DNA from: Salinihabitans flavidus
Lineage (GTDB): Bacteria > Pseudomonadota > Alphaproteobacteria > Rhodobacterales > Rhodobacteraceae
Length of the DNA: 64,000 bases
Assembly: GCF_900110425.1 (NCBI RefSeq)
Contig: NZ_FODS01000002.1
Coordinates: forward strand, 186,001 to 250,000
Direction: 5' to 3'
Below are positions 1-64,000 of the stretch, piece by piece (positions within the stretch are counted from its first letter, which is position 1; each line of letters starts with the position of its first letter). Position numbers and translations under genes: made by a program. The notes beneath the pieces were generated by a model that was not told where the DNA came from, searched no databases, and saw nothing but the letters and a program-made list of their open reading frames with translations.

Positions 1-350
1 TTCTGGTCAGCCCGGCGGACGAGGACCCGGTGGAGCCGCATGACGCATGGGCCGACGACATGGTGCTGGCCGAAGGGCTTTATCGCTATGAGCAGGCGGT
101 GACGGTGCCTGTCACACGCATGGAACATTCATGGGCTGGTCTGCGGACCTTTGCCCCCGACCGCACCCCCGTCGTGGGCTTCGACCCCATGGCAGAGGGG
201 TTCTTCTGGCTGGCCGGACAGGGCGGCTACGGGGTGCAGACGGCCCCGGCGATGGCCGATCTGGCCGCCGCGCTCTGCCTGCGCCAGACACCGGATCTTC
301 CCCCCGAAACCGTCGCGGCACTGGCGCCGGTCCGGTTCCGAACTTTGTGA
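1..350 (+). CDS. FAD-dependent oxidoreductase (DAO family), C-terminal part
   Basis: The reading frame is open from the left edge of the window (first full codon at position 3), so this is the 3' end of a longer gene. The visible 115 or so residues include the segment around GFDPMAEGFFWLAGQGGYGV, which resembles the C-terminal FAD-contacting strand-loop of glycine/D-amino-acid oxidase-type flavoproteins. These enzymes oxidise amines or amino acids using a bound FAD. The stop codon lies 13 bases before the RidA-like start, and a ribosome-binding site for that gene overlaps the stop region, so the two are probably co-transcribed. A pairing with RidA makes sense because amine oxidation produces reactive imines. 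The substrate cannot be read from this fragment. Confidence 0.8.
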   Translation, partial: LVSPADEDPVEPHDAWADDMVLAEGLYRYEQAVTVPVTRMEHSWAGLRTFAPDRTPVVGFDPMAEGFFWLAGQGGYGVQTAPAMADLAAALCLRQTPDLPPETVAALAPVRFRTL

Positions 351-363
351 AAAGGACAATGAA

Positions 364-711
364 ATGAGTAAGATAACCAGAGCGCACACCGGCACCCGGA
401 TGAGCCAGATCACCACCCACGGCGACACGATCTATCTGGCCGGGCAGGTCGGCACGGCGGGCGAAAGCGTGGCGCAACAGACCCGCGATTGCCTTGACAA
501 GATCGAGATCCTTCTCGCCGAGGCGGGCAGTGACAAGACCCGGCTTCTGCAATGCACCATCTGGCTGGCCGACATGGCCGATTTCGAAGAGATGAACGCG
601 GTCTGGGATGCCTGGGTGCCCGAGGGTCACGCGCCGACGCGGGCCTGCGGGGAGGCCAGGCTCGCCACGCCGGACTACAAGGTGGAATTCATCGTCGTGG
701 CGGCGCGCTAG
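364..711 (+). CDS. RidA/YjgF/YER057c family protein (imine/enamine deaminase-like)
   Basis: This 115-residue protein has the length of the RidA family, whose members are trimeric and often hydrolyse reactive enamines and imines released by PLP enzymes or flavin oxidases. The family-type core is visible in the segments IYLAGQVG, LLAEAGSDKTRLLQCTIWL and the C-terminal stretch VEFIVVAAR. The arginine in the segment APTRACGEARLA is in the position of the catalytic arginine of active RidA proteins. I chose the ATG at 364 because AAAGGA lies seven bases upstream; an ATG at 359 is out of frame. The gene follows a flavin oxidase, which suggests it clears the oxidase's imine product. Confidence 0.85.
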   Translation: MSKITRAHTGTRMSQITTHGDTIYLAGQVGTAGESVAQQTRDCLDKIEILLAEAGSDKTRLLQCTIWLADMADFEEMNAVWDAWVPEGHAPTRACGEARLATPDYKVEFIVVAAR

Positions 712-722
712 ACTGATTTGGG

Positions 723-802
723 CGAATCAGGGTTAACGCCCTGAAATCGCTAAAAAACCGCTTTCGGTAAAACGTCGGTATTTTGTCGGTATTACGTCGG
801 TG
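723..802 (-). repeat. 80-bp dispersed intergenic element, copy A (four 11-bp-phased TACCGAC motifs plus GTTAAC)
   Basis: Read on the minus strand, CACCGAC, TACCGAC, TACCGAC and TACCGAA motifs begin at 802, 791, 780 and 769, an exact 11-bp spacing. GTTAAC follows at offset 65 (732-737) and TGATTCG at offset 73 (723-729). Three other copies occur at 16525, 24952 and 57675 with the same layout. This copy lies between the convergent ridA-like and nadC genes. Its GTTAAC side faces the ridA-like stop codon about 20 bp away. The stretch 803-925 up to nadC holds nothing else that I recognise. Confidence 0.9.
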
Positions 803-925
803 CCGATTTTCGTGGGCGGGCCCCTCGGGGCGCTTTTAACAGGGCGGGCGTTGCGGTGAAGGGGCGCGCGCAGATCGCCCCCGATCTGTTCGGGGCGGGG
901 ACGTCACGCCGTTGAGGGGCGCGCC

Positions 926-1780
926 CTAGAAATCCAGTCCCAGATCGAGCGTGCGCGCCGAATGGGTCAGCGCCCCGACAGAGATGTAATCGACCCCCGT
1001 CGCGGCGACCTCCGCGATACGCTCCAGCGCCATGTTGCCCGAGGCCTCGGTCACGAGATGGCCGCGCGCCATCTGCACCGCGCGGCGCAGCGTGTCGCTG
1101 TCCATGTTGTCGAGCAGCACGACATCGGCGCCGCCCACCTCCATCACCTGCGCGAGTTGATCGAGGCGGTCCACCTCGATCTCCACCCGCATCATGTGGC
1201 TGGCGTGGGCCTTCGCCGCCTCTAGCACCGCGCGTACGCCGCCCGCTGCGGCGATATGGTTGTCCTTGATCAGGATCGCGTCCGACAGGCTGAAGCGGTG
1301 ATTGAACCCGCCGCCATGCAGCACCGCCTGCTTCTCGGCGATGCGCAGGCCCGGCGTCGTCTTGCGGGTGCAGGTGATGCGCGCCGCCGTGCCCCGCGTT
1401 TCGGCCACGAAACGGGCGGTGAGCGTGGCAACCCCCGAAAGCCGCCCCGCGAAATTAAGCGCCACGCGCTCCGCGCTGAGGATCGACGCCGCCGCGCCCG
1501 AAACCTCCATCAGCGTATCGCCCGGGCCGCAGGGGCTGCCATCGGGCAGGCGGGTGTCGATCCGCAATTCCGGGTCCACAAGGCGAAACGCCAGCGCCGC
1601 GACCTGCATCCCCGACACCACGCCCCCCTCGCGCGCATTGAGCCGCGCGGCATAGGCGGTGCCCTCGGGGATCACGCTGCGGGTGGTGACATCGCCATAC
1701 TGGCCCAGATCCTCGGTCAGTGCGGCGCGCACCATCGGCTCAAGGATCAGGTCGGGAACGGGGGGAACGGGCTGTGCCAT
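926..1780 (-). CDS. nadC: Nicotinate-nucleotide pyrophosphorylase (carboxylating), quinolinate phosphoribosyltransferase
   Basis: NadC converts quinolinate and PRPP into nicotinate mononucleotide, CO2 and pyrophosphate, the third step of de novo NAD synthesis in the cytoplasm. At 284 residues it has the usual length. Typical family segments are LTEDLGQYGDVTT near the N-terminus, the substrate-binding TRKTTPGLR with its lysine and arginines, KQAVLHGGGFNHRFSLSD, ILIKDNH, VEIEVD and the C-terminal GVDYISVGALTHS. The gene lies 75 bp downstream of nadA on the same strand and is probably in the same operon. The nadB gene, usually found between the two, is absent here. Confidence 0.97.
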   Translation of the reverse strand: MAQPVPPVPDLILEPMVRAALTEDLGQYGDVTTRSVIPEGTAYAARLNAREGGVVSGMQVAALAFRLVDPELRIDTRLPDGSPCGPGDTLMEVSGAAASILSAERVALNFAGRLSGVATLTARFVAETRGTAARITCTRKTTPGLRIAEKQAVLHGGGFNHRFSLSDAILIKDNHIAAAGGVRAVLEAAKAHASHMMRVEIEVDRLDQLAQVMEVGGADVVLLDNMDSDTLRRAVQMARGHLVTEASGNMALERIAEVAATGVDYISVGALTHSARTLDLGLDF

Positions 1781-1855
1781 GGCACCTCTTTCACAATGCG
1801 GGTCGCGTGACGCACCCGGCCCGCGCCGAATGGCGGCGCACGGTCCGTGGCCGGG

Positions 1856-2893
1856 TCAACGCGACAGGTCGATCATGCGCTGCACGGCACTGCGGGCCTT
1901 TTCGGCCACCTGCGGCGCAACGATGACCTCTTCGGACATGGTGTGAAGCGACCAGAGGATTTTCTCCAGCGTGATCTTCTTCATGTAGGGGCACATGTTG
2001 CACGGCTTGGCGAACTCCACCTCCGGCAGCTCGTCGGCGATGTTGGAGGCCATCGAGCATTCGGTGACGAGCATCGCCTCCTTGGGGTGATGCTTGTGCA
2101 CCCAGTCCACGATCCCGCGGGTGGAGCCGGTGTAGTCGGCCTCGGCCACAACTTCGGGGGTGCATTCGGGGTGCGCGATGATCGCCACGTCGGGGTGATA
2201 TTCGCGGTAGGCGCGCAGATCCTCGGCGGTGTAAAGCTCATGCACGATGCACGATCCGTCCCAGTACACGACGGTCTTGGAGGATTGATTGGCGACATTC
2301 TGCGCGAGGTATTTGTCGGGTGTCATGATCACCATGTCGCTGTCCTGCGCCTCGACGATCGCAAGCGCGTTGGCCGAGGTGCAGCAGATGTCGGAGGCCG
2401 CCTTCACCTCCGCGGTGGTGTTGACATAGGACACGACCGGCGCGCCGGGGTATTTCGCGCGCATCTCGGCCACGCCTTCGGCGGTGATCGATTCCGCCAG
2501 AGAGCAGCCGGCCTGCATATCGGGGATCAGGACGGTCTTCGACGGATTCAGGATCTTGGAGGTTTCGGCCATGAAATGCACGCCGCATTGCACGATCACA
2601 TCGCCCTGCACGCGCGTCGCCTCGATCGCCAGTTGCAGGCTGTCGCCCACCACGTCGGCCACCCCGTGATAAATCTCGGGCGTCATGTAGTTGTGTCCGA
2701 GGATCACCGCGCTGCGCTCTTGCTTGAGCGCGTTGATCGCGGCGACATAGGGCGCATGAATGGCCCAGTCGGACGGCGGCACAACGCGGTCCATCCGCGC
2801 GTAGATGTCGGACATGGACTCGGCCAGGTCAATCGAGGGGGCCAGATCATAGGCATCGTGCAGCGACGCCCGCATCGTGGTCACATCAAGCAA
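1856..2893 (-). CDS. nadA: Quinolinate synthase
   Basis: NadA condenses iminoaspartate with dihydroxyacetone phosphate to form quinolinate, using a [4Fe-4S] cluster. The 345-residue protein shows LGHNYM, the conserved QCGVHFMAETSKILNP block (C103), GSCIVHE (C214) and PCNMCPYM (C298/C301). These cysteines are the likely cluster ligands. I chose a TTG start at 2893 because GGAGGA lies seven bases upstream on the minus strand. The next in-frame ATG is codon 7, so a slightly shorter protein is possible. The gene precedes nadC. Confidence 0.96.
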   Translation of the reverse strand: MLDVTTMRASLHDAYDLAPSIDLAESMSDIYARMDRVVPPSDWAIHAPYVAAINALKQERSAVILGHNYMTPEIYHGVADVVGDSLQLAIEATRVQGDVIVQCGVHFMAETSKILNPSKTVLIPDMQAGCSLAESITAEGVAEMRAKYPGAPVVSYVNTTAEVKAASDICCTSANALAIVEAQDSDMVIMTPDKYLAQNVANQSSKTVVYWDGSCIVHELYTAEDLRAYREYHPDVAIIAHPECTPEVVAEADYTGSTRGIVDWVHKHHPKEAMLVTECSMASNIADELPEVEFAKPCNMCPYMKKITLEKILWSLHTMSEEVIVAPQVAEKARSAVQRMIDLSR

Positions 2894-3076
2894 GGCGATC
2901 TCCTCCAGATCAGCGGTACCGCGGCGCTATAGCCCATTTGCCGCGCGGGTTCCAGCGCTTGCGGCGAGGCCGGAAACAGGCGGAAACGATGATCCTTCTT
3001 TCCTGAAAACAGAGGGATTTTTTCCCGCGCCCGAGAGCGGCATAAAAACGGATCGGCCCGGCCCGCAGAGAGCGGA

Positions 3077-3688
3077 TCAGAACAGGCCGGCGTCCCGCGC
3101 GCTCAGCGCGGCCTGCGTGCGGTTGCGCGCACCAAGCTTGCGGCACAGCGTGCGCACATGCAGCTTGATCGTGACCTCCTGAAGATCAAGCTCAAGCGCG
3201 ATTTCCTTGTTGGACATCCCCCGGCACAGGCCCGAAAGCACCTCTGTCTCGCGCCGCGAAAGCTGCGCGGCGGCGGGGTTCTGTTCGGCCGCGGCCGCGT
3301 GCATCAGCGCGGGCGGCACGAAAATCTCCCCCGAGGCCATGAAGCGCACCGCGTTGATCAGGCTGCGCGCGCCCATCGACTTGGGCAGAAACCCCGCCGC
3401 CCCGGCGTTCACCGCGTCCTGGGCCACCGAATTGGCCGCGGTGCCGGACAGGATGGCCACCGGAACGCCCGGATGGGCACGCAGGATCTCCGCAAGCCCG
3501 TGCAGCCCGCTCATCCCCGGCATGTTGTAGTCCAGAAGCACCAGATCGAAAGGCCCCTCCTCGGACAGAAGGTGCATTGCCCCAGCGAGCGTGCCGGCAT
3601 GGCACACCTCTGCGAAATCCTCCGCCGCCAGATAGGCGGACAGCGTATCGCGCACCAATTCGTGATCGTCCGCAAGTAAAATGCGCAT
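3077..3688 (-). CDS. LuxR/NarL-family response regulator
   Basis: This 203-residue protein begins with a CheY-like receiver domain: ADDHE acidic pair near residues 7-9, phospho-acceptor aspartate in LLDYNMPG near residue 53, and lysine in PKSMG near residue 103. A LuxR-type helix-turn-helix follows (SRRETEVLSGL, MSNKEIA, VTIKLHVRTLCRKL). Such proteins bind DNA when phosphorylated by a histidine kinase. No orphan kinase lies on the same strand. The divergent gene pair 200 bp away encodes a hybrid kinase ending in a phosphotransfer domain, a plausible phosphodonor. The start was set at the ATG directly before the receiver domain; an open frame upstream carries no domain sequence. Confidence 0.9.
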   Translation of the reverse strand: MRILLADDHELVRDTLSAYLAAEDFAEVCHAGTLAGAMHLLSEEGPFDLVLLDYNMPGMSGLHGLAEILRAHPGVPVAILSGTAANSVAQDAVNAGAAGFLPKSMGARSLINAVRFMASGEIFVPPALMHAAAAEQNPAAAQLSRRETEVLSGLCRGMSNKEIALELDLQEVTIKLHVRTLCRKLGARNRTQAALSARDAGLF

Positions 3689-3885
3689 GTCGATTGGGTA
3701 ATGCTCCGGCAACAATGTACCGCGCACCTTATCGGAGAGGTTCACGCTTGGCGAGGGCGCTTTTGCCGCATCCCGGCAAGGTTTCGCTTGGCATCCGAAA
3801 CGGCGGGCGGTTAGACCTAGGCGCCACCGGCCGCCGGATGCCCCCCGAGGGCGACCGGCCGCGCCTGGGGACGAGAGGATGAGAG

Positions 3886-4410
3886 ATGCTGACGACACCG
3901 GACCGGACCTTCCGCCGCCTGCTTTATGCCCCCCTTGTCGGGGCCATCCTTGTTCAGGGCGCTCCGCTGCACGCCGATGGGGCCGAAGGTGCCCCCATTC
4001 TGACGGTGACGGGCCAGATCGACCCACCGGACACGGACCTCCCGGTGACATTCGACCTTGAGGCCCTGCGCGCCCTGCCCACCCGGCGCGTGGAGACCAC
4101 GACCATCTGGTCCGAGGGCGTTCAGCGCTTCGACGGCGTGGGCCTCGACGTTCTGGCGCAAGAGATGGGCGCGACGGGCCGGGCGGTCAGGGCCTCTGCG
4201 GTCAATGACTATTCCGTCACCATTCCGATGGCCGATGCCACGCCGGACGGGCCGATCGTCGCCTACCTGCGGAACGGCAAGACCATGAGCCTGCGCGACA
4301 AGGGGCCGCTCTGGATCATCTACCCCTACGATTCCGACACGCGCTATCAGACGGAGGTGGTCTATTCGCGCAGCATCTGGCAACTGGACCGTCTCGACTT
4401 CGTGGATTAA
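3886..4410 (+). CDS. Periplasmic molybdopterin-binding-domain (SUOX-like) protein
   Basis: This 174-residue protein has an N-terminal hydrophobic export signal (about residues 9-32, ending near LHA). The mature part resembles a single oxidoreductase-type molybdopterin-binding (sulfite-oxidase-like) domain, with the segments VTFDLEALRALPTR, FDGVGLDVL, YSVTIPM, LRDKGPLWIIYPYD. At about 140 mature residues it is much shorter than a full molybdoenzyme. I see no conserved cofactor-ligating cysteine, so it may not be catalytic. It lies 50 bp upstream of the hybrid kinase, which suggests it is an accessory or ligand-sensing partner for the kinase's periplasmic domain. The start at 3886 follows a purine-rich GAGAGGATGAGAG stretch. 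Confidence 0.7.
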   Translation: MLTTPDRTFRRLLYAPLVGAILVQGAPLHADGAEGAPILTVTGQIDPPDTDLPVTFDLEALRALPTRRVETTTIWSEGVQRFDGVGLDVLAQEMGATGRAVRASAVNDYSVTIPMADATPDGPIVAYLRNGKTMSLRDKGPLWIIYPYDSDTRYQTEVVYSRSIWQLDRLDFVD

Positions 4411-4459
4411 TCTGCCCGCCTGACCGGCAGCGGGCCCGGCAGCGGACGGGGGATGCGCG

Positions 4460-7006
4460 ATGCGGCGCGGCCATAAACTCAGACAGATCGCCGCCGCGGG
4501 CGTCATCGTGGTGCTGCTTGTCGCCATCGCGAGCCTTGCATGGGACATGGCGGCCCGGGTGCATTCGCTCAAGACGGCGGAATCGGACAACAGATACTGG
4601 TCACTGGCGCAGGCCGAGGTGGAATTCATGCGCTTCGGCCAGACGCTCCTCACCGGCGCCGGCCCCGATGACGCGGCCCTGCTGGATGACCTGCGCCGGC
4701 GGTATGACATCTTCTACAGTCGCATTGCCACCCTGCGCGAAAGCTCCGCCTACGCGGCGATGCGGCAACAGCCGCAATTCCGGGCATCGCTCGACCGGGT
4801 CGAGCAGTTTCTCGCGGACACCGTGCCGCTGATCGACCGGCCCGACGCGGGGCTGCGCGCCGCCCTGCCCGATCTGGCCGCAGAGGCCGGGGCGCTTGCG
4901 CCGGTGGTGCGCGATCTGGCGTTGCAGGGCACGACACATTCCGCGGCCCGCGCGGATGAGAGCCGCCTGCGCATCCTGCGGCTGATGACGATGCTGGCGG
5001 TGCTGATCACCGGGCTCGTGGCGCTTTTGCTGGCGTTTTTGGCCGCGCTGCTGCGGCTTTACCGAAAGGCGCAGCGCGCCTCGGCGGCGAACCGGCGCGC
5101 CCGCTCGCGGCTGGAGGCGATGGTTCTCTCCTCGCTCGACGCGATCCTCGTGGTGGACCGCAAGGGCCGGATCATCGACTACGACGGCGCGGCGGAGGCG
5201 CTGTTCGGCTACACCCGCGCCGAAGTGCTGAACCGCGATGTGTCGATCCTCGCCCCCCCGTCCGATGATCCCGCGTCAGCGTCCGGCGGGGCGGACCGGC
5301 GTATCGGCGGCGCGGCCTTTTCCGCCGACACGCACGGGCGCCTGTCGCTGACCGCGCGGCACAGATCGGGGCGCGATTTCCCGGTGGAGATTTCGGTCTG
5401 TGCCGCCACGGGCGCGGACGGGCCGATCCACGTGGCCTATGTCCGCGACATATCAGAGCGCAAGGCCACCGAAGCGGCGCTTCGCAAGGCGCGGGACGAC
5501 GCCCGAAGCGAAGAGCGCGCGAAGGCCAATCTTCTGGCGGTCATGAGCCATGAAATCCGCACGCCGCTCAACGGTATTCTCGGCACCATCGGGCTGCTGC
5601 GCGACACCGGGCTGACACCCGAGCAAGAGCGCCTGACCGATGCGATGCAGATTTCCGGCGATCTTCTGGCCCATCATGTCAGCGATGTGCTCGACCTGTC
5701 CCGGCTCGACGCAGAGGAAAGCCCCGGCACGCGGACCACCTTTGAATTGCGCCCGCTGCTGGTGCGGCTGATCGACAGTCAGCAAGCCACCGCGCAGGCC
5801 GCGGGCAACCGCCTGACACTCAGCGCCTGCCCGGATGGGACGGTCGGCTGGGTGCAGGGCGATCCATGGCGGCTTCAGAAGGCGCTTCTCAACCTGATCG
5901 GCAATGCCATCAAGTTCACCCGCAACGGCGAGATCACCCTCGCGGCGCAGATCGTGGGCCCCGGGGGGCACCTGCGCTTCAGCGTGGCCGACACCGGGAT
6001 CGGGATTCCGCCCGACAGCCTTGAGTGCATCTTCGAGGATTTCGTGACCCTCGATACCGCCTATGACCGCGAAAGCACGGGCACCGGGCTCGGCCTTGGC
6101 ATCACGCGGCGGCTGGTGCAGTCGATGGGCGGACGGATCGCCGCCGAAAGCCATCCCGGCGAGGGCAGCCGCTTCTGGATGGACCTGCCCCTGCCCGCCG
6201 TGCCGCCGCCCGGGGCCGCCCCGGCGGCCGGGCCGGAGGCCACGGGCGCGCCCGCCGGGTTCGACATCCTCGTGGTGGAGGACAACGAGATCAACCGCCT
6301 CGTGGTGCACAGGATGCTGCGCAAGGCCGGGCACCGCGTGACCGAGGCCACCGATGGCGCGCGCGGTGTGGCGCTGGCCGGCGCGCAGCGGTATGACCTG
6401 ATCTTCATGGATATTTCCATGCCCGGGCTGGACGGGCTGGAGGCGACCCGCGCGCTGCGTGCGCAGGGCGCCTGCCGCGATGTGCCGGTGGTCGCGCTGA
6501 CCGCCCACGCCCTGCCCGGCGACCGCGCCCGCATCCGCGAGGCCGGGATCGACGAGATCCTCGTCAAACCCTTCGATACGGCGCAGCTTCGCGGCATCGT
6601 CCGGCGCCTCACCGGCGCCAGCGATGGGCCAGCCGCGGACACGGTGCGCCCCGACCCGCAGGATCAGGTGCTCGATACCGGGGTGTTCGGCGACATGCTC
6701 GACACGCTCGGCCCCGACCACACGCTGCGCCACCTGCGGCGATTCACACAGGAATTCGAAGGCTATCTGAGCGGGCTGGGGGCCGGTAACGCGCCCTGCC
6801 GCGATGAAACCCACCGGCTTGCCGGATCGGCGGCGGTTCTGGGGCTGCGCGGACTGCACCGGCAACTTGAACACACCGAGAGCATGACGCGGCAGAACCG
6901 CCTCGCCGATCCCCGCACCCTTGCCGAATCCCTTTCCCGGCACTGGCGACAGGCCAACGCGGCCCTGCGCGCGCAATGGCCCCACGAGGCGGATCCGGCG
7001 TTGTGA
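4460..7006 (+). CDS. Membrane hybrid sensor histidine kinase (PAS-HisKA-HATPase-receiver-Hpt)
   Basis: This 848-residue protein carries a full phosphorelay. It has transmembrane helices near residues 9-30 and 174-198 flanking an all-helical periplasmic region, then a PAS domain (about 215-330). The dimerisation/phosphorylation helix has H364 in VMSHEIRTPLNG. The ATPase domain shows NLIGNAIKFT, ADTGIGIP and TGTGLGLGI. A receiver domain has phospho-acceptor D651 in FMDISMPG and lysine in LVKPFD. A C-terminal Hpt domain has H785 in HRLAGSAAVLG. The phosphate path would be H364, D651, H785, then a separate regulator. The divergent LuxR-type regulator at 3077-3688 is the nearest candidate. The upstream periplasmic protein may feed the sensor. 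Confidence 0.95.
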   Translation: MRRGHKLRQIAAAGVIVVLLVAIASLAWDMAARVHSLKTAESDNRYWSLAQAEVEFMRFGQTLLTGAGPDDAALLDDLRRRYDIFYSRIATLRESSAYAAMRQQPQFRASLDRVEQFLADTVPLIDRPDAGLRAALPDLAAEAGALAPVVRDLALQGTTHSAARADESRLRILRLMTMLAVLITGLVALLLAFLAALLRLYRKAQRASAANRRARSRLEAMVLSSLDAILVVDRKGRIIDYDGAAEALFGYTRAEVLNRDVSILAPPSDDPASASGGADRRIGGAAFSADTHGRLSLTARHRSGRDFPVEISVCAATGADGPIHVAYVRDISERKATEAALRKARDDARSEERAKANLLAVMSHEIRTPLNGILGTIGLLRDTGLTPEQERLTDAMQISGDLLAHHVSDVLDLSRLDAEESPGTRTTFELRPLLVRLIDSQQATAQAAGNRLTLSACPDGTVGWVQGDPWRLQKALLNLIGNAIKFTRNGEITLAAQIVGPGGHLRFSVADTGIGIPPDSLECIFEDFVTLDTAYDRESTGTGLGLGITRRLVQSMGGRIAAESHPGEGSRFWMDLPLPAVPPPGAAPAAGPEATGAPAGFDILVVEDNEINRLVVHRMLRKAGHRVTEATDGARGVALAGAQRYDLIFMDISMPGLDGLEATRALRAQGACRDVPVVALTAHALPGDRARIREAGIDEILVKPFDTAQLRGIVRRLTGASDGPAADTVRPDPQDQVLDTGVFGDMLDTLGPDHTLRHLRRFTQEFEGYLSGLGAGNAPCRDETHRLAGSAAVLGLRGLHRQLEHTESMTRQNRLADPRTLAESLSRHWRQANAALRAQWPHEADPAL

Positions 7007-7097
7007 GCGCCCGCATCTCTGGCAGGTCCAGCCCATCATCCTTGTCCAGACACTCCCGCCGGCGGCTCCGCCGCGCGGGCGGCCGCGCGGTGCGTTC

Positions 7098-7736
7098 TCA
7101 GATGCGGAACACCGGCTGCAACAGGCGCGGGATCATGCCGCTGAAGCGCAGCGGCGCATCGGTGGCCGCAAGGCAGATGCACGGCGAGTCGATCCCGGCA
7201 AGCGGGGTATGCTCCACCGCCTCGTCGGCCACTTCCACGTCGCCGACGCCGAACCGCCCGCCCTCGTCCGAGAAACTGCCCTGAAGCACCAGTGTCAATT
7301 CCAGCCCGTTGTGGCTGTGATCGGGCACCGCCTGACCGGCGGGAATATAGAGAAGGCGCAGGCTGCCCTCCTTGCCGCGCCACAGGATCGACTGCCGCGC
7401 GCCCATCCCGATGGAGCGCCAGCGCGGCCCGTCCCCCGGCACCATGTCCGCCAGCGGCGCGGGATAGATGCCGCGCGGCTTCGGGGCGGCCGGCTCTTCG
7501 GGCGCGGGCTCGTCGAGCATGGCGAATAGCCCCGCGCGCATGGCGTCCGACACCGGCGCGTCCTCCAGCGACTCCAGCACCGCGCCGCCCAGCGCCAGAT
7601 GCGTCTCATGGCGCGCGCGGCACTCGTCACACATGGAGATATGCGTCGCCACCACCACGGCAAACGGCTGCGGCAGATTTCCGGCCACATAGGCCGCCAT
7701 CATCGGCTCGGGGATATGATGCTGCGGGGCTGTCAT
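7098..7736 (-). CDS. chrR: ChrR-type anti-sigma factor with zinc anti-sigma domain and cupin domain
   Basis: ChrR binds the group-IV sigma factor RpoE and releases it under singlet-oxygen stress. The 212-residue protein has the zinc-binding anti-sigma domain with H7, H32, C36 and C39 (HISMCDEC), close to the ligand positions I recall for Rhodobacter sphaeroides ChrR. A cupin follows with metal-binding candidates in HSHNGLELTLVLQG and AVEHTPLAG. Its start overlaps the rpoE stop by four bases, so the pair is translationally coupled. The kinase gene converges on it from the other side. Confidence 0.93.
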   Translation of the reverse strand: MTAPQHHIPEPMMAAYVAGNLPQPFAVVVATHISMCDECRARHETHLALGGAVLESLEDAPVSDAMRAGLFAMLDEPAPEEPAAPKPRGIYPAPLADMVPGDGPRWRSIGMGARQSILWRGKEGSLRLLYIPAGQAVPDHSHNGLELTLVLQGSFSDEGGRFGVGDVEVADEAVEHTPLAGIDSPCICLAATDAPLRFSGMIPRLLQPVFRI

Positions 7737-8347
7737 GACTGTCTGAGGTCTTTCAATTCGTGCCTGAGCCGTTCAAGCCCGAGGCGGATACGCGATTTGA
7801 TCGTGCCAAGCGGAAGGCCGGTCGTCTCGGTGATCTCCTTGTGGCTCAACTCACCGAGGTAGGCTTTCTCGATCATCTCGCGCTGCGACTGCGGCAGGGT
7901 ATCCAGCGCCGCGCGCAGGCGCGCCGCCTCCTGGTCCATGGCCATGATCTCCGCCGGCTGCTCGGCGGGCGGCTCGTCGATCTTCAGCTCCTCGGGCAGC
8001 GGGCGATAATCGCGCCGAGCGATGTCGATCATCCGGTTGCGCGCGATCCGGTAGATCCAGCCCGACGCCTGCGAGCGGTGGGCGTCGAACTGCGCCGCCT
8101 TGCGCCAGACCGAAAGCATCGCGTCCTGCACGATATCCTCGGCCTGCGCCGCCGGGGTGCCCGAGCGCATCACCATGGCCTTGAGTTTCGGTGCGTAAAT
8201 ATCGAACAATTGTGCGAATGCCTGCTTGTCGCGCCGGTCGCGAACTGCGATCAGCAACTCTGTTTCCGGTGCATGCTGCAACTTGTTCAATGCCTCACTG
8301 GCCTCTTCCGCCGCGCGAGGACGCGCGGCCTGCCGGTGGCCCTGCAT
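7733..8347 (-). CDS. rpoE: ECF RNA polymerase sigma factor, RpoE of the RpoE-ChrR (ECF11-like) group
   Basis: This sigma factor directs transcription of genes for the singlet-oxygen response when freed from ChrR. Region 2 is visible around AFAQLFDIYAPKLKAMV, AEDIVQDAMLSVW and GWIYRIARNRMIDIARR; region 4 as LPQSQREMIEKAYLGELSHKEIAE-like sequence with GLPLGTIKSRIRLGLERLR. I chose the ATG at 8347, giving 204 residues and a 5' leader of about 31 bases from the predicted promoter. An in-frame ATG at 8380 coincides almost exactly with the predicted transcription start and would give a leaderless message; this alternative is real. The -35 elements face those of the divergent operon, so RpoE probably activates both. 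Confidence 0.93.
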   Translation of the reverse strand: MQGHRQAARPRAAEEASEALNKLQHAPETELLIAVRDRRDKQAFAQLFDIYAPKLKAMVMRSGTPAAQAEDIVQDAMLSVWRKAAQFDAHRSQASGWIYRIARNRMIDIARRDYRPLPEELKIDEPPAEQPAEIMAMDQEAARLRAALDTLPQSQREMIEKAYLGELSHKEITETTGLPLGTIKSRIRLGLERLRHELKDLRQS

Positions 8348-8384
8348 GATGCCGGGCCGGGATTCCACGAACTGCAACATACCC

Positions 8385-8414
8385 CTTTTACGGCCCGTCC
8401 CGTCAACCGGATCA
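8385..8414 (-). promoter_or_regulatory. Predicted sigma-E (RpoE) promoter for rpoE-chrR
   Basis: On the minus strand TGATCC (8414-8409) is followed after exactly 18 bases by TAAAAG (8390-8385). This matches the TGATCC-N18-TAA pattern I recall for Rhodobacter RpoE promoters. The transcription start should fall near 8378-8380. It implies autoregulation of rpoE-chrR. Confidence 0.8.
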
Positions 8415-8419
8415 ATTTG

Positions 8420-8449
8420 TGATCCGATTTTTTCCACGGCCCGTAACCC
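8420..8449 (+). promoter_or_regulatory. Predicted sigma-E (RpoE) promoter for the divergent photolyase operon
   Basis: TGATCC (8420-8425) is followed after exactly 18 bases by TAACCC (8444-8449). The -35 elements of this promoter and of the rpoE promoter are only five bases apart and form an inverted repeat (GGATCA-ATTTG-TGATCC). The predicted start is near 8456, about 23 bases before the first operon gene. Confidence 0.8.
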
Positions 8450-8478
8450 CACAGACCCAACCAGAGGAACAAAGCCCT

Positions 8479-9777
8479 ATGTCATTCGATGCCGCGCCGG
8501 TCCGCCCCCGTCACATCGCCATTGTCGGCGCGGGGATCTCCGGTCTTGCCGCCGCCTATCTGCTGGCGCCCCACCACCGTGTCACCCTGATCGAGGCCGC
8601 GCCGCGCCTTGGCGGGCACGCGCGCACCGTCATGGCCGGAAAGCGCGGCGATCAGCCCGTGGACACCGGCTTCATCGTGTTCAACTATCCCACCTACCCG
8701 CATCTGACGGCGATGTTCGACGATCTTCAGGTGCCGGTGGAGACAAGCAACATGAGCTTCGGCGCCTCCATCGACAACGGGCGCGTCGAATACGCGCTGT
8801 TTTCGCTCAACGCGGTGATGGGCCAGAGGCGCAACATCGCGCGCCCGCAGTTCTACGGGCTGCTGCGCGACATCCTGCGGTTCAACACGCGGGCGGTGGC
8901 CGCGTCGGACGATCCGGCGCTGACCATCGGCGACCTGCTCGACAACCTGTCGCTCGGGGCGTGGTTCCGCAACTATTACCTGCTGCCGATCTGCGGCGCG
9001 ATCTGGTCCACCCCGCCGGACGGCATCCTTGACTTTCCCGCCCGCTCTCTGGTGCAGTTCTTCCGCAACCATGCCCTGCTGGGCTGGTCCGATCAGCATC
9101 AGTGGTGGACCGTCTCGGGCGGCTCGGTCGAATATGTCCGGCGGCTGGAGGCGCGCCTGCGCCTGCTGGGCGCGGACATCCGCACCGCAAGCCCGGTGCG
9201 CGGGGTGGAGCGGCGCGCGGATGGCGTGACGGTCCACCTGCAGGGCCAGCCCGCCATCGAGGCCGACGAGGTGATCATGGCCACTCATTCCGACGACGCG
9301 CTGCGCCTGCTGGACCGGCCCACTGCACGCGAGGAATCGGTGCTCGGCGATCTGCGCTATCAGGACAATCAGGCGATCCTGCACCGCGACCCGAACCAGA
9401 TGCCGCGCCGCCGCGCCTGCTGGTCAAGCTGGGTCTACCGCGCCGACCACTCCCGCCCTCAAAGCGCGATCGGCGTGACCTACTGGATGAACCGGCTTCA
9501 GAACATCCCCGAGGACGATCCGCATTTCGTCACCCTCAACCCGATCGACCCGGTGCCCGATCACCTGATCTACGATCAGACCACCTTCCGCCACCCGGTG
9601 TTCGACCATGCCGCCATCGCCGCGCAGGGGCGGCTTGCCGCGATGCAGGGCGACAACCGCACATGGTTCGCGGGCGCCTATACGCGGCACGGCTTTCACG
9701 AGGATGGCTTTGCCAGCGCGGTCAGCATCGCCGAGGCGATGGCCGCCACGCATCCCGTTATGCAGGCGGCCGAATGA
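8479..9777 (+). CDS. FAD-dependent amine-oxidase-type oxidoreductase (candidate fatty-acyl desaturase)
   Basis: This 432-residue flavoprotein starts with a Rossmann FAD-binding motif (IVGAGISGLAAAYLL, residues 15-29) and an E/LGG motif (EAAPRLGGHARTV), typical of the flavin-containing amine oxidoreductase and desaturase superfamily. The ATG at 8479 follows AGAGG with suitable spacing. It is the first gene of an operon predicted to be transcribed by RpoE. From memory, R. sphaeroides has a sigma-E-controlled cluster with the same kinds of gene (RSP_1087-1091), and a flavoprotein of this type (UfaD) acts on phospholipid acyl chains in furan fatty acid synthesis. An acyl-desaturase role is therefore attractive but inferred. 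The stop overlaps the next start. Confidence 0.8.
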   Translation: MSFDAAPVRPRHIAIVGAGISGLAAAYLLAPHHRVTLIEAAPRLGGHARTVMAGKRGDQPVDTGFIVFNYPTYPHLTAMFDDLQVPVETSNMSFGASIDNGRVEYALFSLNAVMGQRRNIARPQFYGLLRDILRFNTRAVAASDDPALTIGDLLDNLSLGAWFRNYYLLPICGAIWSTPPDGILDFPARSLVQFFRNHALLGWSDQHQWWTVSGGSVEYVRRLEARLRLLGADIRTASPVRGVERRADGVTVHLQGQPAIEADEVIMATHSDDALRLLDRPTAREESVLGDLRYQDNQAILHRDPNQMPRRRACWSSWVYRADHSRPQSAIGVTYWMNRLQNIPEDDPHFVTLNPIDPVPDHLIYDQTTFRHPVFDHAAIAAQGRLAAMQGDNRTWFAGAYTRHGFHEDGFASAVSIAEAMAATHPVMQAAE

Positions 9778-10532
9778 CCGCAGGGGCCGAACATATCCGG
9801 GGGCGGACATGGCACGGGCGGCGCGGGGCGATCGCCAACGCCTTTTCCTACGGCGTGGATTTCGTCCTGCTGGAGCCGGAGGCGCCCCGCCTGCCGGCGC
9901 TGCTGTCGCACAACCGCTTCAACCTCTGGGCCGTGCATGACCGCCACCATGGCGGCGCGCGCGGCGCGGGCGAGGGCGCGGCATGGGTGCGCCGGCAGCT
10001 TGCCGCCCACGGCCACCCCGACCCGGAAGAGGCGCGCATCGAACTGCTCACGCAACCAAGCTTTCTCGGCCTGCATTTCAACCCCGTCAGCTTCTGGCTC
10101 ATCTGGCACGCGGGCGCGCTCAATGCCGTGATCGCGGAGGTGAACAACACCATGGGCGACAGGCACTCGTACTTCTGCGCGCGCCCCGGTTTCGCCCCCA
10201 TCCGCCCGCGCGACGAGATCACCGCGACCAAGATCTTTCACGTCTCGCCGTTTCAGGACACGCGCGGCACCTACCGCTTTCATTTCCGCGTCACGGACCG
10301 GCGCATTGCCATCCGCATCGCGCTGGAGGATGGCGCGGGCGGCGTTCTGGCCACGCTGAACGGCGCGCGGCGGCCCGCGACCCCGCGCTCACTGCTGGGG
10401 GCGGCGCTGCGGCGGCCCATGGGCTCGGGGCGCGTGGTCGCGCTCATCCTCTGGCAGGCGCTCAAACTCTGGGCCAAGGGCGCGCGGTTTCGCCGTCGCC
10501 CCGCCCCCCCGGCAGAGGAGATCAGCTCATGA
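9774..10532 (+). CDS. DUF1365 family protein
   Basis: This 252-residue protein belongs to DUF1365, recognised by the segments FLGLHFNPVSFWLIW, VIAEVNNTMGDRHSYF, KIFHVSPFQDTRGTYRF and ALILWQALKLWAKG. The function of the family is not firmly established. Its genes usually sit beside a FAD-dependent oxidoreductase of the type encoded just upstream and often a cyclopropane-synthase-like methyltransferase, which points to membrane lipid modification. No such methyltransferase lies in this operon. The start overlaps the upstream stop as ATGA. Confidence 0.88.
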   Translation: MTAGAEHIRGRTWHGRRGAIANAFSYGVDFVLLEPEAPRLPALLSHNRFNLWAVHDRHHGGARGAGEGAAWVRRQLAAHGHPDPEEARIELLTQPSFLGLHFNPVSFWLIWHAGALNAVIAEVNNTMGDRHSYFCARPGFAPIRPRDEITATKIFHVSPFQDTRGTYRFHFRVTDRRIAIRIALEDGAGGVLATLNGARRPATPRSLLGAALRRPMGSGRVVALILWQALKLWAKGARFRRRPAPPAEEISS

Positions 10533-11023
10533 CCCGCCTTGCCCTTTGCACGCTTTGCATGCTCATCGCCCTGCCGGCCACGGCGGCGGCGGAGCCGCTG
10601 GCCCCGCGCGGGGCGGCCACGGTGCGCGCGCTTGGTATTCCGCTCTACAAGGCCGAACTGTTCACCCGGGGCGGCGCGGCGTTTTCATGGCAGGCGCCCT
10701 TCGCGCTGCGCCTGACCTATCATCGCGGCTTCTCAACCCGCCAGCTCACCCGCGCCACCGCGCAGGAACTGCGCCGGATCGAAGGCCCCCGCGCCGATCA
10801 GGCGGCGCTCGTGACCAAGCTGGACGCATGTTTCACCGATGTGGCGCGCGGCGACCGGATCATCGCCCGCGCGGAGGCGCGCGACCGCGTGACGCTGCGC
10901 CGGGGCGACGCCGCCCCCTGCATCGTGGAGCATCCCGGCGCCGCGCGGCGCTTTCTCGGCATCTGGCTGTCAGAGCAGAGCCGCGATCCCGAACAGACCG
11001 CCCGCCTGCGGGGCGAGGGCTGA
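10529..11023 (+). CDS. Exported chalcone-isomerase-like protein
   Basis: This 164-residue protein begins with a signal peptide (hydrophobic residues 4-20, likely cleavage after TAAAA/E) and resembles the bacterial chalcone isomerase-like family. Matching segments are GIPLYKAELFTRG, LRLTYHRGFSTRQLTRATAQEL and FLGIWLSEQS near the end. The fold binds fatty acids in some relatives. Bacterial members are periplasmic and their activity is unknown. Its place in an operon with lipid-modifying-type genes supports a lipid-related role. The ATG overlaps the previous stop (ATGA). Confidence 0.75.
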   Translation: MTRLALCTLCMLIALPATAAAEPLAPRGAATVRALGIPLYKAELFTRGGAAFSWQAPFALRLTYHRGFSTRQLTRATAQELRRIEGPRADQAALVTKLDACFTDVARGDRIIARAEARDRVTLRRGDAAPCIVEHPGAARRFLGIWLSEQSRDPEQTARLRGEG

Positions 11024-12232
11024 ATGGGCTGGCGCATCTTCCTTTTCGCGGCGGTTCTCTCGGCGGCGGGCATCCCGCTTTATATCCACCTGCCGCTTTT
11101 CGCCCATCGCGAGCTTGGGCTGGGCTTCGAGGTGATCGGCCTGACCCTGCTGGCGCTGCGCGCGGTGGATTTCGTGCAAGACCCGCTTCTGGGCCGGCTG
11201 GTCGATGCCGCCCCCGATCATCAGCCGCATCTCGCCGCGCTGGCGCTTGGCACGATGGCGCTTGGCTTTGCGCTGCTGTTCGGGCTGCCGGTCCTTGCCG
11301 CCCCGCCCCTGCCGCCGCTTGTGTGGATGATCGCGACGCTGATCGTGATCTTCACCGGCTTTTCGCTCGGCATGATCCTGTTCTACGCGCAGGGCGTGAC
11401 ATGGGCCGAGGACATGGGCGGGCATTTCGGTGTCGCCGCATGGCGCGAGGCGGGGCTTCTGGCGGGCATCCTTCTGGCCACGCTCGCCCCCGCCGCCATC
11501 AGCGCGCTTTGGGGCCCGCAGGTGCAATACGGCGGCTATGGCCTGCTGCTGGCGGCGATCTGCCTTGTGGCGCTGCCCGTCGTGCGCCCGATCTGGCAGC
11601 GCGGGCGCCCCGGCGCGCTGCGCCCGGCCCTTGGCGCGCCCGCACGGCGGCTTCTGGGGCTGGCGCTGATCAATGCGCTGCCCCTTGGGCTGACCTCCAC
11701 GCTGTTCCTGCTTTTCGTGGAATACCGGCTCGACATGCCCGACATGGCCGGGCTGTTCCTGCTGGTCTTCTTTGCCGCCGCCGGCCTGTCCGCCCCGCTC
11801 TGGGCCCGGCTGGGGGAACGGTTCGGCCCGCGCCGCGTGCTCTTCGGCTCCATGACGCTGGCCATCGTCAGCTTCGCTTGGGTGGCCACGCTCGGCCCCG
11901 GCGACGGGGCGGCCTTCGCGCTCATCTCGGCGGCCAGCGGTCTGGCGCTGGGGGCCGATTTCGTCATCCTTCCGGCGCTCTTCGCCGGGTTGATGGGGCG
12001 CGGCGGCGCGGGCGCGGGCTTCGGCTTGTGGTCGCTGGCGCAGAAACTGTCGCTGGCGCTGGCCGCCGGATCTCTGGTCTTTCTGGGGCTGGGCACCGGA
12101 ACCACCACCGGTGCCGGTGCGCCCGCGCCCGCCGCGCTCACATGGGGGTATGCCGTTCTGCCCTGTCTTCTCAAACTCGTGGCGCTGGCGATGATCGTCC
12201 GGCTGCCCCACCCCGCAAAGGCCCCCGCATGA
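11024..12232 (+). CDS. MFS/GPH-family membrane transporter
   Basis: This 402-residue protein has about twelve hydrophobic segments spread over its whole length and the charged loop motif DPLLGRLVD after the second helix. That motif is typical of major facilitator and glycoside-pentoside-hexuronide (GPH) type carriers. The substrate is unknown. Its start codon follows the upstream stop without any gap. A transporter of this class is also part of the R. sphaeroides sigma-E cluster as I remember it. Confidence 0.82.
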   Translation: MGWRIFLFAAVLSAAGIPLYIHLPLFAHRELGLGFEVIGLTLLALRAVDFVQDPLLGRLVDAAPDHQPHLAALALGTMALGFALLFGLPVLAAPPLPPLVWMIATLIVIFTGFSLGMILFYAQGVTWAEDMGGHFGVAAWREAGLLAGILLATLAPAAISALWGPQVQYGGYGLLLAAICLVALPVVRPIWQRGRPGALRPALGAPARRLLGLALINALPLGLTSTLFLLFVEYRLDMPDMAGLFLLVFFAAAGLSAPLWARLGERFGPRRVLFGSMTLAIVSFAWVATLGPGDGAAFALISAASGLALGADFVILPALFAGLMGRGGAGAGFGLWSLAQKLSLALAAGSLVFLGLGTGTTTGAGAPAPAALTWGYAVLPCLLKLVALAMIVRLPHPAKAPA

Positions 12233-12777
12233 AACCCGTCCTGATCCTTCTCGTTCTTCTGGCGCTGGCCTATGTGGTCAAGCGCCAGACCCTCGGCTTT
12301 GCCGCGCAGCATCCGCGCGATTATGCTGGCACCACGCCCGTCTTCGATCTGCGCACCCACCTGAACGGCCCGATCCTGTCGGAGGGGATGATCTACGGCC
12401 CCACCGGGCGCGTCGCCTCGCGGTTCACCGCGAAGATGCACGGCTCATGGAACGGCGCGACCGGAACGCTGACCGAGGATTTCACCTATTCCACCGGCAC
12501 CACGCAGGCCCGCGAATGGACCCTGACACCGGGCGAGGAGGGGCGCTTCACCGCCACCGCGCCCGATGTCATCGGCACCGGCACCGGGCAGGTCTCGGGC
12601 GCGACGATCCGCATGCACTACCGCATCCGGCTGCCGGCGGAGTCGGGGGGCCATGTGCTCTCCGTCACCGACTGGCTGTATCTCACTGAAAACGGGGTGA
12701 TCATGAACCGATCCCAAATGCGCAAATTCGGCATCAAGGTGGCGGAGCTTGTCGCCACGCTGCGGCCCGCGCCATGA
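12229..12777 (+). CDS. DUF3833 family protein
   Basis: This 182-residue protein has one N-terminal hydrophobic helix (residues 3-17), followed by a beta-rich domain with the segments FDLRTHLNGPILSEGMIYGPTG, FTAKMHGSWNG, GTLTEDFTYSTG and DWLYLTENGVIMNRSQMRKFG. These match DUF3833. Family members are membrane-anchored or lipoprotein-like, and the function is not known. I see no lipobox cysteine. The gene overlaps both neighbours by ATGA junctions inside the predicted RpoE operon. Confidence 0.82.
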   Translation: MKPVLILLVLLALAYVVKRQTLGFAAQHPRDYAGTTPVFDLRTHLNGPILSEGMIYGPTGRVASRFTAKMHGSWNGATGTLTEDFTYSTGTTQAREWTLTPGEEGRFTATAPDVIGTGTGQVSGATIRMHYRIRLPAESGGHVLSVTDWLYLTENGVIMNRSQMRKFGIKVAELVATLRPAP

Positions 12778-13508
12778 CGCCGGGCGGGCAGACCATCTGG
12801 ATCATCGGCGCGAGCGAGGGGCTGGGCGCGGCGCTGGCGCGCAAGCTGCACAGGCGCGGCGCGCGTCTGATCCTGTCGGCGCGCGGGGCCGAAAAGCTCG
12901 ATGCGCTGGCTGCCGAACTGCCCGGCGCGCGGGCCCTGCCGCTCGACGTGACCGACGATGCCAGCCTCGCCGCCGCGTGGGAGAGAACCGGCCTCATCGA
13001 CCAGGTCGTCTACAACGCGGGCACCTACGATCCGATGCGCGCGCAGGAGTGGGACGCGCCCTCGGTGCTGCGCATGGCCGACACGAATTTCACCGGGGCG
13101 CTGCGCGTGCTGGGCCATGTGCTGCCCTATTTCGTGGCGCGCGGCGCGGGGCGCATCACGCTTGTCGGCTCGCTCGCGGGGTTTCGCGGCCTGCCCGGCG
13201 CCATCGGCTACGGGGCGAGCAAATCGGCCCTGATGCATCTGGCCGAGAACCTGCATGTGGATCTGGCGGGCACGGGGGTTTCGGTGCGCCTTGCCAATCC
13301 CGGCTTCATCCGCACCCGCCTGACCGACAAGAACGACTTTGCCATGCCGCAGATCATGACCCCCGAGGCCGCCGCCGATCACGTCCTGCGCGCGATGACG
13401 GGGCGGCGCTTTTCCACCAGCTTCCCGCGCCCCTTCGCATGGCTGTTCCGGATATTTTCCATCCTGCCCGACGCGATCTACTTTCGCATCATGGGTCGCA
13501 GCAATTAG
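12774..13508 (+). CDS. Short-chain dehydrogenase/reductase (SDR)
   Basis: This 244-residue classical SDR uses NAD(P)H to reduce or oxidise a carbonyl or alcohol. The cofactor glycine motif is GASEGLG (12-18), the structural NAG is at 81-83, and the catalytic residues are S133, Y146 and K150 (YGASK). A hydrophobic C-terminal segment (WLFRIFSILPDAIYFRIMG) may associate with the membrane, fitting an acyl-lipid substrate. The start overlaps the upstream stop (ATGA), and the photolyase gene follows after nine bases. Confidence 0.88.
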   Translation: MTPGGQTIWIIGASEGLGAALARKLHRRGARLILSARGAEKLDALAAELPGARALPLDVTDDASLAAAWERTGLIDQVVYNAGTYDPMRAQEWDAPSVLRMADTNFTGALRVLGHVLPYFVARGAGRITLVGSLAGFRGLPGAIGYGASKSALMHLAENLHVDLAGTGVSVRLANPGFIRTRLTDKNDFAMPQIMTPEAAADHVLRAMTGRRFSTSFPRPFAWLFRIFSILPDAIYFRIMGRSN

Positions 13509-13517
13509 GATGGCCCC

Positions 13518-14927
13518 ATGACCGACGCCCCCGTGATCCACTGGTTCCGGCAGGATCTGCGCCGTGCCGACAACCCCGCGCTCACCGACGCCGCAACATC
13601 CGGCCCGGTGGTGCCGGTCTATATCCTCGACGACATCCACCCCGGCGACTGGGCGATGGGCGGGGCCAGCCGCGCATGGCTGCACCGCTCGCTCACCGCG
13701 CTGAACGCAAGCCTTGGCGGGCGCCTTCAGGTTTTCGCGGGCGATCCCGAAACCCTCCTGCCCCGGCTGGCCCGCGATCTCGGCGCGCAGGGCGTCACAT
13801 GGACCCGCGCCTATGAGCCTTGGCGCACCGCCCGCGACAGCCGCCTCAAATCGACGCTGCGTGCGCAAGGCCTCACGGTGCGAAGCCACCCCGGCGCCTT
13901 GCTGTGGGAGCCGATGGAGGTGGCCAAGCCCGACGGCACCCCCTACCGCGTCTTCACCCCCTTCTTCCGCAAGGGCTGCCGCGCCGCCGGTGCGCCCCGC
14001 GCGCCGCTGTCCGTGCCGACGATCACCTTCGCCGACGTGCCGAACGACACCACACTGGGCGATCTCGCCCTGCGGCCCCGCCCCCGCTGGGACCGCGCCG
14101 TTCTGGACGGCTGGACCCCCGGAGAGGCGGGCGCCCTCTCGCGGCTTGAGGCGTTTCTGGACACCGGCCTCGCCCACTACAAGACGGGGCGCGACTTTCC
14201 GGCGAAGCCCTATGTCTCGCGCCTCTCGCCGCACCTGCACTTCGGAGAGATCTCCCCCCATCAGGCATGGCACGCCGCGGGCAACCGCGCGATGGGCGCC
14301 AATACCGATCACTTCCAGTCCGAACTGGGCTGGCGCGAATTCTCGCACCACCTGCTCTATCACAACCCCGATTTGCCGGGGCGAAACCTGCAAGGCAAAT
14401 TCGACGCCTTCCCTTGGCGCGAGGACGCCGCCGCGCTCGCCGCATGGCAACAGGGGCGCACCGGCGTTCCGATCGTCGATGCCGGGATGAGAGAGCTGTG
14501 GCAGACCGGCTACATGCACAACCGGGTGCGCATGATCACCGGCTCTTTTCTGGTCAAGAACCTCCTGCTGCACTGGCACCACGGAGAGCGGTGGTTCTGG
14601 GACACGCTGCTTGATGCCGATCTGGCCAACAACAGCGCCTCATGGCAATGGATCGCCGGAAGCGGCGCCGACGCAGCGCCCTATTTCCGCATTTTCAACC
14701 CGGTCACGCAGGGGCGAAAATTCGATGCCGCGGGCGCCTACACCCGCCGCTTCGTGCCCGAACTGGCGGAGCTGCCCGACAAGCACCTCTTCGCCCCATG
14801 GGAGGCGCCCGCCCCCGTGCTGCGGGAGGCGGGCGTGCGGCTGGGAGAGAGCTACCCCGCCCCGATCGTCGATCTGCGCGGCTCGCGGCAACGCGCGCTC
14901 GACGCCTTCTCGTCGATCTCGGGCTGA
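13518..14927 (+). CDS. phrA: Deoxyribodipyrimidine photo-lyase (class I)
   Basis: The 469-residue enzyme repairs UV-induced cyclobutane pyrimidine dimers with blue light. The N-terminal antenna-binding domain starts IHWFRQDLRRADNPAL. The C-terminal FAD domain carries SRLSPHLHFGEISP, ELGWREFSHHLLYH, AWQQGRTGVPIVDAGMREL, NRVRMI and the family signature around ANNSASWQWIAGSG with FRIFNPVTQGRKFD. It is the last gene of the seven-gene divergent operon. In R. sphaeroides phrA is a known RpoE target, which supports the promoter assignment here. Confidence 0.96.
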   Translation: MTDAPVIHWFRQDLRRADNPALTDAATSGPVVPVYILDDIHPGDWAMGGASRAWLHRSLTALNASLGGRLQVFAGDPETLLPRLARDLGAQGVTWTRAYEPWRTARDSRLKSTLRAQGLTVRSHPGALLWEPMEVAKPDGTPYRVFTPFFRKGCRAAGAPRAPLSVPTITFADVPNDTTLGDLALRPRPRWDRAVLDGWTPGEAGALSRLEAFLDTGLAHYKTGRDFPAKPYVSRLSPHLHFGEISPHQAWHAAGNRAMGANTDHFQSELGWREFSHHLLYHNPDLPGRNLQGKFDAFPWREDAAALAAWQQGRTGVPIVDAGMRELWQTGYMHNRVRMITGSFLVKNLLLHWHHGERWFWDTLLDADLANNSASWQWIAGSGADAAPYFRIFNPVTQGRKFDAAGAYTRRFVPELAELPDKHLFAPWEAPAPVLREAGVRLGESYPAPIVDLRGSRQRALDAFSSISG

Positions 14928-15158
14928 CCGGACCGCCCGGCGCGGACAAGACGCCCGAGCCGCGCATCGCCGTGCCGGGGGGCGGCCCGTCGATGCGCGG
15001 CGGCCTTCGGCCTTGATCCCGCGCGGCGGACAGGGGCGGAACATGCGGCACCCGCGTCACATTTATCGCTAACACCGCGCGGGGCGGCGGCAATCGGCCT
15101 TCCCCCCCACGCGTATCGCGTCTATACCCCGCGCGAATTCGCCACAAAAGGATATGCC

Positions 15159-16157
<999 letters not shown>

Positions 16158-16242
16158 CGCAGGGGACATTCCCCCGCGCCGCTTGCGCGTCTCATGCCGC
16201 TCGGGCATACCAAGGGCGAGGATTTGCGAGAAGGCGCGCCCC

Positions 16243-16386
16243 ATGACCAATCCGATCTCGGTTGCCCTGGTACTTTTGATCTTCGGCGGGCTGATCGCCG
16301 ACATGTACTGGGCAGATGGCCAGACCGCCCTTCTGATCGCCCGGAAATTCGTCGCCCTTGTCGAATGGGTCGCCTTCTGGCGCTAG
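16243..16386 (+). CDS. Small single-pass membrane protein, 47 residues
   Basis: The ATG at 16243 follows a GAGAAGG ribosome-binding site and opens a 47-codon frame. One hydrophobic helix spans about residues 6-22 and is followed by an amphipathic helix ending in WVAFWR. I recall similar very small proteins with the same RKF...WVAFWR ending near gap genes in other Rhodobacterales, but I cannot verify this here. It lies 85 bp downstream of gap on the same strand. The function is unknown. Confidence 0.65.
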   Translation: MTNPISVALVLLIFGGLIADMYWADGQTALLIARKFVALVEWVAFWR

Positions 16387-16397
16387 GCGCAGCTCGT

Positions 16398-16464
16398 CTT
16401 TTCGGGCCAAATACCTCGGGCGAGTCGCCGCCATGCGGCGACGGGGGCAGCGCCCCCTGCCCCC
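16398..16464 (+). repeat. Dispersed motif CTTTTCGGGCCAAATACC followed by two tandem hairpins
   Basis: Positions 16398-16415 match 57557-57574 (opposite strand) at 16 of 18 bases. Immediately after come a perfect 7-bp hairpin (16424-16430 with 16436-16442) and a perfect 8-bp GC-only hairpin (16443-16450 with 16457-16464). There is no U-run, so an intrinsic terminator of the standard kind is not evident. It may be a transcript-end or REP-like element after the small membrane protein gene. Confidence 0.7.
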
Positions 16465-16524
16465 GGCTTCACCAAATCTTAACGCATCGTTCGCGCCGTT
16501 AACGACGCCGATCCGGCGCATCGC

Positions 16525-16603
16525 CACCGACGCGATACCGACGAAATACCGACGTTTTACCGACACGGGTTTTGGAGCGTTAACAAGAGCTTGAGGTGAG
16601 TCG
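16525..16603 (+). repeat. 80-bp dispersed intergenic element, copy B
   Basis: CACCGAC or TACCGAC motifs begin at 16525, 16536, 16547 and 16558, an exact 11-bp period. GTTAAC lies at 16579-16584 (offset 54) and a TGAGTCG variant of the end motif at 16597-16603. Upstream, TTAACGC and a further GTTAAC (16498-16503) resemble the flank of copy C. The element sits between the convergent small-protein gene and gnd, with its GTTAAC side facing the gnd stop codon. Confidence 0.9.
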
Positions 16604-16635
16604 TCCGATCCGGCCCATCCCCACCGCACGCCGCC

Positions 16636-18042
16636 TTAGTCTTTGGCGGTCCACGGCCCGTGATGCGGCCCCGGCGCATCGATCCGTTCGAACCCGTGAT
16701 GGCCGAAGAAATCGCGCTGCGCCTGGATCAGGTTGGCGCTGCCGCGCGCCTGCCGCATGCTGTCATACCACGCCAGCGCCGCCGCCAGCGCCGGCACCGG
16801 CCAGCCGCCCGCCACCCCGGCGCCCACCACCGCGCGCAGCGCCGGAACCGTCCGCGCCAGCGTCACATCCAGCCCCGGACCCAGCAGTAGCGGCGCGCCC
16901 TCCGGCACCGCCCGCAGCGCCTCCGCCAACTCATCGAGAAGCGCGGAGCGGATGATGCAGCCGGCCCGCCAGATCTCCGCGATCCGGGGCAGATCGAGGG
17001 CCCAGCCGAACGCGCCCGACGCCGCGCGCAAAAGCTCAAACCCCTGAAGATGCGCCAAAATCCGGGCCGCGCGCAGCCCCTCTTCAAGCGCGGGGCTGGC
17101 CGGGATCGCCACATCGCGCGCACCCGCCGGAATGGCCCCCGCGACCGCCGTGCGCGCCGCGTGCTGCGACGACCACACCCGCGCGTCCACCGCAGCGGCG
17201 ATGGTGCTGGGCGCCTGCCCGAGCTTCAGCGCCTCGATCATCGTCCAGCGCCCGGTGCCCTTCTGCGCCGCCCTGTCGCGGATCGCATCGACCACCGGCG
17301 CGCCGGTGCCCGCATCCCGCGCCTTGAGCACCGCCGCCGTCACCTCGATCAGGAAGGACCGAAGCGGCCCCGCGTTCCAGCCAGAGAAGAGCGCCCCGAT
17401 CCTGCCGGCCTCCCATCCCGCGCCATCGCGCAGCAGGCCATAGATCTCCGCGATCATCTGCATGTCGGCGTATTCGATGCCGTTGTGCACGGTCTTGACG
17501 AAATGCCCCGCCCCGCCGGGGCCAAGATGGGCCACGCAGGGATCGCCCCGATACCGCGCCGCGATCGCCTCGGCCATCGGGCGCAGCCGGTCCCAGCTTT
17601 CGGCGCTTCCGCCGAACATCATCGAGGGGCCGTGGCGCGCGCCCTCTTCCCCGCCGGAGATGCCAAGCCCCACGAAATGCAGGCTTTTTTCCGCCAGCGC
17701 CCGCGCCCGCCGCTCGGTGTCGTTGAAGTCGGCGTTGCCCGCGTCGATGATCGTATCGCCCGGCGACAGAAGCGGGGTCACCTGCGCGATCATCTCGTCC
17801 AGCGGCGTGCCGGAGGGGATCATGAACAGCACCACCCGGGGCGGCGTTAGAGCGGCGATGAACGCCTCCAGCCCCTCGCGCGGCACGATCCGCTCGGCCA
17901 GCGGCCCGGCTCCGGCGACAAAGGGCGCGATCCAGTCGGCTTCGCGGTTGCTCACCGCGACGCGAAACCCCTTCTCCGCGAGGTTGAGCGACAGCGCGCC
18001 GCCCATCGTGCCCAGCCCGTAAACCCCGATATCCGCCTGCAT
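16636..18042 (-). CDS. gnd: 6-phosphogluconate dehydrogenase, decarboxylating
   Basis: This 468-residue enzyme oxidises 6-phosphogluconate to ribulose-5-phosphate and CO2, making NADPH in the pentose phosphate pathway. The cofactor motif is GLGTMGGALSLNLAEKG, with an NREADW segment after the second strand. The substrate site is seen in FVGLGISGGEEGARHGPSMM, and the catalytic lysine in GHFVKTVHNGIEYADMQ. KGTGRWT is also conserved. Length and motifs fit the long (gnd/gndA-like) form. Convergent with the gap region; copy B of the 80-bp element follows its stop. Confidence 0.96.
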   Translation of the reverse strand: MQADIGVYGLGTMGGALSLNLAEKGFRVAVSNREADWIAPFVAGAGPLAERIVPREGLEAFIAALTPPRVVLFMIPSGTPLDEMIAQVTPLLSPGDTIIDAGNADFNDTERRARALAEKSLHFVGLGISGGEEGARHGPSMMFGGSAESWDRLRPMAEAIAARYRGDPCVAHLGPGGAGHFVKTVHNGIEYADMQMIAEIYGLLRDGAGWEAGRIGALFSGWNAGPLRSFLIEVTAAVLKARDAGTGAPVVDAIRDRAAQKGTGRWTMIEALKLGQAPSTIAAAVDARVWSSQHAARTAVAGAIPAGARDVAIPASPALEEGLRAARILAHLQGFELLRAASGAFGWALDLPRIAEIWRAGCIIRSALLDELAEALRAVPEGAPLLLGPGLDVTLARTVPALRAVVGAGVAGGWPVPALAAALAWYDSMRQARGSANLIQAQRDFFGHHGFERIDAPGPHHGPWTAKD

Positions 18043-18126
18043 CCCCGGCCCCGCATCTTGTCGTGTTTTGTCCGAGACTGCGCCAGAACGCCCCGACGGT
18101 GCAAGGGTCAGGCCCGGCGCCGTCGG

Positions 18127-20727
18127 TCAGAAGCGGTCGAGCAGCCGCCGGAGATACTCGCGCTCTTCTTCGGGGCGGTCGCTTTCCCCGGCGCGGCGGC
18201 GGATCTCGTCGAGCAGATCGCGCGCCCGGCGATAGACATCCTCGCCCTGAAGAAGCTCATCCTCGCTCCCCGAAAGGCCCCGGCTGCCGGGATTGCGGCC
18301 AAGCGGGTCGCGCGCCTGCCCGCCATCGGCGTCGGCTGTGCCCTGCTGGCCCTGCCCGCCGTTCTGTTGCTGCTGCGCCAGCGCCTCGTCAAGGTTGCGC
18401 ATCCCCTCGCGCAGCGCCTCCATGGCTTCGGCCTGCCGGTCGATCGCCTCGGCCAGATCGTCCCCGCGCAACGCCTCCTCGGCGCCCTCCATCGCGCGGC
18501 CCGCCCGGTCGAGCGACTCGCGCGCGGCATCGCCTTCCTGTGTGCCCGCGCCGGGCATGTTGCCGCGCTGACGCTCCAACTCCCGGCGCAGCGCCTCCTG
18601 CCGGTCGGCAAGCGCGCCCTCGTCCGGCTCGGCCCCTTGCTGGCCCTCGGCGCCCTGCTGGCCCTCTTGCCCCTCCCCCTCGCCAGATCCGGTGCCGTCA
18701 TGCGACTGCCCGCGCCCGTCGCCGCCGCTGCGGCCCTCGTTGCCCTGCGACTGGCCGCTTTGCGCATTGGGGTTGAACTGTTCCTGAAGATCGCGGAACG
18801 CCTCGTCCGAAAGCCCCTGCTGCTCGCGCAGGGTATCGGCAAGCCCCTCCATCGCCTCCTGTCCCGGCGACTGCTGACCCTGCGCGCCGCCCTCGGCGAT
18901 CTGCATGTTGTCGAGAAGTTGCTGCAATTCCTCCAGCGCCTGCTGCGCCTCGGCCATGCGGCCCTGTTCCATCAGCTCCTGAATCCGGTCCATCATCCGT
19001 TGCAGGTCATTCTGGTTGAGCTGCATGGCGTTCTCGGAGAGTTGCCGCTCGCCGTCCTCGCCGTCGCGCTCCTCGCGGTCGCGGCGGGCCAGTTCGCGCA
19101 TGTAATCCTGCGTCGCCTCGCGCAGGTCCTGCATCAGGCGGGCAATCTCCTCGTCGCTGGCACCGTTCTTCATCGCCTCCGAAAGCCGATCCTGCGCCCG
19201 GCGCAGCCGCTCCAGCGCGTCGCCCAGATCCCCCTCTTCGAGCAGGATCGCCAGATCCCAGAGGGCGGCGGCAATCTCGTCGCGCTGCGCGCGGCTCAGG
19301 TCATGCGCGGCGTAATTCTCTAGTCGCCGCAGGATCACGCGCAGCCGAAGATAAGAGGTTTCGCTGCGGAAAAGCCCCTCTTCGGGGCGATGGGATATGG
19401 CGCGCAGGATCTGCGACACGCGGCCTGCATTCTCCCGCGACCACAGAAGATCGCGCCGCATTTCCGCCACCGCCGCCGCCGCCGGATCGAAGAACCGCCG
19501 CGCCGGAAGATCGAACCGCGCCACCGCCGCCGCGCCCGTCTGCCCGGCCGCGTCCTCGGCCCGAAGCGTCACCTCGACCGGCAGATGCGCCCATGGGTGC
19601 TGCGAGAAATCCTCGATCAGCACCTCCTCGAACTCGGCCCTGTCGCCGGTGATGGGCAGCGGGATTTCGGCGGTGATGTCCTCACGCGGCTCCGGCTCGG
19701 CGCGCAGCCCGTGTCGCCGCTCCACCGCGCCCAGATCAAGGGATATGACCGCCTCGCCCCCCGTCACCGCGTAGTCGTCCCGCGCGGCGAACGGCAGGCT
19801 CATCTCGCCGCGCCCGGATGTCTCGGGCGGGCCGGTGATCTCCACCTGCGGGGCGCGATCGGGGATCACCGCGATCTGCCACTCCCGCCCGCCGGGTCCG
19901 ATCAGTTGCACCTCGCCGTCGCTGGCCACCGTGAAATCCTGCACCGGCGCGCTCGCCGGGGGCAATTCGCCCACCCGGTCCGAGACGGTTTCCGACACGC
20001 TCAGCGCGCCGGCCTCGCCATAAAGGCGGATCGTCACCTGCGTGCCCACCGGAAGCTCCAGCGTGCCTTCGGGCTGATCGTTGAGGTATCGGGTCGGAAG
20101 CCCGGTATAGGCGGGCGGCTCCAGCCACCCTTCCCAGACAGGACCGGCCGCCTGCGCCGCGCCGCCCGGTGCCATGCCGGCCACCGTGCCCACGCGGTTG
20201 ACGGACCCGAACAATAGCGCCACCAGAAGAGCCAGCAGCGCCATGTGCCGAAGTCCGAAGGGATCGAGCCGGGAAATCCGCAGGTCCGGCGAAACCGGGC
20301 GCGCAGCGCGCGCCCGCGCCGCCATGCGCGCCTGATGCACCTGCCACAGGCGGCGGGCCGGGTCGTCCTGTGCCCGCATCGCCGGTTGATCGCTCAGGGT
20401 CTGAAGCGGTCGCCCCGGCAATGTGGCGTCAAGCCGCGCCAGCGCCTCGGCGCGTGTCGGCCAGCGCAGCCCGCGCACCCCGCGCCAGAGAAACCACAGC
20501 CCCGCGCCCAGTGACAGCACCGCCGCGCCCCAGACAACCTCCACGCTCAACGTGTCGTGCAGGCCCAGCATCAGCGCCGCCGCGATCACCAGCAGCAGCG
20601 ACCAAAGCGGCCAGAACCCGCGCGTCAGACGCTCTGACAGCATACCGGCCCGCGTCAAGCCGATCACCCAGCCAAGGCGCTTGAGAGTGGTCTCGGGGCT
20701 GCGCTCGGAAATGGCGGTGCTCCCCAT
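18127..20727 (-). CDS. TIGR02302/DUF4175 family membrane protein
   Basis: This large protein (866 residues from the ATG at 20727) has two or three N-terminal membrane helices (around FWPLWSLLLVIAAALML, VVWGAAVLSLGAGLWFLW and LLALLVALLFG). A long soluble part ends in helical, Q- and G-rich sequence (QGQQSPGQEAMEG, QSGQSQGNEGRSGGDGRGQ). This matches the alphaproteobacterial TIGR02302/DUF4175 proteins of unknown function. An in-frame GTG at 20754 would add nine residues and overlap lysA by 20 bases; neither start has a strong ribosome-binding site. It lies directly downstream of lysA, in a likely two-gene operon. Confidence 0.85.
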   Translation of the reverse strand: MGSTAISERSPETTLKRLGWVIGLTRAGMLSERLTRGFWPLWSLLLVIAAALMLGLHDTLSVEVVWGAAVLSLGAGLWFLWRGVRGLRWPTRAEALARLDATLPGRPLQTLSDQPAMRAQDDPARRLWQVHQARMAARARAARPVSPDLRISRLDPFGLRHMALLALLVALLFGSVNRVGTVAGMAPGGAAQAAGPVWEGWLEPPAYTGLPTRYLNDQPEGTLELPVGTQVTIRLYGEAGALSVSETVSDRVGELPPASAPVQDFTVASDGEVQLIGPGGREWQIAVIPDRAPQVEITGPPETSGRGEMSLPFAARDDYAVTGGEAVISLDLGAVERRHGLRAEPEPREDITAEIPLPITGDRAEFEEVLIEDFSQHPWAHLPVEVTLRAEDAAGQTGAAAVARFDLPARRFFDPAAAAVAEMRRDLLWSRENAGRVSQILRAISHRPEEGLFRSETSYLRLRVILRRLENYAAHDLSRAQRDEIAAALWDLAILLEEGDLGDALERLRRAQDRLSEAMKNGASDEEIARLMQDLREATQDYMRELARRDREERDGEDGERQLSENAMQLNQNDLQRMMDRIQELMEQGRMAEAQQALEELQQLLDNMQIAEGGAQGQQSPGQEAMEGLADTLREQQGLSDEAFRDLQEQFNPNAQSGQSQGNEGRSGGDGRGQSHDGTGSGEGEGQEGQQGAEGQQGAEPDEGALADRQEALRRELERQRGNMPGAGTQEGDAARESLDRAGRAMEGAEEALRGDDLAEAIDRQAEAMEALREGMRNLDEALAQQQQNGGQGQQGTADADGGQARDPLGRNPGSRGLSGSEDELLQGEDVYRRARDLLDEIRRRAGESDRPEEEREYLRRLLDRF

Positions 20728-20734
20728 CGGTCGG

Positions 20735-22018
20735 TCAGGCGGCGGGATTGCCACCGATCCATGGTGGAATGGTATCGCGTTTTATCATTTCGTCAAAGGT
20801 CGGACGTCGGCGGATAACCGCGAATTGATCGCCCTGCACCATCACCTCTGGGATCATCGGGCGGGCGTTGTATTCGCTCGCCATCACCGCGCCGTATGCC
20901 CCCGCCGACCGGAACGCCAGAAGATCGCCCGGCCCGACCGGGGGCATGGCGCGCGCGCGGGCAAAGGTGTCGCCGGTCTCGCAGACCGGGCCCACGATGT
21001 CATAGGGGCGGCTCTCGGCGCCCGGCGCGGGCTCAATCACCGGCACGATATCGTGATAGGCGTCATACATCGCCGGGCGGATCAGGTCGTTCATCGCCGC
21101 GTCCACGATCAGGAAGTCGCGCCCCTCGCCCTCTTTGACATAGATCACCTGCGTGACCATGATCCCGGCGTTGCCCGCGATCAGGCGGCCCGGCTCGATC
21201 TCGATCTGCGCGCCCAGATGGCCAAGCTCCTCGCGGATCATCGCACCGTATTCCACCGGCAGGGGCGGCGCGCTGTTGGACCGCTCATAGGGGATGCCCA
21301 GCCCGCCCCCCAGATCGAGCCGCGAAATCTCGTGCCCGTCGGCGCGAAGCTGCCCGGTCAGCTCGGCCACCTTGCGATAGGCCGCCCGGAACGGCGCCAG
21401 ATCGGTGAGCTGGCTGCCGATATGCACGTCAATCCCCACCACCTTCACCCCCTGAAGGCTGGCGGCATGGGCATAGACCGCCCGCGCCCGCGCGATCGGG
21501 ATGCCGAACTTGTTTTCCGACTTGCCGGTGGCGATCTTGGCGTGGGTTTTCGCATCCACATCCGGGTTCACCCGAAGCGTCACCGGCGCGATCACGCCCA
21601 TCTGCCGCGCCACGGCGTCGATCTCGGCCAGCTCCGGCTCGCTCTCGACATTGAACTGCCGCAGGCCGCCCGCAAGCGCCGTGGCGATCTCCTCGCGCGT
21701 CTTGCCGACACCGGAAAAGACGATTCTTTCGCCCGGCACGCCAGCGGCCTTGGCGCGGGCGTATTCGCCGCCCGACACCACGTCCATCCCCGCACCCAGC
21801 CCCGCCAGAAGCGTCAGGATCGCCTGATTGGACGCCGCCTTCATCGCGTAGCAGACAAGGTGATCCACCCCCTCCAGCGCCTCGTCGAAAAGCCGGAAAT
21901 GCCGGGTCAGCGTCGCGGCGGAATAAAGGTAGAAGGGCGTGCCCACTGCCGCCGCGATCTCGGCCACCGGCACATCCTCGGCGTGAAGCGCGCCGTCGCG
22001 GTAAAGAAAATGATCCAT
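20735..22018 (-). CDS. lysA: Diaminopimelate decarboxylase
   Basis: LysA is a PLP enzyme that decarboxylates meso-diaminopimelate to L-lysine, the last step of lysine synthesis. The 427-residue protein has the PLP lysine in VCYAMKAASNQAIL and the family segments GMDVVSGGEYARA, HIGSQLTDL, LDLGGGLGIPY, EPGRLIAGNAG, GPVCETGDTFA with the second active-site cysteine, and FRSAGAYGAVM. The ATG at 22018 was chosen because AGGAG lies seven bases upstream; an in-frame start 12 codons earlier lacks this. Confidence 0.97.
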   Translation of the reverse strand: MDHFLYRDGALHAEDVPVAEIAAAVGTPFYLYSAATLTRHFRLFDEALEGVDHLVCYAMKAASNQAILTLLAGLGAGMDVVSGGEYARAKAAGVPGERIVFSGVGKTREEIATALAGGLRQFNVESEPELAEIDAVARQMGVIAPVTLRVNPDVDAKTHAKIATGKSENKFGIPIARARAVYAHAASLQGVKVVGIDVHIGSQLTDLAPFRAAYRKVAELTGQLRADGHEISRLDLGGGLGIPYERSNSAPPLPVEYGAMIREELGHLGAQIEIEPGRLIAGNAGIMVTQVIYVKEGEGRDFLIVDAAMNDLIRPAMYDAYHDIVPVIEPAPGAESRPYDIVGPVCETGDTFARARAMPPVGPGDLLAFRSAGAYGAVMASEYNARPMIPEVMVQGDQFAVIRRRPTFDEMIKRDTIPPWIGGNPAA

Positions 22019-22192
22019 GCGCCACTCCTGCCTGCGTATCGCGCCCTCATACAAAGCCGCCCGGCCCCGCGCAACGCCCCGTGATGGCGCGGCTGAAATA
22101 ACGCCGCGCTCTCACATTCGCGTGAACACGTCTCGCGTCCGCTGAAACCACCCTACACTTCGGGGGGAGTTCAAACAGGAGAGGAGACTGCC

Positions 22193-23116
22193 ATGAAGAC
22201 CCCCTTCGTATCCCGCCGCCATATGCTGATGGGCGCCGCCGCCCTGCCGCTGGCCGCGGCCGCATCCCGCCCGGCCTTCGCCGCCGCCGAGATGATGGGC
22301 GTGGGCAGCACCCGCTTCAACCGGATGACGCTGGGCAACTTCGAGGTGACGACCCTGCTCGCCGCCACCCGCCCGGTTGAAGACCCGCACAGCATCTTCG
22401 GCCTCAACGTCGACGATGAGGCGTTCGCCTCCGCCTCGCAGAAGGCACGCATCCCCACGGATGTCTCGCAGTTTTTCTTCACCCCCACGGTGGTCAACAC
22501 CGGATCGGAACTGATCCTGTTCGACACCGGCACCGACCCCGGCGGGATCACCGACGCCCTCAATGCCGCGGGCTACAGCCCCGATCAGATCGACAAGGTC
22601 GTGATCTCCCACATGCATGGCGATCACATCGGCGGGCTGATGGGCGACGAAAGCGTCACCTTCGCCAATGCCGAGCATATCACCGGCGCGGTGGAATTCG
22701 ACGCATGGGACATGTCCGGCAACGAGACGTTCGAGGCGAAGATGCGCCCGCTGGCAGAGCGCACGACGATGATCGACGACGGCCACGCCATCGCCTCGGG
22801 CATCACCGCGATGGCCGCCTTCGGCCACACGCCGGGTCATATGGCCTACATGCTCGAAAGCGAGGGGCGGCAACTGCTGCTCGCGGTCGATTTCGCCAAC
22901 CACTACGTCTGGTCGCTCGCCAACCCCGAATGGGAGGTGCTGTTCGATCAGGACAAGCAAGCCGCCGTGGAGACGCGCAAGCGCCTGCTCGGAATGTTGG
23001 AATCCGACAACATCCCCTTCGTCGGCTATCACATGCCCTGGCCCGGCGTCGGCTATGTCGAGACGCAGGGCGACGGGTATCGCTACGTGCCGCACAGCTA
23101 TCAGCTCATGCTCTGA
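22193..23116 (+). CDS. Tat-exported metallo-beta-lactamase-fold hydrolase
   Basis: This 307-residue protein carries a twin-arginine signal (SRRHMLMGAAALPLAAAASRPAFA), so it should be exported folded to the periplasm. The mature part has the metallo-beta-lactamase metal motif HMHGDHIGG and later ligands around FGHTPGHMAYM, DFANHY and VGYHMPWPG. Proteins of this group include lactonases and other hydrolases. The true substrate cannot be deduced. AGGAGAGGAG precedes the start. It is divergent from lysA and seems to be a single-gene unit. Confidence 0.87.
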   Translation: MKTPFVSRRHMLMGAAALPLAAAASRPAFAAAEMMGVGSTRFNRMTLGNFEVTTLLAATRPVEDPHSIFGLNVDDEAFASASQKARIPTDVSQFFFTPTVVNTGSELILFDTGTDPGGITDALNAAGYSPDQIDKVVISHMHGDHIGGLMGDESVTFANAEHITGAVEFDAWDMSGNETFEAKMRPLAERTTMIDDGHAIASGITAMAAFGHTPGHMAYMLESEGRQLLLAVDFANHYVWSLANPEWEVLFDQDKQAAVETRKRLLGMLESDNIPFVGYHMPWPGVGYVETQGDGYRYVPHSYQLML

Positions 23117-23212
23117 GCCCCGGTCGCGCCCCGGCCCGTTGCGCGTCGGGGCGCAGATCGCGGCAAGCGGGCGGGCATGTGACCCGACGCCCGAGTTGTG
23201 ACCGGCAGAAAC

Positions 23213-23764
23213 CTACCGGAACGCCGGCCCGTGCGCCCAGACGGTCAGTGACTGCCGCGCGCCGCGCGTGACCGGCGTGACCCGGTGCAGCACGAAGCTC
23301 GGGAACACCGTGGCGGCCCCCACCTCCCTGTTGGCCACCACCACATGCGCGCCGGGCATCACCTCCAGATCGCCGCCGTCATAGCTGCCCGCCCGCGCAA
23401 GCTGCACCACCAGCGTCAGCTTGCGCCGCGCGGCGAGCGGCCCATCCCCGATGTCGGAATGCCAGTCGAAATGCCCCTCGCGCTCCGCGCCATAGCGGGC
23501 GACTTGCGGGCTTTCGGCAAACTCGCGCACATCGAAATCGAAACGTGCCCGGTTCGCCGTGCGCGCGATGTCGATCAGGCGGTCCATGACCCAGCCCGCG
23601 CCGGGCAGGTCATCGACCCAGACAAGGTCCGCGCGGCGCAGGTTATGGTTTCGGGTCTGTCCCACCAGCCGCGCATCGGCGCAGGGCACCGCCGCCACCA
23701 GTTCCACGAGCCTGTCACACTCCGCCGCGCTGAACGCGCCCGCAACGCCGTGAACGCCTGTCAT
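23213..23764 (-). CDS. 2OG-Fe(II) oxygenase (PKHD/prolyl-4-hydroxylase-like)
   Basis: This 183-residue protein has the double-stranded beta-helix iron site: HxD in FDWHSDIGDG, the distal histidine in FPSFVLHRVTPV, and the 2-oxoglutarate arginine in TRGARQSLTVW. Such enzymes use Fe(II), O2 and 2-oxoglutarate to hydroxylate a protein or small molecule. It is shorter than PiuC/PKHD hydroxylases (about 225 residues) and lacks their C-terminal extension. The ATG at 23764 is the only one close to the first conserved block. Divergent from the PfkB gene. Confidence 0.83.
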   Translation of the reverse strand: MTGVHGVAGAFSAAECDRLVELVAAVPCADARLVGQTRNHNLRRADLVWVDDLPGAGWVMDRLIDIARTANRARFDFDVREFAESPQVARYGAEREGHFDWHSDIGDGPLAARRKLTLVVQLARAGSYDGGDLEVMPGAHVVVANREVGAATVFPSFVLHRVTPVTRGARQSLTVWAHGPAFR

Positions 23765-23888
23765 CCGCCATCCGTCCTTTTGCCATCCGGGGCATCTGTC
23801 TAGCCCGGCGCGCCTCGCCGCGCCCTCACGTTTTCGACATCGCCCGCCATTTCCGACATCTTTCTTGCCGCCCGGCGCGGGCGCGGGC

Positions 23889-24851
23889 ATGATCCGGCTC
23901 ATGCAGGAGATCCTCACCCTCACACTCAACCCCGCGCTCGATCTGGCCAGCGAAACACCCGACGTGCGGCCGGGCCCGAAGCTGCGCTGCACCGCGCCCC
24001 GGCGCGATCCGGGCGGCGGCGGGATCAACGTCGCCCGCGCAATTCACCGGCTGGGCGGCACGGCACGCGCGCTCGCCGCGCTTGGCGGGCCGACGGGCGC
24101 GGCGCTGCACGATCTGCTCGCGGCCGAGGGGGTGCCGCTGATCGCGCACCCCGCCCCCGGCGACACACGCCAGAGCCTTGTCGTGACCGAAGCGGCCACC
24201 GACGCGCAATACCGTTTCATCCTGCCCGGCCCGGTCTGGTCGGAAGGGGACGTGGGCGCCTTTCTGGACCGCGCGGAGCGCGAGGCTCCGCCCGGCGGCC
24301 TCGTCGTGCTGAGCGGAAGCCAGCCCCCGGGCACGCCGGACGATCTGACCGCGCGGCTGGCCGCAAGGCTGGCGGGCACCGGCGCGCGGCTTATCGCGGA
24401 CATCTCCGGCGCCGCGCTGATGGCAACGGCACGGGGCGCCAGCGCGCTGCATCTGCTGCGCATGGACGCCGCCGAGGCCGAAGAGATCGCGGGCGCCCCC
24501 CTGCCCACCCGCGAAGACAGCGCCAGTATCGCCCGCACGCTTGTCGCGCGCGGCGTGGCCCGGCAGGTGATCGTCGCGCGCGGGGCCGATGGCGCGATCT
24601 TCGCCTCCGCCGAGGCCTGCCTGCATGTCACCGCGCCCGAGGTGCCGGTGCGTTCGAAAACCGGCGCGGGCGACAGTTTCGTGGCCGGTCTCACCCTCTC
24701 GCTGGCGCGCGGTGAGGGGGCCCCGGCCGCGCTCGCCCATGCCAGCGCCGCCGCCTCCGCCGCCGTCACCACCCCGGCGACCGAATTGTGCGAGGCGGCG
24801 ACAACCGCCCGCCTGCGCCCGCTGTGCGAGGTCACGCCGCTGAGCCTGTAA
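23889..24851 (+). CDS. PfkB-family sugar kinase (1-phosphofructokinase/6-phosphofructokinase-II-like)
   Basis: This 320-residue kinase belongs to the PfkB/ribokinase superfamily. The N-terminal ILTLTLNPALDLASE and GGGGINVARAIHRLGG blocks are typical of the phosphofructokinase/LacC branch. The C-terminal TGAGDSFVAG supplies the anion hole and catalytic aspartate. It phosphorylates a sugar phosphate with ATP; FruK, Pfk2 and LacC types cannot be separated by eye. ATGs at 23889 and 23901 are both possible starts. No sugar transporter or phosphotransferase gene is adjacent. Confidence 0.85.
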   Translation: MIRLMQEILTLTLNPALDLASETPDVRPGPKLRCTAPRRDPGGGGINVARAIHRLGGTARALAALGGPTGAALHDLLAAEGVPLIAHPAPGDTRQSLVVTEAATDAQYRFILPGPVWSEGDVGAFLDRAEREAPPGGLVVLSGSQPPGTPDDLTARLAARLAGTGARLIADISGAALMATARGASALHLLRMDAAEAEEIAGAPLPTREDSASIARTLVARGVARQVIVARGADGAIFASAEACLHVTAPEVPVRSKTGAGDSFVAGLTLSLARGEGAPAALAHASAAASAAVTTPATELCEAATTARLRPLCEVTPLSL

Positions 24852-24951
24852 TTTCGGGGGACGGCACGGCGCCCGGCATTGCGCGGATTTTTACCCGATT
24901 TTAACGCCTTCGCGCCGAACGCTGCGTTAATGGCGCAAATCCCGAAAACGA

Positions 24952-25031
24952 TACCGACGCGATACCGACGTAATACCGACGTTTTACCGACATGGGTTTT
25001 CCGGCGTTAACAAGGACTTGGCACTGATTCG
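24952..25031 (+). repeat. 80-bp dispersed intergenic element, copy C
   Basis: TACCGAC motifs start at 24952, 24963, 24974 and 24985 (11-bp period). GTTAAC is at 25006-25011 (offset 54) and TGATTCG at 25025-25031. A flanking TTAACGC (24901) and GTTAAT (24926) resemble copy B. The element lies between the convergent pfkB-type gene and nadE, and its GTTAAC side faces the nadE stop codon, with the end motif finishing six bases from it. Confidence 0.9.
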
Positions 25032-25036
25032 CCGTT

Positions 25037-26698
25037 TCAACCCGGATCGCGCCACCGATTGACGATCGGATACCGCCGATCGAGCCAGAATGCCCGCTTC
25101 GACAGCCGCACCCCCGGCGCCGACTGGAAGCGCTTGTATTCCGACAGATAGAGCAGGTGTTCGATCCGCTTCACGGTCTCACGATCATACCCCGCCGCGA
25201 CACATTCCGCGACGGAGCTGTCCTCATCCACCAGCATGTAAAGGATGCCGTCCAGCACCTCATAGGGGGGCAGGCTGTCCTCATCCTTCTGATCGGGACG
25301 CAATTCCGCGCTGGGGGGTTTGTCGATCACGCCGGGCGGGATCGCCGCGCCCCCCGGTCCCTTCATCCACGCGCGATGCGTGCTGTTGCGCCAGCGCGCG
25401 GTCTCGAAGACGCGGGTCTTGTACATATCCTTGATCGGGTTGTAACCCCCTGCCATATCACCATAAATCGTGGCATACCCCACCGCCACCTCGGACTTGT
25501 TGCCAGTGGTCAGAAGCATTTCCCCGAACTTGTTGGACATCGCCATGAGCAGCAGACCGCGCAGCCGCGATTGGATATTCTCCTCGGCCAGACCGAAGGC
25601 CGACCCCTCGAAAAGCGGCGCCAGAGCCTCCGTCACCGCCGCCTGCGGCCCGGTGATCGGCACCGTGTCGTAGCGCACCCCCAGCCGCGTGGCGACCTCC
25701 CGCGCATCGTCTAGAGAGGCTTGGCTCGTGAACTCCGACGGCAGCATCACGCAGCGCACATTCTCCGCGCCCACCGCATCCACGGCGATCGTGGCCACCA
25801 TGGCGGAGTCGATCCCGCCCGATAACCCCAGCAAAACCTTGGAAAATCCCGCCTTGCGCAGGTAATCCCGAAGCGCCTCCACGCAGACCCGGTAGTCCTG
25901 TTCCTCGCCCGGCGGCAGCACCGCCTTCTCACCGTGCAGCGCCCGCCAGCCGCCGTCCTCATCCCGCTCGAAATCGACATGCACGACACGCTCGTCAAAG
26001 ACCGGAAGCTGCACTGCCAGCTCTCCTCCGGGGTTGATCACGAAGGTGCCGCCATCGAACACCTGATCGTCCTGACCGCCCACCATGTTGAGGTAGATCA
26101 GCGGCAGCCCGGTCTCGATCACCCGCGCGACCATGTGGTTCATCCGGCGGTCGAACTTGTCGCGGTAATAGGGCGAACCATTTGGAACCAAAAGGATTTC
26201 CGCCCCCGATTCCTGAAGTGTCTCGGCCACGTCCTCGAACCACGCATCCTCGCAGACCGGGGTTCCCACGCGCGCCTCGCCAATCGCGACAGGCCCGCCC
26301 AGCGGGCCGGGATCGAACTGCCGCTTCTCGTCGAAGACGGTGTAATTGGGCAGGTGGTGCTTGAACTGCCGCGACACGATTTTCCCGCCCCGACAGATGA
26401 AATAGGCGTTGTAGAGCTTGCCATCCTCGGCACAAGGCCCCCCGATCGCCAGCGCCGGCCCCTCCGCGCAGTCCCGCGCCAGCGCCTCGATCTGCGCCAT
26501 CGCGGCACGCTGCACCGCCGGCTTCATCACGAGATCCTGCGGGTTGTAGCCAAGAATGAACATCTCCGGCAGCGCCACCAGATCCGCCCCCGCCGCGCGC
26601 CCTTCGTCCCAGGCCGCACGGGCAAGCGCGGCATTTCCCGCCAGATCGCCCACCACCGGGTTCGCCTGCGCCAGTGTCACGCGGAATCTCTTGGCCAT
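25037..26698 (-). CDS. nadE: Glutamine-dependent NAD+ synthetase
   Basis: NadE amidates nicotinate adenine dinucleotide to NAD+, using ammonia released from glutamine by its own N-terminal nitrilase-like domain. In this 553-residue protein the glutaminase triad is E45, K113 (FKHHLPNY) and C149 (TPVCEDAWF). The synthetase ATP loop is SGGIDS at 293-298. The ATG at 26698 follows GGGAG with good spacing. With nadA and nadC elsewhere in the window, it completes the late steps of NAD synthesis. Confidence 0.97.
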   Translation of the reverse strand: MAKRFRVTLAQANPVVGDLAGNAALARAAWDEGRAAGADLVALPEMFILGYNPQDLVMKPAVQRAAMAQIEALARDCAEGPALAIGGPCAEDGKLYNAYFICRGGKIVSRQFKHHLPNYTVFDEKRQFDPGPLGGPVAIGEARVGTPVCEDAWFEDVAETLQESGAEILLVPNGSPYYRDKFDRRMNHMVARVIETGLPLIYLNMVGGQDDQVFDGGTFVINPGGELAVQLPVFDERVVHVDFERDEDGGWRALHGEKAVLPPGEEQDYRVCVEALRDYLRKAGFSKVLLGLSGGIDSAMVATIAVDAVGAENVRCVMLPSEFTSQASLDDAREVATRLGVRYDTVPITGPQAAVTEALAPLFEGSAFGLAEENIQSRLRGLLLMAMSNKFGEMLLTTGNKSEVAVGYATIYGDMAGGYNPIKDMYKTRVFETARWRNSTHRAWMKGPGGAAIPPGVIDKPPSAELRPDQKDEDSLPPYEVLDGILYMLVDEDSSVAECVAAGYDRETVKRIEHLLYLSEYKRFQSAPGVRLSKRAFWLDRRYPIVNRWRDPG

Positions 26699-26856
26699 GA
26701 TCGCTCCCAAAACCTGCTGTGCTGCCCCGAGATCTAGCAGAACCAGCCGCGGGGAAAAGCGCAAAGGGGCAAAAGACATTGCCCCGCGCGCCAGCCTGTT
26801 CTAGGTTTGCACCGGGCCGCAATGGCGGTATGGGATGAACCCATGGGGCGAAGAAG

Positions 26857-28272
26857 ATGAACGTAATACAGGCATTTTCACTGACGATACTGGGGTTTGG
26901 TCTTTTGGCCGCGCCGCCGGGAATTGCGCAGGACCGCGAGGTGCTGACCAAGCAATACGACGATGGCGGCGTCTATGAGGGCACCTTCAAGGACGGGCTG
27001 CAACATGGCACCGGCACGTATCGGCTTCCGAATGGATATGAATATTCCGGCGAGTGGGTCGAGGGGGAAATCCGCGGCAAAGGCCAGGCGCGCTTTCCCA
27101 ACGGGTCGGTCTATGAGGGCGAGTTTGCCAAGGGCAAGCCGCATGGCGTCGGCAAGATCACCTTCACCGACGGCGGCACCTATGAGGGCGAGTGGCAAGA
27201 GGGCAAGATCACCGGCACCGGCACGGCCACCTATGCCAACGGCGTGCGCTACGAGGGCGAGTTTCTCAATGCCATGCACCACGGGCGCGGCGTGATGACG
27301 AGCCCCGGCGGCTACGTCTATGACGGCGACTGGGTCAATGGTGTGAAGGAAGGCACTGGCCGCATCACCTATCCCGACGGCGCTGTCTACGAAGGCGAAA
27401 TCGTCGCCGGAGAGCGCGCGGGCGAAGGCACGCTCACCATGCCCGACGGCCTTGTCTACGAAGGGCTCTGGAGCGCCGGACAGATCGACGGCACCGGCAA
27501 GCTCACCCAGCCCAACGGCGACGTCTACGAGGGTGACCTGTCAGGCGGCCAACGCGACGGGCAGGGCCGTGTCACCTATGCCAATGGAGATGTCTACGAG
27601 GGCGAGTTCGCGGGTGACAAGCGCCACGGACAAGGCACCTTCACCGGCGTGGACGGCTATGAATACGTCGGGTCCTGGGTCGATGGCCGGATTGAGGGCG
27701 AAGGCACCGTGACCTATCCTGACGGGTCGGTCTATACCGGGCAGTTCCGCGCCGATCTGGCCGACGGCACGGGCAAGATCACCTATCCCGACGGCTCCAC
27801 CTATGAGGGCGAATGGGTCGCCGGCGTGATCGAGGGCGAGGGCAAGGCCACCTATGCCAACGGCCTGACCTATGAGGGCGAGTTCAAGAACGCCAAGAAC
27901 CACGGCTACGGCGTGATGACCTATGCCGACGGCTACCGCTACGAGGGCGAGTGGCAGGAGGGGCAGCGCCACGGACAGGGCAAGGCGACCTATCCCGACG
28001 GCACCGTCTACACCGGCCAGTTCGCCAATGGGCAGCGTCATGGCGAGGGCAAGATCGTCATGCCCGACGGGTTCGAATATGCAGGCGAATGGCAGAACGG
28101 GGAGATCAGCGGACAGGGCGTCGCCACCTATGCCAACGGCGATGTCTATGAGGGCACGTTCAAGGACGGCAAGCGCCAGGGTGAAGGCACGATGCGCTAT
28201 GCCAGCGGCGAAAGCGCGGAAGGCGAATGGGAAAACGGCGCGCTGACCCGCACCTCCGAAAATTCCGAGTGA
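26857..28272 (+). CDS. Exported MORN-repeat protein with about 18 repeats
   Basis: This 471-residue protein has a signal peptide (residues 1-24, ending GIAQ) and then consists almost wholly of 23-residue MORN repeats of the form YEGEWxxGxxxGxGxxTYxNG. I count 18 full repeats and a partial nineteenth. MORN repeats make extended beta-hairpin stacks that often bind lipids or proteins. Repeats 1-9 and 10-18 match pairwise in order. For example, repeats 5 and 14 share NA-HG-GVMT, and repeats 4 and 13 share TYEGEW and ATYANG. The second block begins exactly 621 bp (9 x 69) after the first. The protein therefore arose by tandem duplication of a nine-repeat block. Specific function unknown. Confidence 0.93.
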   Translation: MNVIQAFSLTILGFGLLAAPPGIAQDREVLTKQYDDGGVYEGTFKDGLQHGTGTYRLPNGYEYSGEWVEGEIRGKGQARFPNGSVYEGEFAKGKPHGVGKITFTDGGTYEGEWQEGKITGTGTATYANGVRYEGEFLNAMHHGRGVMTSPGGYVYDGDWVNGVKEGTGRITYPDGAVYEGEIVAGERAGEGTLTMPDGLVYEGLWSAGQIDGTGKLTQPNGDVYEGDLSGGQRDGQGRVTYANGDVYEGEFAGDKRHGQGTFTGVDGYEYVGSWVDGRIEGEGTVTYPDGSVYTGQFRADLADGTGKITYPDGSTYEGEWVAGVIEGEGKATYANGLTYEGEFKNAKNHGYGVMTYADGYRYEGEWQEGQRHGQGKATYPDGTVYTGQFANGQRHGEGKIVMPDGFEYAGEWQNGEISGQGVATYANGDVYEGTFKDGKRQGEGTMRYASGESAEGEWENGALTRTSENSE

Positions 28273-28322
28273 TCAGCGCAGCCGGTCCGCGTCACGATCA
28301 CCAGGCACCAGACCAAGGCAGC

Positions 28323-28988
28323 CTACCACGGCACGGACTTGCCCCGCCAGTCGAGGAACAGCCCGGTCTTATCGGGCGTCAACCCGTCGATCACGCCAAG
28401 CAGGTTCTCTGCCGCATCCTCAGGCGGCACAGACGGATGGCGGGCCAGGTATTTCTCGGTGAAGGCGGTCCGCACCGTACCGGGATGCAGCGCCACGCAA
28501 ATGGCCTCGCGGTGGCTGCGCCCCAACTCGATGGCCGCGGTGTGAATCATCTGGTTGAGCGCGGCCTTGGCCGTGCGGTAGCTGTACCAGCCGCCAAAAC
28601 CGTTGTCGCCGATGGAGCCGACCCGCGCCGATAGCGCCGCAAAAACGGCACGCCGGTCGCGCGGCAGGAGCCTGACGCCATGCTTGAGGATCAGCGAGGG
28701 GCCGATGCAATTGAGCGCGAACTGATCCATCATCGCCCCGGCGGTGACATGTTTGAGCGCCTTTTCCGGCTGCGCGCCGTTGATTTCCAATGCGCCCGTC
28801 GCCACGAGAATGAGGTCATAAGGCCCGTCAAGCCGCCCCAGCGCCGCTTCGACCGCCGATTCACGGGTCACGTCAAGCCCGTCCGCGCTGCGCGACAGCC
28901 CCGTGACCGCCACGCCGCGCGCCCGAAGCGCCCCGGCAACGGCCTGCCCGATGCCCCCCGACGCCCCGATGATCAATGCCTTTTCCAT
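28323..28988 (-). CDS. SDR family oxidoreductase (CsgA/C-factor-like)
   Basis: This 221-residue short-chain dehydrogenase has the cofactor motif GASGGIG (residues 8-14) and the active-site pair YRTAK (YxxxK). Matching segments SARVGSIGDNGFGGWYSYRTAKAALNQ and ALHPGTVRTAF resemble the C-factor (CsgA)-like subgroup, whose members reduce carbonyls of largely unknown identity. The ATG at 28988 begins directly at the Rossmann strand (MEKALIIGASG). The gene converges with the MORN gene and is divergent from leuA. Confidence 0.87.
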   Translation of the reverse strand: MEKALIIGASGGIGQAVAGALRARGVAVTGLSRSADGLDVTRESAVEAALGRLDGPYDLILVATGALEINGAQPEKALKHVTAGAMMDQFALNCIGPSLILKHGVRLLPRDRRAVFAALSARVGSIGDNGFGGWYSYRTAKAALNQMIHTAAIELGRSHREAICVALHPGTVRTAFTEKYLARHPSVPPEDAAENLLGVIDGLTPDKTGLFLDWRGKSVPW

Positions 28989-29059
28989 ATGCCCTGACCT
29001 AGCGGGACGCGGCCGTGGTTCAAGCACGCCTACGCCACCCCGCAGATAAAAATTCGGGG

Positions 29060-29088
29060 TTTTCATCGCCGCGCCCGGCTCTTATAGT
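29060..29088 (+). promoter_or_regulatory. Candidate sigma-70 promoter of the leuA leader
   Basis: TTTTCA (29060-29065) and TATAGT (29083-29088) are separated by 17 bases. The predicted transcription start near 29095-29096 falls on the A of the leader-peptide ATG. The -35 match is weak and the -10 match is good. Confidence 0.5.
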
Positions 29089-29095
29089 TCCGCCC

Positions 29096-29185
29096 ATGCT
29101 GAAGCAGGACCATATCACGCCCCACGCACACCGCGATGACTGCGGTGGGTTCCCTGCTGGCCTTCTTCTCCTAGCCCGCCTCTGA
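29096..29185 (+). CDS. leuL: leuA leader peptide, 29 residues, leucine-rich C-terminus
   Basis: A 29-codon frame beginning with ATG at 29096 ends in GLLLLARL followed by TGA. Four consecutive leucine codons (CTT CTT CTC CTA) at 29162-29173 and a fifth at 29180 include CTA, which is rare in such GC-rich DNA. This is the hallmark of a transcription-attenuation leader that senses charged tRNA-Leu. The predicted transcription start coincides with the ATG, so translation may be leaderless, as known for the trpL leader of Sinorhizobium. The gene is too short for routine gene finders. Confidence 0.85.
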   Translation: MLKQDHITPHAHRDDCGGFPAGLLLLARL

Positions 29186-29220
29186 GCGTGCCGTTCCGGC
29201 GCGACCGCTCAGAGGGGAAC
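29129..29220 (+). promoter_or_regulatory. leuA leader RNA: alternative stem-loops (attenuator region)
   Basis: Three pairings are visible. CACCGC/GCGGTG (29129-29134 with 29142-29147) lies within the leader peptide. A perfect 10-bp stem CCTCTGAGCG/CGCTCAGAGG (29179-29188 with 29206-29215) overlaps the leader stop codon. GTTCCC/GGGAAC (29149-29154 with 29215-29220) can compete with it. There is no run of T after the 10-bp stem, so the terminator is not a textbook one. Ribosome position on the leucine codons could decide which stem forms. Confidence 0.65.
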
Positions 29221-29263
29221 GCATTCGCGCCAAAGGCTTACGGAGAAATGAAAGAGACCCGAC

Positions 29264-30835
29264 ATGACCGAGATTGATCAAGACCGTGTGTTGATTTTCG
29301 ACACGACCCTGCGCGATGGCGAACAAAGCCCCGGCGCGACGATGACCCATGAGGAAAAACTCGAGATCGCCGAGATGCTCGACGACATGGGCGTTGATAT
29401 CATCGAGGCCGGCTTTCCCATCGCGTCCGAGGGGGATTTCCGCGCCGTGAGCGAGATCGCGAAACGGTCGAAGAATGCCCGCATCTGCGGCCTTGCCCGC
29501 GCCAATCCTGCGGACATCGACCGCGCGTGGGACGCTGTGAAACATGCCCGGCACAGCCGTATTCACACCTTCATCGGCACATCGCCGCTGCACCGCGCCA
29601 TTCCGAACCTGACCCAGGACGAGATGGCGGAGCGTATCCACGAGACAGTGACCCACGCCCGCAACCTGTGCGACAATGTGCAATGGTCCCCGATGGACGC
29701 AACGCGCACCGAATGGGATTACCTGCGCCGCGTTGTGGAGATTGCCATCAAGGCGGGCGCCACGACGATCAATATTCCCGACACCGTCGGCTATACCGCG
29801 CCGGTGGAATCGGCCGATCTGATCCGCCGGCTGATCGCCGAGGTGCCGGGCGGCGACGAGGTGGTGTTCGCCACCCATTGCCACAACGACCTCGGCATGG
29901 CCACGGCCAACGCGCTGGCTGCCGTCGAAGGCGGCGCACGTCAGATCGAATGCACCATCAACGGGCTGGGCGAACGCGCCGGCAACACCGCGCTGGAAGA
30001 GGTGGTGATGGCGCTCAAGGTGCGCAACGACATCCTGCCGTGGAACACCGCCGTGGACACCCGCAAGATCATGGCAATCTCGCGCCGCGTGGCCACTGTC
30101 TCGGGCTTTCCGGTGCAGTTCAACAAGGCCATTGTCGGCAAGAATGCCTTTGCCCATGAATCGGGTATCCATCAGGACGGCATGCTCAAGAACGCCGAGA
30201 CCTTCGAGATCATGCGCCCGGAAGATGTGGGCCTGATGTCCTCCAACCTCGTGATGGGCAAGCATTCGGGCCGCGCGGCCCTGCGCGACAAGCTGCATCA
30301 GCTTGGCTTCGAGGTGGGGGACAACCAGCTCAAGGATGTCTTCGTGCGGTTCAAGGAACTCGCCGACCGCAAGAAAGAGGTTTATGACGAAGACATCATC
30401 GCCTTGATGCATGCGGGCGAGGAATCCGAGAATGATCGCCTGAAGCTCAGGCACCTGCGTGTGGTCTGCGGCACCGACAGCCCGCAGAGCGCCGAGCTTA
30501 CGCTGGAAATCGACGGAGAGGAAAAGCAGATCACCGCCACCGGCGACGGTCCCGTCGATGCCAGTTTCAACGCGGTGAAGATGCTTCACCCGCATAACGC
30601 GCATCTGCAACTCTATCAGGTGCATGCCGTGACCGAAGGCACCGATGCGCAGGCCACCGTTTCCGTGCGGATGGAAGAGCACGGGGTGATCGCCACGGGC
30701 CAGTCGGCCGACACCGATACCGTCGTGGCCAGCGTGAAGGCCTATATCCACGCGCTCAACCGCCTGCTGGTGCGGCGCGGCAAGATGGGCGAAGGCGCCG
30801 ACGCCAAGGAAATCTCCTACAAGGACGTGTCCTGA
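29264..30835 (+). CDS. leuA: 2-isopropylmalate synthase
   Basis: LeuA condenses 2-oxoisovalerate with acetyl-CoA, the first committed step of leucine synthesis. The 523-residue protein has the HMGL-like catalytic signature FDTTLRDGEQSPGA (residues 9-22), the metal-binding HCHNDLG, and the second signature INGLGERAGNTALEEVVMA. The C-terminal third is the leucine-binding regulatory domain. It is preceded by a leucine-rich leader peptide and alternative stem-loops, so expression is probably controlled by attenuation as well as by allosteric feedback. Confidence 0.98.
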   Translation: MTEIDQDRVLIFDTTLRDGEQSPGATMTHEEKLEIAEMLDDMGVDIIEAGFPIASEGDFRAVSEIAKRSKNARICGLARANPADIDRAWDAVKHARHSRIHTFIGTSPLHRAIPNLTQDEMAERIHETVTHARNLCDNVQWSPMDATRTEWDYLRRVVEIAIKAGATTINIPDTVGYTAPVESADLIRRLIAEVPGGDEVVFATHCHNDLGMATANALAAVEGGARQIECTINGLGERAGNTALEEVVMALKVRNDILPWNTAVDTRKIMAISRRVATVSGFPVQFNKAIVGKNAFAHESGIHQDGMLKNAETFEIMRPEDVGLMSSNLVMGKHSGRAALRDKLHQLGFEVGDNQLKDVFVRFKELADRKKEVYDEDIIALMHAGEESENDRLKLRHLRVVCGTDSPQSAELTLEIDGEEKQITATGDGPVDASFNAVKMLHPHNAHLQLYQVHAVTEGTDAQATVSVRMEEHGVIATGQSADTDTVVASVKAYIHALNRLLVRRGKMGEGADAKEISYKDVS

Positions 30836-30890
30836 TCTCCGGGGGCCGCCATGGTGCGGCCCCTTCCCGCCCCGCGCCGCTCTCGGTGCA

Positions 30891-31673
30891 TCACGCCGAA
30901 AGTTGCGCGAAGAGGCCCGACAGGCGGTCCCCTTCCTGCTTCAGGCCATAGGGCGCGTTGACCACGAACATCCCCGATCCCACCATTCGGTGCCCCTCGC
31001 GGGCCGATGGAAACCGCACCTCATGGCGCAACACGCCGGGAAGGGCCAGCGCCTCCAGCGCCGTCAGCATCGGCTCATGCGCCCGCGCAGTCAGGATCGG
31101 ATACCAAAGCGCGATCACCCCCACGTTCCACTTGCGGTGCAGCTTTGCGATCTGCTCCGGGATGCGCGTGTAGTCGGTCTTCACCTCATAGCTCGGGTCG
31201 ATCAGAAGCATCCCCCGGCGCGGAGTGGGCGGGCAGAGCGCCTGCACCATCTCGAACCCGTCGCGGCGATGCACGCCCGCGCGCCCGCCCAACACCTGCT
31301 CAAGCGCCGTCGCCTCCTGCGGGTGAAGCTCGGCAAGGTCAATCCGGTCGCCCGCGCGCAGCAGCGCCGCCGCTATCATCGGAGAGCCGGGATATGCCGC
31401 ATCCCCATGAGCCGCCCGCACCTTTGACAGCACGCGTGCATAGGGGTGATCGTCGCCGAACCACGCCTCCACGCGCCCGATACCGGCCACCGCCTCGCCG
31501 GTTCTGATCGCCTCCTGCGCCGACAGATCATAAAGGCCCCGCCCGGCATGACTTTCCATGTAGACGAGCGGCTTGTCCTTGCGCGTCAAATAGTCGAGCA
31601 TCGCCGCCAGAAGCGCGTGTTTGTGCACGTCGGCCAGGTTTCCGGCGTGATAAGTATGTTGATAGGACAGCAT
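30891..31673 (-). CDS. rlmJ: 23S rRNA (adenine(2030)-N6)-methyltransferase RlmJ
   Basis: RlmJ methylates A2030 of 23S rRNA using S-adenosylmethionine. The 260-residue protein starts MLSYQHTYHAGNLADVHKHAL, which is strongly typical of the family. It contains YMESHAGRGLYDL near the SAM-binding site and LIDPSYEVKTDY in place of the catalytic DPPY-type loop. The length fits (about 280 in E. coli). It is convergent with leuA and divergent from mreB. Confidence 0.95.
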   Translation of the reverse strand: MLSYQHTYHAGNLADVHKHALLAAMLDYLTRKDKPLVYMESHAGRGLYDLSAQEAIRTGEAVAGIGRVEAWFGDDHPYARVLSKVRAAHGDAAYPGSPMIAAALLRAGDRIDLAELHPQEATALEQVLGGRAGVHRRDGFEMVQALCPPTPRRGMLLIDPSYEVKTDYTRIPEQIAKLHRKWNVGVIALWYPILTARAHEPMLTALEALALPGVLRHEVRFPSAREGHRMVGSGMFVVNAPYGLKQEGDRLSGLFAQLSA

Positions 31674-31752
31674 ACCTCCCTTTTAACGCTGCATCGCGGC
31701 GCTTGACAGGGTCATCGCGGCGGAATGGCGCTTATTCTGTCTCGCGAGGGCC

Positions 31753-31781
31753 TTTCACAAAACCCTTCCCAGCCCTATAAG
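31753..31781 (+). promoter_or_regulatory. Candidate promoter of the mre operon
   Basis: TTTCAC (31753-31758) and TATAAG (31776-31781) are 17 bases apart. The -10 match is fair and the -35 match weak. The predicted start near 31788 would place a strong hairpin at the very 5' end of the mreB message. Confidence 0.4.
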
Positions 31782-31788
31782 GAAGCCC

Positions 31789-31814
31789 GGCCCGCGATCT
31801 TCGACTCGCGGGCC
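31789..31814 (+). other. Perfect 9-bp stem-loop in the mreB leader
   Basis: GGCCCGCGA (31789-31797) pairs perfectly with TCGCGGGCC (31806-31814) around an 8-base loop. It lies 32 bases upstream of the mreB ATG. A 5'-terminal stem of this kind usually protects mRNA from 5'-end-dependent decay. No T-run follows, so it is unlikely to be a terminator. Confidence 0.6.
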
Positions 31815-31843
31815 CTAACACCTGTTGTGCTGGAATCGGATAA

Positions 31844-32887
<1,044 letters not shown>

Positions 32888-32958
32888 CGTGATTGGTGCC
32901 CCGGCTGGCGGCATGCTACATCTCTGACATGTCCTTCTGATACGAGGGGGAATGGCCC

Positions 32959-33858
32959 TTGGCCAGAGACAGGACACAAGGCGAAGATTACGTCGGCCCG
33001 CTCAAACGGTTGCTTCTGGGCGTTCTTGTGCTGTGCCTGATCGGTATCTTCCTGGTCTGGCGTATCGACAGCCCCCGCGTAGAGCGGTTTCGCGCGCAGG
33101 TGGTCGATACCGTCGTGCCCAACTTCGACTGGGCGCTGGCCCCGGTCACGGCCAGCGTCAACCTGCTCCGTGATTTTCAGAGCTATCAGCGCATGGCGCA
33201 GCAAAACCGGGAGTTGCGCCGCGAATTGCAGCAAATGAAGGCATGGAAAGAGGCGGCATTGCAACTCGAACAGGAAAACGCACGGCTGCTCGATCTCAAC
33301 AACGTGCGGCTCGATCCGCAGCTGACCTATGTCACCGGCGTGGTCATGGCCGATAGCGGATCTCCCTTCCGGCAGTCGGTGCTGCTCAATATCGGGGCGC
33401 GCGACGGAATCGTGGATGGTTGGGCGGCAATGGACGGAATCGGGCTTGTGGGCCGGATCTCGGGCGTTGGCGACAGCACCAGCCGCGTGATCCTGCTGAC
33501 CGACAGCTCAAGCCGGATTCCGGCGGTCATCCAGCCCTCTGGCCAGACCGGGCTTATCGTCGGCGACAACACCCTCGCGCCACCGATTGATTTTCTGGAG
33601 ACCCCCGATCAGGTGCGTCCGGGCGACCGCGTGGTCAGTTCCGGCGACGGCGGGGTCTTTCCGTCCGGGTTGCTGATCGGACAGGTCGCCACCGATCCAG
33701 ACGGTCGTCTTCGGGTCCGGCTTGCCGCAGACTATGAGCGGCTCGAATTCCTGCGGGTCCTGCGCGATCATGGCCATCAACGCATCCTGTCGCACGGTGA
33801 TCTGGTGATCCCCGATTCCACCGCGCCCGCCTCCACACGCGAGGTGCCCGATGGCTGA
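32959..33858 (+). CDS. mreC: Rod-shape-determining protein MreC
   Basis: MreC is a periplasmic bitopic protein that links MreB to the PBP2-RodA wall synthase. The 299-residue protein has one membrane helix (about residues 16-36), a coiled-coil (around FQSYQRMAQQNRELRRELQQMKAWKEAALQLEQENARL) and the beta-rich domain with GARDGIVDGWAAMDGIGLVGRI and SRIPAVIQ. I chose the TTG at 32959 since GAGGGGG lies upstream with good spacing and the nearby ATG at 32952 is out of frame. The stop overlaps mreD by eight bases. Confidence 0.94.
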   Translation: MARDRTQGEDYVGPLKRLLLGVLVLCLIGIFLVWRIDSPRVERFRAQVVDTVVPNFDWALAPVTASVNLLRDFQSYQRMAQQNRELRRELQQMKAWKEAALQLEQENARLLDLNNVRLDPQLTYVTGVVMADSGSPFRQSVLLNIGARDGIVDGWAAMDGIGLVGRISGVGDSTSRVILLTDSSSRIPAVIQPSGQTGLIVGDNTLAPPIDFLETPDQVRPGDRVVSSGDGGVFPSGLLIGQVATDPDGRLRVRLAADYERLEFLRVLRDHGHQRILSHGDLVIPDSTAPASTREVPDG

Positions 33859-34390
33859 GCGGAACGCTTCCAGGATCTGGATCATGCGGCTGGTGTTTGT
33901 CGGCGTGTCGCTCGCGGTGATCTTCATGCAGCTTTTGCCGCTTGAGACCACGCCGCGCCGCTGGACCGGGCCGGATCTTCTTGTGGTGTTTTCCTGCGCA
34001 TGGGTCTTGCGGCGGCCCGACTATGCCCCGCCCCTTCTCATCGCCGCGATCATGTTGCTGGCCGATTTCCTGTTCCTGCGGCCCCCGGGCCTCTTTGCCG
34101 CCGTAACGGTCATCGCCTGCGAGGCTCTGCGCCGCCGCGTGCCCAATCTTCGCGGCATGCCTTTCGCGCTCGAATGGCTGACAGCCACCGGCGCGATCGT
34201 CGGGATCGCGCTTGGCAACCGAATCCTGCTGTCGGTATTCCTTGTCGATCAGGTTCCGCTTGGCCTGACGCTGATCCAGACGATCATGAGTGCGGCGGTC
34301 TATCCGCTCGTGGTGCTGGTGTCGTGGTTCCTCCTTGGACTGCGCAAACTCAGCGCGCGCGATGTCGAGGGTCTGGGGGGCCGGGTATGA
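33851..34390 (+). CDS. mreD: Rod-shape-determining protein MreD
   Basis: MreD is a small integral membrane protein of the elongasome. This 179-residue protein has about five hydrophobic segments, and a charged N-terminus (MAERNASRIWIMR) precedes the first. Sequence conservation in the family is low, so the call rests on membrane topology, size and position between mreC and mrdA. It overlaps mreC by eight bases, and its stop overlaps the mrdA start as ATGA. Confidence 0.93.
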   Translation: MAERNASRIWIMRLVFVGVSLAVIFMQLLPLETTPRRWTGPDLLVVFSCAWVLRRPDYAPPLLIAAIMLLADFLFLRPPGLFAAVTVIACEALRRRVPNLRGMPFALEWLTATGAIVGIALGNRILLSVFLVDQVPLGLTLIQTIMSAAVYPLVVLVSWFLLGLRKLSARDVEGLGGRV

Positions 34391-36330
34391 GACGCCCCAC
34401 CGCAGACAGGCAACAAAGCCACGTCCGCATCACCCGCCGCGCCCTTGTGCTCGGCGGTGCACAGGTGGGGTTCGCCGGGCTGCTCGGACTGAGGATGCGC
34501 TATCTTCAGGTGGAGCAGGCCGATCAGTTTCGCCTTCTGGCCGAAGAGAACCGCATCAATATCCGCCTGATCGCCCCGGCGCGCGGCGAGATCTTCGACC
34601 GCAAAGGGGTGCGGTTGGCGGCAAATGAACCCTCCTACCGCATCACGCTTGTACGTGAGGACGCAGGTGACGTGGAAACCGTCATCGACCGGCTCTCTCG
34701 CCTGATCGAACTGGACGAGGACGAGCTTAACCGCGCCATGACGGAAATGCGCCGCTCGCCCCCGTTCCTGCCCGTTACCCTGGCCGACCGGGTAAGCTGG
34801 GAAGAGATGAGCCGCGTGGCCGTCAACACCCCTGCCCTTCCCGGTATAACGCCCGAGGTCGGCCTGTCCCGTCGCTACCCCATGAAGTGCGATTTCGCCC
34901 ATGTGATCGGCTATGTCGGACCGATCTCGGATTATGATCTCTCGCGCCTGGAAAACCCCGACCAGCTTCTGCGCATCCCCCGTTTCCAGATCGGCAAGGT
35001 CGGCATCGAGGCCAAGCACGAAGAGATTCTGCGCGGCAAGGCCGGGACAAGACGGGTCGAGGTCAATGCCGTTGGCCGCGTCATGCGCGAGCTTGACCGC
35101 AATGACGGCACACCGGGCGCGGATCTGCAAATCACCATTGATCACGCGTTGCAGGGCTATGTGCAGGCCCGGCTCGGAGAGCAAAGCGCGGCGGCGGTGG
35201 TGATGGACTGCAAGAGCGGTGATCTGCTTGCGATCTCCTCCGCGCCCAGCTTCGACCCCAACCTCTTTGTGCGCGGCATCTCGGTGGCCGATTACCGCGC
35301 GTTGACGGAGAACAAATATCGTCCGCTGGCCAACAAGACGGTGCAGGGCACATATCCTCCCGGATCGACCTTCAAGATGGTGACAGCTCTCGCCGCGCTG
35401 GAGGCCGGAGTTGTCACGAGCGAGGACACGGTCTGGTGCCCCGGCCATCTTGAAGTCAGCGACCGGCGTTTCCACTGCTGGAAGCGGGGCGGACATGGGC
35501 ATATGACACTTGAAGCGGCCCTGCGCGAAAGCTGCGATGTCTATTTCTACAAGCTCGCCCTTGATGTCGGGATCGAGAATATCAGCGCAATGGCGCGCAA
35601 ACTCGGCCTTGGTATCCGCCACGATCTGCCGATGTCGGCCGTGGCCAGCGGTCTGACCCCGACAAAGGACTGGAAACGACAGGTGCGCGGCGCGCAATGG
35701 GTTCTGGGCGATACGGTCAACGCCGCCATCGGTCAGGGGTTCGTGCTCTCGTCACCTCTGCAACTGGCCGTGATGACCGCGCGGCTTGCCACCGGAAGGG
35801 CGCTGTTGCCGCAGTTGGTGAAATCCGTCAACGGGGTCGAACCGGAAACGCCGGAGATCACCCCCCTCGACATCAACGAAAACCATTTGCGCGCCGTGCG
35901 CCGCGCCATGTTTGCCGTGTCGAACCACCGGCGCGGCACCGCCTATGGGTCGCGTATCACTGAAGAGGCGTTTCGCATGGCCGGCAAGACTGGCACCAGC
36001 CAGGTTCGCAATATCACCGCCGCCGAACGCCGCGAAGGGGTGAGCCGCAATGAGGATCTGCCCTGGGAACGCCGCGACCACGCGCTTTTCGTGAATTTCG
36101 CCCCTGTTGACGATCCGAAGGTCGCCGTCGCGGTGGTGGTGGAACATGGCGGTGGCGGCTCTGCGGTGGCGGCCCCCATTGCGCGCGATATCACTCTTCA
36201 GGCGCTTTATGGCGAAGAGCCGCCGCTGTCCGCCTATCCGGCATCGGACCGCAGCCGCATCAAGGCGCTTCAGGAACGGCTGCGCCGGGAACTGCCTGAA
36301 CGCAACAACGACGGGCGCGACCGCGCATGA
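34387..36330 (+). CDS. mrdA: Penicillin-binding protein 2 (elongation transpeptidase)
   Basis: PBP2 cross-links peptidoglycan during elongation. The 647-residue protein has an N-terminal membrane anchor (about residues 16-36), the pedestal/dimerisation region with PARGEIFDRKGVRLAAN, and a transpeptidase domain. Visible motifs are the SxxK serine in PPGSTFKMV, the SxN-type motif in RESCDVYFYKLALDVG, and KTGTSQ. The ATG at 34387 overlaps the mreD stop. It works with RodA, encoded immediately downstream with another ATGA overlap. Confidence 0.97.
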   Translation: MRRPTADRQQSHVRITRRALVLGGAQVGFAGLLGLRMRYLQVEQADQFRLLAEENRINIRLIAPARGEIFDRKGVRLAANEPSYRITLVREDAGDVETVIDRLSRLIELDEDELNRAMTEMRRSPPFLPVTLADRVSWEEMSRVAVNTPALPGITPEVGLSRRYPMKCDFAHVIGYVGPISDYDLSRLENPDQLLRIPRFQIGKVGIEAKHEEILRGKAGTRRVEVNAVGRVMRELDRNDGTPGADLQITIDHALQGYVQARLGEQSAAAVVMDCKSGDLLAISSAPSFDPNLFVRGISVADYRALTENKYRPLANKTVQGTYPPGSTFKMVTALAALEAGVVTSEDTVWCPGHLEVSDRRFHCWKRGGHGHMTLEAALRESCDVYFYKLALDVGIENISAMARKLGLGIRHDLPMSAVASGLTPTKDWKRQVRGAQWVLGDTVNAAIGQGFVLSSPLQLAVMTARLATGRALLPQLVKSVNGVEPETPEITPLDINENHLRAVRRAMFAVSNHRRGTAYGSRITEEAFRMAGKTGTSQVRNITAAERREGVSRNEDLPWERRDHALFVNFAPVDDPKVAVAVVVEHGGGGSAVAAPIARDITLQALYGEEPPLSAYPASDRSRIKALQERLRRELPERNNDGRDRA

Positions 36331-37466
36331 GCTATCTGGAATATACCGTCAAGTCGGTGCCCGCCGGCCCGCGCAAGGTTCTTTATCTCAACTGGGCATT
36401 GATCCTGCTGGTGATCGCGGTGGCGGGGATCGGGGCCCTGATGCTCTATTCCGTGGCAGGCGGATCGTTCTCGCCATGGGCGGAGCCGCAGATCAAGCGT
36501 TTCGCCGTTGGCCTTGCGCTCATGTTGATCATCGCGATGGTGCCAATCTGGTTCTGGCGCAGCATCTCCGGAGCGGCCTATCTCGTCTCTCTGATACTGC
36601 TGGTTCTGGTCGAAGTCATGGGCTCCGTCGGGATGGGTGCGCAACGCTGGATCGACCTGGGCTTCGTGCGGCTTCAACCCTCGGAACTGACAAAGTTCAC
36701 GCTGGTGATGGCACTTGCCGCCTACTACGACTGGCTGCCCGGCCCGCGCACCTCGCGCCCGATCTGGGTGCTGTTGCCGATCCTTGTCATCTTGCTGCCC
36801 ACGCTTCTGGTGCTCCAGCAACCCGATCTGGGCACCGCGCTCCTGTTGCTGATCGGCGGCGCGATGGTCATGTTCCTGGCCGGGGTGCACTGGAGCTATT
36901 TTGCGGGTGTTGTCGCTCTGGCAGGTGGGGGAATAACCGCCGTGTTGCAGTCGCGCGGGACCGAGTGGCAATTGCTCAAGGACTATCAGTTCCGGCGTAT
37001 CGATACCTTCCTTGATCCGTCCACGGACCCGCTTGGCGCGGGCTATCACATCACGCAGTCGAAGATCGCCCTCGGCTCTGGTGGCTGGACGGGACGCGGC
37101 TTCATGCAGGGCACGCAATCGCGGCTGAATTTCCTGCCAGAGAAACATACCGATTTCATCTTCACCACGCTGGCCGAGGAATTCGGCTTTCTGGGCGGCG
37201 CCTCGCTTCTGGGACTTTATGTGCTCATTCTCGTGTTCTGCATCGTCTCGGGGGTGTCCAACCGCGACAGGTTCTCGTCTCTGCTCATTCTCGGCGTGGG
37301 GGCGACGTTCTTTCTATACTTCGCCGTGAACATGTCGATGGTGATGGGCCTGGCGCCGGTTGTCGGGGTGCCGCTGCCGCTGGTGAGCTATGGTGGCTCT
37401 GCCATGCTGGTGCTGATGCTGGCCTTCGGTCTTGTGCAAAGCGCCCATGTCCACCGTCCGCGCTGA
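36327..37466 (+). CDS. mrdB: Rod-shape-determining peptidoglycan polymerase RodA
   Basis: RodA is the SEDS-family glycosyltransferase that polymerises lipid II for cell elongation. The 379-residue protein has about ten membrane helices. Family segments are GAQRWIDLGFVRLQPSELTKFTLV, QQPDLGTALLLLIGG, the large extracytoplasmic loop with YQFRRIDTFLDPSTDP and GYHITQSKIALGSGG, LPEKHTDFIFTTLAEEFGF, and the C-terminal GVPLPLVSYGGSAM. It ends the mreBCD-mrdA-mrdB operon. Confidence 0.97.
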   Translation: MSYLEYTVKSVPAGPRKVLYLNWALILLVIAVAGIGALMLYSVAGGSFSPWAEPQIKRFAVGLALMLIIAMVPIWFWRSISGAAYLVSLILLVLVEVMGSVGMGAQRWIDLGFVRLQPSELTKFTLVMALAAYYDWLPGPRTSRPIWVLLPILVILLPTLLVLQQPDLGTALLLLIGGAMVMFLAGVHWSYFAGVVALAGGGITAVLQSRGTEWQLLKDYQFRRIDTFLDPSTDPLGAGYHITQSKIALGSGGWTGRGFMQGTQSRLNFLPEKHTDFIFTTLAEEFGFLGGASLLGLYVLILVFCIVSGVSNRDRFSSLLILGVGATFFLYFAVNMSMVMGLAPVVGVPLPLVSYGGSAMLVLMLAFGLVQSAHVHRPR

Positions 37467-37630
37467 CCGGCAAGCGGGCGCTCCCGCCCGGTCTCGGACG
37501 CATCGAAGATGCGCCGCGCCCCGTTGGGCCCGGCGCCGCGCCAGAGGCGCAGCGCGGTCCGGTTGCAACCCGGCGCGATCTGTGGCCTGACTGCACCGGC
37601 CGGACAGACAGACCGAAACGGAGCCGCCCG

Positions 37631-38560
37631 ATGATCAATATCCTCTTCGCCGCGCCGCCGGAGCGCTGGGATTTCTACGCCGACGCCCTGCACGAGGCCC
37701 TTGACGCCGCCGCGATCACGGCCTGCCTGAGTCAGGATTTGCCCCCTGAAGATGTCGATTACATCATCTACGCCCCCAACGGGCCCCTTCGAGACTTCAC
37801 CCTATATACCCGCTGCAAGGCGGTGCTCAGCCTCTGGGCCGGGGTGGAGAAGATCGTTGGCAATGACACGCTGACCATGCCGCTCGCCCGCATGGTCGAC
37901 GACGGGCTCAGCCGGGGCATGGTCGAATGGGTGACCGGCCACGTCCTGCGCCACCATCTCGACATCGACCGCGACATCCACCGCCGCCCCGGCGACTGGA
38001 CTCCGCGCATTCCCCCGCTGGCGGCAGATCGCCCCGTCACGATCCTGGGACTTGGCACACTCGGGCTGGAATGCGGCAAGGCGCTTGCCGGGCTCGGCTT
38101 TCCCGTCACCGGCTGGAGCCGCACCACCAAGGAGGTTCCCGGCCTCACCTGCCTGCACGGAAAGGACGGGTTGGGCGAGGCCCTGAAGACCGCGCAGATC
38201 GTCATTCTGCTTCTGCCCGACACGCCGGCCACGGAAAACACACTCAACGCCGAAACCCTGTCCATGCTGCCGCAAGGGGCGGTCATTCTCAATCCCGGTC
38301 GCGGCCCGCTGATCGACGACGACGCGCTTCTGGCGGCGCTCGATAACGGTCATATCGGCCACGCCACGCTCGACACCTTCCGCATTGAACCCCTGCCCGA
38401 GGATGATCCCTACTGGCATCACCCGAAGGTCACGGTCACGCCGCATATCGCGTCTGAAACCCGTCCGGGCACGGCGGCGCGCGTCATCGCCGAGAACATC
38501 CGCAGAAGCGAAGCGGGCGAGCCGTTGCTCTATCTCGTGGATCGTGAAGCGGGATATTGA
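37631..38560 (+). CDS. Glyoxylate/hydroxypyruvate reductase A-type 2-hydroxyacid dehydrogenase
   Basis: This 309-residue enzyme belongs to the D-2-hydroxyacid dehydrogenase family and most resembles GhrA, which reduces glyoxylate and hydroxypyruvate with NADPH. It shows AVLSLWAGVEKI near the substrate site, the Rossmann motif GLGTLGLECGKALAG, a basic SRTTKEV after the second strand (fits NADP), NPGRGPLIDDDAL with the catalytic arginine, and VTPHIASETRPGTAA with the catalytic histidine. It appears to be transcribed alone. Confidence 0.87.
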   Translation: MINILFAAPPERWDFYADALHEALDAAAITACLSQDLPPEDVDYIIYAPNGPLRDFTLYTRCKAVLSLWAGVEKIVGNDTLTMPLARMVDDGLSRGMVEWVTGHVLRHHLDIDRDIHRRPGDWTPRIPPLAADRPVTILGLGTLGLECGKALAGLGFPVTGWSRTTKEVPGLTCLHGKDGLGEALKTAQIVILLLPDTPATENTLNAETLSMLPQGAVILNPGRGPLIDDDALLAALDNGHIGHATLDTFRIEPLPEDDPYWHHPKVTVTPHIASETRPGTAARVIAENIRRSEAGEPLLYLVDREAGY

Positions 38561-38653
38561 TAGGGTCCTGCACCCAAGCGAACCCCCACACGCCTGACGA
38601 TGTCGGGCGAACAAGTATTTGAACAAAGAAGAAGGAGCGCCCCTCTTCCGAGC

Positions 38654-39442
38654 TCAGCGAAGGATTGGCGGCTTCTCGGGATCGCGCCCCGGGGCAGCGG
38701 CGGGGCGACTGGCCTGCTCCGGCGGCTCGGGCAGATCGAATCGCAGGCCGGCCTTTGCCAGATGCGCGGCCGCCGGATCCGAGGCGGCGAAGAATCCGAC
38801 ATCCAGCGCACCGGCCTCGATCCCCGAAAATGCCAGCGCCTCGTTGACCGCACGGGCAAGCGCACCCTCCGCCCCCTCCGCCGCGTCCACGATGGCCAGA
38901 AGATGCCCCTTTGTCCCGCTGTCATAGCGCACCGCCACGAGATAGGCACAGCGCGCCAGCCCCGCCGCTCGGGCGAGCTTGGCGTCAAGCCCGGTCAGAA
39001 GCGTATCCGGCAACCCCGCCGGCGGAAGGAACGCCTCGATCCGCGCCTCCACCTCGTCGGGCGCGTGGCTCAGGGTATCGGCCAGCCATGCCGTGGCGTC
39101 CGGTGGGATCAGGATGGCCGAGGGGGCGACATCGAGATTGACACCAAGGCCCACACCCGCCCCGGCCGCCATCGCGGCAATCACGCGCCCGGGCAGCGCG
39201 GCGTAGGGGGCCGGTCGGCCCGCGAATTGCGCCAGCCGCTCTTCGCGGTCGAACGCGAGGGTGTAGGAGGCCTCCGGCAGGTCGAAAACCTCCGGTTTGA
39301 GGGTGTCGCCCCGCGCCTCTTCCATCAGCAGCAGGAAAAGCTCGCTGTCGGCCAGCCGTTCATAAAATCGCAGCCGCGCGGGCTCATCCTCGGGGGCGGC
39401 CTCCATCGCGGCATGGGCGGTATCGAGTGGCGTTTCGGTCAT
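38654..39442 (-). CDS. SseB-family protein
   Basis: This 262-residue protein has an SseB-like N-terminal domain, with the segments RFYERLADSELFLLLMEE, FDLPEASYTLAFDREERLAQFAG and GVNLDVAPSAILIPPDATAWL. SseB proteins are poorly understood; some relatives are linked to enhanced serine sensitivity in E. coli. No catalytic residues are apparent. The start at 39442 overlaps the stop of the upstream uracil-glycosylase-like gene by four bases, so the two are co-translated. Confidence 0.8.
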   Translation of the reverse strand: MTETPLDTAHAAMEAAPEDEPARLRFYERLADSELFLLLMEEARGDTLKPEVFDLPEASYTLAFDREERLAQFAGRPAPYAALPGRVIAAMAAGAGVGLGVNLDVAPSAILIPPDATAWLADTLSHAPDEVEARIEAFLPPAGLPDTLLTGLDAKLARAAGLARCAYLVAVRYDSGTKGHLLAIVDAAEGAEGALARAVNEALAFSGIEAGALDVGFFAASDPAAAHLAKAGLRFDLPEPPEQASRPAAAPGRDPEKPPILR

Positions 39443-40029
39443 GAGAGCACTTCCCCGATGCGGCGGCGCAGATCCGGCAGAACCTCTGCCTCGAACCACG
39501 GATTCTTCCTGAGCCATGCCGTATTGCGCCACGACGGATGAGGCAAGGGGAAGACGCGGGGCGCATGATCGCGCCAGCCACGCACGGTCTCCCTCACCCC
39601 CGCGCTCGTGCCGAGATGCCACTTCTGCGCATAGCCCCCCACCAGCAGCGTCAACTCCACCTCGGACAGCGCGGCGATCACCTGCGCGCGCCATGTCTTC
39701 GCGCAGATCGGCGGCGGCGGCAGATCGCCGCCTTTCGCGTCATACCCTGGAAAACAGAAGGCCATCGGAAGGATTGCCACCCTGTCGCGGTCATAGAATA
39801 CGTCCTCCGACACGCCCATCCAGTCGCGCAGACGATCCCCCGACGGGTCGGTGAAGGGTTTGCCGCTCTCGTGCACACGCGCGCCAGGGGCCTGTCCAAC
39901 GATCAGGATGCGCGCCGAGGGGCGAAACCACACCACCGGGCGCGGCGCATGCCCGGTCCGTGTGGCGGCAAAACGATCGGCACAGATCCGGCAGGCGCGA
40001 ATGTCCGCTTTCAGACGCATGAGCGGCAC
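39439..40029 (-). CDS. Uracil-DNA glycosylase family protein
   Basis: This 196-residue protein has the UDG-superfamily motif GQAPGARVHESGKPFTDPSGDRL and a C-terminal PLPHPSWRN block equivalent to the histidine-containing DNA-binding loop. These proteins remove uracil or other damaged bases from DNA, or are structural relatives without known activity. The N-terminal CRICADRF has only two of the four cysteines used by Fe-S family 4 and 5 enzymes, and I do not see a clear second pair, so an Fe-S cluster is unlikely. The gene overlaps sseB and may start at either of two close ATGs. Confidence 0.82.
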   Translation of the reverse strand: MPLMRLKADIRACRICADRFAATRTGHAPRPVVWFRPSARILIVGQAPGARVHESGKPFTDPSGDRLRDWMGVSEDVFYDRDRVAILPMAFCFPGYDAKGGDLPPPPICAKTWRAQVIAALSEVELTLLVGGYAQKWHLGTSAGVRETVRGWRDHAPRVFPLPHPSWRNTAWLRKNPWFEAEVLPDLRRRIGEVLS

Positions 40030-40083
40030 AGTGCCGGATATCGCGGGCAGACAAAAGACTCAAAACATTTCGATGATCGTGAA

Positions 40084-40105
40084 AATATATATTGCGTCAG
40101 GCAAT
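40084..40105. promoter_or_regulatory. Candidate operator of the ArsR-type regulator
   Basis: Upstream of the arsR-type gene lie the palindrome AATATATATT (40084-40093) and an overlapping inverted repeat ATTGC-GTCAG-GCAAT (40091-40105). This AT-rich patch stands out in GC-rich DNA and is where an autoregulating ArsR/SmtB protein would be expected to bind. Confidence 0.5.
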
Positions 40106-40127
40106 TCATTTCGATATTTCTAGAATC

Positions 40128-40478
40128 ATGAAACACACAGACACATCCCCGACACCGGACAGCCTGCCACTTGCGCAGGCCGCCTCCGCGTTCGCCGCGC
40201 TCGGCTCCGAGCAGCGGCTTGTGGTCCTGCACACTCTGGTGCGCGCCGGCCCCGATGGCCTTGCCATCGGAGAGTTGGGCAAGCGCAGCGGCGTGACGGG
40301 CTCCACGCTGACCCATCACATGAAGATCCTGGCCCAGGCGGGCCTGGTCACACAAAACCGGTCCGGCCGTTCGATCATCTGCGCCGCCGTGGCCTATGAC
40401 GAGATTCGCAGCCTCACGGACTTTCTTCTCAAGGAATGTTGTGCGGACTGCCCCCTGCCGGAGAACGATCATGGCTGA
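40128..40478 (+). CDS. ArsR/SmtB-family metal-responsive repressor
   Basis: This 116-residue protein has a winged helix typical of the ArsR family: LGSEQRLVVLHTLVR, LAIGELGKRSGVTGSTLTHHMKILAQAGLVTQNRSGRSIICA. The C-terminal tail holds a cysteine cluster (KECCADCPL) that could bind arsenite or a soft metal outside the classical ELCVCDL site, which is missing here. It overlaps the permease gene by eight bases, so it probably controls that gene in response to its substrate. No strong ribosome-binding site is seen before the ATG at 40128. Confidence 0.88.
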   Translation: MKHTDTSPTPDSLPLAQAASAFAALGSEQRLVVLHTLVRAGPDGLAIGELGKRSGVTGSTLTHHMKILAQAGLVTQNRSGRSIICAAVAYDEIRSLTDFLLKECCADCPLPENDHG

Positions 40479-41505
40479 TACCACTCATACCCCACCGGCC
40501 GCCGCGCGGCTCTGGAACCGCATCGACAAGGCGTGGCTGGTGCTCGTCGCAATTCTGGCCGCCGTTGCCATCCTGGACCCCCCGCAGTTCCGGCCCACGG
40601 TCGCGTTTGCCTCCGGCGCGCTTTTGGGCACCGCCCCGTTCATCGCATTCGCGGTCCTGGCCATCGGCTATCTGAAGGCGAGCGGCGCGGAAACCCTCCT
40701 CGCCCGCGCCTTCGAGGGGCGAGAGGTCCGCATGATCCTGTTTGCGGCGCTTCTTGGCGGACTGTCGCCCTTCTGTTCCTGTCAGGTCATTCCCTTCATC
40801 GCCGCGCTGCTCGCCGTGGGCGCACCGCTTTCGGCGGTGATGGCCTTCTGGCTGGCCTCGCCGCTCATGGACCCGGCGATGTTCGCCATCACCACGGGCA
40901 CGCTGGGGTTCGATTTCGCGCTGGCCAAGACATTCTCGGCGGTGGGTCTGGGCCTGATGGGCGGCTTTGCCACCATGACCCTGAAGGGCAGTCCCGTCTT
41001 CGCGAACCCCTTGCGCGAGAAACCACAGGTCGGCGGAAGCTGCGGCGCGAAGAAGCCGTTTTCCGGAACGCCGGTCTGGACCTTCTGGCAAGAGGCCGGG
41101 CGCCGCACGACCTTCCGCACCGCAACGCTGGAGAACGCGGCCTTCCTGCTCAAGTGGCTGGCGCTGGCCTATACGGTCGAGGCGCTGATGATCCGCTATA
41201 TTCCCGCGGAGATGATTGCCGGGGTGCTGGGCGGCGACGGGATCGGGCCGATCATCCTGGGCGCGCTCGTGGGGGCTCCGGCCTATCTGAACGGCTATGC
41301 CGCCGTGCCGCTGGTGGATGCGCTTCTGGCCCAGGGCATGGTGGACGGCGCGGCAATGAGTTTCGTCATCGCCGGGGGTGTCAGCAGCATTCCCGCCGCC
41401 ATCGCGGTGTGGGCGCTGGTCAAGCCCCGGGTCTTTGTCGCCTATCTGGGCTTTGCGATGATCGGTGCGGTTCTGGCCGGTCTGATCTGGCAGATGGTGG
41501 CCTGA
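40471..41505 (+). CDS. Permease of the PF03773 (ArsP-like/UPF0718) family
   Basis: This 344-residue membrane protein has about eight helices in two halves separated by a cytoplasmic loop (residues around LKGSPVFANPLREKPQVGGSCGAKK). Each half carries a signature: GLSPFCSCQVIPF in the first and LVGAPAYLNGYAAVPLVDALL in the second. Proteins of this family include ArsP, which exports trivalent organoarsenicals, and other uncharacterised permeases. The CSC pair would fit thiol chemistry with arsenic or another soft metal. It is co-transcribed with an ArsR-family regulator. The actual substrate is inferred only. Confidence 0.82.
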   Translation: MADTTHTPPAAARLWNRIDKAWLVLVAILAAVAILDPPQFRPTVAFASGALLGTAPFIAFAVLAIGYLKASGAETLLARAFEGREVRMILFAALLGGLSPFCSCQVIPFIAALLAVGAPLSAVMAFWLASPLMDPAMFAITTGTLGFDFALAKTFSAVGLGLMGGFATMTLKGSPVFANPLREKPQVGGSCGAKKPFSGTPVWTFWQEAGRRTTFRTATLENAAFLLKWLALAYTVEALMIRYIPAEMIAGVLGGDGIGPIILGALVGAPAYLNGYAAVPLVDALLAQGMVDGAAMSFVIAGGVSSIPAAIAVWALVKPRVFVAYLGFAMIGAVLAGLIWQMVA

Positions 41506-41549
41506 CCTTCACCCCGGATTGTCGCGAAGGTGGAAACGCAAAAGGAGGG

Positions 41550-41573
41550 CGGGGCAACGTGCCCCGTCGTTTT
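41550..41573 (+). terminator. Intrinsic terminator after the permease gene
   Basis: CGGGGC (41550-41555) pairs with GCCCCG (41561-41566) around AACGT, followed by TCGTTTT. It separates the ArsR-permease unit from the polysaccharide genes. Confidence 0.65.
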
Positions 41574-41606
41574 CGTGCCCAAAGCGACACAATTTGGGCA
41601 ATTCGG

Positions 41607-41636
41607 TTGCCTTAGTGAACGCGCCTGAGCCATAAT
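41607..41636 (+). promoter_or_regulatory. Candidate promoter of the polysaccharide gene cluster
   Basis: TTGCCT (41607-41612) and CATAAT (41631-41636) are 18 bases apart and lie about 75 bp upstream of the kpsT-like start. Confidence 0.5.
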
Positions 41637-41711
41637 ACTGCCCAACTCGATCTATAAATCATTAAGCACCCCTCGCTAGAAGGGGAGTGTGCAGAGCAGG
41701 TCGGAGCTATA

Positions 41712-42371
41712 ATGCTCGAATTCGTGAATGTGAGTAAGTCCTTTTGGACGGGTAAACAGCGCAAGGTGATCCTTGACAGGGTCTCCTTCCGCGTGGAACT
41801 TGGCAATTCGCTGGGAATCCTTGCGCCCAATGGCACCGGCAAGACCACTCTGATCAACATGATGGCGGGTCTGGAAAAGCCCGATGAGGGCGAGATTCAC
41901 CGCAAGTGCCGCATTTCCTTCCCGCTGGGCTTCATGGGCGGGGTGGTCAATCGCCACTCGGCTGTGGAAAACAGCCGGTATATCGCCCGGCTTTACGGGC
42001 TCGATCCCGACTACGTCGAGGCGTTCTGCCGCTGGCTCTGCGGTCTGGAGGAATATTTCGATCAACCGCTGGGAACCTATTCCACGGGAATGCGCACGCG
42101 CTTCACCTTTGCCCTGATGTTGGCGCTTGATTTCGACATCTATCTGATCGACGAGGGGATGCCGGCCTCCACCGACGTGGAATTCAACCGCAAGGCAGGA
42201 GAGATCCTGCGTGAGCGGCTGCGCACCACGACCATCATAATCGTGTCCCACCAGCCAGAGGTGCTGGAGAAATTCGCCAGGTCGGCAGCGGTGCTGCTGG
42301 ACGGTCAGTTGTATATGTTTGACACCTTGGAAGAAGCGAAACAGCTCTATGACTACCAAACCCAAGGCTAA
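41712..42371 (+). CDS. kpsT: KpsT-like ABC transporter ATP-binding protein (capsular polysaccharide export)
   Basis: This 219-residue ATPase powers export of a polysaccharide across the inner membrane. Walker A is GILAPNGTGKTTLIN, the ABC signature YSTGMRTRFTFAL is of the polysaccharide-exporter type rather than LSGGQ, and Walker B is DIYLIDEGM. No permease (kpsM) gene lies beside it in this window. It overlaps the following kpsE-like gene by 23 bases. The start is preceded by GGAG. Confidence 0.92.
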   Translation: MLEFVNVSKSFWTGKQRKVILDRVSFRVELGNSLGILAPNGTGKTTLINMMAGLEKPDEGEIHRKCRISFPLGFMGGVVNRHSAVENSRYIARLYGLDPDYVEAFCRWLCGLEEYFDQPLGTYSTGMRTRFTFALMLALDFDIYLIDEGMPASTDVEFNRKAGEILRERLRTTTIIIVSHQPEVLEKFARSAAVLLDGQLYMFDTLEEAKQLYDYQTQG

Positions 42372-43977
42372 GAAGTTTCGTATTCGCCGGTCTGCGCCGC
42401 ATACCACCAGCGGAGCGTCGACAGACTCGGTCGTGCGCCAGACGCGGGACCAGCAGGAATCCACCACCGCCCCGCCCCGTCAGGAGCAGGAGCAGACGCG
42501 GCAGACGGGCCATGGCACCGCGCAGGGCGCCGCGACCGACCTGCCCCCCGATCAGGACATTGACGCGATCAAGCGCGAGGGTCTGAGCGGTCGGCAGCTT
42601 CGCATGGCGCGCCGGGTGGCCCAGAAGAACGGGCTGGCGGCGACCTCGGACTATGATGCGATCCGCCTTCTGCGCAGTCGCGGCATCGACCCGTTTCATC
42701 GCACCAACATGCTCGAACTCGTGGTGCCGGACAAAGGCGCCAAGGACGACGACACCCGGATGCGGCTTCCGCAGACCGTGCCGCCCAGCGAAAATCTGCC
42801 CTCGACCGAACAGTTTTCCCCGATGGAACAGCGCGGGCGCGAGATTTCCGATATTCAACGCGATATCGCCCGCCGCCGCCGCCGCAAGATGGCGCTGCTT
42901 TTCGCCCGGTTGTCCGCCTTCATCTTTCTGCCGACGCTTCTGGCGGGCTGGTATTTCTATGTCATCGCAACGCCGATGTATGCCACGAATTCCGCTTTTC
43001 TGATCCTTCAGGCCGATAGCGCGGGCGGCTCTCAGGGGCTCGGCTCCATGTTCTCGGGCACGCAGTTCGCCACCAATCAGGACAGCATTGCCACGCAGGA
43101 CTACCTGCAATCCAAGGATGCGATGGTCCGGCTTGACGAGGACGAGGGGTTCAAGTCGCACTTTGCCGATCCTGAAATCGACCCGCTGCAACGGCTCCCG
43201 CCGAATCCCTCGAACGAGAAGGCGCACAAGCTCTACAAGAAATACGTGAAAATCGGCTATGACCCAACCGAAGGCGTGATCCGCATGGAGGTGAGCGCCG
43301 CCGACCCCAAAGTGAGCCAGCGGTTTTCCGAGGCGCTGATCTCCTATGCCGAGGCGCGCGTCGACGACCTGTCGCAGCGCAAGCGCGAAGATCAGCTTCG
43401 CGATGCCCGCGAAAGTCTCGAAAAGGCGCAGAATGATCGGCGTGCAGCACAAGCCACGCTTGTCAAGTTGCAGGAAGGGGCCGTGCTCGACCCCGAGGGG
43501 CTTATCGCCTCCCTGCGCAGTCAGGTGACCAACCTTGAGGTCGCACTTCAGGAAAAGGAACTCGAACTTCAGGCCCTGCTAGACAACGAACGGCCCAATC
43601 AGGCCCGGCTCGAAGGGGTGCGCGGCGACGTTCGTCGCATGCGCAACCAGCTCCAGACGCTCGAATCGCGCATGACACAGGCCCGGCAGGGCGAGGATTC
43701 GCTGGCCCAGCAGGCGGTGCAAATCCAGATGGCACAGGCCGACCTGGCCACTGCCGATCTGATGATGCAGACCGCGCTTCAGACCCTCAAGCAGACCGAA
43801 CTGGAGGCGGGGCGTCAGGTGCGCTATCTCGAAACCTCGGTCAAACCCGTGGTGTCGCAGGATCCCACCTATCCGCGCGCCTTCGAGAACACGATCTTGG
43901 CCTTCCTGATCTTTTCAGGCATCTATCTGATGATCTCGCTCACCGCGTCCATCCTCAGAGAACAGGTATCGTCCTAG
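42349..43977 (+). CDS. kpsE: KpsE-like polysaccharide export inner-membrane protein
   Basis: This 542-residue protein belongs to the KpsE/Wzz-type polysaccharide co-polymerase family that links inner and outer membrane parts of a capsule exporter. It has a membrane helix near residues 182-202 and another near 513-533, with a long coiled-coil periplasmic region between (RKREDQLRDARESLEKAQNDRR onwards). The N-terminal cytoplasmic part of about 175 residues is much longer than in E. coli KpsE (382 residues in total) and is charged and low-complexity. The ATG at 42349 was chosen as the first after the overlap with kpsT. Confidence 0.85.
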   Translation: MTTKPKAKKFRIRRSAPHTTSGASTDSVVRQTRDQQESTTAPPRQEQEQTRQTGHGTAQGAATDLPPDQDIDAIKREGLSGRQLRMARRVAQKNGLAATSDYDAIRLLRSRGIDPFHRTNMLELVVPDKGAKDDDTRMRLPQTVPPSENLPSTEQFSPMEQRGREISDIQRDIARRRRRKMALLFARLSAFIFLPTLLAGWYFYVIATPMYATNSAFLILQADSAGGSQGLGSMFSGTQFATNQDSIATQDYLQSKDAMVRLDEDEGFKSHFADPEIDPLQRLPPNPSNEKAHKLYKKYVKIGYDPTEGVIRMEVSAADPKVSQRFSEALISYAEARVDDLSQRKREDQLRDARESLEKAQNDRRAAQATLVKLQEGAVLDPEGLIASLRSQVTNLEVALQEKELELQALLDNERPNQARLEGVRGDVRRMRNQLQTLESRMTQARQGEDSLAQQAVQIQMAQADLATADLMMQTALQTLKQTELEAGRQVRYLETSVKPVVSQDPTYPRAFENTILAFLIFSGIYLMISLTASILREQVSS

Positions 43978-43980
43978 ACC

Positions 43981-44814
43981 ATGAAACACATCGACATCGC
44001 CGGTCTGACGGTCGGCAATGACCGCCCTCTGACGGTTATCGCCGGGCCGTGCCAGCTCGAAAGCACCGACCACGCCCAAATGATCGCCGGCACGATGAAG
44101 CAAGCCTGCGATGCTGCCGGAGCGCAGTTCATTTTCAAGGCATCCTACGACAAGGCCAACCGCACCTCGCTGTCCGGCCGGCGCGGGCTGGGGCTGGAAA
44201 CGGGGCTCGACATCCTTGCGGAGGTGCGCAAGGCGATCGGGGTGCCGGTGCTCACCGACATCCATGAACGCGGCCAATGCGCCCCGGCGGCGGCGGTCTG
44301 CGACGTGCTTCAGATCCCCGCCTTCCTGTGCCGCCAGACCGATCTTCTGCTGGCGGCGGGCGAAACGGGCGCGGCCATCAATGTCAAGAAGGGGCAGTTC
44401 CTTGCGCCTTGGGACATGGACAACGTGGTCGCCAAGATCGAAAGCACCGGCAATACCCGCATCCTTCTGACCGAACGCGGAAGCTCTTTCGGATACAACA
44501 CCCTCGTGGCCGACATGCGCGCCCTGCCCCGCATGGCGCAGACCGGCTATCCGGTGGTGATGGACGCGACCCATTCGGTGCAGCAGCCCGGCGGACAGGG
44601 CGCAAGTTCCGGCGGACAGCGCGAATTCGCCCCCGTCATGGCCCGCGCCGCGGTCGCCGTCGGGGTGGCCGCCGTCTTTATCGAAACACATGAGGCCCCC
44701 GACACCGCCCCCAGCGACGGGCCCAACATGATCCCGCTGGGCGAGATGGCAGCCCTGATCCGAACCTTGATGGACTTCGACAGATTGGCTAAAGCGAATC
44801 CCATAACCATTTGA
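43981..44814 (+). CDS. kdsA: 3-deoxy-8-phosphooctulonate synthase (KDO-8-P synthase)
   Basis: KdsA condenses phosphoenolpyruvate with arabinose-5-phosphate to Kdo-8-phosphate, needed for lipopolysaccharide core and for the Kdo linker of group 2-like capsules. The 277-residue protein shows AGPCQLESTDHA, FKASYDKANRTS, DIHERGQCAPAA, NVKKGQFLAPWDM, ERGSSFGYN and DATHSVQQPGG. It starts three bases after the kpsE-like stop, tying Kdo supply to the exporter. Confidence 0.97.
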   Translation: MKHIDIAGLTVGNDRPLTVIAGPCQLESTDHAQMIAGTMKQACDAAGAQFIFKASYDKANRTSLSGRRGLGLETGLDILAEVRKAIGVPVLTDIHERGQCAPAAAVCDVLQIPAFLCRQTDLLLAAGETGAAINVKKGQFLAPWDMDNVVAKIESTGNTRILLTERGSSFGYNTLVADMRALPRMAQTGYPVVMDATHSVQQPGGQGASSGGQREFAPVMARAAVAVGVAAVFIETHEAPDTAPSDGPNMIPLGEMAALIRTLMDFDRLAKANPITI

Positions 44815-44842
44815 CCCAATTTTTTCCTGAAGGCGCCGCAGC

Positions 44843-46339
44843 ATGACCCATCCGATTTACGATGTGACCCCCAACACCTGGGATTTCCTGAAGTATCCGA
44901 TGATCAAGCCGACGGGCTTTCGGGAATACGACGCGCGCTGGCGCTTCCCCGAAGAGATCAACTTGCCCGGCATGACGGCGCTGGGGCTTGGTCTGGGCAC
45001 CCAGATCCGCCGCCGCGGGATCACGCCGGAGATCGTTGTGGCCAACGATTACCGCGACTATTCCCTGTCGATCAAGCACGCGCTGATCATCGGTCTGATG
45101 CAGGCCGGCATCCGGGTGCGCGACATCGGCCCCGCCCTGTCGCCAATGGCCTATTTCGCCCAGTTTCACCTGGATGCGCCGGCCGTCGCGATGGTCACCG
45201 CCTCGCACAATCCCAACGGCTGGACCGGGGTGAAGATGGGGTTCGAGCGCCCCCTGACCCACGGCCCCGACGAGATGGACGAGCTGCGCGACATCGTGCT
45301 CAGCGGCCACGGAGAGCCTGCCACGGGCGGCTCCTATGAATTCACGGACGGTGTGCGCGAGGCCTATCTTGACGATCTGGTGGGCGATTTCCGCGTGTCC
45401 CGCCCGTTGAAGATCGTTTGCGCCACCGGCAACGGCACCGCCGGCGCCTTCGCACCCGAACTGTTCGAAAGGATGGGGGTGGAGGTGGTGCCCTCGCACA
45501 ATGAACTCGACTACACTTTTCCCAACTACAACCCCAATCCCGAAGACATGCATATGCTGCATGACATGGCCGCGACGCTCAAGGCGTCGGGCGCCGATCT
45601 CGCACTCGGCTTCGATGGCGATGGTGACCGGTGTGGCGTGGTGGATGACGAGGGCGAAGAGATCTTTGCCGACAAGGTGGGCGTGATCATGGCGCGCGAC
45701 CTGTCAAAGATTCACCCCGGCGCGACTTTCGTGGCCGACGTGAAATCCACCGGCCTGTTCGCCTCGGACCCGGAGCTTCTGGCCAACGGGGTGAAGGTGG
45801 ATTACTGGAAAACCGGGCACAGCCACATGAAACGCCGGGTGAAGGAAATCGGCGCGCTGGCGGGGTTCGAGAAATCCGGGCACTATTTCCTCGCCGAACC
45901 CATCGGGCGCGGCTATGACTGCGGAATGCGTGTTGCCGTCGAGATCTGCAAGCTGATGGATCGCAACCCGGACCAGTCCATGTCCGACCTGCGCCGCGCC
46001 CTGCCGCGTACATGGTCCACGCCGACGATGTCCCCCTATTGCGCCGATTCCGAGAAATATCAGGTGCTGGAGCGGATCGTCGCGAAGCTGACAGCGAAAC
46101 ACGACGCGGGCGAAACCCTCGCGGGACGCGCCATCAAGGAGGTGGTGACGGTCAACGGCGCGCGCGTCATTCTCGACAACGGAAGCTGGGGTCTGGTGCG
46201 CGCGTCCTCGAACACGCCCAATCTGGTGGTGGTCTGCGAAAGCTCCGACAGCGAGGAGGAACTGCGCGCCATTTTCGAAGATCTCGACGCGGTAATCCGC
46301 ACCGAACCGTCCGTGGGCGACTACGATCAGCGGATCTGA
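44843..46339 (+). CDS. Phosphomannomutase/phosphoglucomutase
   Basis: This 498-residue enzyme of the alpha-D-phosphohexomutase family interconverts hexose 6- and 1-phosphates for sugar-nucleotide synthesis. The catalytic serine loop is TASHNPNGWTGVKMG, the metal loop DGDGDRCGVVDDEG, the sugar-binding loop GFEKSGHYF, and the phosphate-binding region RASSNTPNLVVV. It is the fourth gene of the polysaccharide cluster and probably provides mannose-1-phosphate or glucose-1-phosphate. Confidence 0.93.
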   Translation: MTHPIYDVTPNTWDFLKYPMIKPTGFREYDARWRFPEEINLPGMTALGLGLGTQIRRRGITPEIVVANDYRDYSLSIKHALIIGLMQAGIRVRDIGPALSPMAYFAQFHLDAPAVAMVTASHNPNGWTGVKMGFERPLTHGPDEMDELRDIVLSGHGEPATGGSYEFTDGVREAYLDDLVGDFRVSRPLKIVCATGNGTAGAFAPELFERMGVEVVPSHNELDYTFPNYNPNPEDMHMLHDMAATLKASGADLALGFDGDGDRCGVVDDEGEEIFADKVGVIMARDLSKIHPGATFVADVKSTGLFASDPELLANGVKVDYWKTGHSHMKRRVKEIGALAGFEKSGHYFLAEPIGRGYDCGMRVAVEICKLMDRNPDQSMSDLRRALPRTWSTPTMSPYCADSEKYQVLERIVAKLTAKHDAGETLAGRAIKEVVTVNGARVILDNGSWGLVRASSNTPNLVVVCESSDSEEELRAIFEDLDAVIRTEPSVGDYDQRI

Positions 46340-46403
46340 GAACTGAACGGGCCGCTCCCGCCCCGGGCCGGGTCGCGCGCAGTGCCACCGGGCTGCAACC
46401 GCC

Positions 46404-47027
46404 TCAGCGGTGCAACTGCACAGAGGCCAGCGCCAGCAGATCCCAGACAGGTTTCACTGCCGCCTCGCGGTCAAACGCCCCGTCCCAGCGCGCTGCCTGC
46501 AACCATATCCCGTCGCTCATGATCGTCAGGATACGGGCAAGCTGCCGCGCCTGATCGGCAGGCATGATCTTGCAAAGATCATGCGCGAGATTGCTGATCA
46601 GCCGGCGCTCGATCAGGTTCATGACCCGCGCGAACCTCGGATTGAACGCCGCCTCGCCGGAACATGACGCCCAGGCTTGCGCCGTCTCCTTGCTGAAGAC
46701 CTCCGGGCTGAAATTGGCCTCCAGCACCGAAAGCACACGCTCATGCGGTGTGCGCGCCTGCCGGAGCCTGAGAAGCACTTCCTCGGTGATCAGTCGATTT
46801 GTCAGCTTGACGGCCGCTTCGAGCAGATCCGCCTTTGTCTTGTAGTGATAGTGCACCAGCCCCTGCGAAATGCCGGCCTCTTCGCTGACGCGCTGAACTG
46901 TGGCGCCCTTGACGCCATGTTTCTCGATCGTGCGGAGCGCCGCCCGTGCCAGTTCGCGGCGCCGAATATCTGCGATGGAAGAGCGTTTTCCGCGTGCAGG
47001 GCGCGGTTTGTGGGTCTGATCGGCCAA
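46404..47027 (-). CDS. TetR-family regulator, BetI-like
   Basis: This 207-residue regulator has the BetI-type DNA-binding domain (RRRELARAALRTIEKHGVKGATVQRVSEEAGISQGLVHYHYKTKADLLEAA) and a ligand-binding domain containing WASCSGEAAFNPRFARVMNLIERRL. BetI proteins respond to choline. I chose the TTG at 47027 because AAGGAA lies seven bases upstream; the only in-frame ATG is 30 codons earlier in poorly structured sequence. Being divergent from a desaturase gene and near a betaine-type importer, it probably controls this cluster and senses a quaternary amine or its product. Confidence 0.85.
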   Translation of the reverse strand: MADQTHKPRPARGKRSSIADIRRRELARAALRTIEKHGVKGATVQRVSEEAGISQGLVHYHYKTKADLLEAAVKLTNRLITEEVLLRLRQARTPHERVLSVLEANFSPEVFSKETAQAWASCSGEAAFNPRFARVMNLIERRLISNLAHDLCKIMPADQARQLARILTIMSDGIWLQAARWDGAFDREAAVKPVWDLLALASVQLHR

Positions 47028-47144
47028 GGGTGGCTTCCTTTTGTGCGTCCGGCGGCATCCGCCACCCCCTAAGCTATGGCAGCCTTTGTGTCCTGTCCAG
47101 TCCGATGACGCCAACAAGCATCAACCCCGCCTTTCAAAGGATAT

Positions 47145-47174
47145 TTGACTAATTGCCCAAAAAAATGGTTATAT
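47145..47174 (+). promoter_or_regulatory. Candidate promoter of the desaturase-like gene
   Basis: TTGACT (47145-47150) and TTATAT (47169-47174) are separated by 18 bases in an AT-rich stretch. The -10 lies inside the palindrome at 47166-47179, so a bound repressor would block it. Confidence 0.55.
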
Positions 47175-47179
47175 ACCCA
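47166..47179. promoter_or_regulatory. Candidate operator 1 of the BetI-like regulator
   Basis: TGGTTATATACCCA is a near-perfect palindrome. It resembles the palindrome at 50249-50264 (TTGGTTATTCGACCAA); both contain TGGTTAT and end in a C-rich half site. The two sites flank the two divergent start points of the quaternary-amine cluster. Confidence 0.55.
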
Positions 47180-47214
47180 GTAAATTGAACCAAGGCTGAA
47201 AAACGGAAGACGAC

Positions 47215-48108
47215 ATGACCCGATCGACCAACGCAAATTCGACAGTTCGTCACGAAATCACCGTCGGCCGGGCGAACACGCCGGAGTTTTCATGGCCGAC
47301 GGTCCTGCTCGCACTCGGCTGTCTGGCGGGATTCGCCGCCTCCGTGGCACTGGCCATGACGGGCACGATGTCCTACCTGCTCGCCGGGGCGATCAACACG
47401 GTGATCATCTACGCCATCTACACCGTCCTGCACGAGGCCGTGCATATGAACATCAGCGCCATGCGCAAGGATCTGCAATGGGTGGACCGGCTGCTGGGGA
47501 GCCTTGCGGGCGTGTTGCTGTGGCAGTTCTATGACCACCACCGCGCCGATCACCTCGTGCATCACCGCATCACCAACCACGATGACGACCCGGATATTTC
47601 GGCGCGGGCGGGGTTTATGGACTATGTGTTCATCCGGCTTCCGGTCGTGCTGCTGAACTACTTCAACCCGGTGCTGCTCTACCGGCGGTGCAGGGAGCTT
47701 GAGATGTCGCGCGCCGCGACACGGCGCACCATGACCGGATTCGCGATCAACACCGCTCTGGCGATCGGGGTCATCGCGATGGGCTACGGATTTGAGCTTG
47801 TGACCCTCTGGCTCGTACCCTGGTACATCGGCAACAGCCTGATGCTGCTCATGTTCACGTGGTCACCGCATCACGACCACCAAGAAACCGGGCGCTACCG
47901 CAACACGCGCATCATCGAAATGCCTGCCGGAAATGCGTTGCTGCTCGGGCAAGGGTATCACCTGATCCATCACATGATGCCCGGCATTCCCTGGTATCGC
48001 TACAAGAAGACCTTCGAGGATCTGCGCCCGACGCTGGAGGAAAACGACGTGCGTATCGAAGGGGTGATGCCCAACCCGGCTCCGCGCGCGGCAAGCCCGG
48101 CCGAATGA
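47215..48108 (+). CDS. Membrane di-iron fatty-acid-desaturase-family protein
   Basis: This 297-residue membrane protein has four or five helices and the histidine clusters of the membrane di-iron desaturase/hydroxylase family: HEAVH (73-77), HHRADHLVHH (108-117), HHDH (219-222) and HLIHH (249-253). These enzymes use O2 to desaturate or hydroxylate lipids or small molecules. Its position, divergent from a BetI-like regulator and near a betaine-type importer, suggests a small quaternary-amine substrate or a related lipid rather than housekeeping fatty acids. That is inference. The exact reaction is unknown. Confidence 0.82.
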   Translation: MTRSTNANSTVRHEITVGRANTPEFSWPTVLLALGCLAGFAASVALAMTGTMSYLLAGAINTVIIYAIYTVLHEAVHMNISAMRKDLQWVDRLLGSLAGVLLWQFYDHHRADHLVHHRITNHDDDPDISARAGFMDYVFIRLPVVLLNYFNPVLLYRRCRELEMSRAATRRTMTGFAINTALAIGVIAMGYGFELVTLWLVPWYIGNSLMLLMFTWSPHHDHQETGRYRNTRIIEMPAGNALLLGQGYHLIHHMMPGIPWYRYKKTFEDLRPTLEENDVRIEGVMPNPAPRAASPAE

Positions 48109-48175
48109 ACGCCGCCCCCTCCTGCCCCGCGCTCACCGGCGCGGACAGGATCATCCGCAAGCCAAGGCAGCGCCC

Positions 48176-49333
48176 TCAGCGCGCCTTCTCGACCGCCTCC
48201 GCTATAAGCGCCTCGATCTCGCCGACACTCGCCTGTCGCGGATTCGTGGCGGCCGCCGGATCACCGCTCGCCTTGCGGGCAAGCTCTTCGATCCGGTCCG
48301 GGCCAACGCCGAGTTCGGCCAGGCTTTTCGGAATCTCCAGATCGTCGAGAATACCGCAAACCGCCGCGTAGAACCCGTCGAAATCCCGGCTTTCCAGTCC
48401 GAGGGCGTGGGACATGGCGGGAATGCGATCCTCGATCGCGGCCCGGTTGAAGCGCAGCACCGCAGGCAACAGAACCGCGTTTGTCAGCCCGTGCTGCGTG
48501 TCATAGAGCGCCCCGACCATATGGCTGACGGCATGCACCATGCCCAGCCCCTTGAGGAAAGACACCCCGGCCAGACAGCTTCCCGTCAGCATCGCCATGC
48601 GCGCCTCAAGGTCATCGGGCTGCGCCACCGCCTGCCGAATCGCCCCGTTCACAAGGGTCAGCGCCTCAAGCGCGGCCCCGTCACACATCGGGTGGAACAT
48701 GTCCACGCAATAGGCTTCGATCGCATGGGTCAGCGCGTCGCACCCCGTCCATGCGGTCAGATTGGCCGGCAGGCCGACCGTCAGTTCGGGATCGAGTATC
48801 GCCAGCGCCGGGCGGTGCTCCGGGTGCCAGACGCAGCCCTTGATACCGCGTCCGGTGTCGGTGATCATCGCGGTGCTGTCGGTCTCCGCGCCGGTGCCGG
48901 CGGTGGTCGGCACACAGATCAGCGGCGCGAACGCATGCGCCGCCGGGGGCGTCGCGTCGAAGTCGAACGACCACAGCGGCGTATCATGCCCGACGATCAG
49001 GCTGATCGCCTTGGCCGCGTCCATGGCCGATCCCCCGCCGATGGCGATCACGCCGTCATGCGCCCCGGCCTCGAACACCGCCTTACCTTCCGTCGCGTTC
49101 TCATCCGTGGGGTTCGGATTGACGTCACTGAACACCGCCGCGCGCAGCCCCTGCGCGGTCAGCATCTCCCGCAGCCGCCCGACAAAGGGCAGATCCCGCG
49201 ATCCGCGATCCGTCACGATGAGCGGCGCGGTGATGCCGGAACTTTCGCAAAACGGGCCGATGTCCGATACCCTGCCGGGGCCGAGGAAAACCGGAACCGG
49301 AAAGGTCCAGTCAACCGGGGATAGGATGTTCAT
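48176..49333 (-). CDS. Iron-containing (group III) alcohol dehydrogenase
   Basis: This 385-residue NAD(P)-dependent dehydrogenase shows the family's GGGSAMDAAKAI nucleotide loop, VPTTAGTGAETDSTAMI, and the metal-binding histidines in TGCDALTHAIEAY, GMVHAVSHMVGALYDTQHG and the downstream HG region. Substrates vary widely, from 1,3-propanediol to short aldehydes. I chose the ATG at 49333, preceded by GGAGA. It is transcribed with the metallo-hydrolase gene upstream of it (gap of 53 bp) and probably processes an alcohol or aldehyde intermediate of the cluster. Confidence 0.92.
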   Translation of the reverse strand: MNILSPVDWTFPVPVFLGPGRVSDIGPFCESSGITAPLIVTDRGSRDLPFVGRLREMLTAQGLRAAVFSDVNPNPTDENATEGKAVFEAGAHDGVIAIGGGSAMDAAKAISLIVGHDTPLWSFDFDATPPAAHAFAPLICVPTTAGTGAETDSTAMITDTGRGIKGCVWHPEHRPALAILDPELTVGLPANLTAWTGCDALTHAIEAYCVDMFHPMCDGAALEALTLVNGAIRQAVAQPDDLEARMAMLTGSCLAGVSFLKGLGMVHAVSHMVGALYDTQHGLTNAVLLPAVLRFNRAAIEDRIPAMSHALGLESRDFDGFYAAVCGILDDLEIPKSLAELGVGPDRIEELARKASGDPAAATNPRQASVGEIEALIAEAVEKAR

Positions 49334-49386
49334 ATGTCTCTCCTGCTCTGTCTGAAAATCTTCCGGGCGCGCCTTGCCCGAATGCC

Positions 49387-50178
49387 TCAATGGTCGGAAT
49401 CATGCGCGCAGCTTGCGGCCGCGACATAGCTGCCGGTGTCAGTGATACGCCGCCCGCCGGCAAGGTATTCGTCAATGATTTCAACCATTTTTCCCTGCCC
49501 GAAGGATGCGAAATGCCCGGCATGAATGACCGAAACCGGCAGCTCCTTCAACCGCCGGAGCGAGGCCTCCAGCACATCCGGGTCGGAATGATAGAGATTG
49601 TCGAGCAGCGCATCGTCATACACGACGTCCCCGCTGAACAGCACCCCGCTCTCGCGTTCGTGAAGCGCGATGGAACCGGGCGAATGCCCCGGCAGGTGCA
49701 GAACGTGAAACACCCGGTCCCCCAGATCGAGGACATCGCCCTCGTCGACAATTCGTGTCAGGGGCGCGGGCTTCACGGCAAACTGCGTATGGTCGAAACC
49801 GTCGTAGGGCAGGGCCGAAAAGGTCTCGGCGCGCACATATCCGATGTCGGCGACGGTGTTGTGCGCATCGGGGGCGGCGATGATCGCGGCCTCTGCCGCG
49901 TGCCCCGCGCGGTCCTTGAACTGATGCAGACCGCCGGAGTGGTCGAAATGTGTATGCGTGACCACGCCAATGGCGGGGCGCTCCACGGCAAGCCCCGGAA
50001 CCGCCTCCACGAGCGGGCGCAATCCCATGCCCGTGTCGATGACCAGATCGCGGTCGCGCCCGCGCACATGCCAGATATTGCACCGCAGCCAGGGCGCGAC
50101 GTGGGTCTCACGTATGAGCGTGACCCCCTGCCCCATCGAAACCGTTTCGTACCACCGCTCCGCGACCCTATCCGGCAT
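49387..50178 (-). CDS. Metallo-beta-lactamase-fold hydrolase
   Basis: This 263-residue cytoplasmic protein (no signal peptide) has the metal motif HTHFDH at 75-80, a further ligand in HLPGHSPGSIAL, and the conserved aspartate in FSGDVVYDD. This pattern occurs in glyoxalase II-type thioesterases and lactonases. An upstream in-frame GTG at 50211 would add eleven residues. It is the first gene of a two-gene unit with the alcohol dehydrogenase and is divergent from the ABC importer genes. It may hydrolyse a thioester or lactone arising in the pathway. Confidence 0.85.
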   Translation of the reverse strand: MPDRVAERWYETVSMGQGVTLIRETHVAPWLRCNIWHVRGRDRDLVIDTGMGLRPLVEAVPGLAVERPAIGVVTHTHFDHSGGLHQFKDRAGHAAEAAIIAAPDAHNTVADIGYVRAETFSALPYDGFDHTQFAVKPAPLTRIVDEGDVLDLGDRVFHVLHLPGHSPGSIALHERESGVLFSGDVVYDDALLDNLYHSDPDVLEASLRRLKELPVSVIHAGHFASFGQGKMVEIIDEYLAGGRRITDTGSYVAAASCAHDSDH

Positions 50179-50248
50179 CGACACACCCGGAGCGTGAATA
50201 TGATTCGGCACAATATCCGTGCAGCAACGACAGAGTCCCCGGTATTAT

Positions 50249-50264
50249 TTGGTTATTCGACCAA
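50249..50264. promoter_or_regulatory. Candidate operator 2 of the BetI-like regulator
   Basis: TTGGTTATTCGACCAA is an inverted repeat with perfect 5-bp arms (TTGGT/ACCAA). It lies in the region shared by the divergent hydrolase and importer genes, and it resembles the palindrome in the promoter of the desaturase-like gene at 47166. Confidence 0.55.
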
Positions 50265-50331
50265 GATAGTTGTATTTGCATGGGCTGCACCTTAGAACAA
50301 TGTCCAAACAAGGGGAAGAAGAGGACAGAAC

Positions 50332-51270
50332 ATGAATAAGTTTACGACGAAAATCGCCGCGGCACTTTCATTCGGACTGGTCGCCGCCGGCGCTCAGGCC
50401 GATGAGATCCGCATTCCCGTCAACTCCTGGACCGGGCAGAACCTGTCGGCCCATATCGCCGGTCAGCTTCTCGAAAAGCTCGACCACGAAGTGGAATACG
50501 TGACCGCCGGCGCCGTGCCACAGCTTGCCGCGATGGCACAGGGCACATTGCATTTCCAGCCCGAGTTCTGGGACAACAACGTTGGAGACATCTACCCCGA
50601 CGCCCTCGCCGTCGGCGATATCGTGATCGTCGGCCCGCTCGGCCTGCAATCGCGTGAGGGGTGGATCTACCCCCCCTATATGGAAGAGCAGTGCCCCGGC
50701 CTGCCCGCCTATGAGGCGCTCTACGACTGCGCACAGGCATTCGCCGCCGCCGACACATTTCCCAACGGTCGCCTGATCACCTATCCGGCCGACTGGGGCA
50801 CCCGTTCGCGTGATCTCGTCGCGGCGCTCGATCTGCCGTTTCAGCCGGTCGCCGGTGGCAGCGAAGGCGCGATGATCGCCGAGTTGCGCAGCGCGGTCGC
50901 GGCGCAGCAGCCCATGCTGATGATGTTCTGGGAGCCGCACTGGCTCTTCGCGGAGTTTGATTTCAACTGGATCGAATGGGATGCGCCCGAGAACGGTGTC
51001 TGCGACGAATCCAACCAGACGCGCGGCGACGCCTGCGGCTTTGCCCAGGCCAATGTCGGCAAGCTGGTCAACCGCGATTTCGCAGAGACATGGCCCGACG
51101 CCTACGCGCTCGCAGAGGCGTTCACCATGGACAACGCCTCGCAGAACGAGATGATCCTTCAGGTCGATCAGCAGGGCATGTCGGTCGAAGATGCCGCCGC
51201 TGGCTGGATCGCCGAGAACGAGGAGATCTGGACGCCCTGGATCGAAGCCGCCCGCGCCGCGCAGGACTGA
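50332..51270 (+). CDS. Quaternary-amine ABC transporter substrate-binding protein (ProX/TmoX-like)
   Basis: This 312-residue periplasmic protein begins with a signal peptide (1-23, ending AGAQA) and matches the OpuAC-type glycine betaine/choline/TMAO-binding family. Tryptophans and aromatic residues that usually form the cation-pi cage are visible (NSWTGQN, FQPEFWDNN, EGWIYPPY, FWEPHWLF). Cysteine pairs around QCPGLPAYEALYDC and VCDESNQTRGDAC may form disulfides. It is the first gene of an X-V-W type importer. The ligand is a quaternary or tertiary amine by family, but its exact identity is unknown. Confidence 0.9.
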   Translation: MNKFTTKIAAALSFGLVAAGAQADEIRIPVNSWTGQNLSAHIAGQLLEKLDHEVEYVTAGAVPQLAAMAQGTLHFQPEFWDNNVGDIYPDALAVGDIVIVGPLGLQSREGWIYPPYMEEQCPGLPAYEALYDCAQAFAAADTFPNGRLITYPADWGTRSRDLVAALDLPFQPVAGGSEGAMIAELRSAVAAQQPMLMMFWEPHWLFAEFDFNWIEWDAPENGVCDESNQTRGDACGFAQANVGKLVNRDFAETWPDAYALAEAFTMDNASQNEMILQVDQQGMSVEDAAAGWIAENEEIWTPWIEAARAAQD

Positions 51271-51288
51271 TCGGCGTCATAACAACGC

Positions 51289-51366
51289 GCGGGGGGCGCC
51301 TTCGTCGTCCCCCGCCTTCAATCGGACGACACTGGCTCTTTGCGCCCGGGCTTTCGGGTCCGGGCG
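51289..51366 (+). other. Two tandem stem-loops between the binding-protein and ATPase genes
   Basis: GCGGGGG/CCCCCGC (51289-51295 with 51309-51315) and CGCCCGG/CCGGGCG (51343-51349 with 51360-51366, then TTTG) lie in the 126-bp gap of the importer operon. Such elements often cause partial termination or stabilise the upstream message, so that binding protein exceeds ATPase and permease. Confidence 0.65.
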
Positions 51367-51396
51367 TTTGAGCATCATTCCCGCCGAGGACGACAT

Positions 51397-52518
51397 ATGC
51401 CCGACGACGATACCCCGCGATCGAACACGCCGGAGCCGAAGCTGGTGTGCCGAAATCTGTGGAAGGTGTTCGGCACAAAGCCGGAAACCTGGTTCAAGGA
51501 TCAAGACGCGCTCCGCGACCCGGCTTCACTCGCGGAACGGATGCGCGACGACGGGCTGATCCCCGCGGCCGTCGATGTCAACTTCGAGGTCGCGCAGGGC
51601 GAGATCTTCGTCATCATGGGCCTGTCGGGGTCCGGGAAATCGACGGTCCTGCGCTGCCTGTCGCGTCTGGTCGAACCCACCTATGGCGAGGTGCTGCTCG
51701 ACGGTGAGGATCTGCTGCGCAAATCCGCGCGCGAGCTGATCGAGATCCGGCGCCACAAGATGGGCATGGTCTTTCAGAACTTCGGCCTGATGCCGCATCT
51801 GAACGTGATCGAGAACGTGACCTTTCCGCTGGCGCTTCAGGGCATGCCGGAAAAGGAACGCCGCAAGCGCGTGGAAAACGTCATCTCGCTGGTCGGTCTC
51901 GAAGGGCGCGAGGACAGCTACCCGCATCAACTCTCGGGCGGACAGCAGCAGCGCGTGGGCATTGCTCGCTCCCTCGCCGTGGAGCCCGATCTCTGGCTTC
52001 TCGATGAGCCGTTTTCCGCGCTCGATCCCATGATCCGGCGCCAGATGCAGGACGAGTTCCTGCATATTCAAAGCACGCTGAAAAAATCCATCATCTTCAT
52101 CACCCACGACTTTCTCGAGGCGCTGCGCATCGCGGACCGGATCATGCTGATGCGCGACGGCATGGTCGTCCAGATCGGCAGCCCGGTCGACCTGATCACC
52201 GACCCCGCCGATTCCTATGTCGCGGAATTCACCCGCGACGTTCCGCTGGTGCGGGTCATGACGGCGGCCGACGCCCTTGCCCCCGGCGGCGCGCAGGAAA
52301 CCCCCGAGGGTCTGCCCGAGGTCGATTCGACCGCCACGCTGGAAGACCTTCTGCCGCAAATGGCCGGGCGCCATGACTCCGTGATCGTGCGCAAGGGCGA
52401 TCGCGTCATCGGACAGGTCACGCCCGAAAGCCTGATCGACGCGCTGGCAAAGCGCACAAAGGCTCACGACGCTGCCATGGACGAAGACGGCAGCGAAATC
52501 GCGAAAGAGACGGCATGA
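51397..52518 (+). CDS. Quaternary-amine ABC transporter ATP-binding protein (ProV/TmoV-like)
   Basis: This 373-residue ATPase has Walker A GLSGSGKSTVLR, signature LSGGQQQRVGIARSLA, Walker B LWLLDEPFSALDP and the switch histidine in FITHDF. The long N-terminal extension (VFGTKPETWFKD onwards) and the C-terminal regulatory tail with a single CBS-like region (VIVRKGDRVIGQVTPESLIDAL) are typical of ProV/OpuAA proteins of betaine importers. The ATG at 51397 follows GAGGA. Its stop overlaps the permease start (ATGA). Confidence 0.93.
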   Translation: MPDDDTPRSNTPEPKLVCRNLWKVFGTKPETWFKDQDALRDPASLAERMRDDGLIPAAVDVNFEVAQGEIFVIMGLSGSGKSTVLRCLSRLVEPTYGEVLLDGEDLLRKSARELIEIRRHKMGMVFQNFGLMPHLNVIENVTFPLALQGMPEKERRKRVENVISLVGLEGREDSYPHQLSGGQQQRVGIARSLAVEPDLWLLDEPFSALDPMIRRQMQDEFLHIQSTLKKSIIFITHDFLEALRIADRIMLMRDGMVVQIGSPVDLITDPADSYVAEFTRDVPLVRVMTAADALAPGGAQETPEGLPEVDSTATLEDLLPQMAGRHDSVIVRKGDRVIGQVTPESLIDALAKRTKAHDAAMDEDGSEIAKETA

Positions 52519-54569
52519 CAGAGATCCGGCGATGGGTTTCAGGCGGCTCCGCATGGGCCGTCCTGATCGCACTGACGCTTGTCCTGCTTTTGCAACGCGA
52601 CGCCCTGCCCTGGGCGATCCGCTTTCCCGACGGGTGGGCGGTCCCGCTGACGCCCTGGCTGAATGCGGGCATGAACTGGGTGATCGACTCCTTCGGCATC
52701 TATTTCCGGGCGTTCTCCGATCAGCTCTCGGTGCTGATGCGCTGGATTCGCGACGGGATCAACAGCCTGCCCTGGGCGGCGATCGTCGCGCTGGTCGCCT
52801 TCATGGCCTATGCGGTATCGGGCTGGAAGCTGGCGGTGTTTTCCTTCGCGGCGATGTTCTACATGGTCCTGATCGGCTTCTGGACAGAGGCGATGAATTC
52901 GCTCGCGCTGGTCGCCCTGTCGGTGCCTATGGCGGTGATCATCGGCTTCTTCACCGGCGCGCTCGGGTTCGCAAGCGACCGGGCCGACCGCATCATCCGC
53001 CCCACGATGGACATGATGCAGACCATCCCGGCCTTTGCCTACCTTCTGCCCATCCTGCTGCTGTTCGGGTTCGGCCCGGTGGTCGGTCTGATCGCCAGCC
53101 TGCTCTACGCGGTGCCGCCGATGGTGCGCAACACCACGATGGGACTGGGCGCGGTCAACAGCGAGGTGATCGAGGCCGGAAGCATGTCCGGCGCCACCAG
53201 ACGGCAGCTTTTCTGGCGCGTCCGCGTGCCAAGCGCCATGCGTCAGATCCTTTTGGGCGTGAACCAGACGACGATGGCGGCGTTCTCGATGGTGATCATC
53301 GCCTCGATCATCGGCGGCACCGCCGACATCGGCTGGGAGGTGCTCAAATCCATCCGCCGCGCGGAATTCGGCGAAAGCCTGCTTCTGGGGCTGGTCATCG
53401 CCTTCATGGCGATGGTCATGGATCGCCTCACTGCGCAGATCGCCCGGCGCGATACCAGCGGGCCGGAGGCGCTCGAATGGGCCCGGCCAAGGGTGCTGTG
53501 GCTCTCCGCACTGGTTCTGGCCATCGCGATCACGGCTCTGGCGCAGGTGCTACCGTTCCTGAAAACCTACCCCGCCGCATGGGAATTCTACCCCGCCGGA
53601 CGGCTCAATTCCGCAGTCCAGTATATCGTCACCGAATTCACCGTGACCATCAACTATATCAAGCAGGTGGCCTTCTTCTTCGTCATGCTGCCGGTGAAAA
53701 TGGGCTTGGAAAAGACGATCACCCCCTTCTCCTGGGGGTTTGCCTTCACCGACACGCTCAAGATCGGCTACGCTGTTGCCGTGCTGGCACTGGCGGCGCT
53801 GTCGTGGCAGCGGCGAAGCTGGCGCGCGGCGGCGCTGGTGATCTTCTTCGGTATGCTGCTTTTCGTCGGGATCACCGGCATGCCCTGGCCGGCCCTGATC
53901 GCCATGGCGACCCTTCTGGCCTATCAGACCGGGGGCCGGCGGCTCGCGCTCGGCATGTTGGCGGGGCTTGGCTTCCTGCTGCTCGCCGGGGTGTGGGAAG
54001 AGGCGATGCTCTCGATCTACCTCTGCGGCCTCGCGGTGCTGTTCTGCTTCCTGATCGGCGGCGCGCTCGGCGTTCTGGCGGCAGAGTTCGATTCCGTCTC
54101 CGCCGCCCTGCGCCCGTTCAACGACACGCTTCAGACCATGCCGCTTTTCGTGATCCTCATTCCCTTCGTGATGATCTTCAAGATCGGTGAGTTCACCGCG
54201 CTTCTGGCGATCATCGCCTACGCCATCGTGCCGTCGATCCGCTACACCGAACACGGCATCCGCAGCGTCTCCAAAGAGGTGATCGAGGCGGCCACCGCAA
54301 GCGGCTGCACCCCCCTGCAATTGCTGTGGCGTGTGAAACTCCCGCTGGCCGCGCCGGTCATCCTGCTCGGGCTGAACCAGACGATCATGTATGCCATTGC
54401 CATGCTCGTCATCGCCGCGCTCGTGGGCACCAGCGATCTGGGGCAACTGGTCTATATCGGTCTGGGCGACGGCGATTTCGGCGTCGGCATCGTCGCCGGG
54501 GTGGGCATGGCGATCATCGCCATGCTGGCCGACCGCATGACCCAGGCGATGGGCGGCCGCCCGAAATAA
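52515..54569 (+). CDS. Quaternary-amine ABC transporter permease with two fused permease domains (ProW/TmoW-like)
   Basis: This 684-residue permease contains two complete BPD_transp_1-type domains in tandem. The first lies around residues 130-300 (EAGSMSGATRRQLFWRVRVPSAM is its coupling loop) and the second around 500-680 (EAATASGCTPLQLLWRVKLPLAAP is the matching loop). One polypeptide can thus supply both halves of the channel that usually form from two ProW copies. I recall long permeases of this kind in marine Rhodobacterales importers such as TmoXVW for trimethylamine N-oxide. It overlaps the ATPase gene by four bases. Confidence 0.92.
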   Translation: MTEIRRWVSGGSAWAVLIALTLVLLLQRDALPWAIRFPDGWAVPLTPWLNAGMNWVIDSFGIYFRAFSDQLSVLMRWIRDGINSLPWAAIVALVAFMAYAVSGWKLAVFSFAAMFYMVLIGFWTEAMNSLALVALSVPMAVIIGFFTGALGFASDRADRIIRPTMDMMQTIPAFAYLLPILLLFGFGPVVGLIASLLYAVPPMVRNTTMGLGAVNSEVIEAGSMSGATRRQLFWRVRVPSAMRQILLGVNQTTMAAFSMVIIASIIGGTADIGWEVLKSIRRAEFGESLLLGLVIAFMAMVMDRLTAQIARRDTSGPEALEWARPRVLWLSALVLAIAITALAQVLPFLKTYPAAWEFYPAGRLNSAVQYIVTEFTVTINYIKQVAFFFVMLPVKMGLEKTITPFSWGFAFTDTLKIGYAVAVLALAALSWQRRSWRAAALVIFFGMLLFVGITGMPWPALIAMATLLAYQTGGRRLALGMLAGLGFLLLAGVWEEAMLSIYLCGLAVLFCFLIGGALGVLAAEFDSVSAALRPFNDTLQTMPLFVILIPFVMIFKIGEFTALLAIIAYAIVPSIRYTEHGIRSVSKEVIEAATASGCTPLQLLWRVKLPLAAPVILLGLNQTIMYAIAMLVIAALVGTSDLGQLVYIGLGDGDFGVGIVAGVGMAIIAMLADRMTQAMGGRPK

Positions 54570-54595
54570 CGCCCCCGGTTCAGGAAAGGCCCCTC

Positions 54596-56035
54596 ATGCT
54601 TACTGCCGACGACTACCGCGCCCATGACGCCCTCGGCCTCGCCGCGCTTGTGCGCGCCGGCGAGGTCACCGCCGCGGAGGTGACAGAGGCCGCCCTGGCG
54701 CAGATCGATCGGCTCAACCCCGCGCTCAACGCGGTGATCCTGCGCGACGACACGCAAGCGCGCGCCGCGGCGCGGGCGGTGCCCTCCGGCGCGCCGTTCA
54801 CGGGCGTTCCGTTCCTGGCCAAGGACATCAATGTGCAGGTGCGGGGATGGCCGCTCACACACGCCTGCCGCTTCTTCGACGGCGCCGACAGCGCCACCGC
54901 CGACAGCGCGCTCGCACGGCGCTGGCGCGCCGCCGGTCTCGCCGTCATCGGGCGCAGCAACACGCCCGAGTTTGCCACCGACTTCGCCTGCGAGCCGGAG
55001 CTTTACGGCCCCACGCTCAACCCTTGGGACAAGGCGCGTACCCCCGGCGGGTCGAGCGGCGGTGCGGCGGCGGCGGTGGCCGCCGGGATGGTGCCCATGG
55101 CGCATGCCTCCGATTCCGGCGGCTCTATCCGCGTGCCCGCCGCCTGCTGCGGGCTGTTCGGTTTCAAACCCACAAGCGGGCGGGTGGCCACCGGCTCCCC
55201 GCTCGGCCCTCTCGTGGGCGGGCTCAACTGTGATCATGTCCTAAGCCGGAGCGTGCGCGATTCCGCCGCCATGCTCGACGCCACCGCCGCGCCGGAGACG
55301 GGCACCCCCTGCCCGCTGGCCGCGCCCCCCGCAGGCGGCTATCTCGCGGCCCTCGTTCAGCCGCCGCCACCGCTGCGCATCGGCCTCTGCGCCGCCGCCG
55401 CCACCGGCCAGCACCCCGAAGCGGAGATCGCGGAACTGCTGACCCGAACCGGCCAGCTTCTGGAGTCCCTCGGACACCACGTCGCACCCTTCGACTGGCC
55501 CGGCCATATCGACGCGGCAGAGGCGGCCGCGCCCCTCTGGGCCTCTGAAATCGCCCTGCTCGTCGAGCAACGCAGCCAGGCGCTCGGACGCGCGCCGCAA
55601 AACGACGAGCTTGGCCCGATCGTGCGCTTCGGCCTCGAAGCGGCGGCTCGGTTGACGATGACGGATGCCGCGCGTCTGCGCCGCACCCGCTGGGACATCC
55701 GCCGCCGCGTGGCGGAGGTGATGGCGCCCTTCGACATCCTCCTGTCCCCGGTGACGGCCACGCCCCCGCCCGCCTCGGGGCTGCTGGGCGACGCGGCGCG
55801 CCGCGGCGTCGACGACTGGGGCGATCTGGCCGAGGCCTTCGCCCCCTATACCGAGATCTTCAACTTGACCGGGCAGCCCGCCATGTCGGTGCCCCTTCAT
55901 CAGGGGGCCGATGGCCTGCCCGTCGGGATGCAGCTTGCCGCGCGGGTGGGCGAGGATGCGCTGCTCCTCCGCCTCGCCCGGCAGTTGGAGCAGGCCGCCC
56001 CCTGGGCGCAGCGCCGCCCGCCGACCGCCGCCTGA
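54596..56035 (+). CDS. Amidase (amidase-signature family)
   Basis: This 479-residue hydrolase has the amidase-signature Ser-cisSer-Lys triad: the lysine in [11 protein letters not shown], the cis-serine in [14 protein letters not shown], and the nucleophilic serine in [26 protein letters not shown]. It cleaves a carboxamide to acid and amine. The ATG at 54596 follows AGGAAAGG. It lies 26 bp downstream of the permease, so the imported compound may contain or be converted into an amide. The family is broad and the substrate is not predictable. Confidence 0.92.
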
Positions 56036-56058
56036 CCCGCACAACGAAAGCCCCGCCC

Positions 56059-56814
56059 GTGAGCAAACATCCCCTGATCGCCCTCTGGTGCCACCCCAGA
56101 TCCATGTCCACGGCGATGGAGCGGATGATGCGCGCGCGCGGCGACGTGAAATGCTTCCACGAGCCGTTCATGTATCACTACTACCTCGGCGAGGGCCGCG
56201 GCCGCTTTCCGCATTTCGAACCGCAGGACGATCACCCGCAACGCTATGACGCGATCAAGACCATGCTGTTCGACGCGGCAGAAGCCGGGCCGGTGTTCTT
56301 CAAGGACATGAGCTATTACGTCATCCCCGACGCCCTCACCGACGATGACCTGCTCACCCGGGTCGCCAATGTCTTTCTGGTGCGCGATCCGCGCCGCTCC
56401 ATCGCCTCGTATTACAAGCTGGACCCGGAGCTGAGCCTGCCCGAGATCGGGCTGGAGGCGCAGTACCGCCACGCCTCCCATATCGCCGAACGGCTGGGCG
56501 TCTGGCCCCTCGTGCTGGAGGCCGACCGCGTGCAGGCCGACCCGCAGACCAGCGCCGACGCGCTCTTTGCCGCCGGCGGGTTGCCGCCGGCGCCGCATGC
56601 GCTCGACCTCGGGGCGGCGGGACGGCCGAAGGACTGGGAAGGCGTGGCGAACTGGCACCGCGAGGCGCTGTCGCACGACCGCATCCGCGCGCCCGAAACC
56701 CTGCCCGACGCCGACGAGGTGTTCGAAGCGGCGGCCCACAAGGCGCCGCGCCTGCGGGCGATGCTGGATCATCACTGGCCGTTCTACGAAAAACTGCGCG
56801 CCCGCGCGCTCTGA
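56059..56814 (+). CDS. P-loop sulfotransferase-family protein
   Basis: This 251-residue protein resembles sulfotransferases. The N-terminal WCHPRSMSTAMERMM loop corresponds to the 5'-phosphosulfate (PAPS)-binding loop, and FLVRDPRRSIASYYK to the 3'-phosphate site. Such enzymes transfer sulfate to hydroxyl groups. Some bacterial members of this branch are only structurally related, so activity is not certain. The start is GTG at 56059, 23 bp after the amidase gene, and it appears to be the last gene of the importer operon. Confidence 0.82.
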   Translation: MSKHPLIALWCHPRSMSTAMERMMRARGDVKCFHEPFMYHYYLGEGRGRFPHFEPQDDHPQRYDAIKTMLFDAAEAGPVFFKDMSYYVIPDALTDDDLLTRVANVFLVRDPRRSIASYYKLDPELSLPEIGLEAQYRHASHIAERLGVWPLVLEADRVQADPQTSADALFAAGGLPPAPHALDLGAAGRPKDWEGVANWHREALSHDRIRAPETLPDADEVFEAAAHKAPRLRAMLDHHWPFYEKLRARAL

Positions 56815-56820
56815 CCGGCG

Positions 56821-57150
56821 TCAGTGGGTGGTGGTGTTCGAGAACAGGTTGATCACCGCGATCCCGCCAATGATCATCACCATCCCGACGATCGCGGGAA
56901 AATCGAGTTTCTGACCGAACAGGAAATAAGCGATCATCGCGATGAAACAGATCCCGAGCCCCGACCAGATCGCATAGACGACCCCGACCGGCATGACCCG
57001 CAGTGTCAGCGCCAGAAGGTAAAAGGACACCGCGTAGCTTGCCACCATCACGACGGACGGGCCAAGGCGCGAGAATTGCTGGCTGGCCTGCAACGCGGTC
57101 GTGCCGATGGTTTCGAACAGGACCGCCACGGCCAGATAAAGCCAATGCAT
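56821..57150 (-). CDS. Small multidrug resistance (SMR) family transporter
   Basis: This 109-residue protein has four membrane helices and the essential membrane-embedded glutamate at position 13 (VLFETIGTTAL), as in EmrE and Gdx/SugE proteins that export cationic drugs or guanidinium in exchange for protons. YAIWSGLGI in the third helix is also typical of the family. The ATG at 57150 was chosen because GGAG precedes it by six bases; an ATG four codons upstream is possible. It converges with the sulfotransferase gene. A quaternary-cation exporter beside a quaternary-amine importer is notable but may be chance. Confidence 0.9.
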   Translation of the reverse strand: MHWLYLAVAVLFETIGTTALQASQQFSRLGPSVVMVASYAVSFYLLALTLRVMPVGVVYAIWSGLGICFIAMIAYFLFGQKLDFPAIVGMVMIIGGIAVINLFSNTTTH

Positions 57151-57341
57151 CGAGGGCTCCATGAAAATGGCGGAGGCCCCTGCGCCGTTCCCGCCGTGTC
57201 TGTCTGCTCCGCCGCTGGGACACACGCACGACTCAAGGCCGACATCCCCGGGAAATCTGCCGCTTCAGGATGTGGCACAAGATCCTCCGGCGCTCAAGGC
57301 CTTTCAACCCGCACCGCTCCGGCCCTGCACGGGCGGGGCTA

Positions 57342-57429
57342 TGGTGCGGGCGGTGGGACTCGAACCCACACGGGGCGAAAGCCCCTTCAGATTTTAAGTC
57401 TGATATGTCTACCATTCCATCACGCCCGC
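57342..57429 (-). tRNA. tRNA-Leu (anticodon TAA)
   Basis: The minus strand folds as a class II tRNA with acceptor stem GCGGGCG/CGCCCGC, a D-arm with GGAATGGTAGACA, and the anticodon stem TCAGA/TCTGA around loop CTTAAAA, which gives anticodon TAA. A long variable arm (GGGGCTTTCGCCCC) and T-arm GTGGGTTCGAGTCCCAC follow. The encoded CCA is at 57342-57344. The long variable arm and anticodon identify tRNA-Leu reading UUA/UUG. Confidence 0.96.
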
Positions 57430-57535
57430 ATCCGGCGCGGAGCGGACCATAGACCGCATTCGTCGCGGGGGAAAACCCCCATTCGACGGGCGCGTTTTCA
57501 AAAGGGGCGCCTTGCGGCGCGACTCACACGCCTGT

Positions 57536-57574
57536 TGGGGGGTTCACCCCCCCCACGGTATTTGACCCGAGAAG
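57536..57574 (-). repeat. Second copy of the CTTCTCGGGTCAAATACC motif with adjacent G/C hairpin
   Basis: On the minus strand 57574-57557 matches 16398-16415 at 16 of 18 bases. Next to it a G-run (57537-57542) faces a C-run (57547-57554), able to pair as a hairpin. The 327-bp stretch between the tRNA and xseA contains this motif, copy D of the 80-bp element, and otherwise nothing recognised. Confidence 0.65.
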
Positions 57575-57674
57575 ATGCGGCAGACGTCCTGCCCTTTCTC
57601 TGTTCCGAAAATACTCGAAAAAGCAACGCCCGCCGCGTTCACAGCGGCCAAAGACGGCGTGGCGCGAAGTTCGA

Positions 57675-57754
57675 CACCGACGCGATACCGACGCGATACC
57701 GACGTGATACCGAAACGGCTTTTTTAGCGATTTCAGCGTGTTAACCATGATTCG
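57675..57754 (+). repeat. 80-bp dispersed intergenic element, copy D
   Basis: CACCGAC, TACCGAC, TACCGAC and TACCGAA start at 57675, 57686, 57697 and 57708 (11-bp period). GTTAAC is at 57740-57745 (offset 65) and TGATTCG at 57748-57754 (offset 73). It matches copy A over TTTTTTAGCGATTTCAG between the motifs and GTTAAC. The end motif finishes two bases before the xseA stop codon on the opposite strand. Confidence 0.9.
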
Positions 57755-57756
57755 TA

Positions 57757-59310
57757 TCAGAAGAGGTTCCCCTGTTCCGGAGGCGTCTTCTTCGGCGTGG
57801 ATTTTCGCGGGCCCGGCTGACTCTGACCGGGTGTGAACCGCCCATCCGCGAACTCGATCTCCAGCGCTTGCGCCGCCCCCGCGGCGGCCCTTGTCGTGAC
57901 CACCGCGCCATCGCCCCAGACCACGGCATAGCCACGCTGCAGCGTCGCCTGATAGCTCAGCGTGTCAAGCATCCGTCCCCAGGCCGTCAACCGCTCACCG
58001 CGTGTGGTGATCTGCGCCTTTCCGGCCTTCTCCAGGCGCGCGGAAAGGTCTGTTACACGGCGTTTTTCCCGGGCGATCTCCTGCAGGATCGGTTGCGGGG
58101 ACAGGCGCTCCGCCCGCGCGTTCAGCATCTCGCGCCGCCGCTCCGCGCTGCGTTTCAGGGCCGGCGCCAGACGCGGGGCGCGCGCCTGAAGTTGCTCGCG
58201 CTTGCCTTGCACGGTCCGGCGCAGGGCCGAGGGGCGCAGGCTGCCGGTGACATGGCTCAGCCGAAGCCGCCGCTGGTCCACGCCCCGGATCAGCGCCTGC
58301 GGCAGCCGCGCGCCCACCGTATCGAGCTTCTGCGCGGCCCATTCGGTCAGCGTCCGAGGCCGGGGCAACGCACGGGACATATCTCTAAGTCTCTGGTTTC
58401 GCTGCGTAATCGCATAGCCGAGAGCCCGTGTCAGCCGCGCGCCCTGATCGTCCGTCCAGCTCAGAAGCTCCATCCGCACCGGCACCGCCAGTTCCGCCGC
58501 CGCCGTGGGCGTCGGCGCGCGCCGGTCGGCCGCGAGATCGATCAGCGTGGTGTCGGTCTCATGGCCGACCGCCGAGATCAGCGGGATCTGCGAAGCCGCC
58601 GCCGCCCGCACCACCGCTTCTTCGTTAAAGCCCCACAGATCCTCGATCGAGCCACCGCCGCGCGCCACGATGATCAGGTCGGGCCGGGGAAGCGGTCCGC
58701 CCGGTGTCAGCCGGTTGAATCCCTCGATCGCGCGCGCCACTTCGGGGGCGCATATTTCGCCCTGCACGGCCACCGGCCAGATCAGCACCTTGCGCGGAAA
58801 CCGATCCCGCAGACGGTGCAGGATGTCGCGGATCACCGCGCCGGAGGGGGAGGTGACGACCCCGATCACATCTGGCAGATAGGGCAGCGGCCGCTTGCGC
58901 GCCGGATCGAACAAGCCCTCGGCCTGCAACGCTTTCTTGCGCTTTTCCAGCATCGCCATCAGGGCACCGACCCCCGCCGGACGGATATCCTCGATGACGA
59001 TCTGGTATTTCGACTGCCCGCCGAATGTGGTGATGCGGCCGACGGCGACAACCTCCAGCCCCTCCTCGGGGCGGGTCGCCAGACGCGCGGCCACGCCCTT
59101 CCAGATCACGCCGGACAGCACGCTGCGGTCATCCTTGAGATCGAGGTAGATGTGACCCGACCGGGGACGGCTCACCCGACCGATCTCGCCGCGAATGCGG
59201 ACGTGGCCGAACTCCCCCTCGATCACGCGCTTGATCGCACCGCTGATCTCGGTGACGGTGAATTCCGGGGCGTTCGCGCCCTCTTCGGGCTCATCGATCA
59301 GGTCGGACAT
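57757..59310 (-). CDS. xseA: Exodeoxyribonuclease VII large subunit
   Basis: XseA with XseB degrades single-stranded DNA into short fragments. The 517-residue protein has an N-terminal OB-fold (FTVTEISGAIKRVIEGEFGHVRIRGEI, SGHIYLDLKD), the catalytic-domain segments GVVTSPSGAVIRDI, ARGGGSIEDLWGFNEE, SAVGHETDTTLIDLAADRRAPTPTAAAE, and a long coiled-coil C-terminal half. The ATG at 59310 follows GAGGCGAG. It is divergent from purD. Confidence 0.97.
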   Translation of the reverse strand: MSDLIDEPEEGANAPEFTVTEISGAIKRVIEGEFGHVRIRGEIGRVSRPRSGHIYLDLKDDRSVLSGVIWKGVAARLATRPEEGLEVVAVGRITTFGGQSKYQIVIEDIRPAGVGALMAMLEKRKKALQAEGLFDPARKRPLPYLPDVIGVVTSPSGAVIRDILHRLRDRFPRKVLIWPVAVQGEICAPEVARAIEGFNRLTPGGPLPRPDLIIVARGGGSIEDLWGFNEEAVVRAAAASQIPLISAVGHETDTTLIDLAADRRAPTPTAAAELAVPVRMELLSWTDDQGARLTRALGYAITQRNQRLRDMSRALPRPRTLTEWAAQKLDTVGARLPQALIRGVDQRRLRLSHVTGSLRPSALRRTVQGKREQLQARAPRLAPALKRSAERRREMLNARAERLSPQPILQEIAREKRRVTDLSARLEKAGKAQITTRGERLTAWGRMLDTLSYQATLQRGYAVVWGDGAVVTTRAAAGAAQALEIEFADGRFTPGQSQPGPRKSTPKKTPPEQGNLF

Positions 59311-59385
59311 CTCGCCTCGCTTGTCTCTTGGCTGGCGGCACCTTAGAACGCGCGCAACGGAAGGCCAAGCAGGAGCGCATCCCCC

Positions 59386-60648
59386 ATGAACATCCTCATT
59401 CTCGGCAGTGGCGGACGCGAGCATGCGCTGGCCTGGGCGGTGATGCAGAATCCCAAGTGCGACAAGCTCATCGTGGCGCCGGGCAATGCCGGGATCGCGC
59501 AGATCGCCACCTGCGCCGCGCTCGACATCGACAACCGCACCGCCGTGGTCAATTTCGCCGAGGAGAACGCGATTGATTTCGTGATCATCGGCCCCGAGGC
59601 GCCGCTGGCCGCAGGGGTGGCCGACCGCTTGCGTGAGGCCGGGCTGCTTGTCTTCGGCCCGTCGGCCGCCGCCGCCCGGCTAGAGGCGTCCAAGAGCTTC
59701 ACCAAGGAGATCTGCGCCGCCTCGGGCGCGCCCACGGCCGGCTATGCCCATTTCACCGAAGCCGGCCCCGCGAGGGCCCATGTGCGCGCGCAGGGCGCGC
59801 CCATCGTGGTCAAGGCCGACGGGCTCGCGGCGGGCAAGGGCGTGATCGTGGCGATGGATGAGCAGACCGCGCTCGACGCCATCGACGACATGTTCGGCGG
59901 TGAGTTCGGCGCGGCGGGCGCCGAGGTCGTGATCGAGGAGTTCATGGAGGGCGAGGAAGCCTCTTTCTTCGTGCTCTGCGACGGCGAGACGGTCCTGCCC
60001 ATCGGCACCGCACAAGATCACAAGCGCGTGGGAGAGGGCGATACCGGCCCCAACACAGGTGGCATGGGCGCCTATTCCCCCGCCCCGGTGCTCACCGACG
60101 CCATCGCGCAGAAGGCGCTGGACGAGATCATCCGCCCCACGGTGGCGGAAATGGCCCGGCGCGGCACGCCCTTTCAGGGGGTGCTCTATGCCGGATTGAT
60201 GATCGAGAACGAAACGCCCCGTCTGGTGGAATACAATGTCCGCTTCGGCGATCCCGAATGCCAGGTTCTGATGATGCGGCTTGGCGCGCAGGCGTTCGAC
60301 CTGATGCATGCCGCCGCCGAAGGACGGCTGGCGCAGGCGCGTGTGAACTGGGCCGACGATCATGCCCTGACCGTGGTGATGGCCGCCAACGGCTATCCCG
60401 GCGCCTATGAAAAGGGCAGCGTGATCAAGGGGCTGGATGCGCTGCCCGAAGACAGCGCGCGCATGGTCTTTCATGCCGGAACCACCGCGACGCACGGTGC
60501 GATCACCGCCAGCGGGGGCCGCGTTCTCAATGTCACCGCGCGCGGCGAGACGCTGCGCGATGCCCGCGAGCGGGCCTACGCGATGGTCGAGGCGATCGAC
60601 TGGCCCGAAGGGTTCTACCGGCACGACATCGGCTGGCGCGCGCTCTGA
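59386..60648 (+). CDS. purD: Phosphoribosylamine--glycine ligase
   Basis: PurD joins glycine to phosphoribosylamine with ATP in purine synthesis. The 420-residue ATP-grasp enzyme shows LILGSGGREHALAWA at the N-terminus, IVVKADGLAAGKGVIVA, the signature region EEFMEGEEASFFVLCDG, GDTGPNTGGMGAYSPAP and VRFGDPECQVLMMRL. Length and motifs are typical. Confidence 0.98.
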   Translation: MNILILGSGGREHALAWAVMQNPKCDKLIVAPGNAGIAQIATCAALDIDNRTAVVNFAEENAIDFVIIGPEAPLAAGVADRLREAGLLVFGPSAAAARLEASKSFTKEICAASGAPTAGYAHFTEAGPARAHVRAQGAPIVVKADGLAAGKGVIVAMDEQTALDAIDDMFGGEFGAAGAEVVIEEFMEGEEASFFVLCDGETVLPIGTAQDHKRVGEGDTGPNTGGMGAYSPAPVLTDAIAQKALDEIIRPTVAEMARRGTPFQGVLYAGLMIENETPRLVEYNVRFGDPECQVLMMRLGAQAFDLMHAAAEGRLAQARVNWADDHALTVVMAANGYPGAYEKGSVIKGLDALPEDSARMVFHAGTTATHGAITASGGRVLNVTARGETLRDARERAYAMVEAIDWPEGFYRHDIGWRAL

Positions 60649-60694
60649 GCGCGGCCCCGGCGCCGCGGGATTGGGATTTGCAGGTTGCGGCGGG

Positions 60695-61369
60695 GTGACC
60701 TATCCTGCGGCCTGGGGGATATTTCACAGCAACGACATCGGGGGCCACGCCATCACCGACCTGCCGTCAATAGACGACTGCTACCGCAACCGGGACTTTG
60801 CCGCGCTGGCGTTCACCCATGCGCCGGTGGGCCTCGTGGTGACAGAGAACCGCGTGATCCGGGACTGCAACAACACCTTCGCCGCGATGTTTCGCTATGA
60901 ACGCGGCGAGCTGCGCGACCGGCTGTTCGATTTTCTCTACCCCTCCGAAGAGGAGTTCGTGAACATCCGCAGCCGCGGCGACAAGGTGCTGAGCCAGAGC
61001 CTGCCCTACTGGGATGAGCGGGTGATGAGGCGCAACGGCGGGGATCTGTTCTGGGTGAGAGTGCGCGGCCATACCTTCACCCCGGAGACGCCGCTCATGC
61101 GCGCGGTCTGGAGCTTCGCGGACCTGTCGGAAACCCGCCCCTACCAGCCGCTCACCCGGCGCGAGCGAGAGGTTTTCTCGCTGCTGGGCGAGGGCAAGAC
61201 CTCCAAGGAAATCGCCCTGTCGCTGGAGATGTCCTATCGCACGGTGGAGGTGCATCGCGCCAAGCTGCTGAAGAAATTCGGCGTGTCGAACACCGCGGGC
61301 CTGTTCCAGTCCCTCGGCGCGATCGGCGGCGATCATGTGATCAACGCCAGCCGGATGACGGCGGGTTAG
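60695..61369 (+). CDS. PAS-LuxR transcriptional regulator
   Basis: This protein (about 224 residues from the GTG at 60695) has a PAS domain (residues about 40-150: FTHAPVGLVVTENRVIRDCNNTFAAMF) and a C-terminal LuxR-type helix-turn-helix (LTRREREVFSLLGEGKTSKEIALSLEMSYRTVEVHRAKLLKKFG). It probably senses a small ligand or redox state and regulates genes directly. No ATG lies in frame before the PAS domain. GTG 60695 and TTG 60671 are the available starts and lack good ribosome-binding sites, so the true start is uncertain. Confidence 0.8.
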   Translation: MTYPAAWGIFHSNDIGGHAITDLPSIDDCYRNRDFAALAFTHAPVGLVVTENRVIRDCNNTFAAMFRYERGELRDRLFDFLYPSEEEFVNIRSRGDKVLSQSLPYWDERVMRRNGGDLFWVRVRGHTFTPETPLMRAVWSFADLSETRPYQPLTRREREVFSLLGEGKTSKEIALSLEMSYRTVEVHRAKLLKKFGVSNTAGLFQSLGAIGGDHVINASRMTAG

Positions 61370-61387
61370 GGCGCGCGCCTCGAGCCC

Positions 61388-61855
61388 TCAATCGGGCTCC
61401 ACCTCCGGCAGGGGCGGCAGTTTGGGATCGCGATAGGCTTGCAGGCGGCGCGCGGCATGGGTGGCGAATTTCCGGATCATCACCTTGCGCCGCGCCGCCG
61501 GAAGCCGGCCCTCGGGTGCCATGCGCAAGATCTCCGCGTCATGGGAATCGGCGACAATCAACCCGGTCTCATCGGGCAGCATCTCAGCCGGGAACGCCTC
61601 ATCCACCGCCCAAAAGAAGCGGTCGCACCAGTCGAGATACCCGCTCCACTTGCGGTCCGACAGGTAATCGGTCCGACTCGATTTGCATTCGATCACCCAA
61701 AGCTCCCCCTTGGGGCCAAGCGCCATGACATCCACGCGCAGCCCGCGCACCGGCACGAACTCCTCCACCGAGACGAATCCGTGACTGCGCAGATGGCGGC
61801 AGACCCCGCGCGCGAGCAACTGCCCCGGCTGCAATTCCTGATCTGGTCGTATCAT
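61388..61855 (-). CDS. mmcB: MmcB-family DNA repair putative endonuclease
   Basis: This 155-residue protein matches MmcB, a PD-(D/E)XK nuclease-fold protein first linked to mitomycin C resistance in Caulobacter. Catalytic-fold segments are RVDVMALGPKGELWVIECKSSRTDYLSDRKW (D...ExK) and YLDWCDRFFWAVDEAFP. Immediately upstream is a GTTC-N7-GTTC box, so it is probably induced by DNA damage through LexA. It converges with the PAS-LuxR gene. Confidence 0.9.
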   Translation of the reverse strand: MIRPDQELQPGQLLARGVCRHLRSHGFVSVEEFVPVRGLRVDVMALGPKGELWVIECKSSRTDYLSDRKWSGYLDWCDRFFWAVDEAFPAEMLPDETGLIVADSHDAEILRMAPEGRLPAARRKVMIRKFATHAARRLQAYRDPKLPPLPEVEPD

Positions 61856-61866
61856 CGCACAATCAT

Positions 61867-61881
61867 GAACATAAGGTGAAC
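61867..61881 (-). promoter_or_regulatory. LexA (SOS) box upstream of mmcB
   Basis: On the minus strand GTTC-ACCTTAT-GTTC matches the alphaproteobacterial LexA site GTTC-N7-GTTC exactly. It ends 11 bases upstream of the mmcB ATG, where it would overlap the promoter or start region. The 268 bases from 61882 to 62149 show no convincing gene; two overlapping open frames there lack ribosome-binding sites and domain-like sequence. Confidence 0.85.
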
Positions 61882-62149
61882 GAACATCAAGGGGCAGGAC
61901 GACGGGATCATTTGCGAAATTTCGATCGCCCCCTTGCCGCCGGCCCTCTTGGAGCCTATCTCAGGCAGTGGCGGGTTCTGCCCCTCTCGTTACACGGTTG
62001 CATTCCGGTGGCCTTAAGCAATTCCGAGGGAGCTGGCTCTGGTCAGATCGTGGTCTGGCTACCTGGTGCCCACCTGTACACACAGGTCCTCGGGAATGAG
62101 ATAACCATACGGTCGCGTGCGGGCCCGCCACTTCCCGCAAATTACCGCC

Positions 62150-62458
62150 TCAGCTTCGGCGTTCTTCGGCGCGCACCGGAACGGGTTCCGCCAGAAGGAC
62201 CGGCTCGGGCGCGCGGCGTCCGCCGCCGCCATCCTCATCGCGGCCCATCCGCATGATGGATATGGAAAATTGCACCCCGGCAAACACGATACCGTTGAAC
62301 ACCCAGAGCATCACGACAGCGATCATGCCGCCGGAGGTATGCGTCACCAGATGCCACAGGTTCGCCACATCGAGCCACAGAAGCAGACCCACGAAAACCG
62401 CGCTCAGGCCGAAGCCGACAAGCACCTGCTGGATGTAGAGTTTCACGAGACGGGGCAT
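62150..62458 (-). CDS. Small membrane protein, 102 residues
   Basis: The ATG at 62458 is preceded by AAGAGGAG at good spacing. Two hydrophobic helices (about residues 6-28 and 42-65) are followed by a charged C-terminal tail rich in arginine, glutamate and glycine (RMGRDEDGGGGRR). I do not recognise a named family. The strong ribosome-binding site and helix pattern argue that it is a real inner-membrane protein. It lies downstream of nusB on the same strand, 111 bp away. Confidence 0.75.
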   Translation of the reverse strand: MPRLVKLYIQQVLVGFGLSAVFVGLLLWLDVANLWHLVTHTSGGMIAVVMLWVFNGIVFAGVQFSISIMRMGRDEDGGGGRRAPEPVLLAEPVPVRAEERRS

Positions 62459-62569
62459 GGCAAGGCTCCTCTTTCCGGTTACCGACAGAGTTATGCCGAA
62501 TCGCGCATATGACAAGGGGCGCGCCGCCCCTGCGGCGAAAAGCTGCGCATGACTTGCTGACACGCAGCT

Positions 62570-63055
62570 TCAGAACGCCTCGGGCCGGGCCTCGCGCGCC
62601 ATGTGATCGAGCACCGCATTGACGAATTTCGATTCCCGCCCCTCGGGAAAGAACGCCTCGGTGAGCGCGACATATTCGGTGATCACCACTTTCGGCGGCG
62701 TTGCCGTGTCGCGCAATTCCGCCCCGGCGGCGCGAAACAGGGCGCGCAGCGTCGGATCGATGCGCGCGATCGGCCATTTCGCCACCAACGCCCTGTCGGT
62801 CAACTGGTCGATGGACGCCTGATAATTCACCGCCTCCGCGATCACGTCCCTGAAATGGGCCGCGTCGCCTTCCTGCATCTCGTGGCTGTCGAACCGCTCT
62901 CCGAAACGGTGATCGAGAAACTCCCGCTCCACCTGATCGACGGTCTGGCCGGAATGTTCCATCTGGAACAGCGCCTGCACTGCATAAAGCCGCGCGGCGC
63001 TTCTCATCTTGCGTTTCTGGTTGCCCGAAACCGGGCCGGTGTCGTCAGTGCTCAT
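62570..63055 (-). CDS. nusB: Transcription antitermination/termination factor NusB
   Basis: NusB with NusE binds boxA RNA for rRNA antitermination. The 161-residue protein has the family segments RSAARLYAVQALFQMEHSG, IARIDPTLRALFRAAGAEL and KVVITEYVALTEAFFPEGRESKFVNAVLD. The start overlaps the ribH stop (ATGA), the usual ribH-nusB coupling. Confidence 0.97.
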   Translation of the reverse strand: MSTDDTGPVSGNQKRKMRSAARLYAVQALFQMEHSGQTVDQVEREFLDHRFGERFDSHEMQEGDAAHFRDVIAEAVNYQASIDQLTDRALVAKWPIARIDPTLRALFRAAGAELRDTATPPKVVITEYVALTEAFFPEGRESKFVNAVLDHMAREARPEAF

Positions 63056-63603
63056 GCAACGGGATCGCCTTTGTTGTCCCCCGCGATGCGGATCTCCTCG
63101 GCGTCGGGTAGAAAACCGACACCCTTGCGCGGGCCGCCCCATTTGCGCGAAAGCGCGACCAGATGCAAGGCGGCTGCGGCCGCGCCGCCGCCTTTGTTCT
63201 GATCCTGCGGATCGGCGCGCACCTCGGCCTGCGCGCGGTTTTCGACCGTGAGGATGCCATTGCCGATGCACAGCCCTTGAAGCCCCATGAGTTGCAGCGC
63301 GCGGCTGGAATCGTTGCACACGGTCTCGTAGTGCGTGGTCTCCCCCCGGATCACGCAGCCGAGCGCCACGTAGCCGTCGAAATTCGACCGGCGGTCCGCG
63401 ATCCCGATGGCCGTCGGCACCTCGAGCGCGCCGGGCACCTCCACGATCTCATGGGTGGCGCCGCACGCGTCGATCTCGGCCTCGGCGCCTTTGATCAGAT
63501 TGTCGGCAATGTCCCGGTAAAACGGCGCCACGACGATCAGCAGCTTCACAGGCTTGTCGAACGCGGGGCGCGGCAGGGTGTAATGCGTTTCTTGTCCGGC
63601 CAT
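63052..63603 (-). CDS. ribH: 6,7-dimethyl-8-ribityllumazine synthase
   Basis: RibH condenses 5-amino-6-ribitylaminouracil with dihydroxybutanone phosphate, the penultimate step of riboflavin synthesis. The 183-residue protein has VAPFYRDIADNLIKGAE, VPGALEVPTAI, VALGCVIRGETTHYETVCNDSSRALQ (active-site histidine) and GILTVENRAQA. It is longer than the typical 155 residues because of an N-terminal extension and a charged C-terminal tail (about 30 residues). It lies between ribB and nusB. Confidence 0.96.
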   Translation of the reverse strand: MAGQETHYTLPRPAFDKPVKLLIVVAPFYRDIADNLIKGAEAEIDACGATHEIVEVPGALEVPTAIGIADRRSNFDGYVALGCVIRGETTHYETVCNDSSRALQLMGLQGLCIGNGILTVENRAQAEVRADPQDQNKGGGAAAAALHLVALSRKWGGPRKGVGFLPDAEEIRIAGDNKGDPVA

Positions 63604-63605
63604 GG

Positions 63606-64000
63606 TCAGCCCTCCGAAAGAATGGGGCGCGTGCCGGTGATGGACAGTCCGAAGCCGTCCAGTCCGACATAGCGCGTGCGCGGCGAATCGGTGAGCAGGA
63701 TCAACTCCTGCAAGCCCATCTCGTTGAGGATCTGCGCCCCGAGGCCGATCTGCTTGACCGTGCGGGGCCCCTCGTCCTCGGTGGCATAAAGCGCGTGGCG
63801 CGGCTCGCGGAACAGGCAGACGACTCCGCGCCCCTCCTGCGCGATGATCTCCATCGCGCGCGGCAATTCGCGCGCGGGCTTGGGGCCAAGGCCAAGGATG
63901 TCGGACGCCTCATGCAGCGCATGGGTGCGGATCAGAACCGGCTCCGGCGTGGAAATGTCGCCCTTGATCAGCACCACATGCTCCACTCCGTGGGTCTGGT
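63606..64000 (-). CDS. ribB: 3,4-dihydroxy-2-butanone-4-phosphate synthase (RibB), C-terminal GTP-cyclohydrolase-II-like domain, partial
   Basis: The frame runs off the right edge of the window, so only the last 131 or so residues are seen. They match the GTP cyclohydrolase II-like domain fused to RibB in RibBA proteins: HGVEHVVLIKGDIS, REPRHALYATEDEGPRTVKQIGLGAQILNEMG, and LTDSPRTRYVGLDGFGLSITG. The zinc-binding segment with three cysteines found in active cyclohydrolase II is replaced by PVLIRTHALHEASDILGLG, which has no cysteine. The domain is probably non-catalytic, so RibA activity must be encoded elsewhere. Confidence 0.88.
   Translation of the reverse strand, partial: QTHGVEHVVLIKGDISTPEPVLIRTHALHEASDILGLGPKPARELPRAMEIIAQEGRGVVCLFREPRHALYATEDEGPRTVKQIGLGAQILNEMGLQELILLTDSPRTRYVGLDGFGLSITGTRPILSEG

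Follow-up and report, generated by a model that had tools for sequence, protein, structure and literature searches.

Gene boundaries in Salinihabitans flavidus and in other genera of the family Rhodobacteraceae carry a class of short direct-repeat arrays with an invariant 11-bp period, genus-dependent words and conserved sites. Here, we describe these arrays, starting from a 64,000-nucleotide stretch of S. flavidus DNA (the window), from which alone the change of word between genera is not visible. No description of the arrays was found in the open-access PMC papers searched.

Results

A preliminary description of the window had reported an 80-bp intergenic element in four copies, and all four (A to D) are present at the coordinates claimed, 723-802 on the minus strand and 16525-16603, 24952-25031 and 57675-57754 on the plus strand. 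The claimed motif offsets of 0, 11, 22 and 33 hold in 4/4 copies, GTTAAC follows at offsets 65, 54, 54 and 65 and TGATTCG or TGAGTCG at 73, 72, 73 and 73 as claimed, and all four lie clear of the genes that our own gene finder predicted. Copy C combines an 11-bp series of four TACCGAC units with a right arm. Its exact four-motif core, with ACCGA at 11-bp steps, spans 24953-24990, and the left-arm word GTTAAT stands at 24926-24931, 27 nt ahead of the initial ACCGA. In the right arm, GTTAAC is at 25006-25011 (short register) and TGATTCG, which contains a GANTC site, at 25025-25031; all of these are on the plus strand. The cores of copies A, B and D lie at 764-801 (long register, with GTTAAC at offset 65), 16526-16563 (short register, with a left GTTAAC at 16498-16503) and 57676-57713 (long register). 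The multicopy intergenic element is thus real and has its motifs on one face of the DNA, as a protein array would show, but the 80-bp stretch is not its unit: the core is instead an 11-bp direct repeat (TACCGAC plus 4 bp, in 3-4 units). Allowing at most 3 mismatches, the four-motif pattern gave 6 matches in the window, of which 4 are exact and 2 are these arrays matched again in a shifted position; 100 shuffles gave 0. The preliminary description knew of no named element of this structure, and an Rfam scan of the whole window at gathering score matched no named repeat and nothing but a minus-strand tRNA at 57345-57429, close to copy D. Elsewhere in the window, the gene at 26857-28272 contains numerous repeats of 69 bp (23 residues) that look MORN-like by eye.

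The S. flavidus genome (4.09 Mb) contains the exact three-motif pattern 248 times (136 forward, 112 reverse) and the exact four-motif pattern 98 times (54 forward, 44 reverse), and reversed-pattern controls gave 0 for both. These counts make about 150 arrays, or one per 27 kb, if none exceeds four units, which is far above four chance matches. A subset of 105 arrays was mapped (97 with four exact units, 8 with three); every gene call is from our own script rather than from annotation, and all array sets exclude near-duplicates and arrays close to locus ends. The intergenic location extends to 101/105 mapped arrays, with the other 4 overlapping called genes by 2, 9, 9 and 341 nt. The consensus unit is ACCGACGYNAT, 11 bp long, with a nearly invariant word.

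The arms with GTTAAC and GANTC are a local feature of S. flavidus. TTAAC follows the last ACCGA by 32 nt (49/105) or 21 nt (18/105) in the right arm, and GTTAAC-like words precede the first ACCGA by 39 nt (18/105) or 28 nt (16/105) in the left arm, so that each arm occurs in two registers one 11-bp turn apart. Arms of this type were not seen in the arrays of two other genomes, except for similar words in a single array of genome G418 (locus L411), and some S. flavidus arrays without a right arm adjoin a start codon, for example at lpd. GANTC is present in 78/105 right arms, and some arrays have a CtrA-like TTAA-N7-TTAA in their outer arm; we treat both as local in the same way, and CtrA, CcrM and GcrA are the proteins associated with such sites. 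A perfect match to the IHF consensus, WATCARNNNNTTR, is found in 19/105 right arms, where chance would give 0.003 per 70-bp window. Similarity extends over more than 100 bp in several S. flavidus arrays. Long-register arrays at five loci (L051, L053, L059, L085 and L086) run into a repeat with TTTTTCGAGTATTTTCGGAACAGAGAAAGG and, farther on, CTCGGGTCAAATACCTCGGGGTCCGGGG.

Relative to genes, the stop codon of the right-hand gene faces the array in 75/105 S. flavidus arrays, with a median distance of 45-46 nt between that stop and the final motif. The 105 arrays lie in convergent gaps in 50 cases, in the two tandem layouts in 25 and 20 and in divergent gaps in 10, compared with 103 convergent, 139 and 137 tandem and 94 divergent among all neighbouring gene pairs of the same loci. 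The 88 arrays mapped in other genomes, whose "misc" set contains some chance three-motif matches, comprise 39 and 22 tandem, 17 convergent and 10 divergent cases, and since the two distributions differ, only the avoidance of divergent gaps is common to both. The suggested role as a 3'-end element fits those 75/105 arrays in S. flavidus but only 39/88 arrays elsewhere, and arrays also lie directly upstream of start codons (lpd, chorismate mutase). A chromosome-organising site had also been suggested as a possible role, and the full match lists for genomes G293 and G418 show mixed strands by eye; a replichore polarity of the KOPS kind, which a list of only some of the matches had suggested, was discarded on this ground; all 36/36 matches of G418, in this one genome, are on its contig C1.

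The three-motif pattern occurs in 1/61 nearest genomes, namely S. flavidus itself, and in 31/394 genomes of the family (one genome per genus). Pairs of the form TACCGAC-N4-TACCGAC were found in 28/394 genomes, 21 of them with at least 4 pairs, one with 2 and six with 1. Roseovarius, Pseudooceanicola, Shimia, Sulfitobacter, Sedimentitalea and Pseudohalocynthiibacter are among the listed genera with at least one four-motif match; unrelated phyla also appear among the four-motif matches listed, and viral contigs among those listed for the array pattern.

The same period is found with other words. Reversed controls in the family genomes gave matches in 7 genomes (three-motif) and 13 (two-unit), including G091, G169 and G235, with 3 three-motif matches each in G169 and G235 and 17 and 5 two-unit matches in G091 and G169. 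Those of G091, G169 and G235, which were examined further together with G079, proved to be other 11-bp arrays, of CCATACG-N4 in G091 and G169 and of GCAGCCAYANN in G235. CCATACG pairs occur in 22/394 genera (166 in G091, 87 in G169, 19 in G073, 13 in G140 and 1-12 in the rest) and number 0 in S. flavidus; both TACCGAC and CCATACG pairs are present in three genomes (G140, G290 and G351), one of the words by a single pair in each, and most sampled genera have neither. Further period-11 words, by genus, are AGCCAYA, TGTGCAT and GAGTTAYG. Eight genera were scanned blindly at lag 11, with 100 kb taken from each, and this yielded 4 arrays at a score of at least 21 in G235 (3 intergenic), lpd-upstream arrays in G003 and G001, one array in G018, and nothing convincing in the 100 kb scanned from each of the four others (G013, G034, G069 and G075). 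With extra sampling, G032 gave 3 TGTGCAT arrays in 129 kb and G001 gave arrays of GAGTTAYG. Some genera have mixed arrays, with CCATACG beside CCAGAC or CCCGACG, and thin cases of one array each are GTGCACG (G018), CATATGC (G013) and GGATGCC (G309), while AAGCACG is known only at lpd, in two genera.

Some array sites are kept across genera with different words. Upstream of lpd, 21/80 genera score at least 20 of 33 at lag 11 against a shuffle mean of 0.15, a count made up of 8 among 51 genera not picked for arrays (S. flavidus included) and 13 among 29 that were picked, in a set that leaves out 9 further lpd matches; of the other lags from 7 to 15, lag 9 has 1 genus and the rest 0. The array ends 1-36 nt from the parsed lpd start, mostly 12-36 nt (the parsed start may be wrong in G159 and G199), and at a matching 26-27 nt in three genera. 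The words at lpd are ACCGACG, CCATACG, CCAGACG, TCCGAC, AAGCACG, TGTGCAT and AGTTACG, and G266 passes the threshold (score 20) without a clear word. Upstream of chorismate mutase, 20/46 genera, mostly picked for arrays, are positive at lag 11, with 1 at lag 15 and 0 at the others; the start was unparsed in 4/50, and S. flavidus has no array at this gene (score 10). In 11 genera with arrays at both genes (score at least 18), the two unit consensi share a mean of 8.2/11 positions, compared with 6.1/11 between genera, several of which have one word in common. G309 is an exception, having 5 TACCGAC pairs yet a different unit at chorismate mutase. Arrays also lie 10 and 9 nt (TACCGAC) and 8 nt (CCATACG) from the 3' end of MCC-beta, and the 3' end of gltD and the serC-serA gap are further sites common to genera, with one reversed array each (L522 and L515). 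Such conservation at orthologous sites disfavours the proposal that the elements are targets of mobile elements. Upstream of lpd (L463-L611), a second motif, AAATAC..GGGG or GGGGGCAGCGCCCCC, was seen in 18/80 genera with a loose pattern, between the upstream gene and lpd and usually without an array there.

Array-adjacent genes include one candidate for the binding protein. From 144 genes with an array upstream, 115 were scanned, and the top Pfam families were GFA and BrnA antitoxin, with 4 each. A profile search of 4.4 Mb of collected DNA found five ribbon-helix-helix (RHH) genes, in S. flavidus, G293, G418, a Sedimentitalea MAG and G140, and 5/5 adjoin a same-orientation array 76-90 nt upstream, at loci that had all been chosen for containing arrays. 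All five proteins are above the cut-off for Pfam PF14384 (41.1-58.5 bits, cut-off 26.1); BrnA antitoxins have this family in common with the candidate, whose N-terminal part is longer. The candidate strand is KV[TS]LYLD in the four genomes with TACCGAC and KITLRLD in G140, which has CCATACG, a link of 4 versus 1 that is confounded by kinship; the change from Y to R would fall on a DNA-facing position if V/I and L face the core. An AlphaFold model has strand-helix-helix order but is weak (pLDDT 49.3, pTM 0.31). A PDB profile search returned no relative (one chance match, E 1.1), an NCBIfam scan of the candidates gave 0/5, no relatives were found in plasmids or viral contigs, and no BrnT partner was recognised on reading a list of the neighbouring genes. 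A gene for a cold-shock protein is found close to the RHH gene in three genera (L103, L377 and L505).

Discussion

A word read at many sites would be expected to stay frozen, because an altered reader would lose all of them together. Genera of this one family nevertheless keep the period and some of the sites but use different words, and a genome-wide change of this kind is hard to explain by simple co-evolution. We give about an even chance to a DNA-binding oligomer that is in phase with the helix and has a specificity drifting from genus to genus, with an RHH protein as the leading candidate; its DNA binding, oligomeric state, drift of specificity and function at boundaries are all inferred. 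The protein would bind each array at successive 7-bp words, one on every 11-bp turn of the DNA, and line up head to tail on one face. By occupying gene boundaries it may act in two ways, through operators directly in front of lpd and other genes and, at 3' ends, as a roadblock or insulator, and as its specificity drifted the sites would follow, leaving words that differ by genus. In S. flavidus the arrays would also have gained arms, with GTTAAC kept in the 11-bp register. The putative binder is the RHH protein of the BrnA family, which has an array before its own gene in the five genomes above and would then be autoregulated, although lpd and chorismate mutase adjoin arrays as often as the RHH gene does, so that adjacency to an array does not by itself mark the binder. 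The fuller version, a family-wide system in which one RHH protein occupies dozens to more than 100 boundary arrays and protein and sites have repeatedly changed code together, is tentative and, in our judgement, somewhat more apt to be wrong than right.

The strongest competitor, which we consider possible though rather unlikely, is that the arrays are operators of a global winged-helix regulator of the OmpR/PhoB type (or a MerR-like one, as CarH), with the RHH gene as just another target. The arrays have the 7-bp words and 4-bp spacers of an OmpR/PhoB or SARP operator, ArcA and CarH sites also have 11-bp repeats, and arrays directly upstream of lpd and chorismate mutase sit where operators would. 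Against this, 50/105 S. flavidus arrays lie between convergent genes, where no called gene has a promoter that they could control, and no regulon theme is visible among the array neighbours. Operators of these types are also not known to change word between genera.

A passively spread repeat, of the REP/BIME kind, tolerated between genes without a host role and replaced by new versions, would account for the high copy number, the local arms, the similarity beyond 100 bp in several arrays and the under-use of divergent gaps, as with insertions that avoid promoters; it is improbable, because the same orthologous sites and distances recur in different genera with different words and the arms stay in the 11-bp register. 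It is very unlikely that the arrays act as RNA, as 5'-UTR or 3'-UTR signals for Rho loading or translation control: those at lpd and chorismate mutase are directly 5' of the likely ribosome-binding site and several words have CC every 11 nt, but RNA from 3'-end arrays would carry the opposite strand to RNA from 5' arrays, the reversed arrays at two shared sites favour DNA, the arms step by 11 bp, and TGTGCAT and GAGTTAYG lack a regular YC dimer, for which reason the Rho-site idea was dropped.

Kept sites with differing words, together with the mixed arrays of some genera, make the evolution of DNA-binding specificity across a genome directly testable, and the arrays may reveal a new global DNA-binding protein; systems of this kind escape searches that use a single consensus word. 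If the RHH code-change reading is true, the arrays would be the bacterial counterpart of centromere or telomere repeats that drift, with each genus having its own boundary mark.

Among known systems, the parC site of plasmid R1 is similar in its 11-bp direct repeats: R1 ParR needs at least two of them, proteins of its family are typically RHH, and the repeat that is bound varies among relatives (PMC9426499). However, parC is a single plasmid site next to parM, whereas the arrays occupy dozens to more than 100 chromosomal sites at many gene boundaries. The operators of ArcA, SARP (PimR) and CarH are likewise tandem direct repeats mostly 11 bp apart and bound cooperatively on one face, with two to five repeats at ArcA sites, three heptamers with 4-bp spacers for PimR and three or four tandem 11-bp repeats for CarH (PMC3798270, PMC5930380, PMC9304148). 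By inspection, the S. flavidus consensus unit does not fit the CarH unit, nnnnTnnACAn, and unlike these promoter operators the arrays also occupy 3' ends and convergent gaps and change word by genus. REP/BIME elements, of which one genome can hold more than 100 between its genes (PMC2817692), resemble the arrays in high intergenic copy number and in the IHF-like site of some S. flavidus arms (19/105), but REPs are palindromes, while the arrays are direct repeats in one orientation with an 11-bp period and conserved orthologous sites.
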